64,000 bases of DNA from an uncultured Erysipelotrichaceae bacterium (GTDB lineage: Bacteria > Bacillota_I > Bacilli_A > Erysipelotrichales > Erysipelotrichaceae), in contig CAMCKH010000001.1 in assembly GCA_945875435.1 (NCBI GenBank), positions 124,001-188,000 of the forward strand, written 5' to 3'. Below the pieces are notes generated by a model, which saw only the letters and a program-made list of their open reading frames with translations, did not search any database and had not been told where the DNA came from. Below, in pieces: positions 1 to 64,000 of this stretch (position 1 is its first letter; each line of letters starts with the position of its first letter). A program made the position numbers and the translations under genes.

Positions 1-433
1 CAAATAACACATTTATTTCTGCAATCACACTTAATTTACCATAAACAAAATTTATATTATCTATCAAATCATTAGGGAAAATAATAGCCACAAAAATAAA
101 TATAATAAATACAAGCATCATTGATATTATTAAAAAATCCATACTCTTCTTAATTATAATTTTAGTAAAAATAATACTCTCAATAGCTATCAACAAAATT
201 AATAAACTTCTAGCTAAATTAAAATTCAATGAAATGTTTGAATATATTATTATAAAAAATGATAAAACTATCCACTTAACACATAGCGATATGTTAAAAA
301 ACTTTCTAAATTTTAAAAGCAAACTAAATAAAATAAAAACTGAAAGCAATAATGAAACTTTAATTTCATTCAATAAAAAATAATTGTAACTAATAAATGT
401 AAAACTTAATAATAAATAAATGTATCTTTTCAT
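1..433 (-). CDS. polytopic membrane protein, C-terminus cut by window edge
   Basis: An open frame runs from an ATG at 433 off the left edge, giving 144 codons without a stop. A good ribosome binding site (GAGG at 441-444) lies seven bases before the ATG and fixes the start. The translation is almost entirely hydrophobic, with about four to five membrane segments separated by short basic loops (for example an IKK and a KFRK stretch). The pattern resembles the N-terminus of O-antigen polymerase/ligase or other polytopic proteins, but no motif settles the family. It is divergent from the WYL regulator at 511 and shares the 77-base spacer that holds a palindrome. Existence is well supported; function is unknown. 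Confidence 0.7.
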   Translation of the reverse strand, partial: MKRYIYLLLSFTFISYNYFLLNEIKVSLLLSVFILFSLLLKFRKFFNISLCVKWIVLSFFIIIYSNISLNFNLARSLLILLIAIESIIFTKIIIKKSMDFLIISMMLVFIIFIFVAIIFPNDLIDNINFVYGKLSVIAEINVLF

Positions 434-476
434 ATCATTACCTCATAATTATCATAAAATAAAAATTATTTAATGA

Positions 477-510
477 TGTCCATTTTTTTGGACAATGATA
501 TAATTATGTT
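477..510 (+). promoter_or_regulatory. operator-like palindrome and leaderless promoter of the WYL regulator
   Basis: TGTCC (477-481) and GGACA (490-494) form a perfect inverted repeat with an eight-base A/T spacer. A perfect TATAAT lies at 499-504, six bases before the ATG at 511, so transcription would start at or next to the start codon. The repeat sits in the -35/spacer zone, where a bound regulator would block transcription, which suggests autoregulation. It also lies upstream of the divergent gene starting at 433. Confidence 0.6.
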
Positions 511-1398
511 ATGAATAACACATACAGAATTTTCAAAATTTTAGAAATACTGGTTAAATACACTAATGAAAATAAACCATTAAATACCAATCAAATTATT
601 GATCATCTAAATAATAAATATGATATTTATGTAGAGAGAAAAACTGTTTATAGCGATATAAAAACATTAATAAATTTAGGTTATAATATTGAAAAAACAA
701 ATAAAGGATATTATATATACGATTACTTTTTTAATATAAATGAAATCAAAATATTATTGGACGCATTAATGGATATTAATTTTTTAGATACTGATTTTAT
801 CAATAAAATAAAAGATAAATTATATAATTTTATTGATTTTGAAAATCAAAAATTATTAAAAAAATATGATTTTATAAACCATAAAAAAGTAGATGATAAA
901 TTAAAGTACTATATAGCTATAATTATAGACAGTTTAATTAAAAATACTTCTTTAATAATGGAAGAAAATATTATATTCCCCCATCACTTACACAGAAATA
1001 ATAATAAATACTACTTAATTTACCAATACGAAAATAATAATAAAATCTATTTCAAAAGAATAGACAGGATTAAAAATTTAAATTATTCAGATAAAGTTAA
1101 AAATTCTGAGGTAAATAAAGATTTAATAATTAAAATTTTAAAAAATCAAATAAATATGTATCAAGATGAGTTTATCAGAATAACTATTAAATTAAAAAAT
1201 TTAAAGTTAATTGAATTATTTTATGATGAGTTTGAAAATATAAACAAAGTATCAGACGATTTATTCGTAGTTAATGGATATGACAATAAATTGTTTTATA
1301 GTAAATTGTTGTTGTTTAAAAATGATATTGAAATTCTAAAACCATTGAATTTAAAGGAAAATTATCTAAATTATTTAAAAGATATTATAACTGCTTAA
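511..1398 (+). CDS. HTH/WYL-domain transcriptional regulator
   Basis: This 295-residue protein has an N-terminal winged helix-turn-helix (about residues 1-65, with a typical ERKTVYSDIKTL recognition-helix segment) followed by a WYL-type ligand-binding region around residues 150-190 (YYLIYQY ... RIDRIKNL). Family members (YafY/DeoR-like) usually act as DNA-binding regulators that sense a small ligand or nucleic acid through the WYL domain. The gene has no Shine-Dalgarno sequence and a TATAAT six bases upstream. A palindrome in its promoter suggests autoregulation and perhaps control of the divergent membrane protein. Its 3' end overlaps the convergent aminotransferase gene by 14 bases. The target genes and ligand are unknown. 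Confidence 0.82.
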   Translation: MNNTYRIFKILEILVKYTNENKPLNTNQIIDHLNNKYDIYVERKTVYSDIKTLINLGYNIEKTNKGYYIYDYFFNINEIKILLDALMDINFLDTDFINKIKDKLYNFIDFENQKLLKKYDFINHKKVDDKLKYYIAIIIDSLIKNTSLIMEENIIFPHHLHRNNNKYYLIYQYENNNKIYFKRIDRIKNLNYSDKVKNSEVNKDLIIKILKNQINMYQDEFIRITIKLKNLKLIELFYDEFENINKVSDDLFVVNGYDNKLFYSKLLLFKNDIEILKPLNLKENYLNYLKDIITA

Positions 1399-2548
1399 TT
1401 TTTTCTAACATTCTTTTAATTCTAACAAGACCTTCTTTTATTTCCTCAATACTATAGGCGTAAGAAATTCTAATATAATTTTTAAAAGGTTTTCCATAAA
1501 ACTCACCCGGAACAACAAGTAAATTTTCTTCTTTTGCTAATCTTTTGGCAAATTCTAAACCATCAATCCCTAAACAAGAAACGTTAGGAAAAACATAAAA
1601 AGCACCTTCTGGATAATGAGTTGAAAGTCCTATTTCATTTAAACTTTCCACCAAATAATTTCTTCTTCTTTCAAACTCATTTTTCATTTTATAGACTTCA
1701 TTTTGACAATATTTAACTGCTGCAATTCCTGCAAATTGAGAAATACTGTTAGCAGAAATAGCACTGTAACTATGAATTAAATTAATAGCTTTTATAAGTT
1801 CTAAGTCAGCACAAAGATACCCCAATCTCCATCCAGTCATTGCAAAAGCCTTACTAAAACCTGAAATTAAAATTACATTATTTTTTATCATCTCGTTATT
1901 AGCAACACTATAATGATTTTTTTCGTATGTTAATTCAGCGTATATTTCATCAGCTATTACTAAAATATCATTTTCTTTAATTATAGATGCGATTTCATCA
2001 TAATCTTGTTTAGTCATAATAGCACCACTAGGATTATTAGGAAAATTAATAACTAATATTTTAGTATTTTTACTAACAACCTCTTCTAATGCTTTTTTGG
2101 TTAATCTAAAACCATCTTCCTCTTTACAAACTATTCTTTTAATATTAGCTTTAAGCATTGTTAAAAGTGGTTCATAAGAAACATATGAAGGTTCAACTAT
2201 CACAACTTCATCACCTTCATCAATCAATGCCCTAAAAGTTACATCAATAGCTTCGCTTGATCCGTTAGTTATTAAAATTTCATCTGTACCATACTTTAAG
2301 TTAAATCTATTTTCTAAATAAATAGATATTTCGCTTCTTAATTTTTTAAAACCAAGTATCTCACTATAAAAAGTATTTCCTTTATTGATATTATAAATAG
2401 CCTCTTCTCTTATTAAATAAGGAGTTTTAAAATCTGGTTCTCCAATAGACAAAGAAAGAATTTCCTTATCTTTATCTAATAAAACTTCAATTTCTGACAT
2501 TACACTTCTAGGTATCTGTTCATATTTTTTTGTAATAAATCTTTTCAT
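1385..2548 (-). CDS. class I/II PLP-dependent aminotransferase (AlaT/AspC-like)
   Basis: At 387 residues it has normal length for the aspartate aminotransferase fold-type I family. The PLP-binding lysine is K233 in SGFSKAFAMTGWRLGY, the cofactor-contacting aspartate is D200 (VIADEIY), and NNPSG at 171-175 is the usual asparagine loop. It likely transfers an amino group between a 2-oxo acid and an amino acid such as alanine or aspartate. It follows the Lrp-type regulator with a four-base overlap, an arrangement like alaR-alaT of Bacillus, so an alanine transaminase is a reasonable guess, but substrate specificity cannot be read from sequence. The start is an ATG coupled to the regulator stop. 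Confidence 0.9.
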   Translation of the reverse strand: MKRFITKKYEQIPRSVMSEIEVLLDKDKEILSLSIGEPDFKTPYLIREEAIYNINKGNTFYSEILGFKKLRSEISIYLENRFNLKYGTDEILITNGSSEAIDVTFRALIDEGDEVVIVEPSYVSYEPLLTMLKANIKRIVCKEEDGFRLTKKALEEVVSKNTKILVINFPNNPSGAIMTKQDYDEIASIIKENDILVIADEIYAELTYEKNHYSVANNEMIKNNVILISGFSKAFAMTGWRLGYLCADLELIKAINLIHSYSAISANSISQFAGIAAVKYCQNEVYKMKNEFERRRNYLVESLNEIGLSTHYPEGAFYVFPNVSCLGIDGLEFAKRLAKEENLLVVPGEFYGKPFKNYIRISYAYSIEEIKEGLVRIKRMLEKIKQL

Positions 2549-3030
2549 AATTTGCTAAGCAATCTTTTTTGCCCCTCTTCACTTTCAATAACAGTTCCTT
2601 CTATTTTATATGTTTTTAAAATAAAATAAGTTTCTGTTTTTAAAATACCATCAATAGTTGCGAGTTTTTTTGCAACAAAATCACTTACTTCACGCATAGT
2701 TTTACCAATTATAATTACTATAAATTCCATTTTACCACTCATAAGATACATTGTGCTTACTTCATCGTATTGATAAATTTTCTTTGCGATTTCATCATAA
2801 CCACTGTCTCTTTGAGGAACAGCTCCTATTTGTATCAATGAAATAACTTGATCGTTATTGAGTTTATCGTAATTTATAACAGTATGGTATCCGCAAATTA
2901 TTTTTTCTTTTTCAAGTCTAGTCAAGCTGTTTAAAACATCACTTTCACTCTCTTTAAGAACTTTAGCTAAGTCTTTAACGTCTATTCTGGCATTATTTTT
3001 AATAGCTTCTAATAATTTTAATTCATTCAT
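2545..3030 (-). CDS. Lrp/AsnC-family transcriptional regulator
   Basis: This 161-residue protein has an N-terminal winged helix (about residues 1-55, LLEAIKNNARIDVKDLAKVL ...) and a C-terminal RAM/AsnC effector domain with the usual alternating strands. Lrp-family proteins form dimers or octamers and sense amino acids. It is first in a two-gene unit with the aminotransferase, the same order as alaR-alaT in Bacillus, so it probably controls that gene in response to an amino acid. There is no Shine-Dalgarno sequence and a TAAAAT lies six bases upstream of the ATG. Confidence 0.88.
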   Translation of the reverse strand: MNELKLLEAIKNNARIDVKDLAKVLKESESDVLNSLTRLEKEKIICGYHTVINYDKLNNDQVISLIQIGAVPQRDSGYDEIAKKIYQYDEVSTMYLMSGKMEFIVIIIGKTMREVSDFVAKKLATIDGILKTETYFILKTYKIEGTVIESEEGQKRLLSKL

Positions 3031-3036
3031 ATTAAA

Positions 3037-3066
3037 ATTTTAACATTTTTTATTCGTTATATTCAA
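3037..3066 (-). promoter_or_regulatory. leaderless-type promoter of the Lrp-family gene
   Basis: Read on the minus strand: TTGAAT (3061-3066), an 18-base spacer, TAAAAT (3037-3042), then six bases to the ATG at 3030. The -35 lies inside the end of the upstream GH9 gene. No Shine-Dalgarno sequence is present. Confidence 0.5.
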
Positions 3067-5116
3067 TATAACCAAGCACAAAATAAAGTGGAGAATTGTA
3101 ATAAATCGCAACTTCATTGGTACTATAAGAACCTGTAACATCTAAATATCTGCTCATAATTGCTTTATTTTCATCAAAAAATGCTTGAGTTGCAGGATCT
3201 TCAAAATTTCTATTAACACCACCAACTAATGCACCGCTTAAGTAAGCAGAACCACTCATGGTAATTCTATGATGAATATTTCTAGGATAATAGCTACCAT
3301 ACCCTGTAACATAACTCATATTTAAAGGATTTGTTCCTAATACATAATGTAAATTACTAAGAGCTTGATTTTTAAGGTTAATATCATTAGTTAGTTTATA
3401 AGCTATAAGCATAGCTTTACTATCATCTAATAATCTATAGTTACTTCCCCAAGCAAGTTCTAATGAAGATATTCGATAAGGTTTTGTTAAAGAATCATTG
3501 TAAAGATTATGAATATGATCCATATAATTTTCATATACTTTGCTGTAAATTTCATCTTTTTTACCATACTGCAATAAGAAAAATGCTTTTCCATAACCGT
3601 CAGTGTTATCATAATTAAAGCCATTTGTTAATCGTTCTTTATTTTCGTATAATGATTTTGTTATTTTTTCAAGATAGGTAGAATCTTTTGTTTTTAAATA
3701 CATCGATACATTCGCATTAAATCTTTCATCTTCATCATAATTTTCACTATAATACCCAGCATTAAAACCACTAGGATTTTTAATTTCTTCATAACTATGA
3801 TTAATAACATATTCATAACTTTTATTTGCAGCTTCGCTTAATTTATGTGCAAATTCTGGGATTTCTTTTTCAAAAATAATAGATGCCATATTAAAAATCA
3901 TAACTGCATTAGCGGAAACACTAGTGTTTCTTTTAAATATATATAATTCTCCATTATCTTTATCCGGGTATATAATAGGTGCAAAATTTTTAGTTACAAC
4001 TTTATTATAAATTCCCCCACCATCTTCTTGCATTTTTAATAAAAAATTCAACCCATGATGAATTTCAGGGAGTAAATTAGGGTCTTTATTGTTTAAGAAA
4101 TAACTAAGTATTAAATCATTTAAAACTTTATTAATAGTTTGAGTATATCTTCCATAATCCCCAGCATCGTGCCAACCACCACTCACATCAAAATGCAACT
4201 TGTAATCATAATTAAGAGTTTCTAAAAGAAGAGCTTCATTGCTATGACAAACATCATGTGCCATTAAACCAAATTCATTGCTGTCTAAGGCAGTGCCGCA
4301 CCTTTGTCCTTTTATCATTTTTAAACTATCATTAAATAAATCATTATAAACACTATTATTTATTTTAAACTTATGTGAAAAATATCCAATTTCAGTTTTG
4401 ATATAATATTCTCCTTCATCTTTAAAATTTTCAATCTCAGCAATATGAATATTTTCTTTACTATTTTCATCATAACCTAAATTATAAAACTTTCCTTGAT
4501 ATACAATTTCACCATCTTGGTTTATAAGAGAAAAGAAATCACCGCAATAATAGGGACAATAAATAGTTTTATTATCATTTTCTTTATATCCCAATTGATT
4601 TACCCTAATAATTTCTTTCTTTTCGTCATAATCTTTCAATTCGATATTAGAAATTTTTATTTCATTAGCATTTTTGATATTAAAATTAAATTTTATATTT
4701 TTATCATCGTTTTTAAAGACAAAATCAAAACTGTTAAAACCATTTTCAACATTACTATTAAAAATAACCTTACCTTCATCTTCTAAAGTAAGTTCTACCA
4801 AAGCATCTTTAATATCTATTTCAAAACTAAAATTATACTGATGGGATTTTTTTAAATATATATTTTCATTATAAAAAGACGATCCATTTTCATAACTACG
4901 AATAATAAAATCATTAATGTTATTTAACTCATACGAACCATTTTTTATTTGATAATTAGTAAAATTTTTATCATAATCAAATTTATTAAAAGAATAATTT
5001 TTAAGTTTAAAATTATCATTTTTCACTAAAGTCTCGTTTGTTTTTAAAGTTTCTTTTTCTTTACACCCACAAATTAGTAGAATAAATATTAATATAATTT
5101 TTTTAATCATTTTCAA
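3050..5116 (-). CDS. glycoside hydrolase family 9 lipoprotein
   Basis: The 688-residue product starts with a short basic region, a hydrophobic helix and a lipobox (ICGC, Cys18), so it should be a membrane-anchored lipoprotein on the outer face. Residues about 35-165 look like a beta-sandwich carbohydrate-binding module, 168-255 match the Ig-like CelD_N domain (IIRVNQLGY), and 265-688 are a GH9 (alpha/alpha)6 barrel. Catalytic residues appear intact: GGWHDAGDYGRY with D317 and D320, the HHR region near the C-terminus, and the acid Glu at about 668 (STNEVAIYY). GH9 enzymes cleave beta-1,4-glucans or related beta-glucans. The start overlaps the end of uvrB by 14 bases, so it looks like the last gene of that operon. 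The natural substrate is unknown. Confidence 0.85.
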   Translation of the reverse strand: MKMIKKIILIFILLICGCKEKETLKTNETLVKNDNFKLKNYSFNKFDYDKNFTNYQIKNGSYELNNINDFIIRSYENGSSFYNENIYLKKSHQYNFSFEIDIKDALVELTLEDEGKVIFNSNVENGFNSFDFVFKNDDKNIKFNFNIKNANEIKISNIELKDYDEKKEIIRVNQLGYKENDNKTIYCPYYCGDFFSLINQDGEIVYQGKFYNLGYDENSKENIHIAEIENFKDEGEYYIKTEIGYFSHKFKINNSVYNDLFNDSLKMIKGQRCGTALDSNEFGLMAHDVCHSNEALLLETLNYDYKLHFDVSGGWHDAGDYGRYTQTINKVLNDLILSYFLNNKDPNLLPEIHHGLNFLLKMQEDGGGIYNKVVTKNFAPIIYPDKDNGELYIFKRNTSVSANAVMIFNMASIIFEKEIPEFAHKLSEAANKSYEYVINHSYEEIKNPSGFNAGYYSENYDEDERFNANVSMYLKTKDSTYLEKITKSLYENKERLTNGFNYDNTDGYGKAFFLLQYGKKDEIYSKVYENYMDHIHNLYNDSLTKPYRISSLELAWGSNYRLLDDSKAMLIAYKLTNDINLKNQALSNLHYVLGTNPLNMSYVTGYGSYYPRNIHHRITMSGSAYLSGALVGGVNRNFEDPATQAFFDENKAIMSRYLDVTGSYSTNEVAIYYNSPLYFVLGYIEYNE

Positions 5117-7067
5117 GCTCCATAATCAAATCTCTAAGTTCCATAGCTCGTTCAAAATTAAGTTGCGATGCAGCTTCTTTCATCTCTGTTTTTAAACTGT
5201 CGATTAATTTTAAAATATCAGTTTTGTTACTTTTCTTTTTACTAGCTTTAAGCATCATTTCCTTAGTTTCTTTACTTCTAATAGGTTCACTAATAGTTTT
5301 AACTATACTTTTTGGAATAATGTTGTTTTGTTTATTATAATTTTCTTGAATTAATCTTCTTCTCTTTGTTTCTTCAATAGCTTTTTGCATAGAAATGGTG
5401 ATTTTATTATGATACATTATAACTTTTCCATTCACATTTCTTGCGGCTCTTCCTATTATTTGAATTAAAGAACGATAATCTCTAAAAATACCTTCAACAT
5501 CAGCATTCACAATACAAACTAAACTAACTTCAGGAAGATCTAATCCTTCTCTTAATAAATTTACCCCTACCAAAACATCATATTTACCTTTTCTTAAATC
5601 CAGTAAAATTTCAATTCGATCTAAAGTTTTTATTTCGTGATGAATATAAGCCACTTTTAAATTATTCATCCTAAAATAAGATGTTAATTTTTCAGCAGTT
5701 TCTACTCTTAAAGTTGTTATAATTGTTCTTTCTTTTTTTTCAATACGTTTCAATATTTCACTATAAATATCATCTATTTCAGATTCTACATTTCTAAGTT
5801 CAATAACAGGATCAAGTAAACCTGTAGGTCTGATAATCTGTTCAATAACGTTATTATTAACAAGATTTAATTCATAATCTCCAGGTGTTGCACTTACATA
5901 TATTTTTTGGCATTTTATAGCCTCAAATTCTTCAAAAGTCATAGGTCTATTTTCTAACGCACTAGGAAGTCTAAAACCGTATTCTACTAAGGTGTTTTTT
6001 CTAGATCTATCCCCTTTAAACATTGCTTTTATTTGTGGGATAGAAGCATGACTCTCATCTATAACAACTAAAAAATCATCACCAAAATAATCAAAAATAT
6101 TATAGGGTCTTTGTCCTTTTTTTCTATTATCAATATGCATTGAGTAATTTTCAATACCTCTACAATACCCTATTTCTCTTAGTGTTTCTAAATCGTTTTT
6201 TGTTCTTTGACTTAATCTTTCATATTCTAAATATTTATTATTTTCTTTAAAGTATTCAAGTCTTTCATTTAATTCAATTTCTATATCATTACATGCTCTA
6301 GTAATATCATCTTTATTTCTCGCATAATTTACAGCAGGAAAAAAATTATACAAAGTATAACCCTTTAATACTTTTTTGTGAACTGCATCTACCTCAACTA
6401 TTCTTTCAACAGTATCATCGTAAAATTCAACTCTAATAACAAAATCTTCGCTATGTCCAGGCGTAATTTCAACAACTTCACCTTTTACTTTAAAAGTACC
6501 TCTTAAATGCTCATTATCATTTCTTTTATATTGTAAAGATACTAACTTTTTAATAAATTCCTGTCTGTCAATTACCTCATTAATTTTAAGTGTTGTGATC
6601 ATTCCACGATACAACTCAGGATTACTTGTGGCATAAATACAAGCTACAGATGCAATTACAATAGTATCTTTTCTTTCTAATAACGAATTTAAAGAACTTA
6701 AATAAAGCATTTCAAGTTCATTATTTATACTAGCTGTTTTTTCAATATATGTATCTGTCTTAGCGACATATGCCTCAGGTTGATAAAAATCAAAACTCGA
6801 TACAAAATATTCAACTTTATTGTTTGGAAATAATTCTTTAAATTCACTGTATAACTGCCCAGCTAAAGTTTTGTTATGAGCAAAAATTAAAGTGGGTTTA
6901 TTAACCCTTTCAATAACATTTGCTATAGTAAAAGTTTTACCACTACCTGTAACACCTAAAAGAACCTGGTCTGTTTTCCCACTTTTAATCCCTGTTACTA
7001 AGTTATCAACTGCCTTTAATTGATCTGCTTTTAAATTGTGATTACTATTAATTTTAAAATTATTCAT
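5103..7067 (-). CDS. uvrB: excinuclease ABC subunit B
   Basis: The protein has the complete UvrB layout in 654 residues: Walker A (LLGVTGSGKTFT), the beta-hairpin used for damage verification, the DESHAS helicase motif II, RIIQIIGRAARN-type motif VI (present as LIQIIGRAARN), and a C-terminal UVR domain that contacts UvrC. It is the damage-verifying helicase-like subunit of nucleotide excision repair in the cytoplasm. It overlaps the S41 protease gene by eight bases and is followed by the GH9 gene with a 14-base overlap, so it sits inside a cell-wall operon. No LexA-type operator was seen directly upstream because the upstream sequence is coding. uvrA and uvrC are not in the window. Confidence 0.97.
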   Translation of the reverse strand: MNNFKINSNHNLKADQLKAVDNLVTGIKSGKTDQVLLGVTGSGKTFTIANVIERVNKPTLIFAHNKTLAGQLYSEFKELFPNNKVEYFVSSFDFYQPEAYVAKTDTYIEKTASINNELEMLYLSSLNSLLERKDTIVIASVACIYATSNPELYRGMITTLKINEVIDRQEFIKKLVSLQYKRNDNEHLRGTFKVKGEVVEITPGHSEDFVIRVEFYDDTVERIVEVDAVHKKVLKGYTLYNFFPAVNYARNKDDITRACNDIEIELNERLEYFKENNKYLEYERLSQRTKNDLETLREIGYCRGIENYSMHIDNRKKGQRPYNIFDYFGDDFLVVIDESHASIPQIKAMFKGDRSRKNTLVEYGFRLPSALENRPMTFEEFEAIKCQKIYVSATPGDYELNLVNNNVIEQIIRPTGLLDPVIELRNVESEIDDIYSEILKRIEKKERTIITTLRVETAEKLTSYFRMNNLKVAYIHHEIKTLDRIEILLDLRKGKYDVLVGVNLLREGLDLPEVSLVCIVNADVEGIFRDYRSLIQIIGRAARNVNGKVIMYHNKITISMQKAIEETKRRRLIQENYNKQNNIIPKSIVKTISEPIRSKETKEMMLKASKKKSNKTDILKLIDSLKTEMKEAASQLNFERAMELRDLIMELEND

Positions 7068-8553
7068 AAATTAATTCTATTGCTTGTTTTAATTGTGGAT
7101 CATATTCATATCCTTGTTTTTGATATAAATTTTTTACAACACTAACAATAGATCTTTGAAGATTAATATCGATTACAGGATTTTCAGCGATTCCTTGATC
7201 TTTTTGAAAACCGATAATTGCTTGTTCAAGGCTATTATCAAAATATCCACCCATTTCTTCACTTTCGTAACCTATGTATTTTAAGGCATCTCTGGTCAAT
7301 GAAATAATTTCATTTGCATCTTTTAATCTATAAGAAACATCTTCTTTCAAAGCTATATAGTTGCTTGTTAAAAATTTTGGAGTTTCTACTAAATAATCGG
7401 GATCAATTCCGTTTTTTTCAACCCAAACATCGTTACTAGAAATCCATTTAGCAGTTGTGATTTTTAAAGTACCACCATCACTTAAAGGTATCTGTCCTTG
7501 AATAACCCCTTTTCCGTATGTTTTTTCACCTACTGTTATAGTGTTTGAAAATTGTTCTTTCATTCCTAAAATAAATACTTCAGAAGAACTTGCAGACTGA
7601 TTATTTTGTAAAATAACAACTTTTTCAATAAAATCAAAAGGAGTATCTTTGGTGTAAACAATATCTTGATTACCTTGGCTATCTACTTGTTTTAAAACAA
7701 TACTTCCCTGCTTCAAAAATAAACCTAGTAATTCTTGAGCAGATGTTAAATAACCTCCACCATTATTTCTTAAATCTATAATTAATGATGTAAGGTTGTT
7801 TCGTTTCATTTCTAATAATAATTTTTTAACATTATTTACTGTTTCTAAACCAAATGATGAGATATTCAAGTAATAGTAATTATCTTTAACCTCTCCGTAT
7901 GAACTCGCATCCACCATTCTTCTGGTTATTTTAAAAGTAATTTCTTTATCTAGTCTTTTAACCGTGATATTAACAATTGTTCCTTCTTGACCAATAGCTA
8001 ATTCTCTAATATAAGCACTGCCTTTTTCTAAAACTATTTCATCATTTATTTTATAAATTAAATCACCAGCTAAAAGACCAGCTTCGCTACCTGGTGTATT
8101 ATTATACACTCTTTCAATATAAACATTTTTATTTACATCTTCTTCCAAACCAATACCGACACCCACAAAATTCATATTTATATTTTTACTAAATTCTTCA
8201 GTTTCGGATTTTGTTAAATAATTGGTATATGGATCATTTTCAAAAGTAGTAGCTCCTTTTAAACTCTTATTATAAAAATATTCATCAAATTTTTCATTTT
8301 CATTAATATATAACCAGTTATTTTTAAAAATACTATTTATCTCTTTATGTATATTTGTTGTATAATCAATACTTGTATTTAAATATTGGTAAAACATTCC
8401 AAAACTAAAAGAAATAAGAATTGAAACTATAAAAAATAAAATTAATAATATTTTATTTCTTATTTCTTTTCGTTCTTTTTTTAATGCTATTTTTTCAAGC
8501 TCAATAATAGTCTTTTTATTTTTATCTTCGATTATTAAAACTTCTTTATTCAT
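7060..8553 (-). CDS. S41-family C-terminal processing protease (CtpA-like)
   Basis: The 497-residue protein has one N-terminal membrane helix (about residues 33-55), a PDZ domain (about 125-205), an S41 peptidase domain (about 220-390) and a C-terminal peptidoglycan-binding-like region. The Ser-Lys dyad is visible: NNQSASSSEVF near 318-327 and TYGKGV with K348. Family members such as CtpA/CtpB cut exported proteins next to the membrane, often regulating cell-wall hydrolases. It is three bases downstream of the M23 hydrolase gene, with GGGAG as ribosome binding site, which suggests it may process or degrade that hydrolase. This link is inferred from context. Confidence 0.9.
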   Translation of the reverse strand: MNKEVLIIEDKNKKTIIELEKIALKKERKEIRNKILLILFFIVSILISFSFGMFYQYLNTSIDYTTNIHKEINSIFKNNWLYINENEKFDEYFYNKSLKGATTFENDPYTNYLTKSETEEFSKNINMNFVGVGIGLEEDVNKNVYIERVYNNTPGSEAGLLAGDLIYKINDEIVLEKGSAYIRELAIGQEGTIVNITVKRLDKEITFKITRRMVDASSYGEVKDNYYYLNISSFGLETVNNVKKLLLEMKRNNLTSLIIDLRNNGGGYLTSAQELLGLFLKQGSIVLKQVDSQGNQDIVYTKDTPFDFIEKVVILQNNQSASSSEVFILGMKEQFSNTITVGEKTYGKGVIQGQIPLSDGGTLKITTAKWISSNDVWVEKNGIDPDYLVETPKFLTSNYIALKEDVSYRLKDANEIISLTRDALKYIGYESEEMGGYFDNSLEQAIIGFQKDQGIAENPVIDINLQRSIVSVVKNLYQKQGYEYDPQLKQAIELIYE

Positions 8554-8555
8554 AA

Positions 8556-9920
8556 CTAACTCCCAAAAATAGTTTCCGGTCTTAATCTACAAGGGGCAGT
8601 AGATTTATTTTCACAAGCAAAATCTAAAAATTCTCCACTATATCTTGCGGCACCGAAACTCAAATGGCCATCCCAACTACTTATATAATTATCAATAGCA
8701 CTATTTTCATCATCTTGCCAATAACTTTCTTCACCAAGATATACAATTTCTACGTGTGCATGAGGACCAGTACTAGAACCACTAGATCCTACTTCACCTA
8801 TTTTTTCACCAGTATAAACTTGTGTTCCTACAGATATTGGTGTATCTAATTTCATATGACCAATAGTGATACCGTATAAACTTCCATTAACAGTAACAAC
8901 CAATCTGACCTGATTTCCTAAACCTTGAAGCATCCCACAGCTATTACCAAGCCAACCATAAGTATCGCAACCATTATAAGATTGAACCACAACACCGTTT
9001 GCTGGAGCTAAAATATCTGTACCTACACTAGCACCAAAATCCACTCCTAAATGTCTACCACCGGTATCGTAATACCAAGTTCCAGAAGTATAATACCAAT
9101 TTCCACCAATAACACTACCCCAACCAGCAGCAGTAGGCATTTTACCCACCTTACCTATGCTGTTTCTAATACTATTAATATCAGCTATTAATTGTGCACC
9201 TTGAGACATTAAATCTTCTTGATTTTTCTTTAATTCAATCACAAGTTCATCAAAAACTGCCTTTTTAATTATTAAATCTTCTTGATGATTAATAATTTGC
9301 AGTTTACTATCATCTAAATCTTTTTTATCTTTTTCTAATTTTAATTTATCAGAATTTAATTTTTTAACCAGTTCATCTAATTTTTGATTAGTGTTGTAGT
9401 CATGCGACATTATAGCTTTAATACCATTACTTCTTGAAATTAAATCATTAAAATTTTTTGCACCCATCAAAAAATCAATATACGGATTAAAACGCATACT
9501 CGGTTGCATATTAACCATTCTTTTTAAAACCTTACTTCTAATCGCGTCTACTTCTTTTTGATTTTTATCGATTTCAGCAGTAAGTTCATCAATATTTTTA
9601 GTAAGAATATTTATTCTCTCATTTAAAGCATCAATTTCAGCTTGAAGTCTATTGATTTCAATTTGAAAAGTTTTTGAATTGTTTTCAGCTTGAGCTAACT
9701 GTTTTTTAACCTCTTCAATTCTCTGATTGAAATTACTTCTTTTTTGTTGAAGATAATTCATATAGTCGCTACAAATCGCTTTATTAGCCTCAGCCTCTAA
9801 AGAAGCACAAAGATTATTATAATGAGCTTCATTACCTTCAAATTCAACAGCATAAATAGTGTTAATATTAAATAGTATTAAACACCCAATAATAAACAAT
9901 AATTTAACTATATTTTTCAT
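8556..9920 (-). CDS. coiled-coil M23 peptidoglycan hydrolase, EnvC/PcsB-like partner of FtsEX
   Basis: The 454-residue product has a signal peptide (residues 1-24, ending TIYA), a long coiled coil (about 55-250) and a LytM/M23 domain (about 285-400). The zinc ligands are all present: H290 and D294 (HLGVDF) and H387/H389 (HAHVE), with H355 as the likely catalytic base, so the enzyme should be active, unlike degenerate EnvC. It follows ftsX with a four-base overlap. By analogy to EnvC, PcsB and CwlO, the coiled coil should dock on the FtsX extracellular loop and be switched on by FtsE ATP hydrolysis. A short C-terminal extension has two cysteines. Confidence 0.92.
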   Translation of the reverse strand: MKNIVKLLFIIGCLILFNINTIYAVEFEGNEAHYNNLCASLEAEANKAICSDYMNYLQQKRSNFNQRIEEVKKQLAQAENNSKTFQIEINRLQAEIDALNERINILTKNIDELTAEIDKNQKEVDAIRSKVLKRMVNMQPSMRFNPYIDFLMGAKNFNDLISRSNGIKAIMSHDYNTNQKLDELVKKLNSDKLKLEKDKKDLDDSKLQIINHQEDLIIKKAVFDELVIELKKNQEDLMSQGAQLIADINSIRNSIGKVGKMPTAAGWGSVIGGNWYYTSGTWYYDTGGRHLGVDFGASVGTDILAPANGVVVQSYNGCDTYGWLGNSCGMLQGLGNQVRLVVTVNGSLYGITIGHMKLDTPISVGTQVYTGEKIGEVGSSGSSTGPHAHVEIVYLGEESYWQDDENSAIDNYISSWDGHLSFGAARYSGEFLDFACENKSTAPCRLRPETIFGS

Positions 9921-10819
9921 CTTCTTAATCTCAAATATTTATTTACACTTAAAAATGAACCAACAAAACCAACCAAAATACCAGTTCCTACTAAAATTAA
10001 AGATAATTCAATTACATATGGTAGTGGTTGAATTAATGAAAATAATTCAGATATAATGTATCCTTCAGTTTGTTTATATAAATAAATGTATCCAAAAATA
10101 GTTAATAATACCGGAATTAATGAACCTATAATTCCAATTATAACTCCTTCAACCAAGAAAGGAGCAGTAACATAACCATTTCTAGCACCTACATTTCTCA
10201 TTATCCAAATTTCATCAGCTCTTGCAGATATTGTGATTTTAATAGTGTTATAAACCAGATATATAGCTAAAGAACAAAGGGAAATAACTAAAGCTAAACC
10301 AATTATTCTGATGTTATTTAAAATTTCAACTAGTTTTCTTGAAGAAACTCCACCATAATTAGTATCAAATACTCCTTCAATTCCTAAAATATGAACACTT
10401 ATCTCTTCTAACATTCTAGCATCTTGTATTTCGACCATAAAACTCTCATGAAAAGGATTTGAATCTTCATAAGATTTGAATAGTTCTTTTTGTTCTTCAA
10501 AATAAGTATCAATGTAATATTGATATTCTTCTTCTTTGGTGTGATGAGTTATATTCACAACACCGTAAATTTTAGAAATTTCCTCTCTAATTCTCTTTAA
10601 ATCAGCTTCACTTTCATTTTCATATTTTACTAAAACACTGATTTTTAAAGACCCTTCTATTTTTTCACTTACTTTTTGAAGATTAGTAGTTATAATTAAA
10701 AACAATGATATTAATAAAAGAGTTATCATAACTGCACTTATACTAGAAAAACTTAATCCAGCATGCCTAAAAACTCCTAAAATTCCTTCTTTAAGATGTC
10801 TTTTAAATCTTCTAAACAT
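9917..10819 (-). CDS. ftsX: cell-division ABC transporter permease FtsX
   Basis: The 300-residue protein has four membrane segments, one near residues 20-45 and three after residue 170, and a large extracellular loop between the first two, as expected for FtsX. The C-terminal part carries the FtsX/MacB core. With FtsE it forms a type VII ABC mechanotransmitter that activates a peptidoglycan hydrolase outside the cell. The next gene encodes a coiled-coil M23 enzyme, the expected partner. The start overlaps ftsE by eight bases. Confidence 0.95.
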   Translation of the reverse strand: MFRRFKRHLKEGILGVFRHAGLSFSSISAVMITLLLISLFLIITTNLQKVSEKIEGSLKISVLVKYENESEADLKRIREEISKIYGVVNITHHTKEEEYQYYIDTYFEEQKELFKSYEDSNPFHESFMVEIQDARMLEEISVHILGIEGVFDTNYGGVSSRKLVEILNNIRIIGLALVISLCSLAIYLVYNTIKITISARADEIWIMRNVGARNGYVTAPFLVEGVIIGIIGSLIPVLLTIFGYIYLYKQTEGYIISELFSLIQPLPYVIELSLILVGTGILVGFVGSFLSVNKYLRLRR

Positions 10820-11498
10820 TTTTAACTCCTTTAAAAATCATATCCCTAGTTATATGACCTTGTTCTAATGAAATTGTTCTTTTTGGTCTTTTTTTAACGA
10901 TAATAAAATCATGAGTTACCATTAAAATAGTAGTTTTTTCTTCAATATTTATTTTTTCCAACAACGTAATGATTTCATCGCTCATTTTAGGATCTAAATT
11001 ACCAGTAGGTTCATCAGCAATTAAAATTTTAGGTTTATTCGCGATTGCTCTAGCGATCGCAACACGTTGTTGTTGCCCACCAGATAATTGATCAGGAAAA
11101 CTATTAGCTTTATCATTGAGTCCTACTAATTTCAAAACTTCTCTAACTCTAGAAATTATCTCTTCTGGTTTCTTATCAACAACTTCCAAAGCGTATGCTA
11201 CATTTTCATATACTGTCTTACTTTTCAAAAGACGGTAATCTTGAAAAACAACACCTATATTTCTTCTGTATAGAGGAACTTTATTATGTTTTAAAATCCC
11301 TACATTAACTTTATTTACTTCAACTAAACCTTTTGTCGGAATTTCTTCACCATTTAAAAGTTTAATCAAAGTAGATTTACCACTTCCTGTAGAACCAGTT
11401 ATATATACAAATTCTCCGCTTTTTATAAATAAATTGATATTATTTAAAGCATGAGTTCCGTTTTTATAAACCTTTGAAACATTTTCTATTTTAATCAT
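10812..11498 (-). CDS. ftsE: cell-division ATPase FtsE
   Basis: The 228-residue ATPase has Walker A (GSTGSGKST), Q-loop (VVFQDYRLL), ABC signature (LSGGQQQRVAIARA), Walker B (ILIADEPTGNLD) and H-loop (MVTHD). The Q-loop and length are typical of FtsE. It pairs with FtsX downstream. The ribosome binding site is GAAGGT about seven bases before the ATG, and the upstream YitT gene ends only three bases before, so it is probably cotranscribed with it. A 29-base segment at 11047-11075 encoding the signature is identical to one in the ABC ATPase at 14948. Confidence 0.95.
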   Translation of the reverse strand: MIKIENVSKVYKNGTHALNNINLFIKSGEFVYITGSTGSGKSTLIKLLNGEEIPTKGLVEVNKVNVGILKHNKVPLYRRNIGVVFQDYRLLKSKTVYENVAYALEVVDKKPEEIISRVREVLKLVGLNDKANSFPDQLSGGQQQRVAIARAIANKPKILIADEPTGNLDPKMSDEIITLLEKINIEEKTTILMVTHDFIIVKKRPKRTISLEQGHITRDMIFKGVKNV

Positions 11499-11501
11499 TT
11501 A

Positions 11502-12368
11502 TCAATTACCTTCTATCTTAATATTATCTAAATTTCTCACAAAACTAAAACCTTCGCCCTTAACTTCGTAAACATCACTAACTATAATAAAAGCATGTTC
11601 ATCGTGTTTGTGAATTAATTCAATTGTATTTTGGTATTGTTTATCAAAAATAATACACATGATTTTTTTCTTATTAATTGCAGAATAACCACCATATATA
11701 TCATAAATAGTAGTTCCTCTTTCTAATTTTTCTTGAATATCATTGTTGATAGCTTCCCATTTGTCAGAAATTATTTCTATTTTTTTACTTTTTATAGCAT
11801 TTAAAGTTACGGTTTTTTCAACCACAAAAACAAACACCATACACACCAAGAAACCCATAAGTGCTTTTTCAATACCTTCAAAAATTATTCCAGTAAAAAT
11901 TAAAGTACCATCAATTACCAAAAACCATATTGAAGTTTTAATTTTAGTTAGTTTATGTAAAATTAACGGAGGTATATCCATCCCCCCACTACTACCATTA
12001 ACCATAATGGTAAGTCCTAAGCCAAACCCACTCAAAATACCTCCATATATAGCAGATAATAGTGGATCAATCGCAATATTTAATTTTATATTTTCAAACA
12101 AATAAAAAAATGCTGGGAAAGTTATTGTGCTAAATAAAGTTTTTTTAGCAAAATCAAAACCTAAAATAATAAACCCTAAAATAAACATTAAAAACGAGAA
12201 AATCGACACAAAAAGTGATTTATCAATTTCAATAAAATGACTAAATACAATATAAAGGGTGCTAGTTCCACCACTTACAATATTATGAGGGAGAATAAAA
12301 TAAACAATTCCCGCTGTTAAAATTAAATTACCAATAGTTAAATATAAATACTCTCTTATTTTTTTCAT
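11502..12368 (-). CDS. YitT/DUF161 family membrane protein with DUF2179 domain
   Basis: The 288-residue protein has about five to six membrane segments in the first 190 residues (GGTSTLYIV, GGMDIPPLIL glycine-rich loops typical of YitT_membrane) and a soluble C-terminal DUF2179 domain (about 205-285). The family is widespread in Bacillota and its transport role is not established. It lies upstream of ftsE by three bases. A TATAAT is ten bases before the ATG, and an AAAGGT directly abuts the ATG, so translation initiation here is not of the standard form. Confidence 0.85.
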   Translation of the reverse strand: MKKIREYLYLTIGNLILTAGIVYFILPHNIVSGGTSTLYIVFSHFIEIDKSLFVSIFSFLMFILGFIILGFDFAKKTLFSTITFPAFFYLFENIKLNIAIDPLLSAIYGGILSGFGLGLTIMVNGSSGGMDIPPLILHKLTKIKTSIWFLVIDGTLIFTGIIFEGIEKALMGFLVCMVFVFVVEKTVTLNAIKSKKIEIISDKWEAINNDIQEKLERGTTIYDIYGGYSAINKKKIMCIIFDKQYQNTIELIHKHDEHAFIIVSDVYEVKGEGFSFVRNLDNIKIEGN

Positions 12369-12405
12369 ACCTTTTATAATTATAGTATATTTTTTTATTA
12401 TTAAA

Positions 12406-12429
12406 AAGATGTATATTTTAATACATCTT
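12406..12429 (-). terminator. intrinsic terminator overlapping the end of glyA
   Basis: A nine-base-pair stem (12406-12414 with 12421-12429) closes a six-base loop and is followed on the minus strand by a T-rich tract. The upstream arm is formed by the last codons of glyA and the stop codon lies in the loop region. Confidence 0.75.
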
Positions 12430-13635
12430 AAATTTTGAATTCAATTCAATTATTTCTTTTTTAATTCTAGTTTTTAAATCAACATCTTTAGGATTTTTTA
12501 AAACTTGAACAATATAATTTGCGATTTTCTTGAACTCTTCTTCCTTAAAACCTTTGGTAGTCATAGCAGCGGTTCCTAATCTGATACCACTAGTAATCAT
12601 CGGTTTTAAAGGGTCATTAGGGATAGCATTTTTATTGCAGGTAATATTAACTTCATCTAAAACTTCTTCAGCTTCTTTTCCTGTTATATTAAAATTTGTT
12701 AAGTCTATTAACACTAAGTGATTTTCAGTTCCGCCACTCACAATTCTTAATCCTGATTTTTCTAATTCATTAGCTAAAGTCTTACAATTCTTAACAACCT
12801 GTTTTTGATATTCTATGAATTCTGGTTGCAAAGCTTCGTGGAAACATTGAGCTTTAGCAGCGATTATATGCATTAAAGGACCGCCTTGTATTCCAGGGAA
12901 TACAGCTCTATCAACTTGTTTTGCAAATTCCTGTTTACAAAGAATAATACCTCCCCTTGGACCTCTTAGTGTCTTATGGGTTGTGCTAGTAACAATATCA
13001 GCGTAAGGAATTGGGCTAGGATGTATTTTTGCAGCTACAAGTCCAGCTATATGTGCCATATCCACCATCAAATAAGCTCCAACCTCATCTGCTATTTCTC
13101 TAAATTTTTTAAAATCTATTACTTTAGAATAAGCACTTGCACCCGCAACTATCATTTTAGGTTTAAATTCTTTAGCTATTTTTAAAATTTCATCATAATC
13201 TAATTCTTCCGTTTCAGCATTTAAACCGTATGTTTTTGCTTCAAATAGTTGCCCACTGAAACTCAAAACATAACCGTGAGTTAAATGTCCACCAGCTTTT
13301 AAATCCATACCTAAAATACGATCATTAGGTTTTAAAACAGACATATAAGCAGCCATATTTGCACTAGATCCGCTATGAGGTTGTACATTGACATGTTCAG
13401 CTTGATATAATTCTTTTAATAAGTTTTTCGCAAGTTCTTCAACCTCATCTATATATTTACAACCACCATAATATCTTTTATCAGGATATCCTTCAGCATA
13501 TTTATTAGTTAAAATAGTTCCGGTAACCTTTAAAATATCTTTACTTACAAAATTTTCAGAAGCAATAAGCTCTATATTTTCTTCTTGTCTATTAAGTTCA
13601 CCTTGAATAGCTTTTTCTAATTCTATATTAATCAT
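12418..13635 (-). CDS. glyA: serine hydroxymethyltransferase
   Basis: The 405-residue enzyme shows SHMT hallmarks: [21 protein letters not shown] near the N-terminus, and the PLP lysine in [13 protein letters not shown]. It interconverts serine and glycine with tetrahydrofolate, supplying one-carbon units. It overlaps tsaC by eight bases with a strong GGAGGT ribosome binding site. The tsaC-glyA order is common in Bacillota. Confidence 0.97.
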
Positions 13636-14233
13636 TTAATACCTCCTCTATCATTTCTTTAGTTATAATACCTTCTCTGATAATTTTCTTATTAATAGTA
13701 TCGTATATTGTGCTTGAAACTTCACTTTTAGCATCTTCAGCTACGATCAAATCAATTTTACCATTAAATTTTTCTATTATCTCAGAAAATTTCATAATTG
13801 ATGGTTCATTTGATATATTGCAACTGGTAACTAGTAATGGTTGTTTTAATTTATTTAATAAATTCAAGATAAAATCATCATCCGGTATCCTGATAGCCAA
13901 GGTATCAAATCCGTTTGAAATAGTGTAATCAATCTCATTTTTTTTCTTAAAAATATATGTCAATGGACCTTTTTTAAACTTATTAAGTAATTTATAATCA
14001 TCATTATTTAAGTCGCATATTTTTTCAATCATTGAAACATCACTGCACATTACAGGTATCGGTTTATGTTTATCTCTATTTTTTAATTCTTTAATTCTAT
14101 TCAAGCTATCAAAATCATTAAAAAGACAACCTAAACCAAAAACAGTATCGGTTGGAAAAGCTAGTATCTTTTTTCCTTTTTTAATTTCTTCAACTATCAA
14201 ATCTAAATCTTTTTTTAAAAATATTCTACTCAT
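13628..14233 (-). CDS. tsaC: threonylcarbamoyl-AMP synthase (Sua5/YciO/YrdC)
   Basis: The 201-residue protein has the YrdC fold motifs: [31 protein letters not shown] and [10 protein letters not shown]. It makes threonylcarbamoyl-AMP from threonine, bicarbonate and ATP for t6A37 in tRNA. It lacks the C-terminal Sua5 domain, so it is the short TsaC form. The ATG has no Shine-Dalgarno; TATAAT lies eight bases upstream. Confidence 0.92.
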
Positions 14234-14241
14234 TCAATAAA

Positions 14242-14270
14242 ATTATACTCTTTATAAGTTATAATGTATA
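14242..14270 (-). promoter_or_regulatory. leaderless-type promoter of tsaC-glyA
   Basis: On the minus strand TATACA (14265-14270), a 17-base spacer and TATAAT (14242-14247) precede the tsaC ATG by eight bases. No Shine-Dalgarno sequence fits between them. Confidence 0.6.
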
Positions 14271-14301
14271 TATATTATTGTATAAATGAGAGGTGTTAAG
14301 A

Positions 14302-14898
14302 TTGATTTTTATAAAAGAAGAAACTAGCGATACACTTGTGATTTCAAAATCAAAATTTATAACCTATTTAAAAAGATGTAAAGATGAAAATGAATATAAA
14401 GATTTTTTAAACACAATTAGAAAAAAACATTATGATGCTAATCACTGTTGTAGTGCATTTATTAGCCACAATATCCAAAAAACAAATGACGATAAAGAAC
14501 CGAGTAGAACCGCAGGTGTACCTATTTTAAATGCTATTATAAATGAAAAAGTAAATGAATGTGCAGTTATTGTAGTAAGATATTTTGGCGGTATAAAGTT
14601 AGGTGCAAGCAATCTTGCAAGAACCTACAACCTTGCGGCTAGCCAAGCCATCAAAAAAGCAAAAAAAATTAAAGAAGAATTAATAGATACATATAGTTTT
14701 CAAATTAAATATGAAGATTATAATAAAATTTCTAATTTTTTCAATAAAAATAATATTGAGTTTGATAGTGTTTATGATTTAAATATAGAAATTAATTTTT
14801 ATAGCAAAAACGATATACAAACCATGATAAAAGATATATTAAAAAAAGATATTGAAATTAAAAAAATAGGACAAAAAATCATAAAATTCGATATATAA
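14302..14898 (+). CDS. YigZ/IMPACT family protein
   Basis: The product is 198 residues from a TTG start. The N-terminal UPF0029 domain is clear (KSKFITYL, EPSRTAGVPIL, VVRYFGGIKLGASNLARTY), followed by a smaller C-terminal DUF1949 domain. Homologues bind or act on nucleic acids or ribosomes, but the function is not settled. I chose TTG at 14302 because AGAGGTG (14289-14295) lies six bases before it; a GTG at 14293 is inside that ribosome binding site. The gene is divergent from tsaC and its TATAAT is at 14260-14265. Confidence 0.85.
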   Translation: MIFIKEETSDTLVISKSKFITYLKRCKDENEYKDFLNTIRKKHYDANHCCSAFISHNIQKTNDDKEPSRTAGVPILNAIINEKVNECAVIVVRYFGGIKLGASNLARTYNLAASQAIKKAKKIKEELIDTYSFQIKYEDYNKISNFFNKNNIEFDSVYDLNIEINFYSKNDIQTMIKDILKKDIEIKKIGQKIIKFDI

Positions 14899-14921
14899 TA
14901 GACTGATTTAATTATTTTTAA

Positions 14922-14942
14922 TATAATTAAGATGTCAAGGAG
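14922..14942 (+). promoter_or_regulatory. promoter -10 and ribosome binding site of the ABC importer operon
   Basis: TATAAT at 14922-14927 is followed by a short leader with AAGGAG at 14937-14942, five bases before the ATG. This operon therefore has a normal leader, in contrast to many others in the window. Confidence 0.6.
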
Positions 14943-14947
14943 TAGAT

Positions 14948-15985
14948 ATGCAGGTAAACTTAAAAAATGTAACAAAAAAATTTAATGATTTTAAAGCTGT
15001 TAATAACTTTACTTTAACTTTTGAAGAAGGTGAATTAATTTGTCTTTTAGGCCCTAGTGGTTGTGGTAAAAGCACTCTTTTAAATATGATAAGCGGAATT
15101 ATTCCTGTAACAGAGGGAAAGATTTTTTTTGATGATAGAGATGTAACTAATTTAGCACCACAGCACAGAGAGATAGGATTAGTATTTCAAAATTATGCAC
15201 TATATCCTCATATGAGTGTATTAGAAAATATTAGTTTTCCATTAGAAATTAAAAAAGTAGAGAAAAAAGAAAGAGAAGCACTTGCTGTTGAGATGGCTAA
15301 ATTAGTAAAAGTGGATACTTTATTAGACCGCAAACCAGCAGAACTTTCAGGAGGTCAACAACAACGTGTTGCGATCGCTAGAGCTTTAATCAAAAAACCA
15401 AAAATATTGCTTTTAGATGAGCCGTTGAGTAATTTAGACGCCAGATTAAGATTGGAAATGAGAGAGGAAATTAGAAGGATTCAACAAGAAACAAAGGTAA
15501 CTACTATCTTCGTAACTCACGACCAAGAAGAAGCAATGTCAATAAGTGATAAAATAGTCTTAATGAAAGATGGGGTTTTAATGCAAGTAGATAAACCTCA
15601 GGTACTTTATGATAATCCACTTAAAGAATTTGTATCTACATTTTTAGGAAATCCTCCTATAAATACAATTAAAGGTAATTATAATAATGGTTTTTTTGAA
15701 TATAATAATCAAAAAATAAAATTAAACTACCACACTAACGAAGAAATAACTCTAGCTATCAGACCAGAAGCTATTGACTTTGATGAAGAAAATTACGATT
15801 TTAAAGCTGTAATCAAAGAAAGATTTAAAATAGGAAAAGAAGAGTTATTAATGCTTCAATTCAATGACTTATTATTAAGAACTTACGCAACTGATGAATT
15901 AAATAAAAATGTTGGTGACGAAATCGGACTTAAATTAAAAAACAAAGGTGTATTTATTTTTGATAATAAGGGTGATAGAAAATGA
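14948..15985 (+). CDS. carbohydrate-type ABC transporter ATPase (UgpC/MsmX/MalK family)
   Basis: The 345-residue protein has Walker A (GPSGCGKST), Q-loop (VFQNYALYPHM), signature (LSGGQQQRVAIARA), Walker B (LLLDEPLSNLD) and H-loop (VTHDQEEA), then a C-terminal MOBE/TOBE-type regulatory domain (about 235-340). This layout is typical of CUT1 sugar or glycerol-3-phosphate importers. It is followed directly by two permease genes, the first overlapping by four bases. The substrate is unknown. Confidence 0.93.
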   Translation: MQVNLKNVTKKFNDFKAVNNFTLTFEEGELICLLGPSGCGKSTLLNMISGIIPVTEGKIFFDDRDVTNLAPQHREIGLVFQNYALYPHMSVLENISFPLEIKKVEKKEREALAVEMAKLVKVDTLLDRKPAELSGGQQQRVAIARALIKKPKILLLDEPLSNLDARLRLEMREEIRRIQQETKVTTIFVTHDQEEAMSISDKIVLMKDGVLMQVDKPQVLYDNPLKEFVSTFLGNPPINTIKGNYNNGFFEYNNQKIKLNYHTNEEITLAIRPEAIDFDEENYDFKAVIKERFKIGKEELLMLQFNDLLLRTYATDELNKNVGDEIGLKLKNKGVFIFDNKGDRK

Positions 15986-16875
15986 GTAGGCAACAGTTTA
16001 GTTTAAACAATAAAATAGAACCTATCCTATACTTATCACCATTCTTCTTCGGTTTAATAATTTGGACTTTATACCCTTTTATAAATGTGTTGCTGATATC
16101 ATTTAAAGAAAATTATAATTTACTTACTGGTAGTTATAAAAATTTAGGATTAGGAAATTACATCTATGTATTAAATAATTTAAAATTTTTAAATGCATTG
16201 AGAAATACTGGTATTTATGTAATATTCACGGTTCCAATATCTACATTTTTAGCTTTAATATTCGCAAACTTATTAAACCAAAAATTAAAAGGAATCGCAT
16301 TATTTCAAACCGCATACTTCCTACCTTTAGTAACTAGTGCTACCGCAATTGGTCTTGTGTGGAAATTAATGTTTAACACTAACTTTGGTGCAATAAATCA
16401 AATACTAAGTTATCTAAATATATCCCCTATTCATTGGTTGGATTATCCAAAAAACAATATTTATACTTTAATAATTTTTGGGGTTTGGAATATTTTACCC
16501 TTCACCATAATATTATTACTTAGTGGTTTACAAAACATTAACCCTTTATACTATACGGTCGCAAAATTAGATGGGGCTAGTGATTTTAAAATTTTTAGAA
16601 GAATAACAATACCACTACTTTCTCCAACAATTGGATTAGTATTAATAATCAATACTATTTCTACATCAAAGGTATATAGCGAACTATTCCCTATTTTTAG
16701 TGGAAGACCTGGTATTGCTGATAATTTATATACAGTAGTCTATTATATTTATGATTTATTTTATGTAAAATGGGATTTAGGAAAAGCAGCTGCAGCTAGC
16801 GTTATTTTATTTTTAATCTTATTTGCTTTAACTTTATCACAACTACAAATACAAAAGAAATGGAAGCATTATTAA
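15982..16875 (+). CDS. ABC importer permease, UgpA/MalF-like
   Basis: The 297-residue membrane protein has about six helices and the EAA-loop signature in degenerate form (AKLDGASDFKIFRRITIPLLSP read as DGASDFKIFRRITIP), which contacts the ATPase. It is the first of a paired CUT1 permease set. It begins with an ATGA overlap to the ATPase gene. Confidence 0.92.
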   Translation: MSRQQFSLNNKIEPILYLSPFFFGLIIWTLYPFINVLLISFKENYNLLTGSYKNLGLGNYIYVLNNLKFLNALRNTGIYVIFTVPISTFLALIFANLLNQKLKGIALFQTAYFLPLVTSATAIGLVWKLMFNTNFGAINQILSYLNISPIHWLDYPKNNIYTLIIFGVWNILPFTIILLLSGLQNINPLYYTVAKLDGASDFKIFRRITIPLLSPTIGLVLIINTISTSKVYSELFPIFSGRPGIADNLYTVVYYIYDLFYVKWDLGKAAAASVILFLILFALTLSQLQIQKKWKHY

Positions 16876-16876
16876 T

Positions 16877-17698
16877 ATGAAAACGATAAAGAATTCAACT
16901 ATATATTTATTATTATTTCTAGGAGCTATTTTGATGGTTTTCCCTTTCTTTTACATGATAACCACTGCTCTTAAAACACCTCAAGAATTAACCGCATTTC
17001 CTCCTGTTTGGATACCTAAAAATATCTTTAATTTAGAAAATTTTAAATTAGCTTTAAAAGAAGCACCATTCTTAATCTATTTCTTAAATAGTGTAATTGT
17101 TACTATATGTTGTGTAGTAATAACTGGATTTACAACTATTGTAGCAGCGTTTGCTTTCAGTAGATTGAAATTTTTTGGTAGAGATTTAATTTTCTCATTA
17201 CTGCTATCATTAATGATGGTTCCCTTTGAAATGCTGATTATTACTAATTTTCAAACAATGGTAAGATTAAAACTCACAAACACTTTAATAGCTTTAATAA
17301 TACCATTTACTTCATCTATATTTTATACCTATATTTTAAGAAATTTCTTTTTAAGTATACCAGATTCTTTATATTATAGTGCTAGAATAGATGGTGCTAG
17401 TAATTGGAAATATCTTTGGAGAATAATGGTTCCTATCGCAAAACCTAGTTTATTCACCATAATGCTTTTAAATGCAATAAATTGTTGGAATTCATTTGTT
17501 TGGACAATGCTTGTTATAAACAATGATAACTTCAGAACTCTTCCTTTGGGTATTTATAAATTTTCAAGTGAAGGTGGTGCTGACTTTGAACTCATAATGG
17601 CAGGTAGCACTTTAATAGTTCTTCCAATGATCATCTTATTTTTATTCGCTAGAAAATATATTGTATCAGGAGTAAGTAGAGGGGGTCTTAAAGGATGA
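16877..17698 (+). CDS. ABC importer permease, UgpE/MalG-like
   Basis: The 273-residue permease has six predicted helices and the EAA-type loop ARIDGASNWKYLWRIMVP. It pairs with the preceding permease in a CUT1 importer. It ends in the GG-rich VSRGGLKG tail seen in MalG/UgpE. No gene for a substrate-binding lipoprotein is found before or after the set. Confidence 0.92.
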   Translation: MKTIKNSTIYLLLFLGAILMVFPFFYMITTALKTPQELTAFPPVWIPKNIFNLENFKLALKEAPFLIYFLNSVIVTICCVVITGFTTIVAAFAFSRLKFFGRDLIFSLLLSLMMVPFEMLIITNFQTMVRLKLTNTLIALIIPFTSSIFYTYILRNFFLSIPDSLYYSARIDGASNWKYLWRIMVPIAKPSLFTIMLLNAINCWNSFVWTMLVINNDNFRTLPLGIYKFSSEGGADFELIMAGSTLIVLPMIILFLFARKYIVSGVSRGGLKG

Positions 17699-18141
17699 AA
17701 TTATATTTAGCTGGTTCACTATTTAATGAAGCTGAAGTTGCTCAAAGAAAAAAAGAAGGAATAATACTTAGGGAAATATTTGAAAATTTAAAAATTTTTA
17801 ACCCTATCGATCAACCATTCAACGAAGATAAACAAACCCTACCTACCCCTTTAACAATATTTGAATCTGATACCAAAGAAGTTATTGATGCTGATATCTT
17901 TATTGCAGATATTACCAATGAAGATCCTGGCGTAATGGTAGAATTAGGAATCGCAATCGCAACCAACACCAAAATAATCATCGCGATAAATTCCGATATT
18001 AGATTAAAAAGTGCTAATAAATATCAAATACCTAGTTACAGTATCAATCATTATGTATTGGGTGGCATTGAAAAATATGGTCATCTTGTTTACTCTTTTG
18101 AAGAAGCTGTTGAATTATTAAAAAAATTAATCAAAAATTGA
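17695..18141 (+). CDS. nucleoside 2-deoxyribosyltransferase family protein
   Basis: The 148-residue protein matches the NDT/COG3613 fold: MKLYLAGSLFNEAE at the start, a DADIFIADITNEDPG segment and the catalytic-type glutamate in VMVELGIA. These enzymes swap or hydrolyse bases on deoxyribonucleosides. It overlaps the second permease by four bases (ATGA), so it belongs to the importer operon and may act on what is imported, for example a nucleoside; this is inference. Confidence 0.85.
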   Translation: MKLYLAGSLFNEAEVAQRKKEGIILREIFENLKIFNPIDQPFNEDKQTLPTPLTIFESDTKEVIDADIFIADITNEDPGVMVELGIAIATNTKIIIAINSDIRLKSANKYQIPSYSINHYVLGGIEKYGHLVYSFEEAVELLKKLIKN

Positions 18142-18162
18142 TTAATTTTTTTTATTAAATGA

Positions 18163-18168
18163 TATAAT
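18163..18168 (+). promoter_or_regulatory. leaderless-type -10 of hflX
   Basis: TATAAT lies seven bases before the hflX ATG with no Shine-Dalgarno sequence. TTGATT at 18138-18143 is a possible -35 with a long 19-base spacer. Confidence 0.5.
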
Positions 18169-18175
18169 TTTAAAG

Positions 18176-19393
18176 ATGAAAAAAGGAATATTGTGTGCTA
18201 TTGATATCAATAGTAATGATGATAATTTTAAAAATTCTATTGATGAATGTGTAAATCTAGCAACTGCTTGTGATATTGAAATCATAAATGTTTTTACCCA
18301 AAAAGCTAGAACTATTGATAAAACTACCGGAATGAGAAAAGGTAAAATATTAGAAATAAAAAACTATATTGACGAAAACAAAGATATTGAGATAATTATT
18401 TTTAATAACAACTTAAGTTTTTCTATTTTAAAAAGAATTGAAGAAACAATTGGAATAGAAGTTATAGATAGAACAACTTTAATACTGGATATTTTTGCTC
18501 TCAGAGCTACCTCAAGAGCTGCGAAAATACAAACAGAAATCGCTAGATTAAAATACAATCTGCCAAAATTGTTAAATCTTGAAATAAAAGAAGATAGAGC
18601 TAGAGGTGGTGATGTTGTTAGTAGAGGTAAAGGTGAAAGTAAAATTTCTATTGTAAAAAAGAAAATTGAACACGATCTTGCTATGCTTAGAAATGAACTT
18701 AAAAACTATCAGACTCATACAACCATCCAAGCAAACAAAAGAAATAAAACCAATATTAAAAAAGTAGCTTTAATTGGATATACCAACGCTGGAAAGTCTA
18801 GTTTAATGACGGTTTTAAGTAAAGATGATAAAGTATTTGTTAAAGATATGCTTTTTGCTACCCTAGACACAACGGTTAGAAATATTAAACATAAAAATTA
18901 TGAATTTTATCTTTTTGATACTGTAGGTTTTGTAAGCGACTTACCACACGACTTAATCGATGCCTTTAAAACAACTTTATCAGCCGCAAAAGATGCTGAT
19001 TTATTATTAAATATTATAGATTCTAGTAATGCAAATTATTTAATCCAAAAAGAGATAACTCTTAAAACACTAAAAGATATTGGTGCTACGGGAATCGAAA
19101 TTATTGATGTTTATAATAAAGCTGATCTATTAGAATCTATGGATGATGATAAATTGTATATCTCTACTAAAAATAACTACAATATTGAATTATTGTTAGA
19201 AAAAATAATTGAAAAACTATATCCCAAACAAAATGAATTAAAATGCCTAATTCCCTATTCGAAATTATATTTAATTAATAATTATAAAAATATTATGTCA
19301 ATTGAAATTGTTGAAAATAATGAAATAGGAAGTATAGTAAACATCAAAGGCGATGATGATGTGATTAAAATATTTTACCCTTATAAAATATAA
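18176..19393 (+). CDS. hflX: ribosome-splitting GTPase HflX
   Basis: The 405-residue protein has the HflX N-terminal domain with the glycine/arginine-rich RARGGDVVSRGKGESK-like hinge (about residues 140-157), then a coiled helix and a Ras-like GTPase domain with G1 GYTNAGKSS, G3 DTVGF and G4 NKAD. HflX binds 50S subunits, splits stalled or hibernating ribosomes and hydrolyses GTP. It is alone on the plus strand and convergent with engB, separated by a strong terminator. Confidence 0.95.
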   Translation: MKKGILCAIDINSNDDNFKNSIDECVNLATACDIEIINVFTQKARTIDKTTGMRKGKILEIKNYIDENKDIEIIIFNNNLSFSILKRIEETIGIEVIDRTTLILDIFALRATSRAAKIQTEIARLKYNLPKLLNLEIKEDRARGGDVVSRGKGESKISIVKKKIEHDLAMLRNELKNYQTHTTIQANKRNKTNIKKVALIGYTNAGKSSLMTVLSKDDKVFVKDMLFATLDTTVRNIKHKNYEFYLFDTVGFVSDLPHDLIDAFKTTLSAAKDADLLLNIIDSSNANYLIQKEITLKTLKDIGATGIEIIDVYNKADLLESMDDDKLYISTKNNYNIELLLEKIIEKLYPKQNELKCLIPYSKLYLINNYKNIMSIEIVENNEIGSIVNIKGDDDVIKIFYPYKI

Positions 19394-19427
19394 AAAAACT
19401 AGTTTATTTTTATTAAACTAGTTTTTT
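19393..19427. terminator. bidirectional terminator between hflX and engB
   Basis: A 14-base-pair stem (19393-19406 with 19414-19427, core ACTAGT) closes a seven-base loop. A-tracts on one side and T-tracts on the other make it functional in both directions. The stem begins on the last base of the hflX stop codon. Confidence 0.85.
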
Positions 19428-19446
19428 ATAAATTAAACACTGATAT

Positions 19447-20019
19447 TTAATTTTTATTTACAACATTTAGTATCTTATCATAAACTTTATCTTGATTATA
19501 GTTATTAAGACAACTATAAGTTAATAAATCTTCAATATTAATCATTAAACTTTCTTTAATAGTTTCTATTTTTTGATTAATTTCACTTTTTTTAAGTTTA
19601 TCAAATTTATTTGCGATTACTAAAGTTTTGATATTATAATATTTTAAAAATTCTATCATATCCAAATCATCTTGGCTTGGTTTATGTCTAATATCAACAA
19701 TTAAAATCGCAAGTTTTAATCGTTGATTATCGTTAAAATAAGACTCCATCATATCACCGAATTTAAGGAGTTCATCATTGCTTAATTTAGCATATCCATA
19801 ACCTGGAACATCTACCAACATAAATAGATTATCAACATTAAAGAAATTTAATAATCTTGTTTTACCCGGAGTTTTACCAACATTAGCGATTTTCCTAGCA
19901 AAACAAGAGTTTATAAAAGAACTTTTTCCAACATTACTTCTACCAATAACCACAACCTCATTTAGGTTATGTAAAGGATAGTCTTCTTTTTTGATTGCAC
20001 TCTTTACAAATTCAATCAT
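19447..20019 (-). CDS. engB: ribosome-biogenesis GTPase EngB/YsxC
   Basis: The 190-residue small GTPase has G1 GRSNVGKSS, G2/G3 TPGKTRLLNFF and DVPGYGYAK, and G4 NKFDKL. EngB acts in 50S assembly. It overlaps lon by four bases; the lon-ysxC pair is conserved in Bacillota. Confidence 0.95.
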   Translation of the reverse strand: MIEFVKSAIKKEDYPLHNLNEVVVIGRSNVGKSSFINSCFARKIANVGKTPGKTRLLNFFNVDNLFMLVDVPGYGYAKLSNDELLKFGDMMESYFNDNQRLKLAILIVDIRHKPSQDDLDMIEFLKYYNIKTLVIANKFDKLKKSEINQKIETIKESLMINIEDLLTYSCLNNYNQDKVYDKILNVVNKN

Positions 20020-22307
20020 AAAATAATTTCTTTTAATACTTCTGAAACATGTGATACAGGTATGAATTTAATACTTTCTTTAACTTCAGAAGGAATATTT
20101 TCAAGATCCTTAACATTGTCTTTAGGGAAAATAATTGTCTTGATACCTACCCTATGTGCAGCTAAAGATTTTTCTTTTAACCCACCTATCGCAAGTACAT
20201 TTCCTCTTAAAGTAACTTCCCCAGTCATTGCGATACTGCCCTTAGCTTTTTTGTTCAAAATAGATGATACTAAAGCACTGGTGATAGTAATTCCAGCTGA
20301 AGGACCATCTTTTGGAACAGCACCTTCTGGAACGTGTATGTGGATATCATTATTAGAAAACCAATCAATATCTATCTTTAGATTATCAGAATTAGATTTA
20401 ATCCAATCTAGTGCTATTTCAGCAGATTCTTTCATTACCTCACCAAGTTGTCCGGTAACAATAAACTTACCTTTACCTTTAAAATAAGTAACTTCTATCG
20501 GTAAAGTATCGCCACCATAAGCTGTATACGCCAAACCAGTTACAACACCAACTTGATCTTTATGATTTACATCGCTATATTCAAATCTTGTTTGGCCAAT
20601 AAAATCTTTTAGATTTTTTAAATTTATTTTAATTGATTTTTTATTTTCTTTTAAAATCTTTAAAACAACTTTTCTACAAATGGTAGAAATTACACGATCT
20701 AAATTTCTAACACCTGATTCTCTAGTATAATGTCTAATTATATGTAAAATAACATCATCACTAAATTTAATCTGTTTATTGTTTAAACCGTTATTTTTTA
20801 TCTGTTTAGGAATTAGGTGTGTATTTGCGATTTTTAATTTTTCAAGTTCTGTATAAGAAGATAGTTCAACTATTTCCAATCTATCTTTAAGTGCTGGTGG
20901 TATATTTTCGATATAATTAGCTGTCGCAACAAATAAAACATCACTTAAATCATATGGTTCTTCAACATAATTATCACTAAACATATAATTTTGTTCAGGA
21001 TCTAAAACTTCAAGCATAGCACTGCTTGGATCTCCTCTAAAATCATTAGCCATTTTATCTATTTCATCGATTAAAAATACTGGATTAATTGTTCCGGCTT
21101 TTTTCATACCTTGAATAATTCTTCCAGGCATAGATCCAAGATATGTTCTACGATGACCTCTGATTTCAGACTCATCCTTAACACCACCTAAACTTTGTTT
21201 AATAAATTCTCTGTTTAATGATTTAGCAATGCTTTTTGCTAAACTGGTTTTACCAACTCCAGGCGGACCTACTAGACATAAAATTGGTGATTTTAAACTA
21301 TTAGTCATCTTTTTAACAGCTAAATATTCTAAAATTCTTTCTTTTACCTTAATTAAACCATAATGGTCTTCATCAAGTATTTTTGCTGCTTCATTTAAAT
21401 CTTGATTGTCTATAGATTTTTGATACCAAGGTATTTTGTGAATCCATTCTAAATAATTTCTAATCACAGCAGACTCAGCACTAGAAGCTGGTGTCATTTC
21501 ATATCTTCTAATCTCTTCTTTTACTCTTTTTTTGATATGTTCAGGATATGGATTATTTTCAAAATCTTTACCTATTTTTTCCACATCACTATTAGAATCA
21601 TCATTTAATTCTTCTTTTATTAACCTTACTTTTTCACGAAGAATATATTCTTTTTGATTTTCATCAAATCTTTCTTTAATTTTTACATCTATCTCATGGT
21701 CTAATTTTTCCATCGTAGAAAGATACATTATTTTTTCTAATAATTTATTTAAGAAAATATCTTCATCAAGTATTTCTAATAATTCTTGTTTATCACTAAC
21801 TTTAAAAATATAAAATTGAGCGACTGTATAATAAAATTCAAAAAGATTATCTAATTGACTTATTTTACGAAAACCTATTTCATCTATTGTTTTAGGATTA
21901 ATTTGAACAATTTCGTTATAAATTTTATTAACTAAAACATCTCTTTCAACTTCAGTTGTTAAATTAAATTCTAATTCTCTGTATTCAACTTCAAAATGTG
22001 ATTTATTTTCTAGATAAGAAAGTATTTCAACTCTTTCTACACCTTCAACAATAAGTTTTACAGCATTTCCTTTTCTTCTTAATGTTTTTATTTTACATTT
22101 TGTAGCAACTTTATATAAATCATCTTCTTTAGGTTGATCTATAAGGTGATTTTTTTGGGATACAACTATTATTTCTCCACCATATTTTTGATTAGCAGCT
22201 TCAATAGCTCTAATAGACATCTGTCTGCCTACATCAATAGAAACCACTGATTCAGGAAATATAACCAAATCTCTGGTGCATAATAATGCTGATATTTTTT
22301 GACTCAT
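20016..22307 (-). CDS. lon: ATP-dependent protease La
   Basis: The 763-residue protein has the Lon substrate-binding domain (about 1-195), a helical region, an AAA+ module with Walker A GPPGVGKTSLAKS and Walker B VFLIDEIDKM, and a serine-lysine protease domain with PKDGPSAGIT and the downstream lysine in GGLKEKSLAA. It degrades misfolded and regulatory proteins in the cytosol. A strong AGGAGGT lies before the ATG. A hairpin separates it from tig upstream. Confidence 0.97.
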   Translation of the reverse strand: MSQKISALLCTRDLVIFPESVVSIDVGRQMSIRAIEAANQKYGGEIIVVSQKNHLIDQPKEDDLYKVATKCKIKTLRRKGNAVKLIVEGVERVEILSYLENKSHFEVEYRELEFNLTTEVERDVLVNKIYNEIVQINPKTIDEIGFRKISQLDNLFEFYYTVAQFYIFKVSDKQELLEILDEDIFLNKLLEKIMYLSTMEKLDHEIDVKIKERFDENQKEYILREKVRLIKEELNDDSNSDVEKIGKDFENNPYPEHIKKRVKEEIRRYEMTPASSAESAVIRNYLEWIHKIPWYQKSIDNQDLNEAAKILDEDHYGLIKVKERILEYLAVKKMTNSLKSPILCLVGPPGVGKTSLAKSIAKSLNREFIKQSLGGVKDESEIRGHRRTYLGSMPGRIIQGMKKAGTINPVFLIDEIDKMANDFRGDPSSAMLEVLDPEQNYMFSDNYVEEPYDLSDVLFVATANYIENIPPALKDRLEIVELSSYTELEKLKIANTHLIPKQIKNNGLNNKQIKFSDDVILHIIRHYTRESGVRNLDRVISTICRKVVLKILKENKKSIKINLKNLKDFIGQTRFEYSDVNHKDQVGVVTGLAYTAYGGDTLPIEVTYFKGKGKFIVTGQLGEVMKESAEIALDWIKSNSDNLKIDIDWFSNNDIHIHVPEGAVPKDGPSAGITITSALVSSILNKKAKGSIAMTGEVTLRGNVLAIGGLKEKSLAAHRVGIKTIIFPKDNVKDLENIPSEVKESIKFIPVSHVSEVLKEIIL

Positions 22308-22318
22308 TTAACCTCCTA

Positions 22319-22343
22319 AAATAAAGGGACTAGCCCTTTATTT
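22319..22343 (-). terminator. hairpin between tig and lon
   Basis: A ten-base-pair stem (22319-22328 with 22334-22343) with a five-base loop begins immediately after the tig stop codon. The distal arm ends in TTTATTT, but a long run of T does not follow; instead the lon ribosome binding site begins one to two bases later. It may be a weak terminator or an RNA processing/translation-control element that sets the lon-to-tig ratio. Confidence 0.55.
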
Positions 22344-23603
22344 TTATTTTTTAATTAATTCAATCGCCTTTTTGAAAGTTAATTCATTCTTTAAGTCATC
22401 TTTATTGATATATTTAATTAATTCTTCAACAGGCATCTTGTATTGGTTTGATAAATTATTTATTTCGTTTTCAACTTCTTCATCATTAGAACTTAAATTT
22501 TCTTTTTTAATAATAGCTTTTAAAATAGTACGAAGTTTTACTCTTCTAGTAGCTTCATCTTTGTATGATTCAAGTAATTGTTCTTTAGTTGAATTAGTAT
22601 ATTTTAAATAATTTTCAATCTTCATTCCTTGATACATTAATCTTTGTTCAAATTCCTTATAAATATCATTACTTTCATTTTCAATCATTTTAACAGGAAC
22701 TTCAAAATCATTTTCTTTAACTAAAGTTTCAAATAATTTATTTTCTGCATTATTTTTTTCTTCTGATTTTTTAGATTCTAATAATCTGTTTTTTAGATTT
22801 TCTTTATATGAATCAACAGTTTCAACACCATCAATCTTTAATTCTTTAACAAATTCATCATTTAACTCAGGTAAAACTTTTACTTTAACTTCGTGAAGTT
22901 TAATTTTAAAAACAACTTCCTTACCTTTTAATTCTTCTGAGTGATAATTTTCAGGGAAAGTTACAGTAATATCTTTTTCTTCACCCTCTTTCATACCTAT
23001 TAATTGTTCTTCAAATCCAGGAATAAAAGATCCACTACCAATTACTAAAGTATAATTTTCGCCTTTACCACCTTCAAAAGCAACACCATCTTTAAATCCT
23101 TCAAAATCAATAACAGTTGTATCACCATTTTCAACTGCACCTTCTTTTAATTCTAAATTAGCTCTTCTTTCTAATTCTTTATTAACACTCTCTGCAACTT
23201 CTTCATCACTAACAGTAACATCATTTTCTACATAACCTAAATCAGTATATTTATTTAATGAAATTTCAGGAGCTACTTCAACTACAAAAGCAATTTTTAA
23301 AGCATTTTCGTCAATTCCTTCAACTTTTAATTCAGGTGCGGCAATCACATCAAGATCATGTTTATTTATAGCGTCAATATATAATTTTTCAACATTATCA
23401 TACATAGCATCCATCAAAATTTGTTGAGGCGAAATAGCCTTTTTAGCAAGATTTAAAGGAGCTTGACCTTTTCTAAAACCTTTAACTTCTACTTTTTTAA
23501 TTAATTTATTTAGTGCTTTTTCTTGAGCTTCTTTCCAAGCATCGTTAGTTAATTCAATTTTTATTTCAACTTTTCCATTTTCTATTCTATTAATTGTAGA
23601 CAT
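22344..23603 (-). CDS. tig: trigger factor chaperone
   Basis: The 419-residue protein has the ribosome-binding N-domain with the signature GFRKGQAPLNLAKK, a central FKBP-type peptidyl-prolyl isomerase domain (about 155-235) and a C-terminal chaperone domain. It binds nascent chains at the exit tunnel. The start is the ATG at 23603, preceded by AGGAGGT at 23607-23613; an upstream in-frame ATG at 23642 has no ribosome binding site and overlaps the promoter. Confidence 0.96.
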   Translation of the reverse strand: MSTINRIENGKVEIKIELTNDAWKEAQEKALNKLIKKVEVKGFRKGQAPLNLAKKAISPQQILMDAMYDNVEKLYIDAINKHDLDVIAAPELKVEGIDENALKIAFVVEVAPEISLNKYTDLGYVENDVTVSDEEVAESVNKELERRANLELKEGAVENGDTTVIDFEGFKDGVAFEGGKGENYTLVIGSGSFIPGFEEQLIGMKEGEEKDITVTFPENYHSEELKGKEVVFKIKLHEVKVKVLPELNDEFVKELKIDGVETVDSYKENLKNRLLESKKSEEKNNAENKLFETLVKENDFEVPVKMIENESNDIYKEFEQRLMYQGMKIENYLKYTNSTKEQLLESYKDEATRRVKLRTILKAIIKKENLSSNDEEVENEINNLSNQYKMPVEELIKYINKDDLKNELTFKKAIELIKK

Positions 23604-23606
23604 ACT

Positions 23607-23639
23607 ACCTCCTATTTGTTTAATAACCACTAAATTATA
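23607..23639 (-). promoter_or_regulatory. promoter -10 and ribosome binding site of tig
   Basis: On the minus strand TATAAT (23634-23639) is followed by a short leader containing AGGAGGT (23607-23613). This marks tig as a gene with a normal leader and excludes the longer reading frame start at 23642. Confidence 0.65.
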
Positions 23640-23671
23640 CACTATTTTGCAAAAATTAGCATTATAATTGC

Positions 23672-24364
23672 TTAATTATTGTTAAAAATTCCTTTAATTA
23701 TTGCATTATACTCAATAATATCCAATTTTTTTTCAATTATTCCCATTTCATCAAACATACCAAAATTGTTATAAATATAGTATTCAATGCTATTTTTAAT
23801 CTGTTCCAACTCTACTTTTTTTACTGATGTAGGCAATTTATTTAAAAATAAAAGTTCTATCATTTCAAGTGAAATTTTTAAAAAAGTAGGATTATCATTT
23901 GAAAATAAATTATAAAAATAATCACATAGATAGTTATATTCTTCTCTTTTTTGATGAGATATTAATTTTGAAGGATTAAATTTAATATTATTTGAGATAA
24001 ATTCTTCATCTATCCCTTCATCAATCAAAAATTTAATAAATAATTGTTTTAATTGTTTATCTTTAGAGATACTTAAAAAACTTTTAGCCTCTATAATATA
24101 TTTTTTTATATTCGAATTTATTAAAAAATTATATATCAAAAATTCATTTTTACCTTCTTTTAAATATTGAATAATATTTTCTTCATTAAGATATCTATTT
24201 TCTTCAATTTTTAAATCTTGTAATAATAATTTTAATTTATTTTCAAATTCTATTGGTATATATAACATTGAAAGTTCATTTTCAATAATACTTTTAGCCT
24301 TATCTAATTCATTATTTTTTATTTTATTTTCTATTTCTATTAAAATTTCATCATAATAATTCAT
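23672..24364 (-). CDS. conserved-looking hypothetical helical protein (DUF3196/TPR-like)
   Basis: The 230-residue product is acidic, rich in Ile, Leu, Asn, Lys and Glu, and built of repeated amphipathic helix pairs, as in TPR-like proteins. The N-terminus (YYDEILIEIENKIKNNEL followed by AKSIIENEL) resembles the DUF3196 family of Mollicutes, but I recognise this only loosely. No catalytic motif is visible. It lies upstream of tig and is divergent from the UPF0371 gene. The ATG has no Shine-Dalgarno sequence and TAAAAT lies six bases upstream. Confidence 0.7.
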   Translation of the reverse strand: MNYYDEILIEIENKIKNNELDKAKSIIENELSMLYIPIEFENKLKLLLQDLKIEENRYLNEENIIQYLKEGKNEFLIYNFLINSNIKKYIIEAKSFLSISKDKQLKQLFIKFLIDEGIDEEFISNNIKFNPSKLISHQKREEYNYLCDYFYNLFSNDNPTFLKISLEMIELLFLNKLPTSVKKVELEQIKNSIEYYIYNNFGMFDEMGIIEKKLDIIEYNAIIKGIFNNN

Positions 24365-24370
24365 ACATTT

Positions 24371-24376
24371 ATTTTA
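24371..24376 (-). promoter_or_regulatory. leaderless-type -10 of the hypothetical gene
   Basis: TAAAAT on the minus strand lies six bases before the ATG at 24364, with no Shine-Dalgarno sequence. Confidence 0.45.
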
Positions 24377-24385
24377 CATCAAGAC

Positions 24386-24414
24386 TATACAAAAAAACAT
24401 TTTTTTTGTAGAAT
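24386..24414 (+). promoter_or_regulatory. leaderless-type promoter of the UPF0371 gene with A/T-tract dyad
   Basis: TATACA (24386-24391), a 17-base spacer and TAGAAT (24409-24414) precede the ATG at 24421 by six bases. The spacer is a run of seven A, then CA, then eight T, flanked by AC and GT, giving a dyad at 24389-24409. Confidence 0.6.
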
Positions 24415-24420
24415 AATTAT

Positions 24421-25908
24421 ATGTTTAAAATTGGATTTGATAATGACAAATATATTGCGCTTCAGTCTGAAAAAATAAAAGAGCGTATAAAACTTTTTGA
24501 TAATAAACTTTATTTAGAGTTTGGTGGCAAACTTTTTGATGACTTTCATGCATCTAGAGTTCTTCCTGGTTTTCTTCCTGATAGCAAAATAAAAATGTTG
24601 CTAAATTTAAAAGAAGACTGCGAAATTATGATAGTTATAAATGCAAATCATATTGAAAAAAATAAAATAAGAGGAGATTTAGGAATAACATACCATCAAG
24701 AATTGATGAGATTGATTGATGCATTTAAAGCTGTTGAGTTACATGTCGGAAGTGTGGTGATTACACACTTTACCGGCCAAGAAATTGCTGTTCAATTAAA
24801 AAATAAATTAGAAAAATTAAATATCACAACTGCAATTCACTATCCTATCGATAATTACCCCTTCGATGTCAATTATATATGCAGTGATAATGGTTTTGGT
24901 AAAAATGATTATGTTAAAACCACAAAACCACTAGTTGTAGTTACTGCTCCTGGTCCTGGTTCTGGCAAACTAGCAAGTTGTTTATCTCAGATATACAATG
25001 ATTACAAAAACGGTATTAAAAGTGGTTATGCAAAATATGAAACTTTTCCAATTTGGAATATACCTTTAAAACATCCAGTGAATGTTGCTTATGAATCAGC
25101 AACTGCCGATTTAAACGACATCAACATGATAGACCCTTTCCATTTAGAAGCATATAATACAAAAACTATAAATTATAATCGTGATATTGAAAGCTTCCCA
25201 ATATTAAATAATCTTTTAACCAAAATACTTGAAAAATCACCTTATAAATCACCTACTGATATGGGTGTTAATATGGTTGGAAACTGTATCAGTGATGATG
25301 ATGTTTGTAAAGAAGCATCTAATCAAGAAATCATAAGAAGATATTGCGATGCCTTGGTTCTTCAAAGAAAAGAAGAAAATAATCAAGATGTTATTAAAAA
25401 AATTGAATCTTTAATGATTTCTAATAACATCAATATTAGCGATAGAAAAATTATTGAAGTTGCTAATAAAAGATATGAAGAAACTAAAATGCCAGCTTGT
25501 GCTATTAAATTAAATGACGGAACAATAATTAGTGGTAAAACTTCAAAATTATTTGGGGCTGCGAGTGCTTGTTTATTGAATGCATTAAAATATCTTGCTG
25601 AAATTAAAAAAGAAGAGCTGTTAATACCTTCTGAAATTTTAGAACCTATTCAAGAATTAAAAACAAAAACTTTAGGAGGAAATAACCCTAGACTACACAC
25701 CGATGAATCTTTAATAGCTTTATCAATAGCTGCTAGTAAAGAAGAATTAGCTAAAAAAGCATATCAAGCTGCAAGTTTATTAAAAAACTGTGAAATGCAC
25801 AGTACTGTAATTCTTTCTGAGGTTGATATTAAAACTATTAAAAAATTAGGAATAAATTTAACTCAAAATCCAGTATATCATTCAAAAACTTTATATCACA
25901 AAAAATAA
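24421..25908 (+). CDS. UPF0371 (DUF1846) family protein
   Basis: The 495-residue protein matches UPF0371 along its length. Recognisable segments are IGFDNDKYIALQSEKI at the start, DDFHASRVLPGF, INANHIEKNKIRGDLG, VVTAPGPGSGKLASC, DPFHLEAY and SPTDMGVNMVG. The family is conserved in streptococci and clostridia; it has a nucleotide-related fold by structural work but no agreed function. It is a single-gene unit on the plus strand ending in a strong terminator. Confidence 0.93.
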   Translation: MFKIGFDNDKYIALQSEKIKERIKLFDNKLYLEFGGKLFDDFHASRVLPGFLPDSKIKMLLNLKEDCEIMIVINANHIEKNKIRGDLGITYHQELMRLIDAFKAVELHVGSVVITHFTGQEIAVQLKNKLEKLNITTAIHYPIDNYPFDVNYICSDNGFGKNDYVKTTKPLVVVTAPGPGSGKLASCLSQIYNDYKNGIKSGYAKYETFPIWNIPLKHPVNVAYESATADLNDINMIDPFHLEAYNTKTINYNRDIESFPILNNLLTKILEKSPYKSPTDMGVNMVGNCISDDDVCKEASNQEIIRRYCDALVLQRKEENNQDVIKKIESLMISNNINISDRKIIEVANKRYEETKMPACAIKLNDGTIISGKTSKLFGAASACLLNALKYLAEIKKEELLIPSEILEPIQELKTKTLGGNNPRLHTDESLIALSIAASKEELAKKAYQAASLLKNCEMHSTVILSEVDIKTIKKLGINLTQNPVYHSKTLYHKK

Positions 25909-25929
25909 AATACCTTACGGTATTTTATT
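25904..25929. terminator. bidirectional terminator between UPF0371 and the pdh operon
   Basis: An 11-base-pair stem (25904-25914 with 25919-25929) closes the tetraloop TTAC and is flanked by A and T tracts. The stem includes the UPF0371 stop codon and ends two bases before the stop of the convergent antitoxin gene. Confidence 0.85.
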
Positions 25930-25930
25930 T

Positions 25931-26188
25931 TTATTCATCTATGTTAATTAAATCATTCCCTAATATATCAGTAACAAAATTATCTTCAATATCATTATCA
26001 TTAATTTGTTCTATTTTAATATAATTAAGATTACTTTTAATCTCAAACGGAATTTTCTTTTCTCTAACAACTGCTTTAGCAAAAATATTGAAAGCAGAAG
26101 TCATAGACAAACCCATATCATCTAATAAAAATTCAAATTCTTTTTTAAGATTTTCATCCATTCTAATATTTACATTTATTTGACCCAT
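25931..26188 (-). CDS. RelB/DinJ-family antitoxin-like protein, no adjacent toxin
   Basis: The 85-residue protein begins with a ribbon-helix-helix (INVNIRMDENLKKEFEFLL) and the DinJ hallmark GLSMTSAFNIFAKAVVREKKIPF. DinJ antitoxins normally pair with a YafQ/RelE toxin in the next gene. Here the gene follows lplA by two bases and is followed by a terminator, so no toxin is encoded alongside. It may have become a regulator of the pdh operon or neutralise a toxin encoded elsewhere. Confidence 0.85.
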   Translation of the reverse strand: MGQINVNIRMDENLKKEFEFLLDDMGLSMTSAFNIFAKAVVREKKIPFEIKSNLNYIKIEQINDNDIEDNFVTDILGNDLINIDE

Positions 26189-26190
26189 AT

Positions 26191-27180
26191 TTACTCCACT
26201 ATCGCCTTTGTAACTTCATCAATATTCATTCTTGAAAAATAATCATTAATATTTATATTTTCTAAAACTGTATATATACTATTATAATCATATTTCACAT
26301 TTTTTAAAATATTTTCAACTTCTTCTATATCTTTGAAAGCAAAGAAATCACCATATATTTTAATATTTTTAATTATAGATTCACTTACATCAGCATAAAT
26401 TTCAATTTTACCAGCAGGATATCTATTGCTTCTATGTATTGTGTAATTTGGAGATTTACCATATGTCCAATCCCAATTATCGAATTTATCTTTTTTTATT
26501 AAATTAATTTTTTCTATTTCTTTATCACTTAATACATATTCTTGCATATCACTATTATTTTCGATCATATATTCAAGTAATAAATTTTTAAATTTTATAA
26601 TATCAATTTTTTCTTCTAAAAAATCAACAATATTAGCAACTCTACTTCTAACCGATTTAACACCTTTTGATTCAATTTTATCTTTTGATACTTTTAATGC
26701 TTTTTCCAAAACAGTTAAATCAACATCAAATAATAAACAACCATGATGCATCATTCTTCCTTTGGCATACGCTTGTGCGTTGCCACAGATTTTTCTACCA
26801 TCAATAACTATATCATTTCTTCCGGTAAATTCAGCCTTGATTCCCAATTTAGCTAAAGTTTCAATTATAGGTTTTGAAAATGTTTTAAAATCAAATGAGT
26901 TCTCATCTTTTTTTGCAGAAATTATAGTGTAATTAAGATTGTTAAGATCGTGATAAACAGCACCACCACCAGATAACCTCCTAACTACTTTTATGTTATT
27001 TTCTTTAACAAATTCCATATTTATTTCTTCAATAGCATTTTGGTATTTTCCAATATATATTGTAGGAGTATTTATCCACAAAATAAATATTTCATCTATA
27101 TCTGTAAGTTCAAGAAAAGCATAACTTTCCAAAGCACTATTGAATGGTGCATCATTAGAGTTGTTTACTATGTATTTCAT
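26191..27180 (-). CDS. lplA: lipoate-protein ligase A
   Basis: The 329-residue enzyme has the ligase motif RRLSGGGAVYHDLNNLNYT, KICGNAQAYAKGRMMHHGC and a C-terminal accessory domain (about 245-329). It activates free lipoate with ATP and attaches it to lipoyl domains. It is two bases downstream of pdhD, whose N-terminal lipoyl domain is its obvious target. No lipA or lipB is in the window, which fits lipoate scavenging. Confidence 0.95.
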   Translation of the reverse strand: MKYIVNNSNDAPFNSALESYAFLELTDIDEIFILWINTPTIYIGKYQNAIEEINMEFVKENNIKVVRRLSGGGAVYHDLNNLNYTIISAKKDENSFDFKTFSKPIIETLAKLGIKAEFTGRNDIVIDGRKICGNAQAYAKGRMMHHGCLLFDVDLTVLEKALKVSKDKIESKGVKSVRSRVANIVDFLEEKIDIIKFKNLLLEYMIENNSDMQEYVLSDKEIEKINLIKKDKFDNWDWTYGKSPNYTIHRSNRYPAGKIEIYADVSESIIKNIKIYGDFFAFKDIEEVENILKNVKYDYNSIYTVLENININDYFSRMNIDEVTKAIVE

Positions 27181-27182
27181 AA

Positions 27183-28892
27183 TTATTTTTTCTTCTTAGG
27201 TATATGAACTGATTCACCTAAAACATCCATACAAGCCTCAAAAAAGGCTTCAGAATAAGTAGGGTGTCCGTAAATTGCACTTGACATCTCATCAATTGTA
27301 ATTTCCATTTCCATTAATGCAGCAGCTTCATTAATAATTTCAGCAGCAGCAGGACCAATGATATGAACTCCTAAAATTTCATGATATTTTTTGTCAGCTA
27401 TAACTTTAATAAAACCTTCTGTTTCGCCACTCGCAACAGCACGACCGTTTCCTATAAAGTGGAATTTACCAATTTCAACATCATACTTAGCTCTAGCTTG
27501 TTCTTCAGTTAAACCTACAATACCAACTTCAGGAAGTGTGTAAACAGCAGCAGGATTAGATAATAGATTAACTTTACGCTTGTTTCCTTTAATAGCATTT
27601 TCAATAGCAGTCTCTCCCATTTTAAATGCAGAATGTGCTAACATCTTAATACCATTAACATCACCAGGGGCATAAATTCCAGGAATGTTTGTTTCCATAT
27701 AATCGTTAACTTTAACTCTTCCTTTTTCAATTTCTAAACCTAAATTTTCAAGACCTTCTAATTGAGAAACTCTACCGATAGATAAAAGTGCTTTATCTGC
27801 AATAATATCTTCATTACCTTCAATTTTAAGTCTTAATTTTCCATTTTCTTCAATAATTTCTTGAAGTTTAACAGAATTTAAAATTTTAATACCTCTAGCT
27901 TGTAATGATTTTTTAAGTAAATCAGAAACTTCTTTATCCATACTTGGAATTATTCTATCAGACATTTCAATAATAGTTACATTACTTCCGTAAGATGAGA
28001 ACACTTGGCTAAGTTCAACCCCAACAACTCCGCCACCAATTACTGCAAAATTAGTAGGAATTTCCTTTAAATCAAGAACATCATCGCTGGTTAAAACTAA
28101 TTTACTTTCAATTCCAGGGATATTAATTTTACTTACCTTAGATCCAGTAGCTAATAAAATTTTGTCGGCTTTGATAATTTTTCCATTAACATTTACAGTC
28201 TTGTCTTTATTAACAATACCAAAACCTTCAAATATTGTAACTCCATTGCTTTTTAATAAAGTTTTTACGCCATTAGTTAAAGTTTTAACCACTTGGTTTT
28301 TAAATTGAACAGCTTTTTCCATATCAACTTTAAAACTAGCATCTTTTAAAACAATACCTCTTTTATCAGCTTGTTCTAAACCATGTATTATTTCAGTATT
28401 TTTTAAATAAGTTTTAGTAGGTATGCATCCTCTGTTTAAACAAGTTCCTCCTGCATTATCTTTTTCTACAATCGCAATTTTTGCACCTAATTGAGCACCT
28501 TTGATTGCAGCTGAATAACCAGCAGGACCTCCACCTATAACAATAACATCAAATTCATCATCTTTTAAAACTTTAACTTCTTTAACTTCTTCTTTGTTTT
28601 CTTCTTTTGAAACTTCACTAACTTTTGAAGCGTTATCAGTTAAAATAACCTCATCTTTTTCACCTAAATAACCAATTACTTCAGTTACAGGTACAAGTTC
28701 TCCGTTATTTCTAACTATTTTAATCAAATAACCAGAAGCTTCAGCTTCTAAATCCATGTTTGTTTTATCAGACATCATCTCAAGTAAAACATCACCTTCC
28801 TTGACATAATCTCCTTCTTTTTTCTTCCACTCAATAATTTCACCTTGTTGCATATCTACACCAAGTTTTGGCATAATAATTTCTATTGACAT
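27183..28892 (-). CDS. pdhD: dihydrolipoyl dehydrogenase (E3) with N-terminal lipoyl domain
   Basis: The 569-residue protein is longer than a bare E3 (about 460) because residues 1-77 are a lipoyl domain with the modification site K43 in MMSDKTNMD. A linker rich in Val, Lys and Glu follows, then the flavoprotein: FAD motif VIGGGPAGYSAAIKGAQ, redox disulfide GGTCLNRGCIPTK, NAD motif AVIGGGVVGVELSQ, and the C-terminal catalytic HPTYSE. It reoxidises dihydrolipoyl groups with NAD. Lipoyl-E3 fusions are known in mycoplasmas and some other Bacillota. In this operon it carries the only lipoyl domain. Confidence 0.97.
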   Translation of the reverse strand: MSIEIIMPKLGVDMQQGEIIEWKKKEGDYVKEGDVLLEMMSDKTNMDLEAEASGYLIKIVRNNGELVPVTEVIGYLGEKDEVILTDNASKVSEVSKEENKEEVKEVKVLKDDEFDVIVIGGGPAGYSAAIKGAQLGAKIAIVEKDNAGGTCLNRGCIPTKTYLKNTEIIHGLEQADKRGIVLKDASFKVDMEKAVQFKNQVVKTLTNGVKTLLKSNGVTIFEGFGIVNKDKTVNVNGKIIKADKILLATGSKVSKINIPGIESKLVLTSDDVLDLKEIPTNFAVIGGGVVGVELSQVFSSYGSNVTIIEMSDRIIPSMDKEVSDLLKKSLQARGIKILNSVKLQEIIEENGKLRLKIEGNEDIIADKALLSIGRVSQLEGLENLGLEIEKGRVKVNDYMETNIPGIYAPGDVNGIKMLAHSAFKMGETAIENAIKGNKRKVNLLSNPAAVYTLPEVGIVGLTEEQARAKYDVEIGKFHFIGNGRAVASGETEGFIKVIADKKYHEILGVHIIGPAAAEIINEAAALMEMEITIDEMSSAIYGHPTYSEAFFEACMDVLGESVHIPKKKK

Positions 28893-28905
28893 TTTTTTCT
28901 CCTTA

Positions 28906-29949
28906 TTAAATTAATAGTTCAAATGGGTTTTCGATTGTATTTTTTAAATCTTGCATAAATTTAGCACCATTCATTCCATCAACAACACGATGATCTATGG
29001 TTAAACACATTTGCATTATTGGTCTTATGACTATTTCTTTATTTATTACTACAGGTTTTTCAACAGTTGCAGCAATTCCTAAAATTACTGAATTAGGTTG
29101 ATTTATTATAGGGTTAAAGCTACTTACCCCAAACATACCTAGATTACTTATAGTTACTGTACTTCCGCTTAATTCATCTGGTTTTAATTTCATTTGTTGG
29201 GCTTTTTTAATAACTGTTTTTAAAGCAACAACAAATTCTGAAATACCCATTTTATCAGCGTTTTTAACAACTGGGGTTAAAAGCCCTTCATCTAAACCTA
29301 CAGCCATCGCAAGATTAACATATTTATGAACAATGATATCTTTACCATCTTCAGATAATGATGAATTAATAAATTTATGTTCAGGTTTCATTAAATTTTT
29401 AATAACCGCTACTGAAATAAGATCAGTTACAGTAATTTTAAATCCAGTTTTGTTTAAAATAGGATTTAATAGTTTTTGTCTTAAAGCTAAAATTTCAGTC
29501 ATATCAACTTCATAGTTTAAAGTAAATGTAGGAGCTGTAAATGCACTATCAACCATTCTTTTTGAAATAACTTTTCTCATAGCAGACATTGGAATTATTT
29601 CAATATCACTATTATTTTCTGGTTTATTTTCTGATTTAATTTCTTCTTTAACAACTTCGATATTTTTAACTTCATTTTTAACTTCTTCCTTACCTAAAGC
29701 ATTTAAAATATCAATTTTCATAATTTTTCCATTAAATCCACTACCACTTATATTTTTATAATCAATACCATATTCTTTTGCGATTTTTAAAGCTAATGGA
29801 CTAATTTTGGTAGAATTAGCGTTTTTGAAATTCAAAACATCATCTTTATGTATTCTGCCATTTTCACCACTACCGCTAATTAGATTTAATTCAATTGAAA
29901 AATCTTTAGCCATCTTTCTAGCGGCAGGTGTTGCGCGTACTTTTTCCAT
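28906..29949 (-). CDS. pdhC: dihydrolipoyl acetyltransferase (E2) without lipoyl domain, two subunit-binding domains
   Basis: The 347-residue protein starts directly with two tandem peripheral subunit-binding domains: residues about 4-42 (ATPAARKMA ... GSGENGRIHKDDVL) and 48-86 (SPLALKIAKEYGID ... GSGFNGKIMKIDIL). A charged linker leads to the catalytic core (about 118-347) with the active-site motif TIDHRVVDGMNG. The lipoyl domain expected at the N-terminus is missing. The start is certain: AGGAGGT lies just before the ATG and pdhB stops eight bases upstream, so no upstream lipoyl sequence can exist. The core should still transfer acetyl from a lipoyl arm to CoA. Confidence 0.95.
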   Translation of the reverse strand: MEKVRATPAARKMAKDFSIELNLISGSGENGRIHKDDVLNFKNANSTKISPLALKIAKEYGIDYKNISGSGFNGKIMKIDILNALGKEEVKNEVKNIEVVKEEIKSENKPENNSDIEIIPMSAMRKVISKRMVDSAFTAPTFTLNYEVDMTEILALRQKLLNPILNKTGFKITVTDLISVAVIKNLMKPEHKFINSSLSEDGKDIIVHKYVNLAMAVGLDEGLLTPVVKNADKMGISEFVVALKTVIKKAQQMKLKPDELSGSTVTISNLGMFGVSSFNPIINQPNSVILGIAATVEKPVVINKEIVIRPIMQMCLTIDHRVVDGMNGAKFMQDLKNTIENPFELLI

Positions 29950-29957
29950 TTTACCTC

Positions 29958-30953
29958 CTATTTTTTATTCACAACTTTATAAATTGCATCTTTAATTTTT
30001 TCAACGCTTGGAAGCATTGCGTTTTCTAAAACATTAGCATAAGGAACAGGAACATCTTCGCCAGCTAATCTAACGATTGGATGGTCTAAATAATCAAATG
30101 CTTCACTTTCAGCGACAATAGTTGCGATTTCGCCGATAAAGCCACCTGTTTTATAAGCATCGTTAACTAAAATTAATTTACCTGTTTTCTTAACTGAATC
30201 AATAATAATATCTTTATCTAAAGGTTTTAAGGTTCTAGGATCTACCACTTCAACACTTATACCGTCTTTTGAAACTTCTTCAGCAGCTACTAAAACTCTT
30301 TCAAGCATTCTTCCATATGATACGATAGTTAAATCAGTTCCTTCTCTTTTTATTTTACCTTTTCCAAGTGGAATATAAAAATCAGGGTCTAAAGTTACTT
30401 CTTCTTTTTTGTTATATTGTGCTTTTGGTTCGATGAAAATAACAATATTATCATCTAAAATAGAACTTTTTAAAAGCCCTTTTGCATCTTCAACACTACC
30501 AGGTGCTACAACTTTCAAACCAGGGATATGACAAAGCCAAGCCTCTAATGCCTGTGAATGTTGAGCAGCAGATCCAATTCCGCTACCTGAAGCAACTCTA
30601 AATGTTACAGGAGTTTTCAAGCCTCCACCAAACATATAGTTACTTTTAGCTCCTTGGTTGACAATAGCATCTAAAGCTATTGTAATAAAATCCATAAAAG
30701 TAAGGTCAATTATTGGTCTTAAGCCTATCATTGATGAACCAATAGCACAACCAGCAATAGCAGCTTCAGAAATCGGTGTATCAATTACTCTTTTTTCACC
30801 AAATTCTTTAAGCATTCCAACAGATGTACCAAAATCACCACCATAAACACCAACATCTTCACCCATCAAATAAATTTTTTCATCTTTACGCATTTCTTCG
30901 CTCATAGCTAAATTAATTGCGTCTCTTAATGACATTAATTTCTTTTCGCTCAT
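29958..30953 (-). CDS. pdhB: pyruvate dehydrogenase E1 beta subunit
   Basis: The 331-residue protein is a full-length E1 beta with the ThDP-site segment MGEDVGVYGGDFGTS, the ISEAAIAGCAIGSSM helix region and the C-terminal transketolase domain ending near VPVPYANVLE. With E1 alpha it decarboxylates pyruvate and acetylates the lipoyl arm. It lies 12 bases downstream of pdhA with a GGAG ribosome binding site. Confidence 0.96.
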   Translation of the reverse strand: MSEKKLMSLRDAINLAMSEEMRKDEKIYLMGEDVGVYGGDFGTSVGMLKEFGEKRVIDTPISEAAIAGCAIGSSMIGLRPIIDLTFMDFITIALDAIVNQGAKSNYMFGGGLKTPVTFRVASGSGIGSAAQHSQALEAWLCHIPGLKVVAPGSVEDAKGLLKSSILDDNIVIFIEPKAQYNKKEEVTLDPDFYIPLGKGKIKREGTDLTIVSYGRMLERVLVAAEEVSKDGISVEVVDPRTLKPLDKDIIIDSVKKTGKLILVNDAYKTGGFIGEIATIVAESEAFDYLDHPIVRLAGEDVPVPYANVLENAMLPSVEKIKDAIYKVVNKK

Positions 30954-30965
30954 CTTAATTTTCTC

Positions 30966-31934
30966 CTAATCAACATATACATCTTCGTAAGCTATATCTA
31001 AAGTAGGATCTGGACTGTTTTTCGCAAATTCTACAGCATCATCAACTTCTTTTTCGCTTCTCTTAACAATTTCATCTAATTCTTCATTAGTCGCAATTTT
31101 CTTTTTAACTAAAAATTCACGATATTTTTTCATTGGATCTTTTTCTTTCCAAGAATCAACTTCTTCTTTAGTTCTGTAAACCCCAGCATCAGCAGTAGAA
31201 TGTCCAAACCAACGATAAGAAACAACCTCAATTATAGCAGGACCGTTTCCCTTTCTTACATAATCAACTATTTTTTCAAATTCATTATATACCTTTACAA
31301 CATCGTTTCCATCTTCAACATAATGACCAGGTATACCATAAGCTTCAGCTCTAGTATAAAGATGAGGAGTATTAGTAGCTTTTTTAATATCCATACTAAT
31401 TCCATAACCATTGTTGATAATAAAGAAAATCACTGGTAATTTCCAAGTAGCAGCCATATTTACAGACTCATGGAAACTTCCTTCATTAGTAGCACCATCA
31501 CCTGAAAATACTACAGTTATATTATCAGTATTATTATATTTTTGTGCGAAAGCAGTACCTACACCTAAAGCATAACCTCCACCTACAATACCATTAGTAC
31601 CGTAATTTCCATTTTTAAAATCCGCAAGGTGCATTGAACCACCTCTTCCTTTTGAAACACCAGTTACCTTACCAGCAAGTTCAGCCATCATCGCATTAAT
31701 ATCCATTTCTTTAGCAATGCATTGTGCGTGTCCTCTATGATTAGAAAAAATAATATCATCTTTTCTTAAATGAATTATAGAACCAACACTAGCTGCTTCT
31801 TCTCCTACTGAAAAATGGGTCATCCCTTGTACAAAACCTCTTCTTACAAGTTTATTGATTTTCATATCAAAATCTCTAGCTAATTGCATTTTATAAAAAA
31901 TTTCTAAATGCTTTTCTTTACTTACTTTTTTCAT
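30966..31934 (-). CDS. pdhA: pyruvate dehydrogenase E1 alpha subunit
   Basis: The 322-residue protein has the ThDP motif (SGDGATNEGSFHESVNMAA ... FIINN), the GRGGSMHLAD segment and the phosphorylation-loop equivalent RWFGHSTADAG. It is somewhat shorter than typical 360-residue versions, mainly at the N-terminus. It follows ruvB by nine bases with an AAGGAG ribosome binding site, so the pdh operon may be partly read from the ruv/hol promoters. Confidence 0.96.
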   Translation of the reverse strand: MKKVSKEKHLEIFYKMQLARDFDMKINKLVRRGFVQGMTHFSVGEEAASVGSIIHLRKDDIIFSNHRGHAQCIAKEMDINAMMAELAGKVTGVSKGRGGSMHLADFKNGNYGTNGIVGGGYALGVGTAFAQKYNNTDNITVVFSGDGATNEGSFHESVNMAATWKLPVIFFIINNGYGISMDIKKATNTPHLYTRAEAYGIPGHYVEDGNDVVKVYNEFEKIVDYVRKGNGPAIIEVVSYRWFGHSTADAGVYRTKEEVDSWKEKDPMKKYREFLVKKKIATNEELDEIVKRSEKEVDDAVEFAKNSPDPTLDIAYEDVYVD

Positions 31935-31943
31935 TTATTCTCC

Positions 31944-32948
31944 TTAAAATAAAACTCCTTCTTTGGTAATTTGAAGATGTTTATATGCTTTTTCTGTAAC
32001 AACTCTACCTCTCGGTGTTCTGTTTATAAAACCGATTTGTAACAAATAAGGTTCATATACATCCTCTAGTGTCATCGTCTCTTCCCCAATGGCAGATGCT
32101 ATGGCTTCCAATCCTACTGGTCCACCATTAAATCTTTCAATAATTCCTTTTAAAAATTTAATATCAACATCATCTAATCCCAATTGATCTACCTTTAATT
32201 TATTTAAAGCAAGATTGGTAATATTAATATCAATTTTCCCATCGTTTAAAACTTCAGCAAAATCTCTTATTCTTTTAAATAATCTATTTGCGATTCTAGG
32301 TGTTCCTCTGCTTCTTTTAGCAAGTTCAATCAATGCATCTTCATCAGAATTTACATTTAAAACATTACTAGTTCTTTGTAAAATCTTAAATAATTCATCA
32401 TTAGAATAATACTCAAGTTTTGAAACTATACCAAATCTATCCCTAAGCGGAGAACTTAAATCCCCTGCCCTTGTGGTTGCACCAACTAAAGTAAATGGTG
32501 GAAGATCCAACCTAATGCTTCTAGCACCAGATTCTTTCCCGACCACAACATCGATAAAGAAATCTTCCATTGCAGGATATAAAACTTCTTCAACAACCTT
32601 TGGTAACCTATGTATTTCATCAATAAAAAGTACATCGCCAGCTTCTAAACTAGATAAAATTGCAGCTAAATCACCTGTTTTTTCAATGGTTGGTCCACTT
32701 GTGGTTTTTATATTTGAATTCAACTCATTAGCAATAATATTTGCTAGAGTAGTCTTTCCTAAACCTGGAGGACCATAAAATAGAACATGGTCTAAAGATT
32801 CATCTCTGCTTCTAGCAGCAGATATAAAAATATCAAGGTTTTCTTTTAAATTTTCTTGACCTACATACTCTTTTAAAGTAGTTGGTCTTAAATTTAATTC
32901 TTCATCTTTCAAATTCTTTTCGGCACTTAAAATTCTATCTTTATTCAT
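31944..32948 (-). CDS. ruvB: Holliday junction branch migration helicase RuvB
   Basis: The 334-residue AAA+ protein has Walker A ([11 protein letters not shown]), Walker B (LFIDEIHRL), sensor 1 ([19 protein letters not shown]) and the C-terminal winged helix ([10 protein letters not shown]). It drives branch migration with RuvA. It overlaps the ruvA stop by one base. Confidence 0.97.
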
Positions 32949-33514
32949 TATTTTCCTTTCTTATTAAGTAAAATTAAAGATTTTTTAATCATTTCATCTT
33001 CGCTTAAATTTAAAGAACTTAAACTATTTAAAACTTCTAAAATTTCCTTAGATTTATAACCAAAATTTTTAAGCGCACCAACAACATCTTTAAAATTCTG
33101 TTGAACATCAATCTTTTCAATATCTACCAATTTACCCTTTAAATCAAGAATAATTTGACTAGCACTTTTAGATCCAATTCCAGAAATAGACTTAAAAAAA
33201 TTAACATTACTCTCGGAAATAGCACCTATTATTTCTTGAACAGAAGAATAAGCAAGAATATTCATAGCAGTTTTTGACCCAAGACCTTTGACACTTATAA
33301 GTTTTAAAAAAAGTTCATATTCATCTTCACTTAAAAAACCAAATAAACTAATATCATCTTCTCTAACGTTAGTATGTGTATAAACTAATAGTTCTTCACC
33401 TATTTTGATTTTTTCAGTTTTGTAGAAAAAAATCTTATAACCAACCCCATTACAATCTATTAAAATGTAGTCTTTTTTTGTTAGAAAAACTTTTCCTTTT
33501 ATAAAACCTATCAC
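32948..33514 (-). CDS. ruvA: Holliday junction DNA-binding protein RuvA
   Basis: The 188-residue protein has the N-terminal OB fold (MIGFIKGKV), two helix-hairpin-helix motifs ([15 protein letters not shown] and [15 protein letters not shown]) and a C-terminal RuvB-binding domain. It starts with GTG at 33514, with a TATAAT six bases before and no Shine-Dalgarno, so it is a GTG-started leaderless candidate. Confidence 0.95.
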
Positions 33515-33520
33515 GCTTAA

Positions 33521-33526
33521 ATTATA
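33521..33526 (-). promoter_or_regulatory. leaderless-type -10 of ruvA
   Basis: A perfect TATAAT on the minus strand ends six bases before the GTG start of ruvA. The matching -35 is weak. It would drive ruvAB and possibly the pdh genes. Confidence 0.5.
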
Positions 33527-33561
33527 CCTTTCTAATTTTTTTTATTCCATTAAAATACTCA

Positions 33562-34503
33562 TTAAAATACAAGATTTTTTAAATCTATATTCAAAATAAA
33601 CATTTCCATTAAATCTTTTTGAGAAATTAGATCATTAGTTTTTGTTATTTGATCAATTTTTGATAAATCGCTTAAAATTTTTAAAAAATCAATATCATAA
33701 CTTTTAATTAAATCAATACTTTTAATTATTCTGAAACTTTTAGCTTTTGTGATTTCAATAATTTCTTTTTCATTCTTGTTTTGTGATAATAAGTATTGTA
33801 TATGATTGTAGAATCTTATTTGAGTTGAAAAAATCGCAATAATTAAATGAATATTATTATTTTCTAAAAAGATTAAATTTAATTTTTCAAAACATTTTTG
33901 ATAATCTTTTTTCAAATATAATTCTATCAACTCAAAAATATTACTTTCAGCACTATTCACAACTATTTCATCGATGATTTTATTGCTGATCTTTTGATTT
34001 AATAACTTTAATTTATCTATTTCATTATGAAATTTTGTAAGATCATTATTAAGCATATTGATAAAATAATTAATATTTTCAAAAATCATATTTTCATCTT
34101 TAACATAGTTATTAATATAATTAAAAAAATCATAATTACTTAATTTATTGTATTTAATTTCATTTCCTATTTTTTTAAAATACTTAGAAATTTTAAAAGT
34201 AAAATTAAAATCTGATAAATTAGAAATTAAAAGCAACTCAATATCGTTGATATTTCTTTCAACACACTTTATCAATTCATCAACTTTATTATCATCAACT
34301 TTTTGTTTTAAAAAAAATGGATCATATACTGCTATTATTTTTTCTTCAATAAAAAGATTATAATTTTCTATTTCTCTAATTAAATCATCTATGGAAAAAG
34401 ACTTTAAACTTCCATCAATTTTTATAAAACTACGTCCATTAATTATTTCATTGACCTTATTGTTGATTAGATATTTTTCTTCTCCATAAATTAAATAAAC
34501 CAT
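33562..34503 (-). CDS. holA: DNA polymerase III delta subunit
   Basis: The 313-residue protein begins VYLIYGEEKYLINNKVNEI, the typical clamp-loader delta start, and has the AAA-like N-terminal region and helical collar domain of HolA; the sequence is weakly conserved in this family, as usual. It opens the sliding clamp during loading. The ATG follows comEC by 18 bases and has TAATAT six bases upstream instead of a ribosome binding site. Confidence 0.85.
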   Translation of the reverse strand: MVYLIYGEEKYLINNKVNEIINGRSFIKIDGSLKSFSIDDLIREIENYNLFIEEKIIAVYDPFFLKQKVDDNKVDELIKCVERNINDIELLLISNLSDFNFTFKISKYFKKIGNEIKYNKLSNYDFFNYINNYVKDENMIFENINYFINMLNNDLTKFHNEIDKLKLLNQKISNKIIDEIVVNSAESNIFELIELYLKKDYQKCFEKLNLIFLENNNIHLIIAIFSTQIRFYNHIQYLLSQNKNEKEIIEITKAKSFRIIKSIDLIKSYDIDFLKILSDLSKIDQITKTNDLISQKDLMEMFILNIDLKNLVF

Positions 34504-34509
34504 ACTAAA

Positions 34510-34515
34510 ATATTA
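34510..34515 (-). promoter_or_regulatory. leaderless-type -10 of holA
   Basis: TAATAT on the minus strand ends six bases before the holA ATG, between the comEC stop and holA. The -35 is unclear. Confidence 0.4.
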
Positions 34516-34521
34516 TCATAT

Positions 34522-36384
34522 TTAATTAAAAAATATTAGTCCTTTTCGGTGTTTAAAAAAATTTATAAAATTTAAAAAATATACCTCAATGCTACCAACT
34601 TCTTTAGTTACAAAATAATTTGTATCCGATTTATCTAAATCTTTAAGCACATCATTGTTAGGAAAATTGTATTTATCAGAACAAGATATTATTGCGAAAG
34701 CTGGTTTTGTTTTATTTAAAAATAATGGACTGGTAGATGTTGAGCTACCATGATGAGCAACTTTTAAGATATCTACTTTTAAATTATCATATTCTTCAAT
34801 CAGTTTTTCTTCGACCCACTTACTAATATCACCAGTAAATAGTATTTTTTTACCATCAATATCTACCAAATGCACCAATGATGAATCATTTTTAGTATTT
34901 CTAACTTGATTTAAAGATTTAAAATACATTGTTTTTAATTTTATATCTTGATGATCATAAATAATATTAGAAATTTTAAAATCTTTTTTCAAATTTTCTA
35001 TATTCCCATAATGATCTTCATCTTTATGACTAATTATTAGAGTATCTATTTTTTCAACCCCTCTAAGATACAGATGTTTTTTTAATTTAAAATAATTAAT
35101 TTTACTTCCTGTATCAATCAATACTGTTTCTTGATTAAAATAACTTTTTAAAAGCACTGAATCTCCGTGACCCACATCTATAAAATCAATAGTAGTAAAA
35201 ATATTACTGATATTAAAAAACAATACTAGTATAATTATAATATTAGTTTTAATCGGTCTTTTATTTTTAATTAATGATAGTAGTACAAATATAACTATAA
35301 AACCAAAAAGATTTAATTTCCCTTTAATTAAAAAATCATTTTTTGTAATAAATTCATTAATCACAAGATAAATATCAATAACCTTATCATAAATAACGTC
35401 ATTAAAAATAAACAATAAAGAAAAAATATACATTATAATATTTAAAAAACTGATTAATTTATAGAAATATACTTTAAAAATGCTAATTTTATAGAAATAA
35501 ACACTCGAAAGCAACAACACGATAGTTTTACTATCGCTAAAATTAAATTTGTAATAAGTAAATAATCTAAATAATAACGGAATAATAAAATCATAGCTAT
35601 TATATTTATAAGGAAAAAACAATAATGTTCCTATTGTGTTTATAGAAAACGCCTTTTGTTTATCTTTTAAAATAATTTTTAAAAGATATAAAAACATAAA
35701 ATTAATAAAATTAAATTTTTGATTAATTAAAAATAAAGGCAACAAAGAAACAAATGTAAAGATATTTGAAGTTTCTTTTTTAAAAAATATTCTGAATAAT
35801 TTAAAAATCATTCCGGCAAAAACAGTATAAGTTATACCGCTATTTTCTAAAATATTAAATTTAATTTCTTCGCTTTTTAAATCAAAAATAAAATATCGCA
35901 AGTAATGTTTTATTTTTAATGGTTTATTTTCAATGTATGAATTGATTAAATTTCTTATAGAAAATTTATTAATCACAACCACATCATCACTTACTAAAAT
36001 ATATTTAATATTTTTATTAAAATTTTTTTGATTATTTTGACTTTTTATTAGATATTTACTATTAAATTTTATTTTTTGATCATAATTTAATTTTAATTCG
36101 CTTGGAAAATATATGTTGTAAAAATTGGCACTTAAAATATATCCATTTTTTTCAAACCCTATAACTTTAGCTTCATCAACTTTGTCAAAATTATAATTAA
36201 GAACAAAAAATAATAAAAATAATAATATTACATAAACTATTGATGTTAAAAAATTAGATCTTAATAATAAATAAAGTATTATAAAAATAAAAACGTGATA
36301 AAATGGAAAATACAGAGAAAACAGTAGTGATAATGCTAACAGTAAGAAATCTAAACTTCCAAAAATTCTTTTAAAATTCTTAAT
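34522..36384 (-). CDS. comEC: competence DNA channel protein ComEC, unusual start
   Basis: The region encodes a complete ComEC of about 620 residues: two N-terminal helices and a DUF4131-like OB region (VIGFEKNGYILSANF), the polytopic Competence domain, and a C-terminal metallo-beta-lactamase domain (DVGHGDS, SHKDEDH, KVAHHGSSTS). The frame has no ATG, GTG or TTG between an in-frame TGA and the first GTG at 35982, which would cut off about 134 residues including the helices and OB domain. ATT at 36384, seven bases after an AGGTG, is my best start; a -1 frameshift from comEA at 36369-36375 is the alternative. It carries single-stranded DNA across the membrane. This coding stretch fills the 35983-36350 interval. 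Confidence 0.8.
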   Translation of the reverse strand: MKNFKRIFGSLDFLLLALSLLFSLYFPFYHVFIFIILYLLLRSNFLTSIVYVILLFLLFFVLNYNFDKVDEAKVIGFEKNGYILSANFYNIYFPSELKLNYDQKIKFNSKYLIKSQNNQKNFNKNIKYILVSDDVVVINKFSIRNLINSYIENKPLKIKHYLRYFIFDLKSEEIKFNILENSGITYTVFAGMIFKLFRIFFKKETSNIFTFVSLLPLFLINQKFNFINFMFLYLLKIILKDKQKAFSINTIGTLLFFPYKYNSYDFIIPLLFRLFTYYKFNFSDSKTIVLLLSSVYFYKISIFKVYFYKLISFLNIIMYIFSLLFIFNDVIYDKVIDIYLVINEFITKNDFLIKGKLNLFGFIVIFVLLSLIKNKRPIKTNIIIILVLFFNISNIFTTIDFIDVGHGDSVLLKSYFNQETVLIDTGSKINYFKLKKHLYLRGVEKIDTLIISHKDEDHYGNIENLKKDFKISNIIYDHQDIKLKTMYFKSLNQVRNTKNDSSLVHLVDIDGKKILFTGDISKWVEEKLIEEYDNLKVDILKVAHHGSSTSTSPLFLNKTKPAFAIISCSDKYNFPNNDVLKDLDKSDTNYFVTKEVGSIEVYFLNFINFFKHRKGLIFFN

Positions 36385-36806
36385 CTTGTTTCACCTATCC
36401 CGCTTATTTCTTTTAACTCTTCTATATCTTTAATGAATTTTCGTGTTTCTCTATATTCAATTATTTTGGTTGCGATTTCTTTAGAAATATAAGGTATTTT
36501 ACTAAGTTCATCAATATCGATTTTATTTATAGATGGTTTTTTTGAATTTAAATTTACTACATCACCATCATTAAAAATATAAGATAAAGGATATTTATAA
36601 CTTAAATCAATCTTATGTTCCAACATAAAATCATAAACATTACTACCTTTATTTATTTCATATTTTTCTAAATTACTATCATTTTTTAAAATAATATTTA
36701 TTTTCTTTTTTTGTATACTTTTAATATCAATATAATTAAATTCGTTTTTAAATAAAAAAACCAATATAAATAGTGATGAAATGATAATTGTATTAAACAT
36801 TTTCAT
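36351..36806 (-). CDS. comEA: competence DNA receptor ComEA
   Basis: The 151-residue protein has one N-terminal membrane anchor (about 5-20), an SLBB-like region (about 35-80) and a C-terminal helix-hairpin-helix DNA-binding domain (NKIDIDELSKIPYISKEIA and EISGIGETRLRIL). It binds incoming double-stranded DNA outside the cell for ComEC. Its last 11 codons overlap the likely comEC start in the -1 frame. Confidence 0.92.
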   Translation of the reverse strand: MKMFNTIIISSLFILVFLFKNEFNYIDIKSIQKKKINIILKNDSNLEKYEINKGSNVYDFMLEHKIDLSYKYPLSYIFNDGDVVNLNSKKPSINKIDIDELSKIPYISKEIATKIIEYRETRKFIKDIEELKEISGIGETRLRILKEFLEV

Positions 36807-36828
36807 ACTATATTATTGGTTTTAAATT

Positions 36829-37899
36829 TTATTTTTCCTTATTTTTTAAATATTTTTTTGGATCATATAAACTTAAATCAATATCTGATGGATTTTCTTC
36901 AATTATATCTTTGATTATTTTAGCAATATAAGGGCCTGAACTAAGTCCTGAAGAACTAAGCCCACCAGCAGCTATTACTTTTTCATTAATCTTACCTACA
37001 AAAACACCGTAATCACTAGTATAGGTTCTAATGCCTAATTTTTTTTCTTTAATCTCTATCTTATCAAAATCTTGTATATATATTGAAGCATCTTTTTTAA
37101 TTTTATTTAAAATATTTTCATCAAATTCTAAATTAAAATTATCATCATTTTGATGACTAGCTCCTACCGTTAATGAAGTATCAAGATTAGGCATGATATC
37201 AATTTCTCCTTTAGGCATCAAGGTAATTAAATTTTCTTTTACATTTAAAGGTTCACTTATAATAAGTTGTCCTTTAGACGCTCTTAAATCAATATCAAAA
37301 CCAAGATCCTCAAGTATTTTTTTATTCCCTATACCAGCACAACAAATTATATAATCATAATCACTTAAAATGTCATTGATGTTGATAGTTTTTTTAAAAT
37401 ATCTAAAATTAAATTTAAAAGCTGCTTGTTTAAAAGTTTCTATCATTTTTAATCCATCAACACTACTTCCGCTCTTTACCAATAAACCATTTTCATCACC
37501 TATAAATGAAGGGAATATTTTTTTAATCTGATTTGGAGTTAATAATGTAGATTGTATACCTAGATCATTTCCTTGTTTTTGTAGCTTTAATAAAGTTTCT
37601 TTTTCTTTTCTTAAAATTATTGTGCCATTTTCTCTAAAATATGAAGTATCTATACCTAATTCTTTAAGCATTTTATTTAGATCGTAATAAAATTCACTAC
37701 CTTTTAATACCAATTTTAACCATGGCTTATTTCTTCTTTGGCTGAACCAAGGACATATTATTCCTAAAGCAGCCTTGGTGGCAGAATAAATTTCATCATC
37801 ATACAAGGTTACTTGATGTTTATTTTCTGCTAAAATAAATGAACAGATGCTCCCAACAACACCCCCACCAATAATGGCTATGTTATATTTTTTATCCAT
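36829..37899 (-). CDS. FAD-dependent oxidoreductase, DAO (glycine/D-amino acid oxidase) family
   Basis: The 356-residue protein starts with a dinucleotide-binding motif (IAIIGGGVVGSICSFILAE) and has the DAO-family C-terminal segment GGLSSSGLSSGPYIAKII that covers the flavin. Family members oxidise amines such as glycine, sarcosine or D-amino acids; the substrate here is unknown. It overlaps the HAD gene by eight bases. Confidence 0.85.
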   Translation of the reverse strand: MDKKYNIAIIGGGVVGSICSFILAENKHQVTLYDDEIYSATKAALGIICPWFSQRRNKPWLKLVLKGSEFYYDLNKMLKELGIDTSYFRENGTIILRKEKETLLKLQKQGNDLGIQSTLLTPNQIKKIFPSFIGDENGLLVKSGSSVDGLKMIETFKQAAFKFNFRYFKKTININDILSDYDYIICCAGIGNKKILEDLGFDIDLRASKGQLIISEPLNVKENLITLMPKGEIDIMPNLDTSLTVGASHQNDDNFNLEFDENILNKIKKDASIYIQDFDKIEIKEKKLGIRTYTSDYGVFVGKINEKVIAAGGLSSSGLSSGPYIAKIIKDIIEENPSDIDLSLYDPKKYLKNKEK

Positions 37900-38698
37900 T
37901 TTTAATCACATTTTTCATAATAAAATTATAAAAACCATCTTCTTCACATTTTTCAGTACTGTATTTACAATCACTTAAAACAGCATCGTTATTTTTACCA
38001 ATAGAAACACCGATAGTCCCTTTAAGCATCTCTTTATCATTGTAAGAATCTCCAAAAGAAAGTATTTCAGAATAATCATAATTGATAATTTTATTAGAAA
38101 TCAAATAATCTAAACCAGTTAATTTATTTGTGCCTTTAGCCACAAATTCCGCAATAACCTCAGAACTCATAAAAGCGTCATAAACGTTAGAATTATCATT
38201 ATTTAAAAGTTGATGAACATAATCAAACTTATCATTACTAAATATAGCAATTACTTTTGGGTATTTTTTATTTATTTTATCAAAATCAATTTCAACAACT
38301 TCCATGCCTCTTAATCGGAACTTTTGATTTAAAAAATTAGTGATTTTATTAGTATAAACAATTTCATCATATACACAAAGTGAAAAATCTTCATTTTTAT
38401 ACTTATAGTAAATATCTTTAATAGTTTCGATTTCAAGCATTGAAATGCTTTTAAAAATATTATTTTTTATATCATAAAATTCAGCACCATTAGCACCAAT
38501 TAAATAATCAAAACAATCTTTTATATTAAATTTTTCTAAAACCTTCAATAAACCTTGAACAACTCTACCGCTATTAAGTATTAGAGTATAATTTTTATTT
38601 TTTAATAGCTTTAATGCTTCAATTGTTTTAATACTAAAAGTTTGGTCATGATTGAAAATAGTGCCGTCAAGATCGGTCTGTATTGCTTTTATCTTCAT
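37892..38698 (-). CDS. HAD-superfamily (Cof/IIB) phosphatase
   Basis: The 268-residue protein has HAD motif I (QTDLDGTIFNHD), motif II serine (LNSGR), motif III lysine region (TNKLTGLDYL) and motif IV (SFGDSYNDKEML), with a IIB cap. These enzymes dephosphorylate sugar phosphates, flavin or similar metabolites. The start overlaps trmD by 32 bases. Confidence 0.9.
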   Translation of the reverse strand: MKIKAIQTDLDGTIFNHDQTFSIKTIEALKLLKNKNYTLILNSGRVVQGLLKVLEKFNIKDCFDYLIGANGAEFYDIKNNIFKSISMLEIETIKDIYYKYKNEDFSLCVYDEIVYTNKITNFLNQKFRLRGMEVVEIDFDKINKKYPKVIAIFSNDKFDYVHQLLNNDNSNVYDAFMSSEVIAEFVAKGTNKLTGLDYLISNKIINYDYSEILSFGDSYNDKEMLKGTIGVSIGKNNDAVLSDCKYSTEKCEEDGFYNFIMKNVIKNG

Positions 38699-39407
38699 TT
38701 TTTATTTCCTCTAATAATTTTAATTCTTCTAAACTATAATTTCTATTTTCTAATAAATCAGGTCTTTTTTTAAAAGTTTCTCTTAATGATTCTTTTAATC
38801 TAAATAATCTAATTTTATTATGATTTCCACTAAGTAAAATTTCAGGAACAACCTTCCCTTCGAAATTAAATGGTCTTGTGTATTGCGGATATTCTAAAAG
38901 TTGATTTTCAAATGATTCTTCTTGGGTGGATTCGCTCCTAATAGCACCATCTAATATTCTAATAACACTATCTGCAATAACTTGACTAGAAAGTTCGCCG
39001 CCTGTCAAAATATAATCCCCAATGCTCATTTCTTCATCGATATCATAAGAAATTCTATGATCTATTCCTTCATAGTGTCCAGAAACAAAAATTAAATGTT
39101 TTTTCTCTTTTAATCTCTTAGCTACTTTTTGATTAAAGACTGTTCCTTTAGGACCTAATAAAATTGTATAACTATCTTGATTTTTATTGCTTCTAATGGC
39201 ATTAGAAACCACATCAACTCTCATAACCATACCAGCACCTCCACCATAAGGAGTATCATCTATATGTCTGTGTTTGTCTTGAGAATAGTTTCTAATATCA
39301 ACTACATCAATAGAAATTATGCCTTTTTCAATCGCTCTACTAATAACTTTTGATTTTAAAAATTCATTATAAAAATTTGGAAAAAGAGTTAAAAAACTTA
39401 TTTTCAT
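38667..39407 (-). CDS. trmD: tRNA (guanine-N1-)-methyltransferase
   Basis: The 246-residue SPOUT enzyme has the trefoil-knot signatures GHYEGIDHRI and SIGDYILTGGEL, and the DDTPYGGGAGMVM motif. It makes m1G37 in tRNA, preventing frameshifts. It overlaps rimM by four bases, in the conserved rpsP-khpA-rimM-trmD order. Confidence 0.97.
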   Translation of the reverse strand: MKISFLTLFPNFYNEFLKSKVISRAIEKGIISIDVVDIRNYSQDKHRHIDDTPYGGGAGMVMRVDVVSNAIRSNKNQDSYTILLGPKGTVFNQKVAKRLKEKKHLIFVSGHYEGIDHRISYDIDEEMSIGDYILTGGELSSQVIADSVIRILDGAIRSESTQEESFENQLLEYPQYTRPFNFEGKVVPEILLSGNHNKIRLFRLKESLRETFKKRPDLLENRNYSLEELKLLEEIKNEDKSNTDRS

Positions 39408-39895
39408 AAAAAACCTTCAATTAATGATAAAATTATTTTTTTCTCGTCTAAATTTATTTCTTTAACAAAGTTATCAATATAAGGAACAAGGATTGTTTTT
39501 TCATTATCTTTTAATTTTATTCTTAAATTATGATGTGCAATACCTTCTTCTATTTCTATTATAGTCCCTATCATTTCATTGTTATTAAATACTTCTAATC
39601 CTTTTAATTGAAAAAAATAATAGCCATCTTCTAAATCTTTAATATCATTTCTATTTATAAAAATATACTTATTTTTAAACTTTAAAACTTTATTTATATC
39701 ATCAAAACTATTGAATTTAACATATCCAAAACCACGATATTCGCGGTACGAAGAAACTTCTAGCAGTTCATTTTCTACAAATAATTCTTGACCTTTTTTA
39801 AATCTTTCAAAACCAAAATCTGTATATAATTCTAATTTAAGTTCACCTTTTAATGCGTGTGTATTTATAATTTTAGCAATTTTAATTTTTTCCAT
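39404..39895 (-). CDS. rimM: 16S rRNA processing/assembly protein RimM
   Basis: The 163-residue protein has the RimM N-terminal beta-barrel (IAKIINTHALKGELKL) and a PRC-barrel C-terminal domain (VPYIDNFVKEIN). It assists maturation of the 30S head. A hairpin lies between khpA and this gene. Confidence 0.94.
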   Translation of the reverse strand: MEKIKIAKIINTHALKGELKLELYTDFGFERFKKGQELFVENELLEVSSYREYRGFGYVKFNSFDDINKVLKFKNKYIFINRNDIKDLEDGYYFFQLKGLEVFNNNEMIGTIIEIEEGIAHHNLRIKLKDNEKTILVPYIDNFVKEINLDEKKIILSLIEGFL

Positions 39896-39907
39896 AATTA
39901 ATAAAAA

Positions 39908-39925
39908 TAGGATTTTTAAATCCTA
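39908..39925 (-). terminator. attenuator-like hairpin between khpA and rimM
   Basis: TAGGAT and ATCCTA arms flank a short A/T loop, and on the minus strand a run TTTTTATT follows. The proximal arm includes the khpA stop codon. It could reduce expression of rimM-trmD relative to rpsP. Confidence 0.5.
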
Positions 39926-40165
39926 AATTGTTTCGAATTTTATTATTAGTTTTTTATTTTCTTGTCTTGTAGCAATTTGCATCATATTTCTAATAGCAGA
40001 AGCTACAATTCCTTTTTTACCAATAAGTCTTCCAATATCATCATTATTAGCATAAACAAACAATAATAATTCATCTTCTTTGATGCTGTCCATTAATTTA
40101 ACAGTTACATCATTACTGCATAAAGGTTTTACTAAATTAAGTAAAACTTCTTCATAATTAATCAT
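39923..40165 (-). CDS. khpA: KH-domain RNA-binding protein KhpA
   Basis: The 80-residue protein is a single KH domain with the GRLIGKKGIVASAIRNMMQ loop. KhpA (YlqC) forms a complex with KhpB and affects cell elongation and sRNA-mRNA contacts in other Bacilli. It starts on the last base of rpsP. Confidence 0.93.
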   Translation of the reverse strand: MINYEEVLLNLVKPLCSNDVTVKLMDSIKEDELLLFVYANNDDIGRLIGKKGIVASAIRNMMQIATRQENKKLIIKFETI

Positions 40166-40440
40166 TATTTCGCAACCTTTTTAGATTCATGAAATTTCTT
40201 CATGATACCTTCTTTACTTAGAATATTTCTAACTGTATCAGATGGTTGTGCACCATTAGATAACCATTTTAAAGCTAATTCTTCGTTAATAGTGATGATT
40301 GCAGGGTCTTTGATTGGGTTATATGTACCAATAACTTCTATATCTCTACCATCTCTAGGTGATCTGCTGTCAGCAGCAACTATACGATAGAAAGGAGATT
40401 TTTTAGCACCCATTCTTTTTAATCTTAATTTAACAGCCAT
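40165..40440 (-). CDS. rpsP: 30S ribosomal protein S16
   Basis: The 91-residue protein has the standard S16 sequence ([35 protein letters not shown]). It is first in the rpsP-khpA-rimM-trmD operon and is preceded by GGAGGT and a near-consensus promoter. Confidence 0.97.
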
Positions 40441-40461
40441 TTTCTTACCTCCAACTTCAAT

Positions 40462-40490
40462 ATAATAATATAATGATTTGTCTTTGTCAA
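40462..40490 (-). promoter_or_regulatory. promoter of the rpsP operon
   Basis: On the minus strand a perfect TTGACA (40485-40490), a 17-base spacer and TATTAT (40462-40467) lie upstream of GGAGGT at 40447-40452. This is the closest match to the vegetative consensus seen in the window. Confidence 0.75.
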
Positions 40491-40523
40491 GTGTTTTTAC
40501 TTGACTTAATAATATTTGAAAAA

Positions 40524-40547
40524 AAATAGGAATATTAATTCCTATTT
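40524..40547 (-). terminator. intrinsic terminator after rplA
   Basis: A ten-base-pair stem (40524-40533 with 40538-40547) has a four-base loop and is followed on the minus strand by eight T. The proximal arm includes two bases of the rplA stop codon. Confidence 0.8.
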
Positions 40548-41229
40548 AATCATTACTTACTTTAATACCAGGACCCATTGTAGAGCTTAAAGTTATAGAT
40601 TTAACATAATGTCCTTTAACTGCAGCAGGTCTTGCTTTCAAAATAGCAGATAATAATGCTTGGTAGTTTTCTTTAATAGCTTGGTTAGAAAAACTAGCTT
40701 TACCAACTAAAACATTTATATTACCTTCTTTATCAACACGGTATTCTACTTTACCTTTTTTAATTTCTTCGATTGCATTCGCGACATTTAAAGTAACTGT
40801 TCCAGTTTTAGGGTTAGGCATTAATCCTTTAGGACCTAAAACTTTACCTAATTTACCTAATTCACCCATCATATCAGGGGTTGCAACGATAACATCAAAT
40901 CCAAACCAACCTTTTTTAATGTCTTCCAAGATTTCTTTGCCGCCCACAAAATCAGCACCTGCAGCCTTAGCTTCTTCTTCTTTAGCACCTTGAGTAACTA
41001 CTAATACTTTTTGAGTTTTTCCAGTACCATTAGGTAAAACCATTGCTCCACGAATTTGTTGATCAGCATGACGAGGGTCAACATTTAAACTAAATGAAAT
41101 TCTGATAGTTGAATCAAATTTAGTTGTAGCAGTCTTTTTAGCAATTTCAATTGCTTCTTCAATATTGTATAATCTACCTTTTTCAATTAATTCTAGTGAT
41201 TTACGATAATTTTTACTTAACTTAGCCAT
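40546..41229 (-). CDS. rplA: 50S ribosomal protein L1
   Basis: The 227-residue protein is a full-length L1 ([33 protein letters not shown]). It forms the L1 stalk and in many bacteria represses its own rplK-rplA mRNA. It is two bases downstream of rplK. Confidence 0.97.
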
Positions 41230-41231
41230 TC

Positions 41232-41654
41232 TTAATTATCCATCCCTTCTATTAAAATACCCATATTACGAGCTGTTCCTGCAACTATTTTCATAGCAGC
41301 ATCAATGTCGTTCGCATTTAAATCAGGCATTTTATATTCAGCAATCTCTTTTAATTGAGCAAGAGTAATTTTTCCAGCCTTTGTGGTTTTTGAATTACTA
41401 GAACCTTTTGAGATATTTGCAGCTTTAATCAATAAATTAGCTGCAGGTGTTGTTTTTAATACAAAGTCAAATGATTTATCATCATATGCAGTGATAATTA
41501 CAGGAACAACATCTCCTTTACGATCTTTAGTAGCATCGTTAAATGCATTACAGAATTGTGGCATATTAATACCAGCACTCGCAAGAGCAGGACCAGGTTT
41601 AGCTGAGCCAGCCATAAATTGCAATTTACAAATTTTTGTAACTTTTTTAGCCAT
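41232..41654 (-). CDS. rplK: 50S ribosomal protein L11
   Basis: The 140-residue protein has the L11 signature ([28 protein letters not shown]). It is somewhat unusual at [19 protein letters not shown], where most L11 have PAGKANPAPPVGPALGQHG-like sequence; the PxxPxG block is shortened. It forms the GTPase-associated centre with 23S rRNA. nusG and secE, its usual neighbours, are absent from the upstream side. Confidence 0.95.
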
Positions 41655-41669
41655 ATTTTCCTCCTTTAT

Positions 41670-41710
41670 GGTTGTGGTAAACGAATAAAGTTATAATTCT
41701 TCCACGCCCC
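41670..41710 (-). promoter_or_regulatory. structured leader of rplK-rplA, candidate L1 autoregulatory site
   Basis: Between the promoter and the ribosome binding site, GTGG (41702-41705) can pair with CCAC (41674-41677) and GAAT (41696-41699) with ATTC (41683-41686), leaving an asymmetric internal loop. Such a stem with an unequal internal loop resembles L1-binding sites in other rplK leaders. Pairing is short, so this is tentative. Confidence 0.35.
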
Positions 41711-41713
41711 AAT

Positions 41714-41742
41714 ATTTTATCAAATATCTTTTTATAATGCAA
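41714..41742 (-). promoter_or_regulatory. promoter of rplK-rplA
   Basis: On the minus strand TTGCAT (41737-41742), a 17-base spacer and TAAAAT (41714-41719) precede a leader of about 50 bases with AGGAGG before the ATG. The -35 ends just before the rlmH stop. Confidence 0.7.
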
Positions 41743-42204
41743 CTATTTATGATATGTTTCATTTCTAATTATTTTATAGCTACGATATATTTGCTCTAAA
41801 ATTATAAGTCTTACCATATTATGTAAAAAAGTAAAATCAGATATTTTTAAATTTAAATTTGCTCTCTTGATAACATCATCAGCCAAACCAATACTTCCAC
41901 CTATCACAAAAACAATATGTTTACTTTGGTTAGTTAATTCTTCAATTTTATTCGCAAATTGTTCACTACTTAAATTCTTACCTTTAAGATCCAAGCAGAT
42001 TACATAATCATTTTCATTGATTTGATTTAAAATCCTTAAACCTTCAATGTTTTTAATTTTATCATCCAAATTTTTAATTAATGGCTCATCTTTAATTTCA
42101 ATAACACATATTTTCTGATAACTACTTATCTTTTTTAAATAATCATCTATTAATTTTGTTAAATTAGGATCTTTAATTTTACCAACCGCAATTATCTTTA
42201 TCAT
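41743..42204 (-). CDS. rlmH: 23S rRNA pseudouridine-1915 N3-methyltransferase RlmH
   Basis: The 153-residue SPOUT enzyme has VFVIGGSIGLADDV and the C-terminal hallmark LEQIYRSYKIIRNETYHK. It methylates pseudouridine 1915 of 23S rRNA. Its ATG overlaps the stop of the upstream protease gene by four bases; the htrA-like gene next to rlmH is common in Bacillota. Confidence 0.95.
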   Translation of the reverse strand: MIKIIAVGKIKDPNLTKLIDDYLKKISSYQKICVIEIKDEPLIKNLDDKIKNIEGLRILNQINENDYVICLDLKGKNLSSEQFANKIEELTNQSKHIVFVIGGSIGLADDVIKRANLNLKISDFTFLHNMVRLIILEQIYRSYKIIRNETYHK

Positions 42205-43223
42205 TCACTAAGCACCATTTCTGTATTATTTCTGATTACTTTAACTTTCAAACTATCAAAAGTATGATAATCTAAAATTCTTAATGTTTGATTATTAATT
42301 GTAATTTTGTCATTTACTTGCAAAATAATATCACCTTTTCTAACACCTATTTGATAAAGTTTACTTCCTTCCAATAGATCTAAAACATATACTCCTTCCA
42401 ATATATTTATCGGAACATTATATATACTTTTATTAACACTACTTAAAGAATTGATTGATACACCATGTATTTTAAAATCATTTCTTTCTATTGTCTCTCC
42501 TTGAATAATTTGATCTACAACAAACTTAACTTCATTGAAAGGTAATGCAAAACTTAAGGTATTGTGATTATTAAATTTATTAGTAACAATACCTATAACT
42601 TCTTTATTTTGGTTATATAAAGCAGCTCCGCTAAAACCAGAAAAAACAGGAATATCACAAATAAAATAATTTATATAATGATCATTACTAAGAATTGCAG
42701 CACCGTTATTAGCAATGCTTCCTATCATTGTATTCCCTGTAAAATCTAATCCTTCAATAATCCCTATTGAAAGCACAAGTTCGGTATTTAAAACTAAATC
42801 ACTATTTCCTGCTTTTAAAAGAGGTAGTTTATAAGGTGTTGTGATTTTTAAAATCGCAAGGTCTAACACCTCATCCTTTCCAACTAAAGTGGCAGGGAAA
42901 ATTTCATTATTTTTAAGTTTAATATTAATATTGTTATTGTTTTCTACTGAATGATATGCAGTTATTATATAAAAATTATTATCTATCATTTTATATATTA
43001 CGCCACTAGAATTGCTATCTATGGTTTGCACCAACACATTTTCATCCAATTCATTTTTAAAAAGTTTAGTAAGATCGCTACGATAACTATTTACAGTATT
43101 ATCAAGAATTATTTTCTTATCATCCAATGAAATTTTTTTATTAATATTGAAAAATGAATATAAAATAAAGCAATTTACTATAAATATCAAGAATAAAATC
43201 AAACGAATAAAATTTTTCATCAA
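42201..43223 (-). CDS. HtrA/DegP-like S1C serine protease with PDZ domain
   Basis: The 340-residue protein has one N-terminal membrane anchor (about 5-25), a trypsin-like domain with a recognisable triad (His in ITAYHSV, Asp in VLDLAILKI, Ser in GFSGAALYN) and a C-terminal PDZ domain (about 265-335). It should act outside the membrane in protein quality control. The active-site motif GFSGAA departs from the usual GNSGGP but keeps the serine. Confidence 0.88.
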   Translation of the reverse strand: MMKNFIRLILFLIFIVNCFILYSFFNINKKISLDDKKIILDNTVNSYRSDLTKLFKNELDENVLVQTIDSNSSGVIYKMIDNNFYIITAYHSVENNNNINIKLKNNEIFPATLVGKDEVLDLAILKITTPYKLPLLKAGNSDLVLNTELVLSIGIIEGLDFTGNTMIGSIANNGAAILSNDHYINYFICDIPVFSGFSGAALYNQNKEVIGIVTNKFNNHNTLSFALPFNEVKFVVDQIIQGETIERNDFKIHGVSINSLSSVNKSIYNVPINILEGVYVLDLLEGSKLYQIGVRKGDIILQVNDKITINNQTLRILDYHTFDSLKVKVIRNNTEMVLSE

Positions 43224-44746
43224 TATTGGTTACTTTGCAGTGTATCACAAGCTAAAATTGTGCAAGGATCAATGCGTTCTCCTTCCTTCCAAAACTCTAA
43301 ATGAAGATGAGGTCCGGTAGAATAACCACTGCTACCAATCATTCCGATAATATCACCTTTTTGAATGGTTTGCCCTACCTCTAAATTACTCAATTGATTC
43401 ATGTGCGCATAAGATGTTTGATATCCGTTTTGATGATCAATAGTAACCATATACCCCCAGTTACCTGAATATTCATTTTTAATAACAATCCCATTATCTA
43501 TTGCATAAATATTTCCGTAGGGATTATAAATATTAATAAAATCTAAACCTCTATGATTAAAATAACACATCCATAAACAAGACACAACTGGATTATCGAT
43601 GGGCCAGATATAATCTCCGGTACCTATACTTGGAACAATTTTTGAGCCAACCCTAATAACTGCTTGGATTGGTTCTTTAATTCTTTTGACACTTTTCTTA
43701 ACGGTAAGAGATGGTTGTAGAACCCCGTTTATATACACTTCTTCATATAGTACATTTTGATACCCATTTTCTGACTCACTTTCTATAACTTGAGTTCCTA
43801 CAATAACCTCGCTATCTTCAATATAATGAGGGTTTAAAGCGTAAATTGGTTCATTAACCATATTTTCTTTTTTAACTTGAACTGTTAAAGGTGAAGTAAA
43901 ATAAGTAACATTTAAAATAGTTCCAGGTTCTAAAATCTGATTAGTTCTAGTTAAAATATTAGGATTTATTAACACTAATAATCTAGTGGAAATATTATTG
44001 TGTTTAAAACTAACCCCTTCTAATGTATCTCCTTCTTGAACTACATAATATTTCTTTTCTTTATTTTCTCCATAACAAAGATATTCAAAAATTTCTTCAA
44101 CGCTCAACATAACTTTATCAACAGGAGCATATGCTTTATTTATTATCGCTTTATCTTTTATTTCAAGAGAAATATCTCGTCTACCATAAGTTGTGAGCTC
44201 ATCCGTTGTGCTACCACTTTCAAATCTTTCTAAAGATTCTTCATTTACAAAATTCAATAAAAATCTTTTTTTAGCTGTTTCAAAATCAGCAATATCATTA
44301 ACATATATTTTAGCAAAAACACCATTTTCATTACTAAAACTTATTTCATTAGTCAAAATTGAAAAATCGTTATTATCTTTTAAGTAATTAATAATTTTAT
44401 CATCTACATTCTCGATTTGATAAAAATTATATTCACTCTCAATATAATATTCAATACCGTAATTTAATTTTGAATTAGGAAATTTTTCTTTATAATTTTT
44501 ATTATAATGTTCTACTAAAAATCTATCGACTTTTTCTTTATCACTCATTATAGCCAATAGTTTTCCTTCTTTATATATTTTATGATACAATTTTGATTCT
44601 TTTGAATAAGCAATAATTTTTTGCTCGATAATACTGCTATTTTTAGCACTGATTAAAACATCTTTAAATTTAAAAAGATTAGAAATATAAAATGTACATA
44701 TTAATGCTAAAATGAATGAAACTATATAAACACTATATTTTTTCAT
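43220..44746 (-). CDS. membrane-anchored M23 endopeptidase with LysM and G5 domains
   Basis: The 508-residue protein has an N-terminal membrane helix (about 5-25), a degenerate middle region, a LysM repeat (YYVVQEGDTLEGVSFKHN), a G5-like domain around GVLQPSLTVKKSVKRIKEP, and a C-terminal M23 domain with all zinc ligands (HRGLDF and HLHLEF). It should bind and cut peptidoglycan cross-links. It overlaps dnaB by one base and the HtrA-like gene by four. Confidence 0.92.
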   Translation of the reverse strand: MKKYSVYIVSFILALICTFYISNLFKFKDVLISAKNSSIIEQKIIAYSKESKLYHKIYKEGKLLAIMSDKEKVDRFLVEHYNKNYKEKFPNSKLNYGIEYYIESEYNFYQIENVDDKIINYLKDNNDFSILTNEISFSNENGVFAKIYVNDIADFETAKKRFLLNFVNEESLERFESGSTTDELTTYGRRDISLEIKDKAIINKAYAPVDKVMLSVEEIFEYLCYGENKEKKYYVVQEGDTLEGVSFKHNNISTRLLVLINPNILTRTNQILEPGTILNVTYFTSPLTVQVKKENMVNEPIYALNPHYIEDSEVIVGTQVIESESENGYQNVLYEEVYINGVLQPSLTVKKSVKRIKEPIQAVIRVGSKIVPSIGTGDYIWPIDNPVVSCLWMCYFNHRGLDFINIYNPYGNIYAIDNGIVIKNEYSGNWGYMVTIDHQNGYQTSYAHMNQLSNLEVGQTIQKGDIIGMIGSSGYSTGPHLHLEFWKEGERIDPCTILACDTLQSNQY

Positions 44747-46104
44747 TATGCTCCACTTTCTGAATCTGAATATTTTTCATCAACTGATATAAATTGATTT
44801 ATATCTTTTTGGAAAGATAACTTAATTTGACCAGTAGGACCATTTCTGTGTTTAGCAAGGGTTAATTCCACAATCTGATCATTAGATTCAATTTTATCTT
44901 TTTTATAATATTCTTCACGATATAAAAACATTACAATATCAGCATCTTGTTCTAAGGCACCAGATTCTCTCAAATCACTAAGCATCGGTCTTTTATCATC
45001 TCTTTTTTCAACCGAACGAGAAAGTTGACTTAAAGCTATTACCGGAACCTCCATTTCTCTTGCGAGTGCTTTTAAAGATCTTGAAATTTCTGAAACTTCT
45101 TGTTGTCTAGACTCACTTCTCTTATTACTAGTTCCTATTAATTGAATATAGTCGATCAAAACACAAGCCAAACCTTCTTTAGCTTTCAATTTACGACACT
45201 TACTGAAAATTTCTGCCACTTTAATAGCTGGTGTATCATCTATATATATCTTTTCTTTTTTTAAGTTACTAGCAACGTAGTTTAGTTTATTCCATTCATC
45301 ATCATTAAATCTAGCTGTTCTGATTTTTTCACCAGGTATTTTACTTCTAGCACTAAGCATTCTGCTTATCAATTGTTCAGCACTCATTTCTAGCGAAAAA
45401 ATCGCAACTGCACCTAATTGCCCATTATCAATACCTGAAATATTTAAAGCCATATTTAAGGCAAAAGCTGTTTTACCAACAGATGGTCTAGCTGCCAAAA
45501 TAATTAAATCACCACGCTGAAAACCATTTGTTTTATAATCCAAATCTCTAAAAGTGGTTTTAATTCCTGCAGGATTTTTACCAGAATTTATCCTTTTTAA
45601 GTTATCCAAAACATTATCGATAGCTTCACTACTATCCCTAAAATCTTTAACATATCTATTTCTAGTGATTTCAAGAATATTTTTTTCAGCTTCATCTAAA
45701 GTATCGTTTATATCTTTACTTCCATCAGTAGCATCATCACCTATTTTTTTTGCTAAATTTATTAAATTACGAGCATAAGACTTGGTTTTTAAAATGTTAA
45801 TATAGTAGTCAATAGATTTATTCCCTACTGCATTAGTTTGTATATTGATTAAATATTCTAAACCACCAATTTGTTCTAATAAATTATAATCTTTCAATCT
45901 TTGACTTAAGCTAGTAAGATCACAGTCGGTATTTGATTCACGCAAATCAATCATACATTGAAAAATCAATTTATTTCTATTAATGAAAAAATCATCACTA
46001 ACTAAACCATTTTCAATTGCAGTAATTAGACTTTCAGGATAAAGAGTAAAATTACCTAATAAAGTAGTTTCAGCTTCATTGCTATAAGGTAAATTCAATT
46101 GCAT
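44746..46104 (-). CDS. dnaB: replicative DNA helicase
   Basis: The 452-residue protein has the DnaB N-terminal helical domain (PYSNEAETTLLG) and the RecA-like helicase domain with Walker A AARPSVGKTAFALN, Walker B ACVLIDYIQLI and the arginine finger region (LYREEYY). It unwinds DNA at the fork. It lies two bases downstream of rplI. Confidence 0.97.
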   Translation of the reverse strand: MQLNLPYSNEAETTLLGNFTLYPESLITAIENGLVSDDFFINRNKLIFQCMIDLRESNTDCDLTSLSQRLKDYNLLEQIGGLEYLINIQTNAVGNKSIDYYINILKTKSYARNLINLAKKIGDDATDGSKDINDTLDEAEKNILEITRNRYVKDFRDSSEAIDNVLDNLKRINSGKNPAGIKTTFRDLDYKTNGFQRGDLIILAARPSVGKTAFALNMALNISGIDNGQLGAVAIFSLEMSAEQLISRMLSARSKIPGEKIRTARFNDDEWNKLNYVASNLKKEKIYIDDTPAIKVAEIFSKCRKLKAKEGLACVLIDYIQLIGTSNKRSESRQQEVSEISRSLKALAREMEVPVIALSQLSRSVEKRDDKRPMLSDLRESGALEQDADIVMFLYREEYYKKDKIESNDQIVELTLAKHRNGPTGQIKLSFQKDINQFISVDEKYSDSESGA

Positions 46105-46106
46105 TA

Positions 46107-46550
46107 CTAAAGTTTCTCCTTGAGCAATACTTTAATAACCCCTATAACATCTTTATATAGTTCAATTTTAATATTGTTGTAACCTAAAGTAGTAATTGGA
46201 TGATTATCAATTATTTTTCTTTTATCAATTTTGTAACCTTTTTTCTCCATCTCTTCGGCTAATTGTTTAGTACTGATACTATTAAAAACTTTACCTTTAT
46301 CAGATTTTACATAAAAAACAAATTCATCTTTTTCCAATTTATTTTTATATTCGATTGCAATTTCTTTTAATTTTATTTGTCTATTTTTTTCATCTTCTTT
46401 TTGTTTATTTAATTTATCTAACGCATCGTTGCTGCAGACTACTGCTAAATTTTGTTTAATTAGAAAATTCTTAGCATAACCATCAGAAACTTCAACTATT
46501 TCATCTTTTTTTCCAACTTTTTTAACATCATTAAGCAATATTACTTTCAT
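46107..46550 (-). CDS. rplI: 50S ribosomal protein L9
   Basis: The 147-residue protein starts with the L9 signature ([30 protein letters not shown] split here into its first part [16 protein letters not shown]) and keeps both globular domains and the linking helix. AAGGAG precedes the ATG, two bases after gdpP. The gdpP-rplI-dnaB order is typical of Bacilli. Confidence 0.95.
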
Positions 46551-46552
46551 TT

Positions 46553-48496
46553 TTATTCTCCTTTTAAATACTCTTCTATTTTTTCTATCAATTCATAATA
46601 CAAATCATTTATAGTTGTATTTTTTCTTTGAAGACCAGCAGCACTCATATGACCTCCGCCGTTCATTTTTTCCATAACCACTTGAACATTAAAGCTATCT
46701 TTAGATCTAGCACTTATCGTTACTTCATTGTCGCTTGTTTTAGCTAAAATAAATACAACTTCAATCCCATTGCTCTGAACAATTTCATCACAAGCCTGCG
46801 AGATCAAACTTCTTGAAAAAACATCATTTTCATTATTCTTTACAATAATTATATCATCTTTATACTTAGTAGAATTATTAATAATTTTAGATTTTAAAAT
46901 CAAATCATCAAACGGAACTTCCATTAACTTATCACACTCATAAGGATCAGCACCGAATTTTCTAAGGCTACTCATAACTTCATAAGTTCTTGCTCCAGTT
47001 CTTTTTCTAAATCTATTAGTATCTATCAAAATCCCCATATAAGCAATATTAGCTTCTATTTCATTTAATTTTAATCGTTTGTTTATATAAGGTATAAATT
47101 CCATTACAAGTTCAACTGTACTTGATGAACTAGGTTCAATATAAGCAAATATTGGTTCAATATCTAAATCCAATTTTCTACGATGATGATCAATTACTGC
47201 GATTTTTTTACATTTTTCAACAACTTCAGAAGCACCACTTATTTCTTTTGAATGATGATCCAACATAATTAATAAGCTATTTTCATCTAAATGATTAAGT
47301 GCTTCGTTTTGAGAAATAAAATTATGATTTTCAATAAGTTCATCATCGTATATGGTTAAAACATTATTTATAGTAGCTTCAATACCACCTGTTTTATTTA
47401 TAATATATACCTCTTTACCATAACTTGAGGCAATTAAACTCATAATTATACTTGATCCAACACAATCGGCATCCGCATTTTTATGACCGGCAATAAAAAC
47501 ATTGCTAGACTTTACAATTAAATCTTTGACAGCCAATGAACTAATTCTAGCTTTAATTTTTGAATTCTTCTCTTTAGCTTCACTATTTCCGCCAAAATAT
47601 TTTATATCTTCCCCTATTTTTTTAATTATAACCTGATCTCCGCCTCGACTTTGACAAATTTCAAGTAACTCTTTTGCTAGTTCATCCAATTCAAATAAAC
47701 TATCGCTACCTCTAGAAATAGCCATTGAAATCGTTAAATGAAGATCTTCGTTTTGAGATTTTCTTCTTATGGTATTTAAAATACTAAATTTATCGTTTAA
47801 AATTTCATTATAACTATTTTCATTCATCATCAATAGTAATAAATTAGCTTTTATTTGCTTAAAAAGAACATTTTTTTCTTTTAAATATTCATAAACATTA
47901 TGTTGTAAAGTGTTAAAAGTAAAGATTTCTTCTTCATTAAAATTATAAAACTCATCATAATTATCAAAACATAAATAACCTATAACTATTTGTTGTTTAT
48001 TAAATTTGTTTTTTAAATGATAAATTTCGCTAATATCTTTAAAAATTAAAGTTTTAGTATCACTATCCTTAATTACTTCATAATATTTATTTTCTAATTC
48101 CACAATAACCGAACTATTATTTTCATTAATTATTTTGCTTATCTCTGGAAATTCGTTTAATAACTTTAAACCTCTAAAATTAAATTTTAAATTATCAAAA
48201 TAATCAGATTGGTATTCAATTTCAAATTCATCATTGTATATTATAATCCCTATTTCTGCATAAACAATGGCTTTATTTGTGTTTTTAACATTACTATTTA
48301 TAATATAGTCATTTTTTTCATTGTATATTTTTTTAAATCTTTGAAATATGAAAATTATCAATAGAAATACAATCAAAAAAACAAAAATAGTAATATAAAT
48401 ATTAAAACTCAGCCATATACTCGAAGTTAAAATAATTACTACTGAAATAATAAAATAAGTGAATATTAGATATTGAAGCTGATTAATTTGTTTCAT
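46553..48496 (-). CDS. gdpP: cyclic-di-AMP phosphodiesterase GdpP
   Basis: The 647-residue protein has two N-terminal membrane helices (about 10-50), a PAS-like region, a degenerate GGDEF domain (about 165-295, [10 protein letters not shown]) and a DHH-DHHA1 domain with [29 protein letters not shown] and GGHMSAAG. It hydrolyses the essential second messenger c-di-AMP, linking potassium and cell-wall homeostasis. It overlaps the upstream DUF2232 gene by 14 bases. Confidence 0.95.
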
Positions 48497-49415
48497 AATT
48501 TCCTCTTTTTATTAAATTGGTTAAAAATAAATAACCCACACAAAGTATCATAAAGTAACTATACGGAAAAAAGATGGTACTATAAACTATAAATAACATA
48601 AACCATATCCCTTTAAATCTTTTTGTGATAAATTCTTTTATAAAATAATATCCATACGCTACAAAAAGTAAAGAGAAAGCAATTGAAATAGAACTCAATA
48701 CAATCAAAATGTTGTTATTTATATTATAATTATAAACTATAAAAGTGATTAGAATTAATAACATCATTAAATTTATATATTTAATTGGAATTTTATAATC
48801 TAAAATATCAATTTTTTGATTAAACAGTACATATTTTTTTAAAATTCTATAACTAAGTTTATCTATCAAAATAGCTTCAAGCAAAGATTTTAATGCCACA
48901 GATGATATTGATAGTATTATTAAAGTTTTATTTTCAAATAAAAAACTATAAGATGAAGGAGATAAATTCAAGGTTTCTACCAAATAAATCATTTCTTTGC
49001 TGATTTCATTAATAAAGGTATAAAAATTAAAGTTAAATAATGGATATATTAAAGTTATAACTAAAATCTCATAAACCATGCATACTAGTGTTAATAATAA
49101 AATTTTTATTTGTTGTGGCAAATTATTATTTACTATTTTTGAAAACAAATATCCACAAATAATCCCTAAAGGAAGCATAAACAGACTATCTAAAGGCAAA
49201 AACAAAAAACAAATAAAAATAACCGAAACAGAAAAAGTTAATAAGTAAAAATTACTTTGATATTTTAATAAATAATACGAAACTATTAACGACAATAAAA
49301 TAAATGAAAGTGAGCCTACGGTATTAAAAAGATAATATCTATCTACATAGACAAAGCCTACAAATAAAGCTAACAATATTGAAAGTTCAGTAAATTCTTT
49401 AATTTTTTTATTCAT
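48483..49415 (-). CDS. DUF2232 (YybS-like) membrane protein
   Basis: The 310-residue protein is almost wholly hydrophobic, with about eight membrane segments. Position between rpsR and gdpP is the same as yybS in Bacillus, which supports DUF2232. Its function is not known; some relatives may be small-molecule or vitamin transporters. The ATG has no clear ribosome binding site; TTTAAT lies seven bases before it. Confidence 0.8.
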   Translation of the reverse strand: MNKKIKEFTELSILLALFVGFVYVDRYYLFNTVGSLSFILLSLIVSYYLLKYQSNFYLLTFSVSVIFICFLFLPLDSLFMLPLGIICGYLFSKIVNNNLPQQIKILLLTLVCMVYEILVITLIYPLFNFNFYTFINEISKEMIYLVETLNLSPSSYSFLFENKTLIILSISSVALKSLLEAILIDKLSYRILKKYVLFNQKIDILDYKIPIKYINLMMLLILITFIVYNYNINNNILIVLSSISIAFSLLFVAYGYYFIKEFITKRFKGIWFMLFIVYSTIFFPYSYFMILCVGYLFLTNLIKRGNYETN

Positions 49416-49433
49416 ACTTATAATTAAATAAAA

Positions 49434-49450
49434 CCCCTTAATAATAGGGG
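49434..49450 (-). terminator. terminator after rpsR
   Basis: CCCC and GGGG arms (49447-49450 and 49434-49437 on the plus strand) close a nine-base A/T loop, followed on the minus strand by TTTTATTT. The GC stem is only four pairs, extended by A/T pairs, so it may be leaky. Confidence 0.65.
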
Positions 49451-49458
49451 CTGTTTTT

Positions 49459-49689
49459 TTATGCTTCTACGTAAGGTAAAAGTGCCATTTGTCTTGCTCT
49501 TTTAATAGCAACTGCTAGCAATCTTTGGTGTTTAGAACTTGTTCCGGTAACTCTTCTAGGAGTAATTTTACCATTAGCACTGATGAATTTTTTTAATAAT
49601 TCAACATCTTTGTAGTCAATATAATTAATTTTGTTTTTAGTGAAATAACAAGATTTTTTAAAACCTACTCTTTGTTTTCTAAAAGCCAT
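49459..49689 (-). CDS. rpsR: 30S ribosomal protein S18
   Basis: The 76-residue protein has the S18 core ([38 protein letters not shown]). It binds S6 on the 30S platform and lies in the conserved rpsF-ssb-rpsR operon. Confidence 0.97.
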
Positions 49690-49708
49690 ATATCCTTAAT
49701 CCTTTCTG

Positions 49709-50152
49709 TTAATAAAACGGTAATTCATCACTTTCAATATCAAATGTTTCAGCAGAACTATAATCTTTATCAAAATCAGCTTCTTTAGTGAATTTTATTT
49801 CTTCTTTTTGGTAAGTTTGAATACTTGCTGAAGAATTTTTTGATTCTAATATTTGAACGCTTTCACATCTAACTTCGGTAATATAAACTTTTTTGCCATC
49901 ATTACCATCATAATTTCTAGTTTCTATTCTTCCTTCAACACCTATTAAATTACCTTTTTTAACATAGGTGCTTAGGAAATTTGCAGTTTGATTCCAAGCA
50001 ACGCAATTTATAAAATCAGCTTCTTTATTTCCATCTTTATTTGCGTATCTTCTATTAATTGCAATAGTGAAACTAACAACTTCGCCGCTGCCGGCTTTTC
50101 TAAGTTCTGGATCTTTAGTGATTCTACCAACTAAAACGACACGATTTATCAT
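49709..50152 (-). CDS. ssb: single-stranded DNA-binding protein
   Basis: The 147-residue protein has the OB fold (INRVVLVGRITKDPELRKAG, FINCVAWNQTANFL) and an acidic tail ending ESDELPFY, close to the usual DDDLPF tip for partner binding but with one extra residue. I place the start at 50152, two bases after the rpsF stop; an upstream in-frame start at 50194 would add 14 residues not seen in SSB and overlap rpsF. Besides replication it may protect DNA taken up through ComEC. Confidence 0.94.
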   Translation of the reverse strand: MINRVVLVGRITKDPELRKAGSGEVVSFTIAINRRYANKDGNKEADFINCVAWNQTANFLSTYVKKGNLIGVEGRIETRNYDGNDGKKVYITEVRCESVQILESKNSSASIQTYQKEEIKFTKEADFDKDYSSAETFDIESDELPFY

Positions 50153-50153
50153 T

Positions 50154-50447
50154 TTATTTAATCTCTTCTTTGTTGATGATAGTATAACGAACAATGTTAC
50201 TGTTGATTCTCATTAAACGATCGAATTCATTTAAACCTTCAACACCAACCGCAAAATCTACTACAACATAGTAAGCTCTTCTTAGGTCGTTGATTTCATA
50301 AGCAAGTTCTCTAAGTCCCCATTCATCAACTTTAACAATGCTACCACCTGCATTGGTGATTATAGAATGCATTTCTTCAATTAACGCAACTCTATTAGCA
50401 TCGTCTAAATTAGGGTTAATGATATACATTACTTCATAATTTCTCAT
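50154..50447 (-). CDS. rpsF: 30S ribosomal protein S6
   Basis: The 97-residue protein has the S6 fold (MRNYEVMYIINPNLDD, GLRELAYEINDLRRAYYVV). It has GGAGG before the ATG and a leader with two hairpins. It lies directly downstream of comGG on the same strand. Confidence 0.96.
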   Translation of the reverse strand: MRNYEVMYIINPNLDDANRVALIEEMHSIITNAGGSIVKVDEWGLRELAYEINDLRRAYYVVVDFAVGVEGLNEFDRLMRINSNIVRYTIINKEEIK

Positions 50448-50470
50448 TTTTTCCTCCTTCTGGTCTTACG

Positions 50471-50512
50471 GTCTATAATTTTAATATAGACAAGGAATGT
50501 TTAACCATTCCT
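50471..50512 (-). promoter_or_regulatory. two-hairpin leader of rpsF, candidate S6:S18 element or comG terminator
   Basis: Hairpin 1 pairs 50493-50499 with 50506-50512 (AGGAATG arms) just after comGG. Hairpin 2 pairs 50471-50477 with 50485-50491 (GTCTATA arms) and is followed on the mRNA by an ACCG and a second GACC before the ribosome binding site. CCG near a stem is a feature of S6:S18 leaders. The first hairpin lacks a T-run, so it is a poor terminator. Confidence 0.35.
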
Positions 50513-50531
50513 AATAATGATATATAAACTT

Positions 50532-50828
50532 TTAATGAATGTCAATACTGTATATTTTACCATCTTTATATTTGATAACATAATTTTTATTAAATACAAA
50601 TATTTCTTCTTCTCCTTCACCACTACTATCACTAATTCTATTTTTAATGTTATAAAGCATTTTTATTTCATTTTCATTCCTTTCGTTAATAATTTTGATA
50701 TTTTGATAAGTCAAATATCCATAATGACACTTTGAAATTATACATAAAGATAACCCGACTATAACAATAAACAATGCTAAATTTAGTGAAGATATAAAAC
50801 CATTATGATATTTTAAATATTTTTTCAT
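50532..50828 (-). CDS. comGG: ComGG-like minor pseudopilin
   Basis: The 98-residue protein has an N-terminal hydrophobic helix preceded by NGF (residues 9-11), fits the position of comGG, and is otherwise poorly conserved, as ComGG usually is. It overlaps comGF by 26 bases. It probably belongs to the tip or assembly of the competence pseudopilus. Confidence 0.7.
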   Translation of the reverse strand: MKKYLKYHNGFISSLNLALFIVIVGLSLCIISKCHYGYLTYQNIKIINERNENEIKMLYNIKNRISDSSGEGEEEIFVFNKNYVIKYKDGKIYSIDIH

Positions 50829-51216
50829 ATATTTTATTCCCTCTTTTAAAACTTATTAACAAATTATTTCCTTCTATTTTAAATATACAATTATCAATAT
50901 TTTCATACACAATTTGACTTCCTGGACCTTTTATTAAATGTCCATTTACAAAATAAAGTTGATAATTTTTAGAATTATATTCATAATTAATAATATTTTC
51001 TTTTAACTCGATATTATAAGCTAAAGCTAAATCTTGTTTTAACTGAATTGTTTTAATGTCATCTTGAATTTTTTCATCTATTAAATTTACTTTTAAAAGC
51101 ATTTTTAACATAATTACTAACAATATAAAAATAAATAAATTAAGCATAAAAGATATCACAAATTCAATTGTGCTAAATCCTTTGTTAGTTTTTAAACTTA
51201 TCACTGTATTTTTCAT
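50803..51216 (-). CDS. comGF: ComGF-like minor pseudopilin
   Basis: The 137-residue protein has the prepilin motif KTNKGFSTIEFVISFML (cleavage after Gly, Glu at +5) and the ComGF-type C-terminal domain (GPGSQIVYENIDNCIFKIEG). It overlaps the short comGE by 32 bases and comGG by 26. Confidence 0.85.
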   Translation of the reverse strand: MKNTVISLKTNKGFSTIEFVISFMLNLFIFILLVIMLKMLLKVNLIDEKIQDDIKTIQLKQDLALAYNIELKENIINYEYNSKNYQLYFVNGHLIKGPGSQIVYENIDNCIFKIEGNNLLISFKRGNKIYEKIFKIS

Positions 51217-51331
51217 AATTATAATTCAAACTTAAAGTGCTTATCACTATAATAGTTAAAAAAATTAAAATCACTATTGATAAAATTATTTCTATCATCA
51301 TAAAACCTTTATTTGATTTTAATGCTGCCAC
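51185..51331 (-). CDS. comGE: ComGE-like mini-prepilin (48 residues)
   Basis: A GTG at 51331 opens a 48-codon frame with a textbook prepilin leader: SNKGFMMIEIILSIVILI, cleavage after Gly9 and Glu at +5 of the mature protein. After the hydrophobic helix only about 17 residues remain. AGGA lies six bases before the GTG. It overlaps comGD by 23 bases and comGF by 32, and its place between them is that of comGE. It is shorter than ComGE elsewhere (about 90-115 residues), so the globular domain has been lost. Confidence 0.7.
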   Translation of the reverse strand: MAALKSNKGFMMIEIILSIVILIFLTIIVISTLSLNYNYEKYSDKFKN

Positions 51332-51578
51332 TGCCTATCCTGACCACCACTTCTCTATTGTTCAAAATAAATGTCTGTGCTTTATTGATATTGCCATCTT
51401 GATTAAACTTTAAACTTTTATCAACATAAATATCTTCTCTATTTTTAATTGCTTCACTTTGTTTATATAAGAATTCTTGAAAAAAATATTTATCTTTATA
51501 ATTATTTATTTTAATTAAATTATGACTTTGAAATAATGATAAAATTAGTAAAACTACCAAAAAATCATTGAGAAACAT
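51309..51578 (-). CDS. comGD: ComGD-like pseudopilin with degenerate leader
   Basis: The 89-residue protein lies where comGD is expected and has the C-terminal ComGD-like strand pattern (FNQDGNINKAQTFILNN). Its N-terminus (MFLNDFLVVLLILSLF) keeps the hydrophobic helix but no basic leader, no Gly before the cleavage site and Asp instead of Glu at the usual +5. The frame has a stop just upstream, so no better start exists. It overlaps comGC by 14 bases. Confidence 0.7.
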   Translation of the reverse strand: MFLNDFLVVLLILSLFQSHNLIKINNYKDKYFFQEFLYKQSEAIKNREDIYVDKSLKFNQDGNINKAQTFILNNREVVVRIGSGSIKIK

Positions 51579-51864
51579 AGGCGCCTTTTTCTCCTAAAAT
51601 AATAGGTCTTTCATTAGAACAATAAATTTGTTTTTCGCTTAAATAACCAGCATTTACCAAATCTTCAATACTGCTTGGCTTTTCTTCATATTCTAATTGA
51701 AATTGTAAACTAGCACTATCCACAACCTTTAAAAGTGCTTGACAACCTTTTTCTTCTACATTTTTAATAACCTTACTTACATTCGAAATACTTAAAATGA
51801 ATATAATTGAAACAATTGACATTACTACAATCATTTCTAAAAGTGTAAAACCTTTATTTTTCAT
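51565..51864 (-). CDS. comGC: major competence pseudopilin ComGC
   Basis: The 99-residue protein has a perfect prepilin leader (NKGFTLLEMIVVMSIVSII) and the ComGC domain with two cysteines. It forms the main subunit of the competence pilus after cleavage by a ComC-type peptidase. It overlaps comGB by four bases and ends in TGA. Confidence 0.95.
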   Translation of the reverse strand: MKNKGFTLLEMIVVMSIVSIIFILSISNVSKVIKNVEEKGCQALLKVVDSASLQFQLEYEEKPSSIEDLVNAGYLSEKQIYCSNERPIILGEKGAYVSQ

Positions 51865-52919
51865 AATCCTCCAATAATATTTAGTGGAATTAAAAGAACT
51901 TTATACACAAGATAAACACATATAAAAACCAGCATATAAGCAAATGCTTGTAAAAAAACACTTATCTTAATAAGTTTTTTATTAAATTCGTTTTCACATA
52001 AATTTAAAAATGAGGCAATAACATCTAAGTTATTCTTACTGTATATAGATATATTTATAAAATCACACAGTCTTTTATCTATTAATTTTGTTTGAAAAGA
52101 ATTTAAATAATTTTTTCCTAAAATTAAATTATCATCTAAATTTTTAGCAATCAAATTAACTATTGTTTCGCCTTTGATAGTCATTAAAATATTAATTGTT
52201 TCTTTATTGCTCAAACCTTGTTTCAAACACTCTAAATAATAAATCATAAAATTATAAGTTGAGTATGTTTTGATAAAATTTTTATTAAAGATATTACATA
52301 TTTTTTGATAATAAAATACACTATATTTTTTATTAACAAACAGTTCTAAAACAATTAACATAATCAATAATATGATTAAGATTATATTAAAAATAAGATC
52401 TAGGTAAAATTTTAAATAATTAATATTTATATTTGATATTTCATAAATCATAGTTGAAATATTATCGAAAAATAAATTATTAAAAATATATATAAAAAGC
52501 AATATGGTGAAAATTAAAAATATTGGATATGCGGTATTTTTTAAAAATAATTCCTTTATTTTCTTTTTCTTATCATATATTTTAATAGCAAAATCTAAAG
52601 ATTTATTAAAACTTAAAAATTTAGAAAATATAAGTAAATATTTTTTTATTCTCCAATCTGAATTGTTTAAAATAAATTCATCAATTTCAATTCCATTTTT
52701 AAAATTTAAATCAATAATATTTAAAAATTCCTTATCTATTTTCATGATTTTTAAAGCATTATTAATATCAATACCACTTTTAAGCAATAAATTTAAACTA
52801 ATTAAATCATCATAACTAATTGTATATTTGCGATTTAAAAATATTGATTTTTTGATGTATATTTTGATATTGTTTATCAAAACTATTGTTTTTAAAATAG
52901 TATTCCAAATCTTTTTCAT
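51861..52919 (-). CDS. comGB: competence pilus platform protein ComGB
   Basis: The 352-residue protein has two T2SF domains and three long membrane helices (about residues 130-150, 170-195, 325-345). The start at ATG 52919 is supported by GAGGT five bases before it; a GTG one codon upstream is too close to that site. The start lies 104 bases inside comGA, an unusually deep overlap. Confidence 0.88.
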   Translation of the reverse strand: MKKIWNTILKTIVLINNIKIYIKKSIFLNRKYTISYDDLISLNLLLKSGIDINNALKIMKIDKEFLNIIDLNFKNGIEIDEFILNNSDWRIKKYLLIFSKFLSFNKSLDFAIKIYDKKKKIKELFLKNTAYPIFLIFTILLFIYIFNNLFFDNISTMIYEISNININYLKFYLDLIFNIILIILLIMLIVLELFVNKKYSVFYYQKICNIFNKNFIKTYSTYNFMIYYLECLKQGLSNKETINILMTIKGETIVNLIAKNLDDNLILGKNYLNSFQTKLIDKRLCDFINISIYSKNNLDVIASFLNLCENEFNKKLIKISVFLQAFAYMLVFICVYLVYKVLLIPLNIIGGL

Positions 52920-53760
52920 CACTAACCTCGTAAACAGAAGCCTTACCTCCTTTTTTTAAATTGAATAATCTTTGGTTATACACCTGTTTTAAAACCATTT
53001 TTAAATTATTAAAATCAACACCTAGTTCCAACAATCTGTTTATAGCAATTTGACAAGATGGCGAATGAATGCTCGCAAGCACTAAATGTCCTGTGTTAGC
53101 AGCTCTAATCGCTGCTTTGGCAGCCAATTCATCTCTAATTTCTCCCACCATTATAATATCCGGATCGTGTCTTAACACTTGTTTAATCGCTTCATAATAA
53201 GAAAAACCAACACTTTCATTTACTTGTAGTTGTATAATATCATCTTTAATTATTTCTATTGGATCTTCGATTGTAACTATTTTTCTATTTTTAAAATAAT
53301 TTAAAATTGTGTATAAAGATGTAGTTTTTCCGCTGCCGGTAGGACCGCTAAAAATTACTAATCCATCCTTTAAACTTAACAATTTATCAAGATATAATGC
53401 CGCTTCTGGATTAAGATATAGCTTATTAATATCAATATTTTTATCAACATTTAAAATTCTAAGAACTGCATTAGTAGTATTTTGATTATTTAAAATCGCA
53501 AATCTTAAAGCAATTTCTTTATTATCAATATATATTGAAAAACTTCCTGTTTGTGGCTTATTAAAATTTCCTAATTCTATTTTTGAAATATATTTTAAAT
53601 AATTAATAATTTTATAATCGATATCAAAATTCTTAATTTTTTTCATCTTATCGCCAACTCTAAGTTCTATAGATAAGATATTTTCTTTATAATTAAAATG
53701 TATATCACTGGCTTTAAATTTCAATGCTATCCGTATTAAATCATTTATCTTTTGTTCCAT
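52816..53760 (-). CDS. comGA: competence pilus assembly ATPase ComGA
   Basis: The 314-residue ATPase has Walker A (FSGPTGSGKTTSLY), the Asp box (TIEDPIEI), Walker B (DPDIIMVGEIRDE) and the His box (TGHLVLASIHS). It powers pseudopilus assembly. It is first in the comGA-GG operon. The ATG has no Shine-Dalgarno sequence; TAATAA lies six bases upstream. No competence-box pattern for ComK or a ComX site was recognised. Confidence 0.94.
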   Translation of the reverse strand: MEQKINDLIRIALKFKASDIHFNYKENILSIELRVGDKMKKIKNFDIDYKIINYLKYISKIELGNFNKPQTGSFSIYIDNKEIALRFAILNNQNTTNAVLRILNVDKNIDINKLYLNPEAALYLDKLLSLKDGLVIFSGPTGSGKTTSLYTILNYFKNRKIVTIEDPIEIIKDDIIQLQVNESVGFSYYEAIKQVLRHDPDIIMVGEIRDELAAKAAIRAANTGHLVLASIHSPSCQIAINRLLELGVDFNNLKMVLKQVYNQRLFNLKKGGKASVYEVSDEKDLEYYFKNNSFDKQYQNIHQKINIFKSQIYN

Positions 53761-53766
53761 ATTTAT

Positions 53767-53772
53767 TTATTA
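53767..53772 (-). promoter_or_regulatory. leaderless-type -10 candidate of the comG operon
   Basis: TAATAA on the minus strand ends six bases before the comGA ATG. The -35 is poor (TTAGGA at 53790-53795), which may mean an activator or alternative sigma factor is needed. Confidence 0.35.
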
Positions 53773-53805
53773 CTAAAAAATTTAAATATTCCTAAATAAA
53801 AACCC

Positions 53806-54402
53806 TTATTTTAAATAAGGGTTATGTTTAATCTCTTCTTGTAAGGTGGTAACAGGACCATGCCCTGAATAAATTATATAATTTTTAGTTAATGTTTTTA
53901 AAAAATTTAAACTATTTTTCATCTCTCTAAAAGATCCACCGTATAAATCAGTTCTTCCAATAGAGCCTTTAAAAATAGTATCTCCAGCAAACATATAATT
54001 ATCTATTAAAAAAACTACACTTCCTTTAGTATGTCCAGGCGTATGGATTACTTCAAAAGAAAAATCATTAAATGTTAAAATTCCTTCTTTTAAATATTTG
54101 ACTTCTGATTCAATTAAAGCAAAATGACCCATTAAATTATTAATTTCTTTATTTCTAATTAAAATTTCATCATCTTGATGTATATAAATATCAACTTTAT
54201 ATATATCTTTTAATTTATCCACTGCTTTAATATGATCAAAATGACCGTGTGTTAAAATGATTGCTAGAACATTATAATTATTTAATCTTTTTACAATATT
54301 TTCATAATTACCAGACGGATCTATTAAAACTACATCGTTATTTTTAACTAAAATATATGAATTTGTAGCAAATGCTCCGGTAGTTAATGTTATTATTTCC
54401 AT
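53806..54402 (-). CDS. metallo-beta-lactamase-fold hydrolase (YqgX/glyoxalase II-like)
   Basis: The 198-residue protein has the zinc motif THGHFDHIKAV, HTPGHTKGS, FAGDTIF and SGHGP, matching the short glyoxalase II-like family that sits near comG in Bacillota (YqgX). It likely hydrolyses a thioester such as S-lactoyl adduct. It lies between rpmG and comG and has no clear ribosome binding site. Confidence 0.88.
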   Translation of the reverse strand: MEIITLTTGAFATNSYILVKNNDVVLIDPSGNYENIVKRLNNYNVLAIILTHGHFDHIKAVDKLKDIYKVDIYIHQDDEILIRNKEINNLMGHFALIESEVKYLKEGILTFNDFSFEVIHTPGHTKGSVVFLIDNYMFAGDTIFKGSIGRTDLYGGSFREMKNSLNFLKTLTKNYIIYSGHGPVTTLQEEIKHNPYLK

Positions 54403-54411
54403 ATAAAGAAA

Positions 54412-54426
54412 AAGTCCAATGGACTT
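54412..54426 (-). terminator. intrinsic terminator of rpmG
   Basis: AAGTCC and GGACTT arms close a three-base loop, followed on the minus strand by TTTCTTT. The proximal arm includes the first two bases of the rpmG stop codon. Confidence 0.7.
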
Positions 54427-54574
54427 ATTTTTTCTCCTTATGTAATGTAACTTTACGAAGTCTTGGACAATATTTTCTCACTTCCATTTTTTCAGGATGT
54501 TTTTTCTTATTTCTAGTTCCAATATAATTTTCATCGCCACATTCAGTACATTTGAAAATAACTTGTTCTCTCAT
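54425..54574 (-). CDS. rpmG: 50S ribosomal protein L33
   Basis: This 49-residue reading frame encodes L33: [36 protein letters not shown] and LHKEKK. It has three of the four zinc-ribbon cysteines (C9, C12, C36), as in the staphylococcal form. GGAGAGGT lies before the ATG. Confidence 0.96.
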
Positions 54575-54604
54575 TTTTTTACCTCTCCTTTAATACGCCT
54601 ATAT

Positions 54605-54633
54605 ATAATAACATTATTTTTTAATTTAATAAA
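54605..54633 (-). promoter_or_regulatory. promoter of rpmG
   Basis: On the minus strand TTTATT (54628-54633), a 17-base spacer and TATTAT (54605-54610) precede a leader of about 24 bases that contains GGAGAGGT. Confidence 0.5.
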
Positions 54634-54651
54634 GTATTTACACACTTTTAT

Positions 54652-55626
54652 TTAATCTTTATTTGCAGTAACTGAATAAATATCAAATATTTTAGAAACT
54701 GGTTTTTCACTTGCGATAGATTCAATAATCTTATAAATCATTTTACCTACAGAAAGTATCTTAATTTTATCGCATCTAAAATTATTTTCTTCTTTAAAAT
54801 CTATACTATTAGTAATTATCATTTGTTTTATTGGGCTGTTTTGTATTTTTTCTAAAGCATCGTTGCTAAAAATACCATGAGTAACAGCTGCATAAATTTC
54901 TCTAGCACCTTTTTCTTTTAAAAGTTCACAACCCGCAACAAGTGAACCTGCAGTGTCGCAAATATCATCAACCACAATACAAATTTTATCTTTAACATTA
55001 CCAATAACATCATTAACTTCAACCACATTAGCTCTAGGTCTACGCTTATCAATAATAGCTATTGGTGTGTGAAGTGCTTCAGCTAAATATCTTGCTCGAG
55101 TTGTACCGCCATGATCCGGAGAAACAACCACAACTTCATCTTTATTAAAGTTGTTTCTAAAATAATGTCCAAATAATGGAATTGCTGATAAATCATCAGT
55201 AGGGATATTGAAAAAACCTTGAATCTGTTGTGAATGAAGATCGATAGTAATAATTCTATCAATACCAGCAGCAATCAATAAATCCGCAACAAGTCTTGCA
55301 GTAATTGGTTGTCTAGCACGAGCTTTTCTATCCTGTCTAGCGTAACCAAAATAAGGAGTAATTACTGTAATTTCTTTAGCACTAGCTCTTTTTATAGAAT
55401 CAACACAAACTAAAAGTTCCATCAACTTTTGATTAACAGGTTTAGAAGTAGATTGAATAATAAATACTCTTTTACCTCTTACAGACTCTCTAGCCTCTAC
55501 AATGCATTCCCCATCAGCAAATTGTTTAATGTCAATTTTACCTGGTTCAACCTTTAAGTACTCACATACTTCTTTAACAAGTTCGATATTTGATGTTAGC
55601 GAAAAAATCACAATACTGTCTTTCAT
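54652..55626 (-). CDS. prs: ribose-phosphate pyrophosphokinase
   Basis: The 324-residue enzyme has the class I PRPP synthase motifs: DLHSQQIQGFFNIPTD, the flexible loop ARQDRKARARQPITA and the PRPP-binding IVVDDICDTAGS. It makes PRPP for nucleotide synthesis. It lies one base downstream of the glmU-like gene, the same order as glmU-prs in Bacillus. Confidence 0.97.
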   Translation of the reverse strand: MKDSIVIFSLTSNIELVKEVCEYLKVEPGKIDIKQFADGECIVEARESVRGKRVFIIQSTSKPVNQKLMELLVCVDSIKRASAKEITVITPYFGYARQDRKARARQPITARLVADLLIAAGIDRIITIDLHSQQIQGFFNIPTDDLSAIPLFGHYFRNNFNKDEVVVVSPDHGGTTRARYLAEALHTPIAIIDKRRPRANVVEVNDVIGNVKDKICIVVDDICDTAGSLVAGCELLKEKGAREIYAAVTHGIFSNDALEKIQNSPIKQMIITNSIDFKEENNFRCDKIKILSVGKMIYKIIESIASEKPVSKIFDIYSVTANKD

Positions 55627-55627
55627 T

Positions 55628-56284
55628 TTATTTACCCTTCCTTATATATTTATAGCCATAATCCTTTTTATTGATTTGTATACTTCTAGAAATAGCTAAT
55701 TCTCCATCTAAAACATCTTTATTTACAGTAGAACCTGCAGCAACTACAGCCTCTTTTCCTATAATAATCGGTGCAATTAAATTAGCATTAGATCCAATAA
55801 ATGATTTATTACCAATGATTGTTTTATGTTTATCTTTACCATCATAATTAACGGTAACAACACCACACCCAACATTCACTTCTTCACCTATCACACTATC
55901 TCCTAAATAAGATAAATGAGCAACCTTACTTTTAAATCCAAAAATTGTATTTTTTAATTCAACAAAATTACCAATACGACACATATCTTTAATCACACAA
56001 TTATTTCTGATATGTGCATTAGGTCCTATTTCTACAAAATTACCAACCACTGAATCACTAATAGTACTAGAAATTACTTTAGTATTTTCTCCTATTTTTG
56101 AATTTGCAATGAAACTACCGGGCATTATAACACTACCCTTACCGATTATGGTTTTTTTCTCAATATAAACATTAGGATATAAAATAACTCCAGGCTCAAT
56201 AACACTGTCGTCACTTATATAAGTGTTTTTAATATCAATAAAAATGACACCATTTTTAGATAATTGTTCATTTATATTATCCAT
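55628..56284 (-). CDS. freestanding GlmU-type acetyltransferase (left-handed beta-helix) domain
   Basis: The 218-residue protein corresponds to only the C-terminal half of GlmU. It has hexapeptide repeats, GNFVELKNTIFGFKSKVAH with the catalytic His, LSYLGDSVIG, VTVNYDGKDKHKTIIG and FIGSNANLIAPIIIG, and ends with ISRSIQINKKDYGY. It should acetylate glucosamine-1-phosphate with acetyl-CoA. The uridyltransferase half is missing and must be supplied elsewhere if UDP-GlcNAc is made. The start at 56284 is set by GAGAGGT four bases upstream; the upstream TTG at 56299 is not needed. Confidence 0.88.
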   Translation of the reverse strand: MDNINEQLSKNGVIFIDIKNTYISDDSVIEPGVILYPNVYIEKKTIIGKGSVIMPGSFIANSKIGENTKVISSTISDSVVGNFVEIGPNAHIRNNCVIKDMCRIGNFVELKNTIFGFKSKVAHLSYLGDSVIGEEVNVGCGVVTVNYDGKDKHKTIIGNKSFIGSNANLIAPIIIGKEAVVAAGSTVNKDVLDGELAISRSIQINKKDYGYKYIRKGK

Positions 56285-56363
56285 AAAAACCTCTCGCAAA
56301 CATTGGAAGCAGCATAAATAATATCAATAAAATAATTAAAATCTTAGGTAATATCTTCTTCAT
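56277..56363 (-). CDS. 28-residue hydrophobic membrane peptide
   Basis: An ATG at 56363 opens a 28-codon frame: a basic start (MKKILPK), one hydrophobic helix of about 16 residues and a short C-terminal ARGFYG. Its end contains the ribosome binding site and start codon of the glmU-like gene, with an eight-base overlap, so the two are translationally coupled. A TTTAGA/TATTAT promoter lies six bases upstream. The function is unknown. Confidence 0.5.
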   Translation of the reverse strand: MKKILPKILIILLILFMLLPMFARGFYG

Positions 56364-56369
56364 ATATTT

Positions 56370-56398
56370 ATAATATCACTTTTTTATCCTTTTCTAAA
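56370..56398 (-). promoter_or_regulatory. leaderless-type promoter of the membrane peptide-glmU-prs unit
   Basis: On the minus strand TTTAGA (56393-56398), a 17-base spacer and TATTAT (56370-56375) lie six bases before the ATG at 56363. The -35 is in the last codons of the flippase gene. Confidence 0.5.
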
Positions 56399-57826
56399 TA
56401 AAATTTTTTTAAATATTAACTTAATTAACTCTTCTTTTAAAGAGATTAAAATAATAATATAAATGATAAAACCAGAAATTATTTGAACTATATTAGTGAT
56501 TATATTTTGTTCCAATTTAATACCAATAAAGTATACAACTATTGCCATAATCAATGAAGCGATTAAATACTTAAAATTATTAAAGGTAAAGAATTCAAGT
56601 TTTATTTTTTTTCTAAGATATATATATTGAATTGAAGTAACAACCGTTTCTGCAATAACTGTAGCGATACAAGCTCCTAAAGCATAATATTTTTGTATAA
56701 AAAACAAATTTAAAACAAAGTTCACTATAGCTCCCCCAACAACAGAATTTGTGTAGGCTTTATTATTACCGCTAGGAATTAAATACTGTATTCCGCAAAC
56801 ATTACTCAAACTAATTAATACAATAATAAAACTAGTAACCTGAATAACAGAAATTATTTTTGGTTCATTTGGAATATACCAAGAAATAAAAGATGGACTT
56901 AAACTTACCAAACCAAAAGTTAAAGGTAAAGATAAAAATAACGCTACTTTAGTTGTGATATTTAAAAAACTCAAAACCTTTTCATCACTATCCTTATCAT
57001 TAGAAATAATATTGCTTATTCTAGGAAGTATAACCTGACCTATTGAGGTGATGAAATATAAAAATATTTTTACAAACCCTTGACTTGTTTTGTATATACT
57101 AACATAACTTTTATCATCTATTAGATAACCTAACATAGTTTGGTCAAGCATGGTGTAAACACTAATCGCAACTGTAGGTATGAATAAATCAAAACTGTTT
57201 TTAAAATGATTTTGATAAACATCTTTAATATTAATAATTTTAAAATAGATATATTTTTTTAAAGAAAGGAATAAAACAAAACAAGATAGAAGTTCAGTTA
57301 CACTATTTATCAATATAAAAATATAAATATCATCAGGTTTTTTTACAAATAAAAATATTAAAAACATACCTGTAATTTTTACAATAATGTTCCTCAAACT
57401 TATTGTTTTAAAATTTTCGATACCTTGAAAAAACCAAGTTATATCAATAGCACTTGCTACAATCATTATCGAAAATAAATAAAATACTTCGCGATTAGCC
57501 TTCACAAACAAAGTTACATAACTTAAATAAAAAACTAATGCGATTATAGTATTAATTATTTGCATCGATAATATTTCAAAAAAAGTTGTACTTAATTTAT
57601 CTTTATCATTTCTTTTTCTAGCGATTTCTCTATTTCCATAAATATTTACACCTAGACTACCCAACATAATAAAATATGTAGCAATAGTTCCTGCATAATC
57701 ATTAATCCCCAACATAGAAAAAGATAAATGCTTAATAGTGTAAGGAACCAAAATTAAAGGAACAGACATTTTAACTATTTGAAATAAAATATTATATAAG
57801 TAATTTTTAATAATTTTTTTATCCAT
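56384..57826 (-). CDS. Wzx-type polysaccharide flippase
   Basis: The 480-residue protein has about 12-14 membrane helices and the Wzx/MATE-fold family signatures at the N-terminus (VPYTIKHLSFSMLGINDYAG). It flips undecaprenyl-linked oligosaccharide to the outer face. It is divergent from capF-like genes, which supports a role in a surface polysaccharide. No ribosome binding site; TATAAT lies seven bases before the ATG. Confidence 0.9.
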   Translation of the reverse strand: MDKKIIKNYLYNILFQIVKMSVPLILVPYTIKHLSFSMLGINDYAGTIATYFIMLGSLGVNIYGNREIARKRNDKDKLSTTFFEILSMQIINTIIALVFYLSYVTLFVKANREVFYLFSIMIVASAIDITWFFQGIENFKTISLRNIIVKITGMFLIFLFVKKPDDIYIFILINSVTELLSCFVLFLSLKKYIYFKIINIKDVYQNHFKNSFDLFIPTVAISVYTMLDQTMLGYLIDDKSYVSIYKTSQGFVKIFLYFITSIGQVILPRISNIISNDKDSDEKVLSFLNITTKVALFLSLPLTFGLVSLSPSFISWYIPNEPKIISVIQVTSFIIVLISLSNVCGIQYLIPSGNNKAYTNSVVGGAIVNFVLNLFFIQKYYALGACIATVIAETVVTSIQYIYLRKKIKLEFFTFNNFKYLIASLIMAIVVYFIGIKLEQNIITNIVQIISGFIIYIIILISLKEELIKLIFKKILFRKG

Positions 57827-57829
57827 TTA

Positions 57830-57858
57830 TTGAATTATAACATATTTTATTTAATAAT
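57830..57858. promoter_or_regulatory. overlapping divergent promoters of the flippase and the capF operon
   Basis: Plus strand: TTGAAT (57830-57835), 17 bases, AATAAT (57853-57858), six bases, then ATG 57865. Minus strand: TATAAT (57834-57839), seven bases, then ATG 57826. The minus -10 overlaps the plus -35 by two bases, so both cannot be occupied at once. Confidence 0.5.
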
Positions 57859-57864
57859 ATTAGT

Positions 57865-58950
57865 ATGAATATACTTATTTTAGGAAGCGAAGGTTTTATA
57901 GGTAAAAACTTAGTTATTAAATTAAAAGAAAAAAAATACAATGTTTTAACATATGATAAAGGAAGTTTGGAAAATTTAGATATTTTGGTTGATAAATCAG
58001 ATTTTATCTTTAACACAATAGGAGTAAACAGAAGCGACAACCCTCAAGACTTCATAGATGGCAATGTTGTTTTTCATCAGGAATTAATTAAAATCTTAAA
58101 TAAAAATCCTAAACCATTAGTTTTTACCTCTACCATCTCAGTAGATATAGATAATATTTACGGGAATAGTAAAAAAGAAGCTGAATTATTATTCAAAAAC
58201 TACGAAAAAGAAAATAACATACCTGTATTTATATATAGATTACATAACTGTTTTGGTAAATATTCAAAACCTAATTATAACAGCGTTATTGCTACATGGT
58301 GTTATAACGCTAGTAGAGATTTGCCATTATATCTAGATGATGAAGAAAAAGAAATTGAATTTATTTACATAGATGATGTTGTGGAAGAATTCATCAATTG
58401 TATTAATAAAGATTCAATTTCCGATTACTACTACATCAATAAAAGATATCGTAAGAAATTGATAGATATTAAAAACATGATTATAAAATTTAAAAATTCC
58501 AGAAACAATTATGAACTATTTGATTTTTCTGATGAATTTTATAAAAAATTATATAGCACTTATACCTCATATTTAAAAGAAGATAATTTTACCTACACCT
58601 TAATAACCCATAAAGATGATCGCGGAAGTTTTAGTGAATTTTTAAAATCTAATTCTTTTGGACAAATAAGCATAAATACCATCAAACCCAATATTACCAA
58701 AGGTAATCACTACCATCATTTAAAAGTTGAAAAATTTTTAGTTGTTTCAGGTAAATGTTTAATTAAGTTTACCGATATAAAAACTAATAAAAATATTGAA
58801 TATATAGTTAGTGAAAATAAATTGGAAGTTATAGATATACCTATTGGATATAACCACACCATTACAAACATTTCAGATAAAGATGCAGTTGTTGTTATTT
58901 GGGCGAATGAAGTGTTTGACAAAGATAATCCAGATACCTATATTTTGTAA
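57865..58950 (+). CDS. capF: CapF-like bifunctional SDR reductase/cupin for UDP-L-FucNAc synthesis
   Basis: The 361-residue protein has an N-terminal SDR domain (GSEGFIGKNL, catalytic YGNSK) and a C-terminal cupin (about 245-361) with the metal-site HYHHLKVEKF. This two-domain form is characteristic of CapF/WbjC, which works on a UDP-sugar intermediate between CapE and CapG. CapG follows nine bases downstream. Confidence 0.88.
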   Translation: MNILILGSEGFIGKNLVIKLKEKKYNVLTYDKGSLENLDILVDKSDFIFNTIGVNRSDNPQDFIDGNVVFHQELIKILNKNPKPLVFTSTISVDIDNIYGNSKKEAELLFKNYEKENNIPVFIYRLHNCFGKYSKPNYNSVIATWCYNASRDLPLYLDDEEKEIEFIYIDDVVEEFINCINKDSISDYYYINKRYRKKLIDIKNMIIKFKNSRNNYELFDFSDEFYKKLYSTYTSYLKEDNFTYTLITHKDDRGSFSEFLKSNSFGQISINTIKPNITKGNHYHHLKVEKFLVVSGKCLIKFTDIKTNKNIEYIVSENKLEVIDIPIGYNHTITNISDKDAVVVIWANEVFDKDNPDTYIL

Positions 58951-58959
58951 GGAGAAATA

Positions 58960-60072
58960 ATGAAAAAATTAAAATTAATGACAATTTTAGGAACAAGACC
59001 TGAAATAATTAGACTTTCTGCAGTGATTAGAAAGTGTGATTTATATTTCAATCATATTTTAGTTCATACAGGACAAAATTATGATTATGAATTAAATGAG
59101 ATTTTCTTTAATCAACTCAATTTAAGAAAACCTGATTATTTTTTAAATTGTGCTGGAAAAAATTTAGGTGAATCAATGGGTAATATCATATCAAAATCCT
59201 ATGATATTATAATCAAAGAAAAACCAGATGCAGTGTTAATTTTAGGAGATACTAATAGTGCTTTAAGTGCTATTAGTGCTAAAAGATTGAAAACTCCAAT
59301 TTTTCATATGGAAGCAGGAAATAGATGTTGGGATTGGAATGTTCCTGAGATGATTAATAGAACGATTGTAGATCATATCAGTGATATTAATTTACCATAC
59401 AGCGAAAATTCTAGAAGATATCTTTTAAACGAAGGAATAGATGGTAAAACTATTTTTGTAACAGGAAGTCCAATGTATGAAGTTATTAACGAAAATTTAG
59501 ATCATATAAATAATTCCAATATTCTTAACGAATTAAATTTAAAAAATAATAATTATTTTGTTGTATCTGCACATAGAGAAGAAAATATTGATAATGAAAC
59601 AAACTTTTTAACATTAATGAATTCTTTAAATGAAATAGCTGAAAAATATCAAATGCCTATAATTTATTCTACTCATCCTAGAAGTAAAAAAATAATAGAA
59701 AAAAATAATTTCAAATTTCATAAATTGATTAAAAATATAGCTCCTGTAGGATTTTTTGATTATAATAAACTTCAAAAAAATGCCTTTTGTGTTTTAAGTG
59801 ATAGTGGAACTTTAAGTGAGGAATCATCAATTTTAAATTTTAAGGCTGTATTAATCAGAACTTCTACTGAAAGACCTGAGGCTCTTGATTCTGGAAGTAT
59901 TGTTGTGGGAGGAATTGATTTTAAAAATATCGATAATGCTATAAACATAGCAGTAAATTCTAAAATAACATCAATCCCTCAAGATTATACTTGCGATGTT
60001 TCTGATAAAGTTGTCAGAATAATTCAAAGTTATACTGATATTATCAATATTACTGTATGGAAAAAGAAATAA
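58960..60072 (+). CDS. capG: UDP-N-acetylglucosamine 2-epimerase family enzyme, CapG-like
   Basis: The 370-residue enzyme has the WecB fold motifs LGTRPEIIRLSAVI, HTGQNYDYELNEIFF, GDTNSALSAI, SAHREENIDN and SGTLSEESSIL. Its place after capF suggests CapG/WbjD, which finishes UDP-L-FucNAc; plain WecB activity (UDP-ManNAc) is the alternative. AAGGAG precedes the ATG. Confidence 0.88.
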   Translation: MKKLKLMTILGTRPEIIRLSAVIRKCDLYFNHILVHTGQNYDYELNEIFFNQLNLRKPDYFLNCAGKNLGESMGNIISKSYDIIIKEKPDAVLILGDTNSALSAISAKRLKTPIFHMEAGNRCWDWNVPEMINRTIVDHISDINLPYSENSRRYLLNEGIDGKTIFVTGSPMYEVINENLDHINNSNILNELNLKNNNYFVVSAHREENIDNETNFLTLMNSLNEIAEKYQMPIIYSTHPRSKKIIEKNNFKFHKLIKNIAPVGFFDYNKLQKNAFCVLSDSGTLSEESSILNFKAVLIRTSTERPEALDSGSIVVGGIDFKNIDNAINIAVNSKITSIPQDYTCDVSDKVVRIIQSYTDIINITVWKKK

Positions 60073-61286
60073 ATATGTTTGTGGTTACTGGTATGTTTGT
60101 TCCAAGTAACGATACAGTAACTATCTTAAATTATAAAAGACTAAAAAATCTTGACTTAAAATTTGATGTATTTGCTTTAAAAAGTAATTTTGATAATTCA
60201 ATTGTTAAAGAATTAGAAAATGATGAAGATTTTAAGAAATTTAATATTGAATATTTTAAAAATTATGATGAGCTGATAACTATAAATAAACCGTACTTAT
60301 TAATTTTAGGATTATTTAATATGATATTGTTTGTATATAAAGCAATTAAAAAATTTGAAAGCAAACCTTACAAATATCTCTACACCTCTTCAATACCAGG
60401 GATAAGTCATATTATCGGTTATTTTATCAAAAAAAAATATAAAGATGTGATTTGGATAGCTTCTTTTAGTGATCCTATCTATAAATCACCTTATAAAAAT
60501 GATCCAAACTTAAAACAAAGATCATTATTATATCAGTTGATGTTTAAAGTTGGTAGTTTTATTTTTATGAATGATATTTTTGAAAAACTACCTATAAAAT
60601 ATGCGGATAAATTGATATTTATTTGCGAACATCAGAAAAACTTCACTTTATCTTTATACCCAAACAAAAAAGAGTTGGAATTAAAAAGTAAAATTATGCC
60701 ACTTACTTATCTAAAAAAATGGTCAATTTATCAAAAATTAATCGAAAACAAAAATAAAACCAACACCAAATTAACAATAAGCCATTTAGGAAGATTATAT
60801 GGACTAAGAAAAATCGATTCTTTAATTGATGCCTTGATTAAATTAAAACAAGAAATTCCAAACTTAGAAAACATGTTGCTCATCAATCAATATAGCGAAA
60901 TTCAAAAAGAAGATGTTAAAAAAATAAAACAACATGGATTAGAAAATATTTTTATAATAAATCCTAAAGTTAATTATCAACAATCTTTAGAAGTTATGTG
61001 TAATAGCGATGTTCTTCTGCTATGCGATACAATAATGGAAAATGAAAAAATACAACCATACTTACCTTCTAAAATTATTGAATATTTACTATTGAAAAAA
61101 CCAATTTTAACTATTTCATTGCCAAATAGTCCTGCTTATACAATCTTACAAAAATATAAACAAAATTTTATCAGCAACGATAGCGAAGAAATCAAAGAAT
61201 TTTTAAAAAAATTTCTTCTAGATATTCCTAGTTATAATTATTCTATTGAAGAACTGGAAAATTCTAATTTCAATTTACTAAAATAA
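60057..61286 (+). CDS. glycosyltransferase (GT4-like)
   Basis: The 409-residue protein looks like a GT-B fold glycosyltransferase, with a C-terminal donor-binding half (about 225-375): LTISHLGRLYGLRKIDSL and PSKIIEYLLLKKPIL. It overlaps capG by 16 bases; a second ATG at 60075 has a weak GGAAAAAG before it and may be the true start. It probably adds L-FucNAc or a neighbouring sugar to the repeat unit; donor and acceptor are unknown. Confidence 0.8.
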   Translation: MEKEINMFVVTGMFVPSNDTVTILNYKRLKNLDLKFDVFALKSNFDNSIVKELENDEDFKKFNIEYFKNYDELITINKPYLLILGLFNMILFVYKAIKKFESKPYKYLYTSSIPGISHIIGYFIKKKYKDVIWIASFSDPIYKSPYKNDPNLKQRSLLYQLMFKVGSFIFMNDIFEKLPIKYADKLIFICEHQKNFTLSLYPNKKELELKSKIMPLTYLKKWSIYQKLIENKNKTNTKLTISHLGRLYGLRKIDSLIDALIKLKQEIPNLENMLLINQYSEIQKEDVKKIKQHGLENIFIINPKVNYQQSLEVMCNSDVLLLCDTIMENEKIQPYLPSKIIEYLLLKKPILTISLPNSPAYTILQKYKQNFISNDSEEIKEFLKKFLLDIPSYNYSIEELENSNFNLLK

Positions 61287-61331
61287 CATATTTTCACAAA
61301 ATTAAAACAAATTTTAAACAATTTTATTTAA

Positions 61332-61337
61332 TATAAT
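61332..61337 (+). promoter_or_regulatory. -10 element of the small RNA
   Basis: A perfect TATAAT lies five bases before the 5' hairpin of the RNA. No good -35 is visible, so activation by a factor is possible. Confidence 0.5.
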
Positions 61338-61341
61338 AAAC

Positions 61342-61448
61342 ATGTAGGAAGATAATAATCCTACATAATGGCAAATAAGATTCCCCCTTATCTTATTTGT
61401 TTCATATTCTATCCCCTTATAAGAAAAAGAGCTATAAGCTCTTTTTTT
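61342..61448 (+). ncRNA. C-rich small RNA, RoxS/RsaE-like architecture
   Basis: Between the glycosyltransferase and trmB lies a roughly 105-base unit with no reading frame. It has an eight-pair 5' hairpin (61342-61349 with 61359-61366), a ten-pair perfect stem (61372-61381 with 61390-61399) whose loop is TCCCCCTT, a single-stranded stretch with TATCCCCTTAT (61410-61420), and a strong terminator. Two exposed CCCC-UU motifs, one in a loop and one before the terminator, are the layout of RoxS/RsaE and other C-rich sRNAs that pair with ribosome binding sites. Sequence identity to RoxS was not tested. Confidence 0.7.
61424..61446. terminator. terminator of the small RNA and, on the other strand, trmB
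   Basis: A ten-base-pair stem (61424-61433 with 61437-61446, core GAGCT) has a three-base loop and T-runs on both strands. It stops the small RNA and trmB, which ends four bases away. Confidence 0.85.
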
Positions 61449-61449
61449 G

Positions 61450-62067
61450 TTATTTCTTTGCTAAAATATAATAAATATTCATATTTTCTGCCATAAATTT
61501 CTTTTCATAACCAGTAAATATAGTGGATTTGAATTCTTTATGAAAATCCTTACTGTTATGGATTATATTTAACTTAAAAAAATTAAATTCTTCTAAACTA
61601 AATTCATACAAATTTTGATTATCGGTTTTAAAATAAATAAATCCTTCTTTTGCAAGTATTTTATCGTAACGATTTAAAAAATCTCTGTATGTAAGTCTTC
61701 TCTTATAATAACCCGATTTTTTCCAAGGATCACTAAATAATAAGTATATTCCATCAAAAATAACATCTTCAAACCATATAGAAATATTATTAGCATTATC
61801 ATTTATAAAAAATAAATTAGTTAATCCTAACTCTTTGGTTTTCTTTATGCAATTAGCAACACAAGTCGGATCTTTTTCATAACCTATATATAAAATATCA
61901 GGGTTTTGTTTAGCACTTTCCGTAATAAAATCACCTAACCCGCAACCTATTTCAAGATATTTAATTTTAAAATCATTAAAAAATTGAAATTGTTTTTTAT
62001 CTTTTAACAAAATAATATTTTCATTTTCTAAATATGGCATTACCCATTTTTTTCTTCTCATTCTCAT
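61450..62067 (-). CDS. trmB: tRNA (guanine-N7-)-methyltransferase
   Basis: The 205-residue enzyme has the TrmB SAM motif YLEIGCGLGDFI, the catalytic SDPWKKSGYYKRRLTY and a C-terminal FTGYEKKF. It makes m7G46 in tRNA. No ribosome binding site; TAAAAT lies six bases before the ATG. Confidence 0.95.
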   Translation of the reverse strand: MRMRRKKWVMPYLENENIILLKDKKQFQFFNDFKIKYLEIGCGLGDFITESAKQNPDILYIGYEKDPTCVANCIKKTKELGLTNLFFINDNANNISIWFEDVIFDGIYLLFSDPWKKSGYYKRRLTYRDFLNRYDKILAKEGFIYFKTDNQNLYEFSLEEFNFFKLNIIHNSKDFHKEFKSTIFTGYEKKFMAENMNIYYILAKK

Positions 62068-62073
62068 AACATA

Positions 62074-62079
62074 ATTTTA
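62074..62079 (-). promoter_or_regulatory. leaderless-type -10 of trmB
   Basis: TAAAAT on the minus strand ends six bases before the trmB ATG; no ribosome binding site and a weak -35. Confidence 0.4.
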
Positions 62080-62121
62080 ATATATTTTAGGAAAAAATAG
62101 TATACAAAACAATAATTAAAT

Positions 62122-62628
62122 ATGTTGTGTATTTTATCGTTATTTTTTAATAAATTATATTTTAAACACAAATTAACTACTAAAAATATAGTTTTTTCAA
62201 TATTTTTAACTTTAACAATAACTATTTTAAAATTAGATTTTAAAAATCATTTAGTATTAACACTTCTAAATATAAATACCATTAGCGATTTAGAAGATAA
62301 AAATGTTTATAGTATTTTTAATTATTTAATTATACTTATTTTGATAATATCTAATTTTAATAAATTAACGATTGATAATTTATTGATAATTTTATTTTAT
62401 TTATTATTTTACCAATTAAATAAAAATAATATTGGTTTTGGTGATATTGAAACATTTATTGCCTTAAGTTTTAATTTTGATTTTAAAAATAATCTATTAT
62501 TATTTTTTATATCTTTTATAGTTTCGCTTCCTATAATATTTTTTAAATATAAAAAAGACCATAACATAGCCTTTATTATATATATCACTATCAGTTATTT
62601 GATAATGTTGATTTATTTAAAAGTATAA
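62122..62628 (+). CDS. short prepilin peptidase (ComC/A24-like)
   Basis: The 168-residue membrane protein has about six helices and both catalytic aspartates of the A24 family: one in ISDLEDKNVYSIFN, aligning with the SDI/D-x-I-P region, and one in GFGDIETFIALSF, matching the GxGD motif. It lacks the N-terminal methyltransferase domain of full ComC/PilD (about 250 residues). It likely cleaves the ComG prepilins. It overlaps cdsA tail to tail by 16 bases. Confidence 0.75.
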   Translation: MLCILSLFFNKLYFKHKLTTKNIVFSIFLTLTITILKLDFKNHLVLTLLNINTISDLEDKNVYSIFNYLIILILIISNFNKLTIDNLLIILFYLLFYQLNKNNIGFGDIETFIALSFNFDFKNNLLLFFISFIVSLPIIFFKYKKDHNIAFIIYITISYLIMLIYLKV

Positions 62629-63389
62629 ATAGAAATAAAATAAATCAAAGTAAAAATAATACTATCAATTCTATCTAAAATACCACCATGCCCAGGAATT
62701 AATGAACCAAAATCTTTAACATTATAGTTTCTTTTAATAAGACTGAAACTAAGATCTCCTATTTGAGAAACTATAGGTAAAGTTGCAGCCATAAATATAT
62801 AAAATCCAAAATAAATATCATTATAAACCAGTAGCTTTCCAGAACAAAATACTAATATTCCACCTAAAAAACCAAACAACCAACCACCAACAGCACCTTC
62901 TATAGTTTTATTAGGAGAAACTCTTGGTATTAATTTATTTTTGCCAATACTTTTACCTACTATAAACGCACCAATATCACAAAGATAAGTGGTAGTAATT
63001 ATAAAGATAATATTAAATAAATAATAATTATCATTACTTAATCTAAGCACTGTTTGGATTGCTGAAGATAATAAAACACCTATAGTTAAAACACTGGAAA
63101 TATCTACAAAGGTTATTTCTTCAAAAAACATTGATAATAAAAACAAAACTATTATAAACAACAATGTTAATCCATATTGTCTTTCTGGTAAAAAAAACAC
63201 TAATAAATTATAAATTGTTAATATAATATATAAAGGTATATTTAATTTACTGTTTCTAACACTTATAAACTCATAAGCTCCAATTAAAGAGCACAAAAGA
63301 AGAAAAACACTTAAATAAATTCCTTTCGCAAAAAGTATCGGAGGAACAATTAAAAAAATTAAAATTCCGCTTATAAGTCTTTTCATCAA
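62613..63389 (-). CDS. cdsA: phosphatidate cytidylyltransferase
   Basis: The 258-residue membrane protein has about seven helices and the CDP-transferase signature SPNKTIEGAVGGWL and KDFGSLIPGHGGILDRID. It makes CDP-diacylglycerol for phospholipids. It overlaps uppS by four bases, in the usual uppS-cdsA order. Confidence 0.96.
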   Translation of the reverse strand: MMKRLISGILIFLIVPPILFAKGIYLSVFLLLCSLIGAYEFISVRNSKLNIPLYIILTIYNLLVFFLPERQYGLTLLFIIVLFLLSMFFEEITFVDISSVLTIGVLLSSAIQTVLRLSNDNYYLFNIIFIITTTYLCDIGAFIVGKSIGKNKLIPRVSPNKTIEGAVGGWLFGFLGGILVFCSGKLLVYNDIYFGFYIFMAATLPIVSQIGDLSFSLIKRNYNVKDFGSLIPGHGGILDRIDSIIFTLIYFISIYTFK

Positions 63390-64000
63390 ATACCTCCATA
63401 TCTGCGATGTCTATTTTGATATTCGTGCAAACATTTATCAAACTCTTCTTCATTAAAATCAGGCCAATGAACATTAGTAAATATTAATTCGCTGTAAGAA
63501 ATTTGATAAAGTAAGAAATTAGAAATTCTTTGTTCACCACTAGTTCTAATCAAAATATCAACTTCAGGCAAGTCTTTGGTATCAAGATAATTATTAAATT
63601 CTTCTTCGCTTAAATTATTTTCTCTTCCATCAATAACATCTTGACAATAATTTTTAATAGCTTTTACTATTTCCTGTCTAGATCCATAATTTAATGCAAA
63701 ATTTAAAATCATACCAGTATTATTTTTAGTTTTTTCAATAGCCTCTAAAAAAATATTTTTTGCTTCTTCAGGAATTTTATTTATATCACCAATCATCATT
63801 ACTTTAATATTGTTTTCCATTAATTCTTTTAAATAAGAATCAAAGAAAAATTTAGGAAGCGACATGATGTAATTAACTTCTTCTAATGGCCTTTTCCAAT
63901 TCTCAGTACTAAATGCATAAAGTGTTAGAACTTTAATTCCTTTTTTATTAGAAAAAAGTGCTATTTTTCTGACATTTTCAACACCTTTTTTATGTCCAAA
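63386..64000 (-). CDS. uppS: isoprenyl (undecaprenyl diphosphate) synthase, N-terminus beyond window
   Basis: The frame stays open to the right edge (204 codons plus the stop). It has GHKKGVENVRKIA, LYAFSTENWKRP, the LNYGSRQEIV block and the C-terminal IRTSGEQRISNFLLYQISY and FTNVHWPDF. It makes the C55 lipid carrier for cell-wall and capsule precursors. Only about 30-40 N-terminal residues with the DGNGRWA motif are missing. Confidence 0.95.
   Translation of the reverse strand, partial: FGHKKGVENVRKIALFSNKKGIKVLTLYAFSTENWKRPLEEVNYIMSLPKFFFDSYLKELMENNIKVMMIGDINKIPEEAKNIFLEAIEKTKNNTGMILNFALNYGSRQEIVKAIKNYCQDVIDGRENNLSEEEFNNYLDTKDLPEVDILIRTSGEQRISNFLLYQISYSELIFTNVHWPDFNEEEFDKCLHEYQNRHRRYGGI

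Follow-up and report, generated by a model that had tools for sequence, protein, structure and literature searches.

A multicopy family of C-rich small RNAs in Erysipelotrichaceae with a conserved promoter box and predicted pairing to Shine-Dalgarno sites

The stretch of DNA analysed here (64,000 nucleotides, hereafter the window) belongs to the genome of an uncultured Erysipelotrichaceae bacterium, available as 1.17 Mb in 20 contigs. Between a glycosyltransferase gene (60057-61286, + strand), which looks like the end of a polysaccharide cluster, and a trmB-like methyltransferase gene (61450-62067, - strand), to which it is convergent, lies a small RNA (sRNA) gene whose elements are collected in Table 1. 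An earlier note on this DNA had described a TATAAT element, a 5' hairpin, a C-rich loop, a single-stranded C-rich stretch and a terminator, and all of these were found in the sequence and in the predicted fold; the stem of hairpin 2 is perfect, as had been stated, with twelve pairs instead of ten. The minimum free energy of the sRNA is -31.4 kcal/mol (z = -6.4), a value as low being given by 0 of 200 shuffled sequences, and the terminator is the sole one in the surrounding 320 bases, where 0.0 are expected by chance. According to these predictions the unit is a free-standing RNA gene ending in a terminator. The hairpin-2 loop TCCCCCTT is its first candidate C-rich anti-Shine-Dalgarno (anti-SD) site, and the core ATTCTATCCCCTTATAA, taken together with CAT at 61403-61405, is complementary to AAGGGGATAGAATATG. 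The loop of hairpin 1 (61350-61358 in the window copy) is A-rich, with a AATAATAA stretch that recurs though the stem varies; it may bind something.

Table 1. Elements of the sRNA gene and its predicted targets, in window coordinates
Feature	Position	Strand	Basis or remark
Putative regulator box TAACATATTTTCACAAAAT (family consensus TCACATAATTTNACATAAT)	61284..61302	+	58 nt before RNA 5' end
-10 element TATAAT, without a good -35	61332..61337	+	sequence
sRNA gene, ~107 nt, copy 1 of 2 in the genome	61342..61448	+	covariance models R2 (built without it) and R3
Hairpin 1, 8 pairs, A-rich loop	61342..61366	+	fold; stem arms 61342-61349/61359-61366
Hairpin 2, 12 pairs, 8-nt loop TCCCCCTT	61370..61401	+	fold; arms 61370-61381/61390-61401, loop 61382-61389
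Unpaired linker, 20 nt, holding TATCCCCTTAT	61402..61421	+	fold
Core ATTCTATCCCCTTATAA, mostly unpaired, putative main anti-SD/anti-start site	61406..61422	+	fold and family conservation
Rho-independent terminator, 12 pairs	61422..61448	+	fold and terminator search
Predicted target: RBS and start AATAAGGGTGATAGAAAATG of ABC permease gene 15982-16875	15965..15984	+	duplex -22.5 kcal/mol
Secondary predicted target: RBS AGAGGGGGTCTTAAAGGATG of gene 17695-18141, operon of permease 15982	17678..17697	+	pairing

Runs of C had been called very rare in this DNA. Counted on both strands of the window, CCCC occurs 58 times against 73 expected and CCCCC 9 times against 12. Such runs are uncommon, yet no rarer than dinucleotide composition predicts, so the argument for the sRNA does not rest on their rarity.

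The core, with at most one mismatch, was matched in 74 of 295 genomes of the order, among them those of Dielma fastidiosa (G024), Holdemania filiformis (G197) and Holdemania massiliensis (G182). Matches inside coding sequence (L033-L037, L061, L067, L076 and L096) were discarded as members, which left 73 non-redundant loci with the same anatomy. The second copy of the source genome lies on contig C13 (19219-19332, minus strand). Core matches reach five in one genome (G110) and three in another (G030); tandem pairs and triplets of the sRNA occur at L005, L097, L100 and L101, and at L068 four model matches fall within about 1.1 kb. A first covariance model (MAFFT alignment, automatic structure) was dropped, as it kept merely 5 pairs. 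The model R2, built from eight members with the window sequence left out, recovered the window copy at E = 1.2e-10, the next match in the window having E = 0.29, and the model R3 matched that copy as well. The window copy has all the parts of this Erysipelotrichaceae C-rich family as modelled by R2 and R3, namely hairpin 1, a hairpin 2 with a C-rich loop, the core, the terminator and the upstream box. At two loci (L260 and L261, in two genomes) copies with the core CTTCTATCCCCTTAA stand directly upstream of a gene with a DJ-1/PfpI-like product, a conserved neighbourhood that the window copy does not share.

At E <= 1e-4 the model R3 matched in 26 of 394 genomes of the class, all of them Erysipelotrichaceae, plus one genome of a sister family, and a search of 344 genomes of the phylum gave 16 Erysipelotrichaceae matches and the same sister-family genome. 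In the latter (G039) the minus strand of L229 carries, at 1500-1620, a unit (TTTCCCTTCCC) that is C-rich and ends in a terminator; it scores with R3, does not contain the core, and is possibly a distant relative of the family. Exact core matches were also collected across 84,980 species genomes. With R2 the named Erysipelotrichaceae loci score at least 31 bits, a second copy in L114 being the exception with 24 bits; of the exact matches outside (Peribacillus, Staphylococcus caeli, Clostridium and others) none exceeds 26 bits, and these were not taken as members. The family hardly occurs outside Erysipelotrichaceae, its carriers being relatives of Holdemania and Dielma from the gut, and it was found neither in Rfam nor in the literature searched.

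The secondary structure appears to be maintained while the stem sequence varies freely. In an alignment of 64 members with 33 pairs, which was fitted to the structure and to that extent favours it, 89.2% of the cells are in standard pairs against 55.9% after shuffling, 707 cells against 223 are changed on both sides, and the covariation score, 0.755, drops to 0.217 on shuffling and to 0.154 or less in slid controls. Compensatory changes are present in every one of the 33 pairs. In helix 1 of the alignment (hairpin 1) all 9 of 9 pairs are changed on both sides and 84% are paired, helices 2-3 correspond to hairpin 2, and helix 4 (the terminator) is 95% paired. When 76 members were folded singly, two hairpins preceded the core in 67 and the terminator hairpin was formed in all 76; the last loop before the core, that of hairpin 2, carried CCC or CTCC in 67 of the 76, and the mean unpaired probability of the core was 0.85. 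Most core letters are 0.9-1.0 identical, the stem columns being far less conserved, though this near-invariance is partly one of ascertainment because most members were gathered by their core. Two C-rich sites are found in the window copy, and 21 of the 76 members have CCCC in their terminator loop. In the Traorella/Dielma lineage (L101, L097, L005, L068) the sequence of this loop is TCCCCTAG or TTCCCCTGA, which adds a third C-rich site comparable to that of LhrC. Both C-rich motifs and the stems are hence kept in relatives, over dozens of genomes and with compensatory stem changes, as the earlier note had asked of them, and this comparative evidence backs its proposal of a C-rich sRNA of anti-SD design.

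When the regions upstream of the members were printed without a prior motif, the box TCACATAATTTNACATAAT emerged, a direct repeat with a 10-bp step. In 69 of 76 members it is placed 56 to 62 nt upstream of the RNA 5' end, and a third half-site follows some 11 bp further on. The box of the window copy matches at 15 of 18 positions; chance alone would give about two matches with three mismatches in 64 kb, both strands counted, and one at a given fixed place with a probability of about 1e-4. ACAA-type half-sites continue past it at steps of about 11 bp as far as about 61323. In 58 genomes of the family 61 box matches were counted against 2 for the reversed control. Hexamers resembling a -10 element occupy the same place in other members, and the window promoter does not have a consensus -35, as in activator-dependent promoters. 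Half-sites like ACATAA, repeated every 10-11 bp, are characteristic of response regulators of the OmpR/PhoB type. To judge by its repeat pattern, the box is most likely recognised by a two-component response regulator of the OmpR type. In the source genome just two such regulators are encoded, both next to a histidine kinase gene, and neither reached an equivalog cut-off in NCBIfam.

Several of the box matches lead to other short, C-rich RNAs ending in a terminator (in the roughly 300 nt from the box at L236, L246, L253, L258, L259, L263 and L264), and alternative pyrimidine-rich cores, CTCTCTCCCC, TTTCTCCCTTTC and ACTTCCTTCCTTGTAG, were noted behind it. These RNAs with other cores are apparently further sRNAs of one regulon, to judge by the box that they have in common. 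Some box matches precede protein genes instead.

Regarding the mRNAs with which the RNA could pair, CATATTCTATCCCCTTAT is the reverse complement of AUAAGGGGAUAGAAUAUG, that is, of a Shine-Dalgarno site, a spacer and a start codon, and a gene start nearly identical to the latter belongs to an MFS gene in genome G033. The pattern AAGGGGATAG-N(1-6)-ATG occurs in 51 of 116 genomes, above the reversed control, partly as the antisense of the sRNAs themselves. A search through AAGGGGATAG-N-ATG for a conserved single target gave no mRNA that recurs across species; the serS-like, transporter, TsaE-like and aminotransferase-like genes starting in this way are unrelated and were set aside. In the window the best partner of the core, its own complement apart, is the ribosome-binding site (RBS) of the permease gene (Pfam BPD_transp_1), a duplex energy equalled by 2 of 1000 shuffles keeping CCCC. 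An ABC ATPase gene precedes the permease gene in what appears to be one operon; as the second gene, the permease gene fits the expectation, voiced in the earlier note, of action on SD-bearing internal operon genes. The best gene-start partner of copy 2 in the window, 17695, is in that same operon. Elsewhere in the genome AAGGGG sites stand before PTS EIIA-like, DegV/FakA-like and purine-permease-like genes and before a gene for a secreted protein (names read from the sequences), the last with a duplex of -20.1 kcal/mol. The duplexes point to the sugar-type ABC-transporter operon as a likely target in the source genome, and the sRNA probably blocks translation initiation at AAGGGG-type sites, those of sugar-uptake genes included. 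About half of the 61 gene starts of the window have no recognisable SD. A TATAAT-like box 6-9 nt before the start codon, again with no SD, was observed at window positions 511, 18176, 33562 and 56384, as in leaderless mRNAs.

The comparison of the new family with known sRNAs showed likenesses of design. Like RoxS/RsaE (RF01820; PMC4409812) it has C-rich regions able to cover Shine-Dalgarno sites, and at least two unpaired C-rich sites complementary to SD are found in the window sRNA; RoxS/RsaE, which is controlled by ResD/SrrA, differs in its core, and RF01820 does not match the new family. With LhrC1-5 of Listeria (RF00616; PMC4132741) it shares the multicopy arrangement, a regulator-responsive element (presumed in the new family) at about -55 to -75, and UCCC sites in hairpin loop and linker, to which 21 of 76 members add one in the terminator loop as LhrC does, whereas the sequence is another one and the member loci gave no Rfam match. 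The streptococcal csRNAs of the CiaRH regulon (PMC3091779) are likewise several paralogous, independently transcribed sRNAs of one bacterial group, in which hairpins flank an unpaired stretch complementary to SD and start codon; the new paralogues have such a stretch, CATATTCTATCCCCTT being complementary to AAGGGGATAGAATATG. In both cases a direct repeat in the promoter is read by an OmpR-type regulator, a point presumed for the new family. The CiaR repeat TTTAAG-N5-TTTAAG was not found upstream, the conserved element being TCACATAATTTNACATAAT with its 10-bp step; three hairpins, a CCCC core plus loop and another bacterial family are further differences. No sequence sharing with RoxS/RsaE, LhrC or the csRNAs was seen. 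In 20 member loci no Rfam family, LhrC included, reached its gathering score. Weak Rfam matches (rli61, scoring 26 bits where the gathering score is 50, and patAB antisense to one terminator) were taken as chance; a search with RF00616 across the class gave no match anywhere and was uninformative, its controls being equally silent. In design the RNAs come nearest to LhrC of Listeria and the csRNAs of streptococci, to which they are at least as close as to RoxS/RsaE, and they form a new family of a known sRNA kind that perhaps evolved independently.

It is very unlikely that the RNA is a RoxS/RsaE orthologue that has diverged past recognition by the Rfam model. The theme of several single-stranded C-rich sites is common to both, both groups are in the class Bacilli, and RoxS has a conserved response-regulator site, that of ResD/SrrA, near -65 (PMC4409812), all of which would suit such an origin. 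RF01820, however, is silent in the source genome and matches in the B. subtilis control, six member loci searched up to E = 5 contained no RsaE match, and among the 394 genomes of the class no member lies outside Erysipelotrichaceae save the one doubtful sister-family match. The designation RoxS/RsaE-like used in the earlier note is acceptable as an analogy in C-rich anti-SD design and is not supported as a statement of membership. RoxS/RsaE is not known to be a tandem multicopy family.

A role mainly as a sponge or decoy, in which the conserved core would be the binding site of a protein or another RNA, would account for a core kept over 17 nt, beyond the need of an anti-SD, and for the lack of a recurrent target among the complementary gene starts; it is nevertheless unlikely, for the complement of the core reads as Shine-Dalgarno site, spacer and start codon, the second C-rich site is retained in the hairpin-2 loop of most members, and the box is common to variants with other SD-complementary sequences. 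The tandem or multiple copies per genome, and the position of the window terminator between convergent genes, might also call to mind a dispersed mobile or repetitive element, or a mere strong bidirectional terminator between the glycosyltransferase gene and trmB. This is hardly credible, as the stems differ among copies with compensatory changes, the unit has its own promoter with the box at a fixed distance, and termination does not need hairpins 1 and 2.

Considering the computed gene anatomy, the family with its covariation and its restriction to Erysipelotrichaceae, the conserved promoter box and the RBS complementarity, the gene very probably encodes a paralogous, trans-acting C-rich sRNA of a new Erysipelotrichaceae family, driven most likely by an OmpR-type regulator and predicted to pair with the SD sites of chosen mRNAs. 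We infer that it is transcribed under this kind of regulator and represses particular targets in the following manner. A transcription factor (OmpR-type response regulators being the likeliest class) would occupy the direct ACATAA half-sites, which recur every 10-11 bp ahead of the -10 region, and so switch on the RNA of about 107 nt. The two hairpins and the terminator would hold and protect it and would expose its C-rich stretches, one in the loop of hairpin 2, one in the linker and, for some lineages, one more in the loop of the terminator. Through the core in its linker the RNA would pair with selected mRNAs at AAGGGG-type Shine-Dalgarno sites, the spacer and frequently the AUG as well, by which 30S binding would be blocked and decay perhaps made faster.

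It is tempting to go further and to suppose that one Erysipelotrichaceae regulator drives a fast-evolving set of C-rich anti-SD sRNAs, made up of the present core family and the RNAs with other cores behind the common box, which selectively tune the genes that use SD sites, for instance those for sugar uptake inside operons, many first genes being seemingly leaderless, as an independent counterpart of the CiaR-csRNA system; we regard this wider reading as tentative, with the balance slightly against it.

No regulatory sRNA described for Erysipelotrichaceae was found in the literature searched, and the papers on ncRNA discovery that were found mention the family for other motifs only. For these common gut bacteria an sRNA family is now defined with a covariance model. 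The promoter box should lead to the regulator, for which the two OmpR-type proteins of the genome are the candidates, and the targets can be tested. A multicopy set of C-rich sRNAs under what seems to be a response regulator would be an apparently independent case within the Bacilli, and bears on the origin of such networks.
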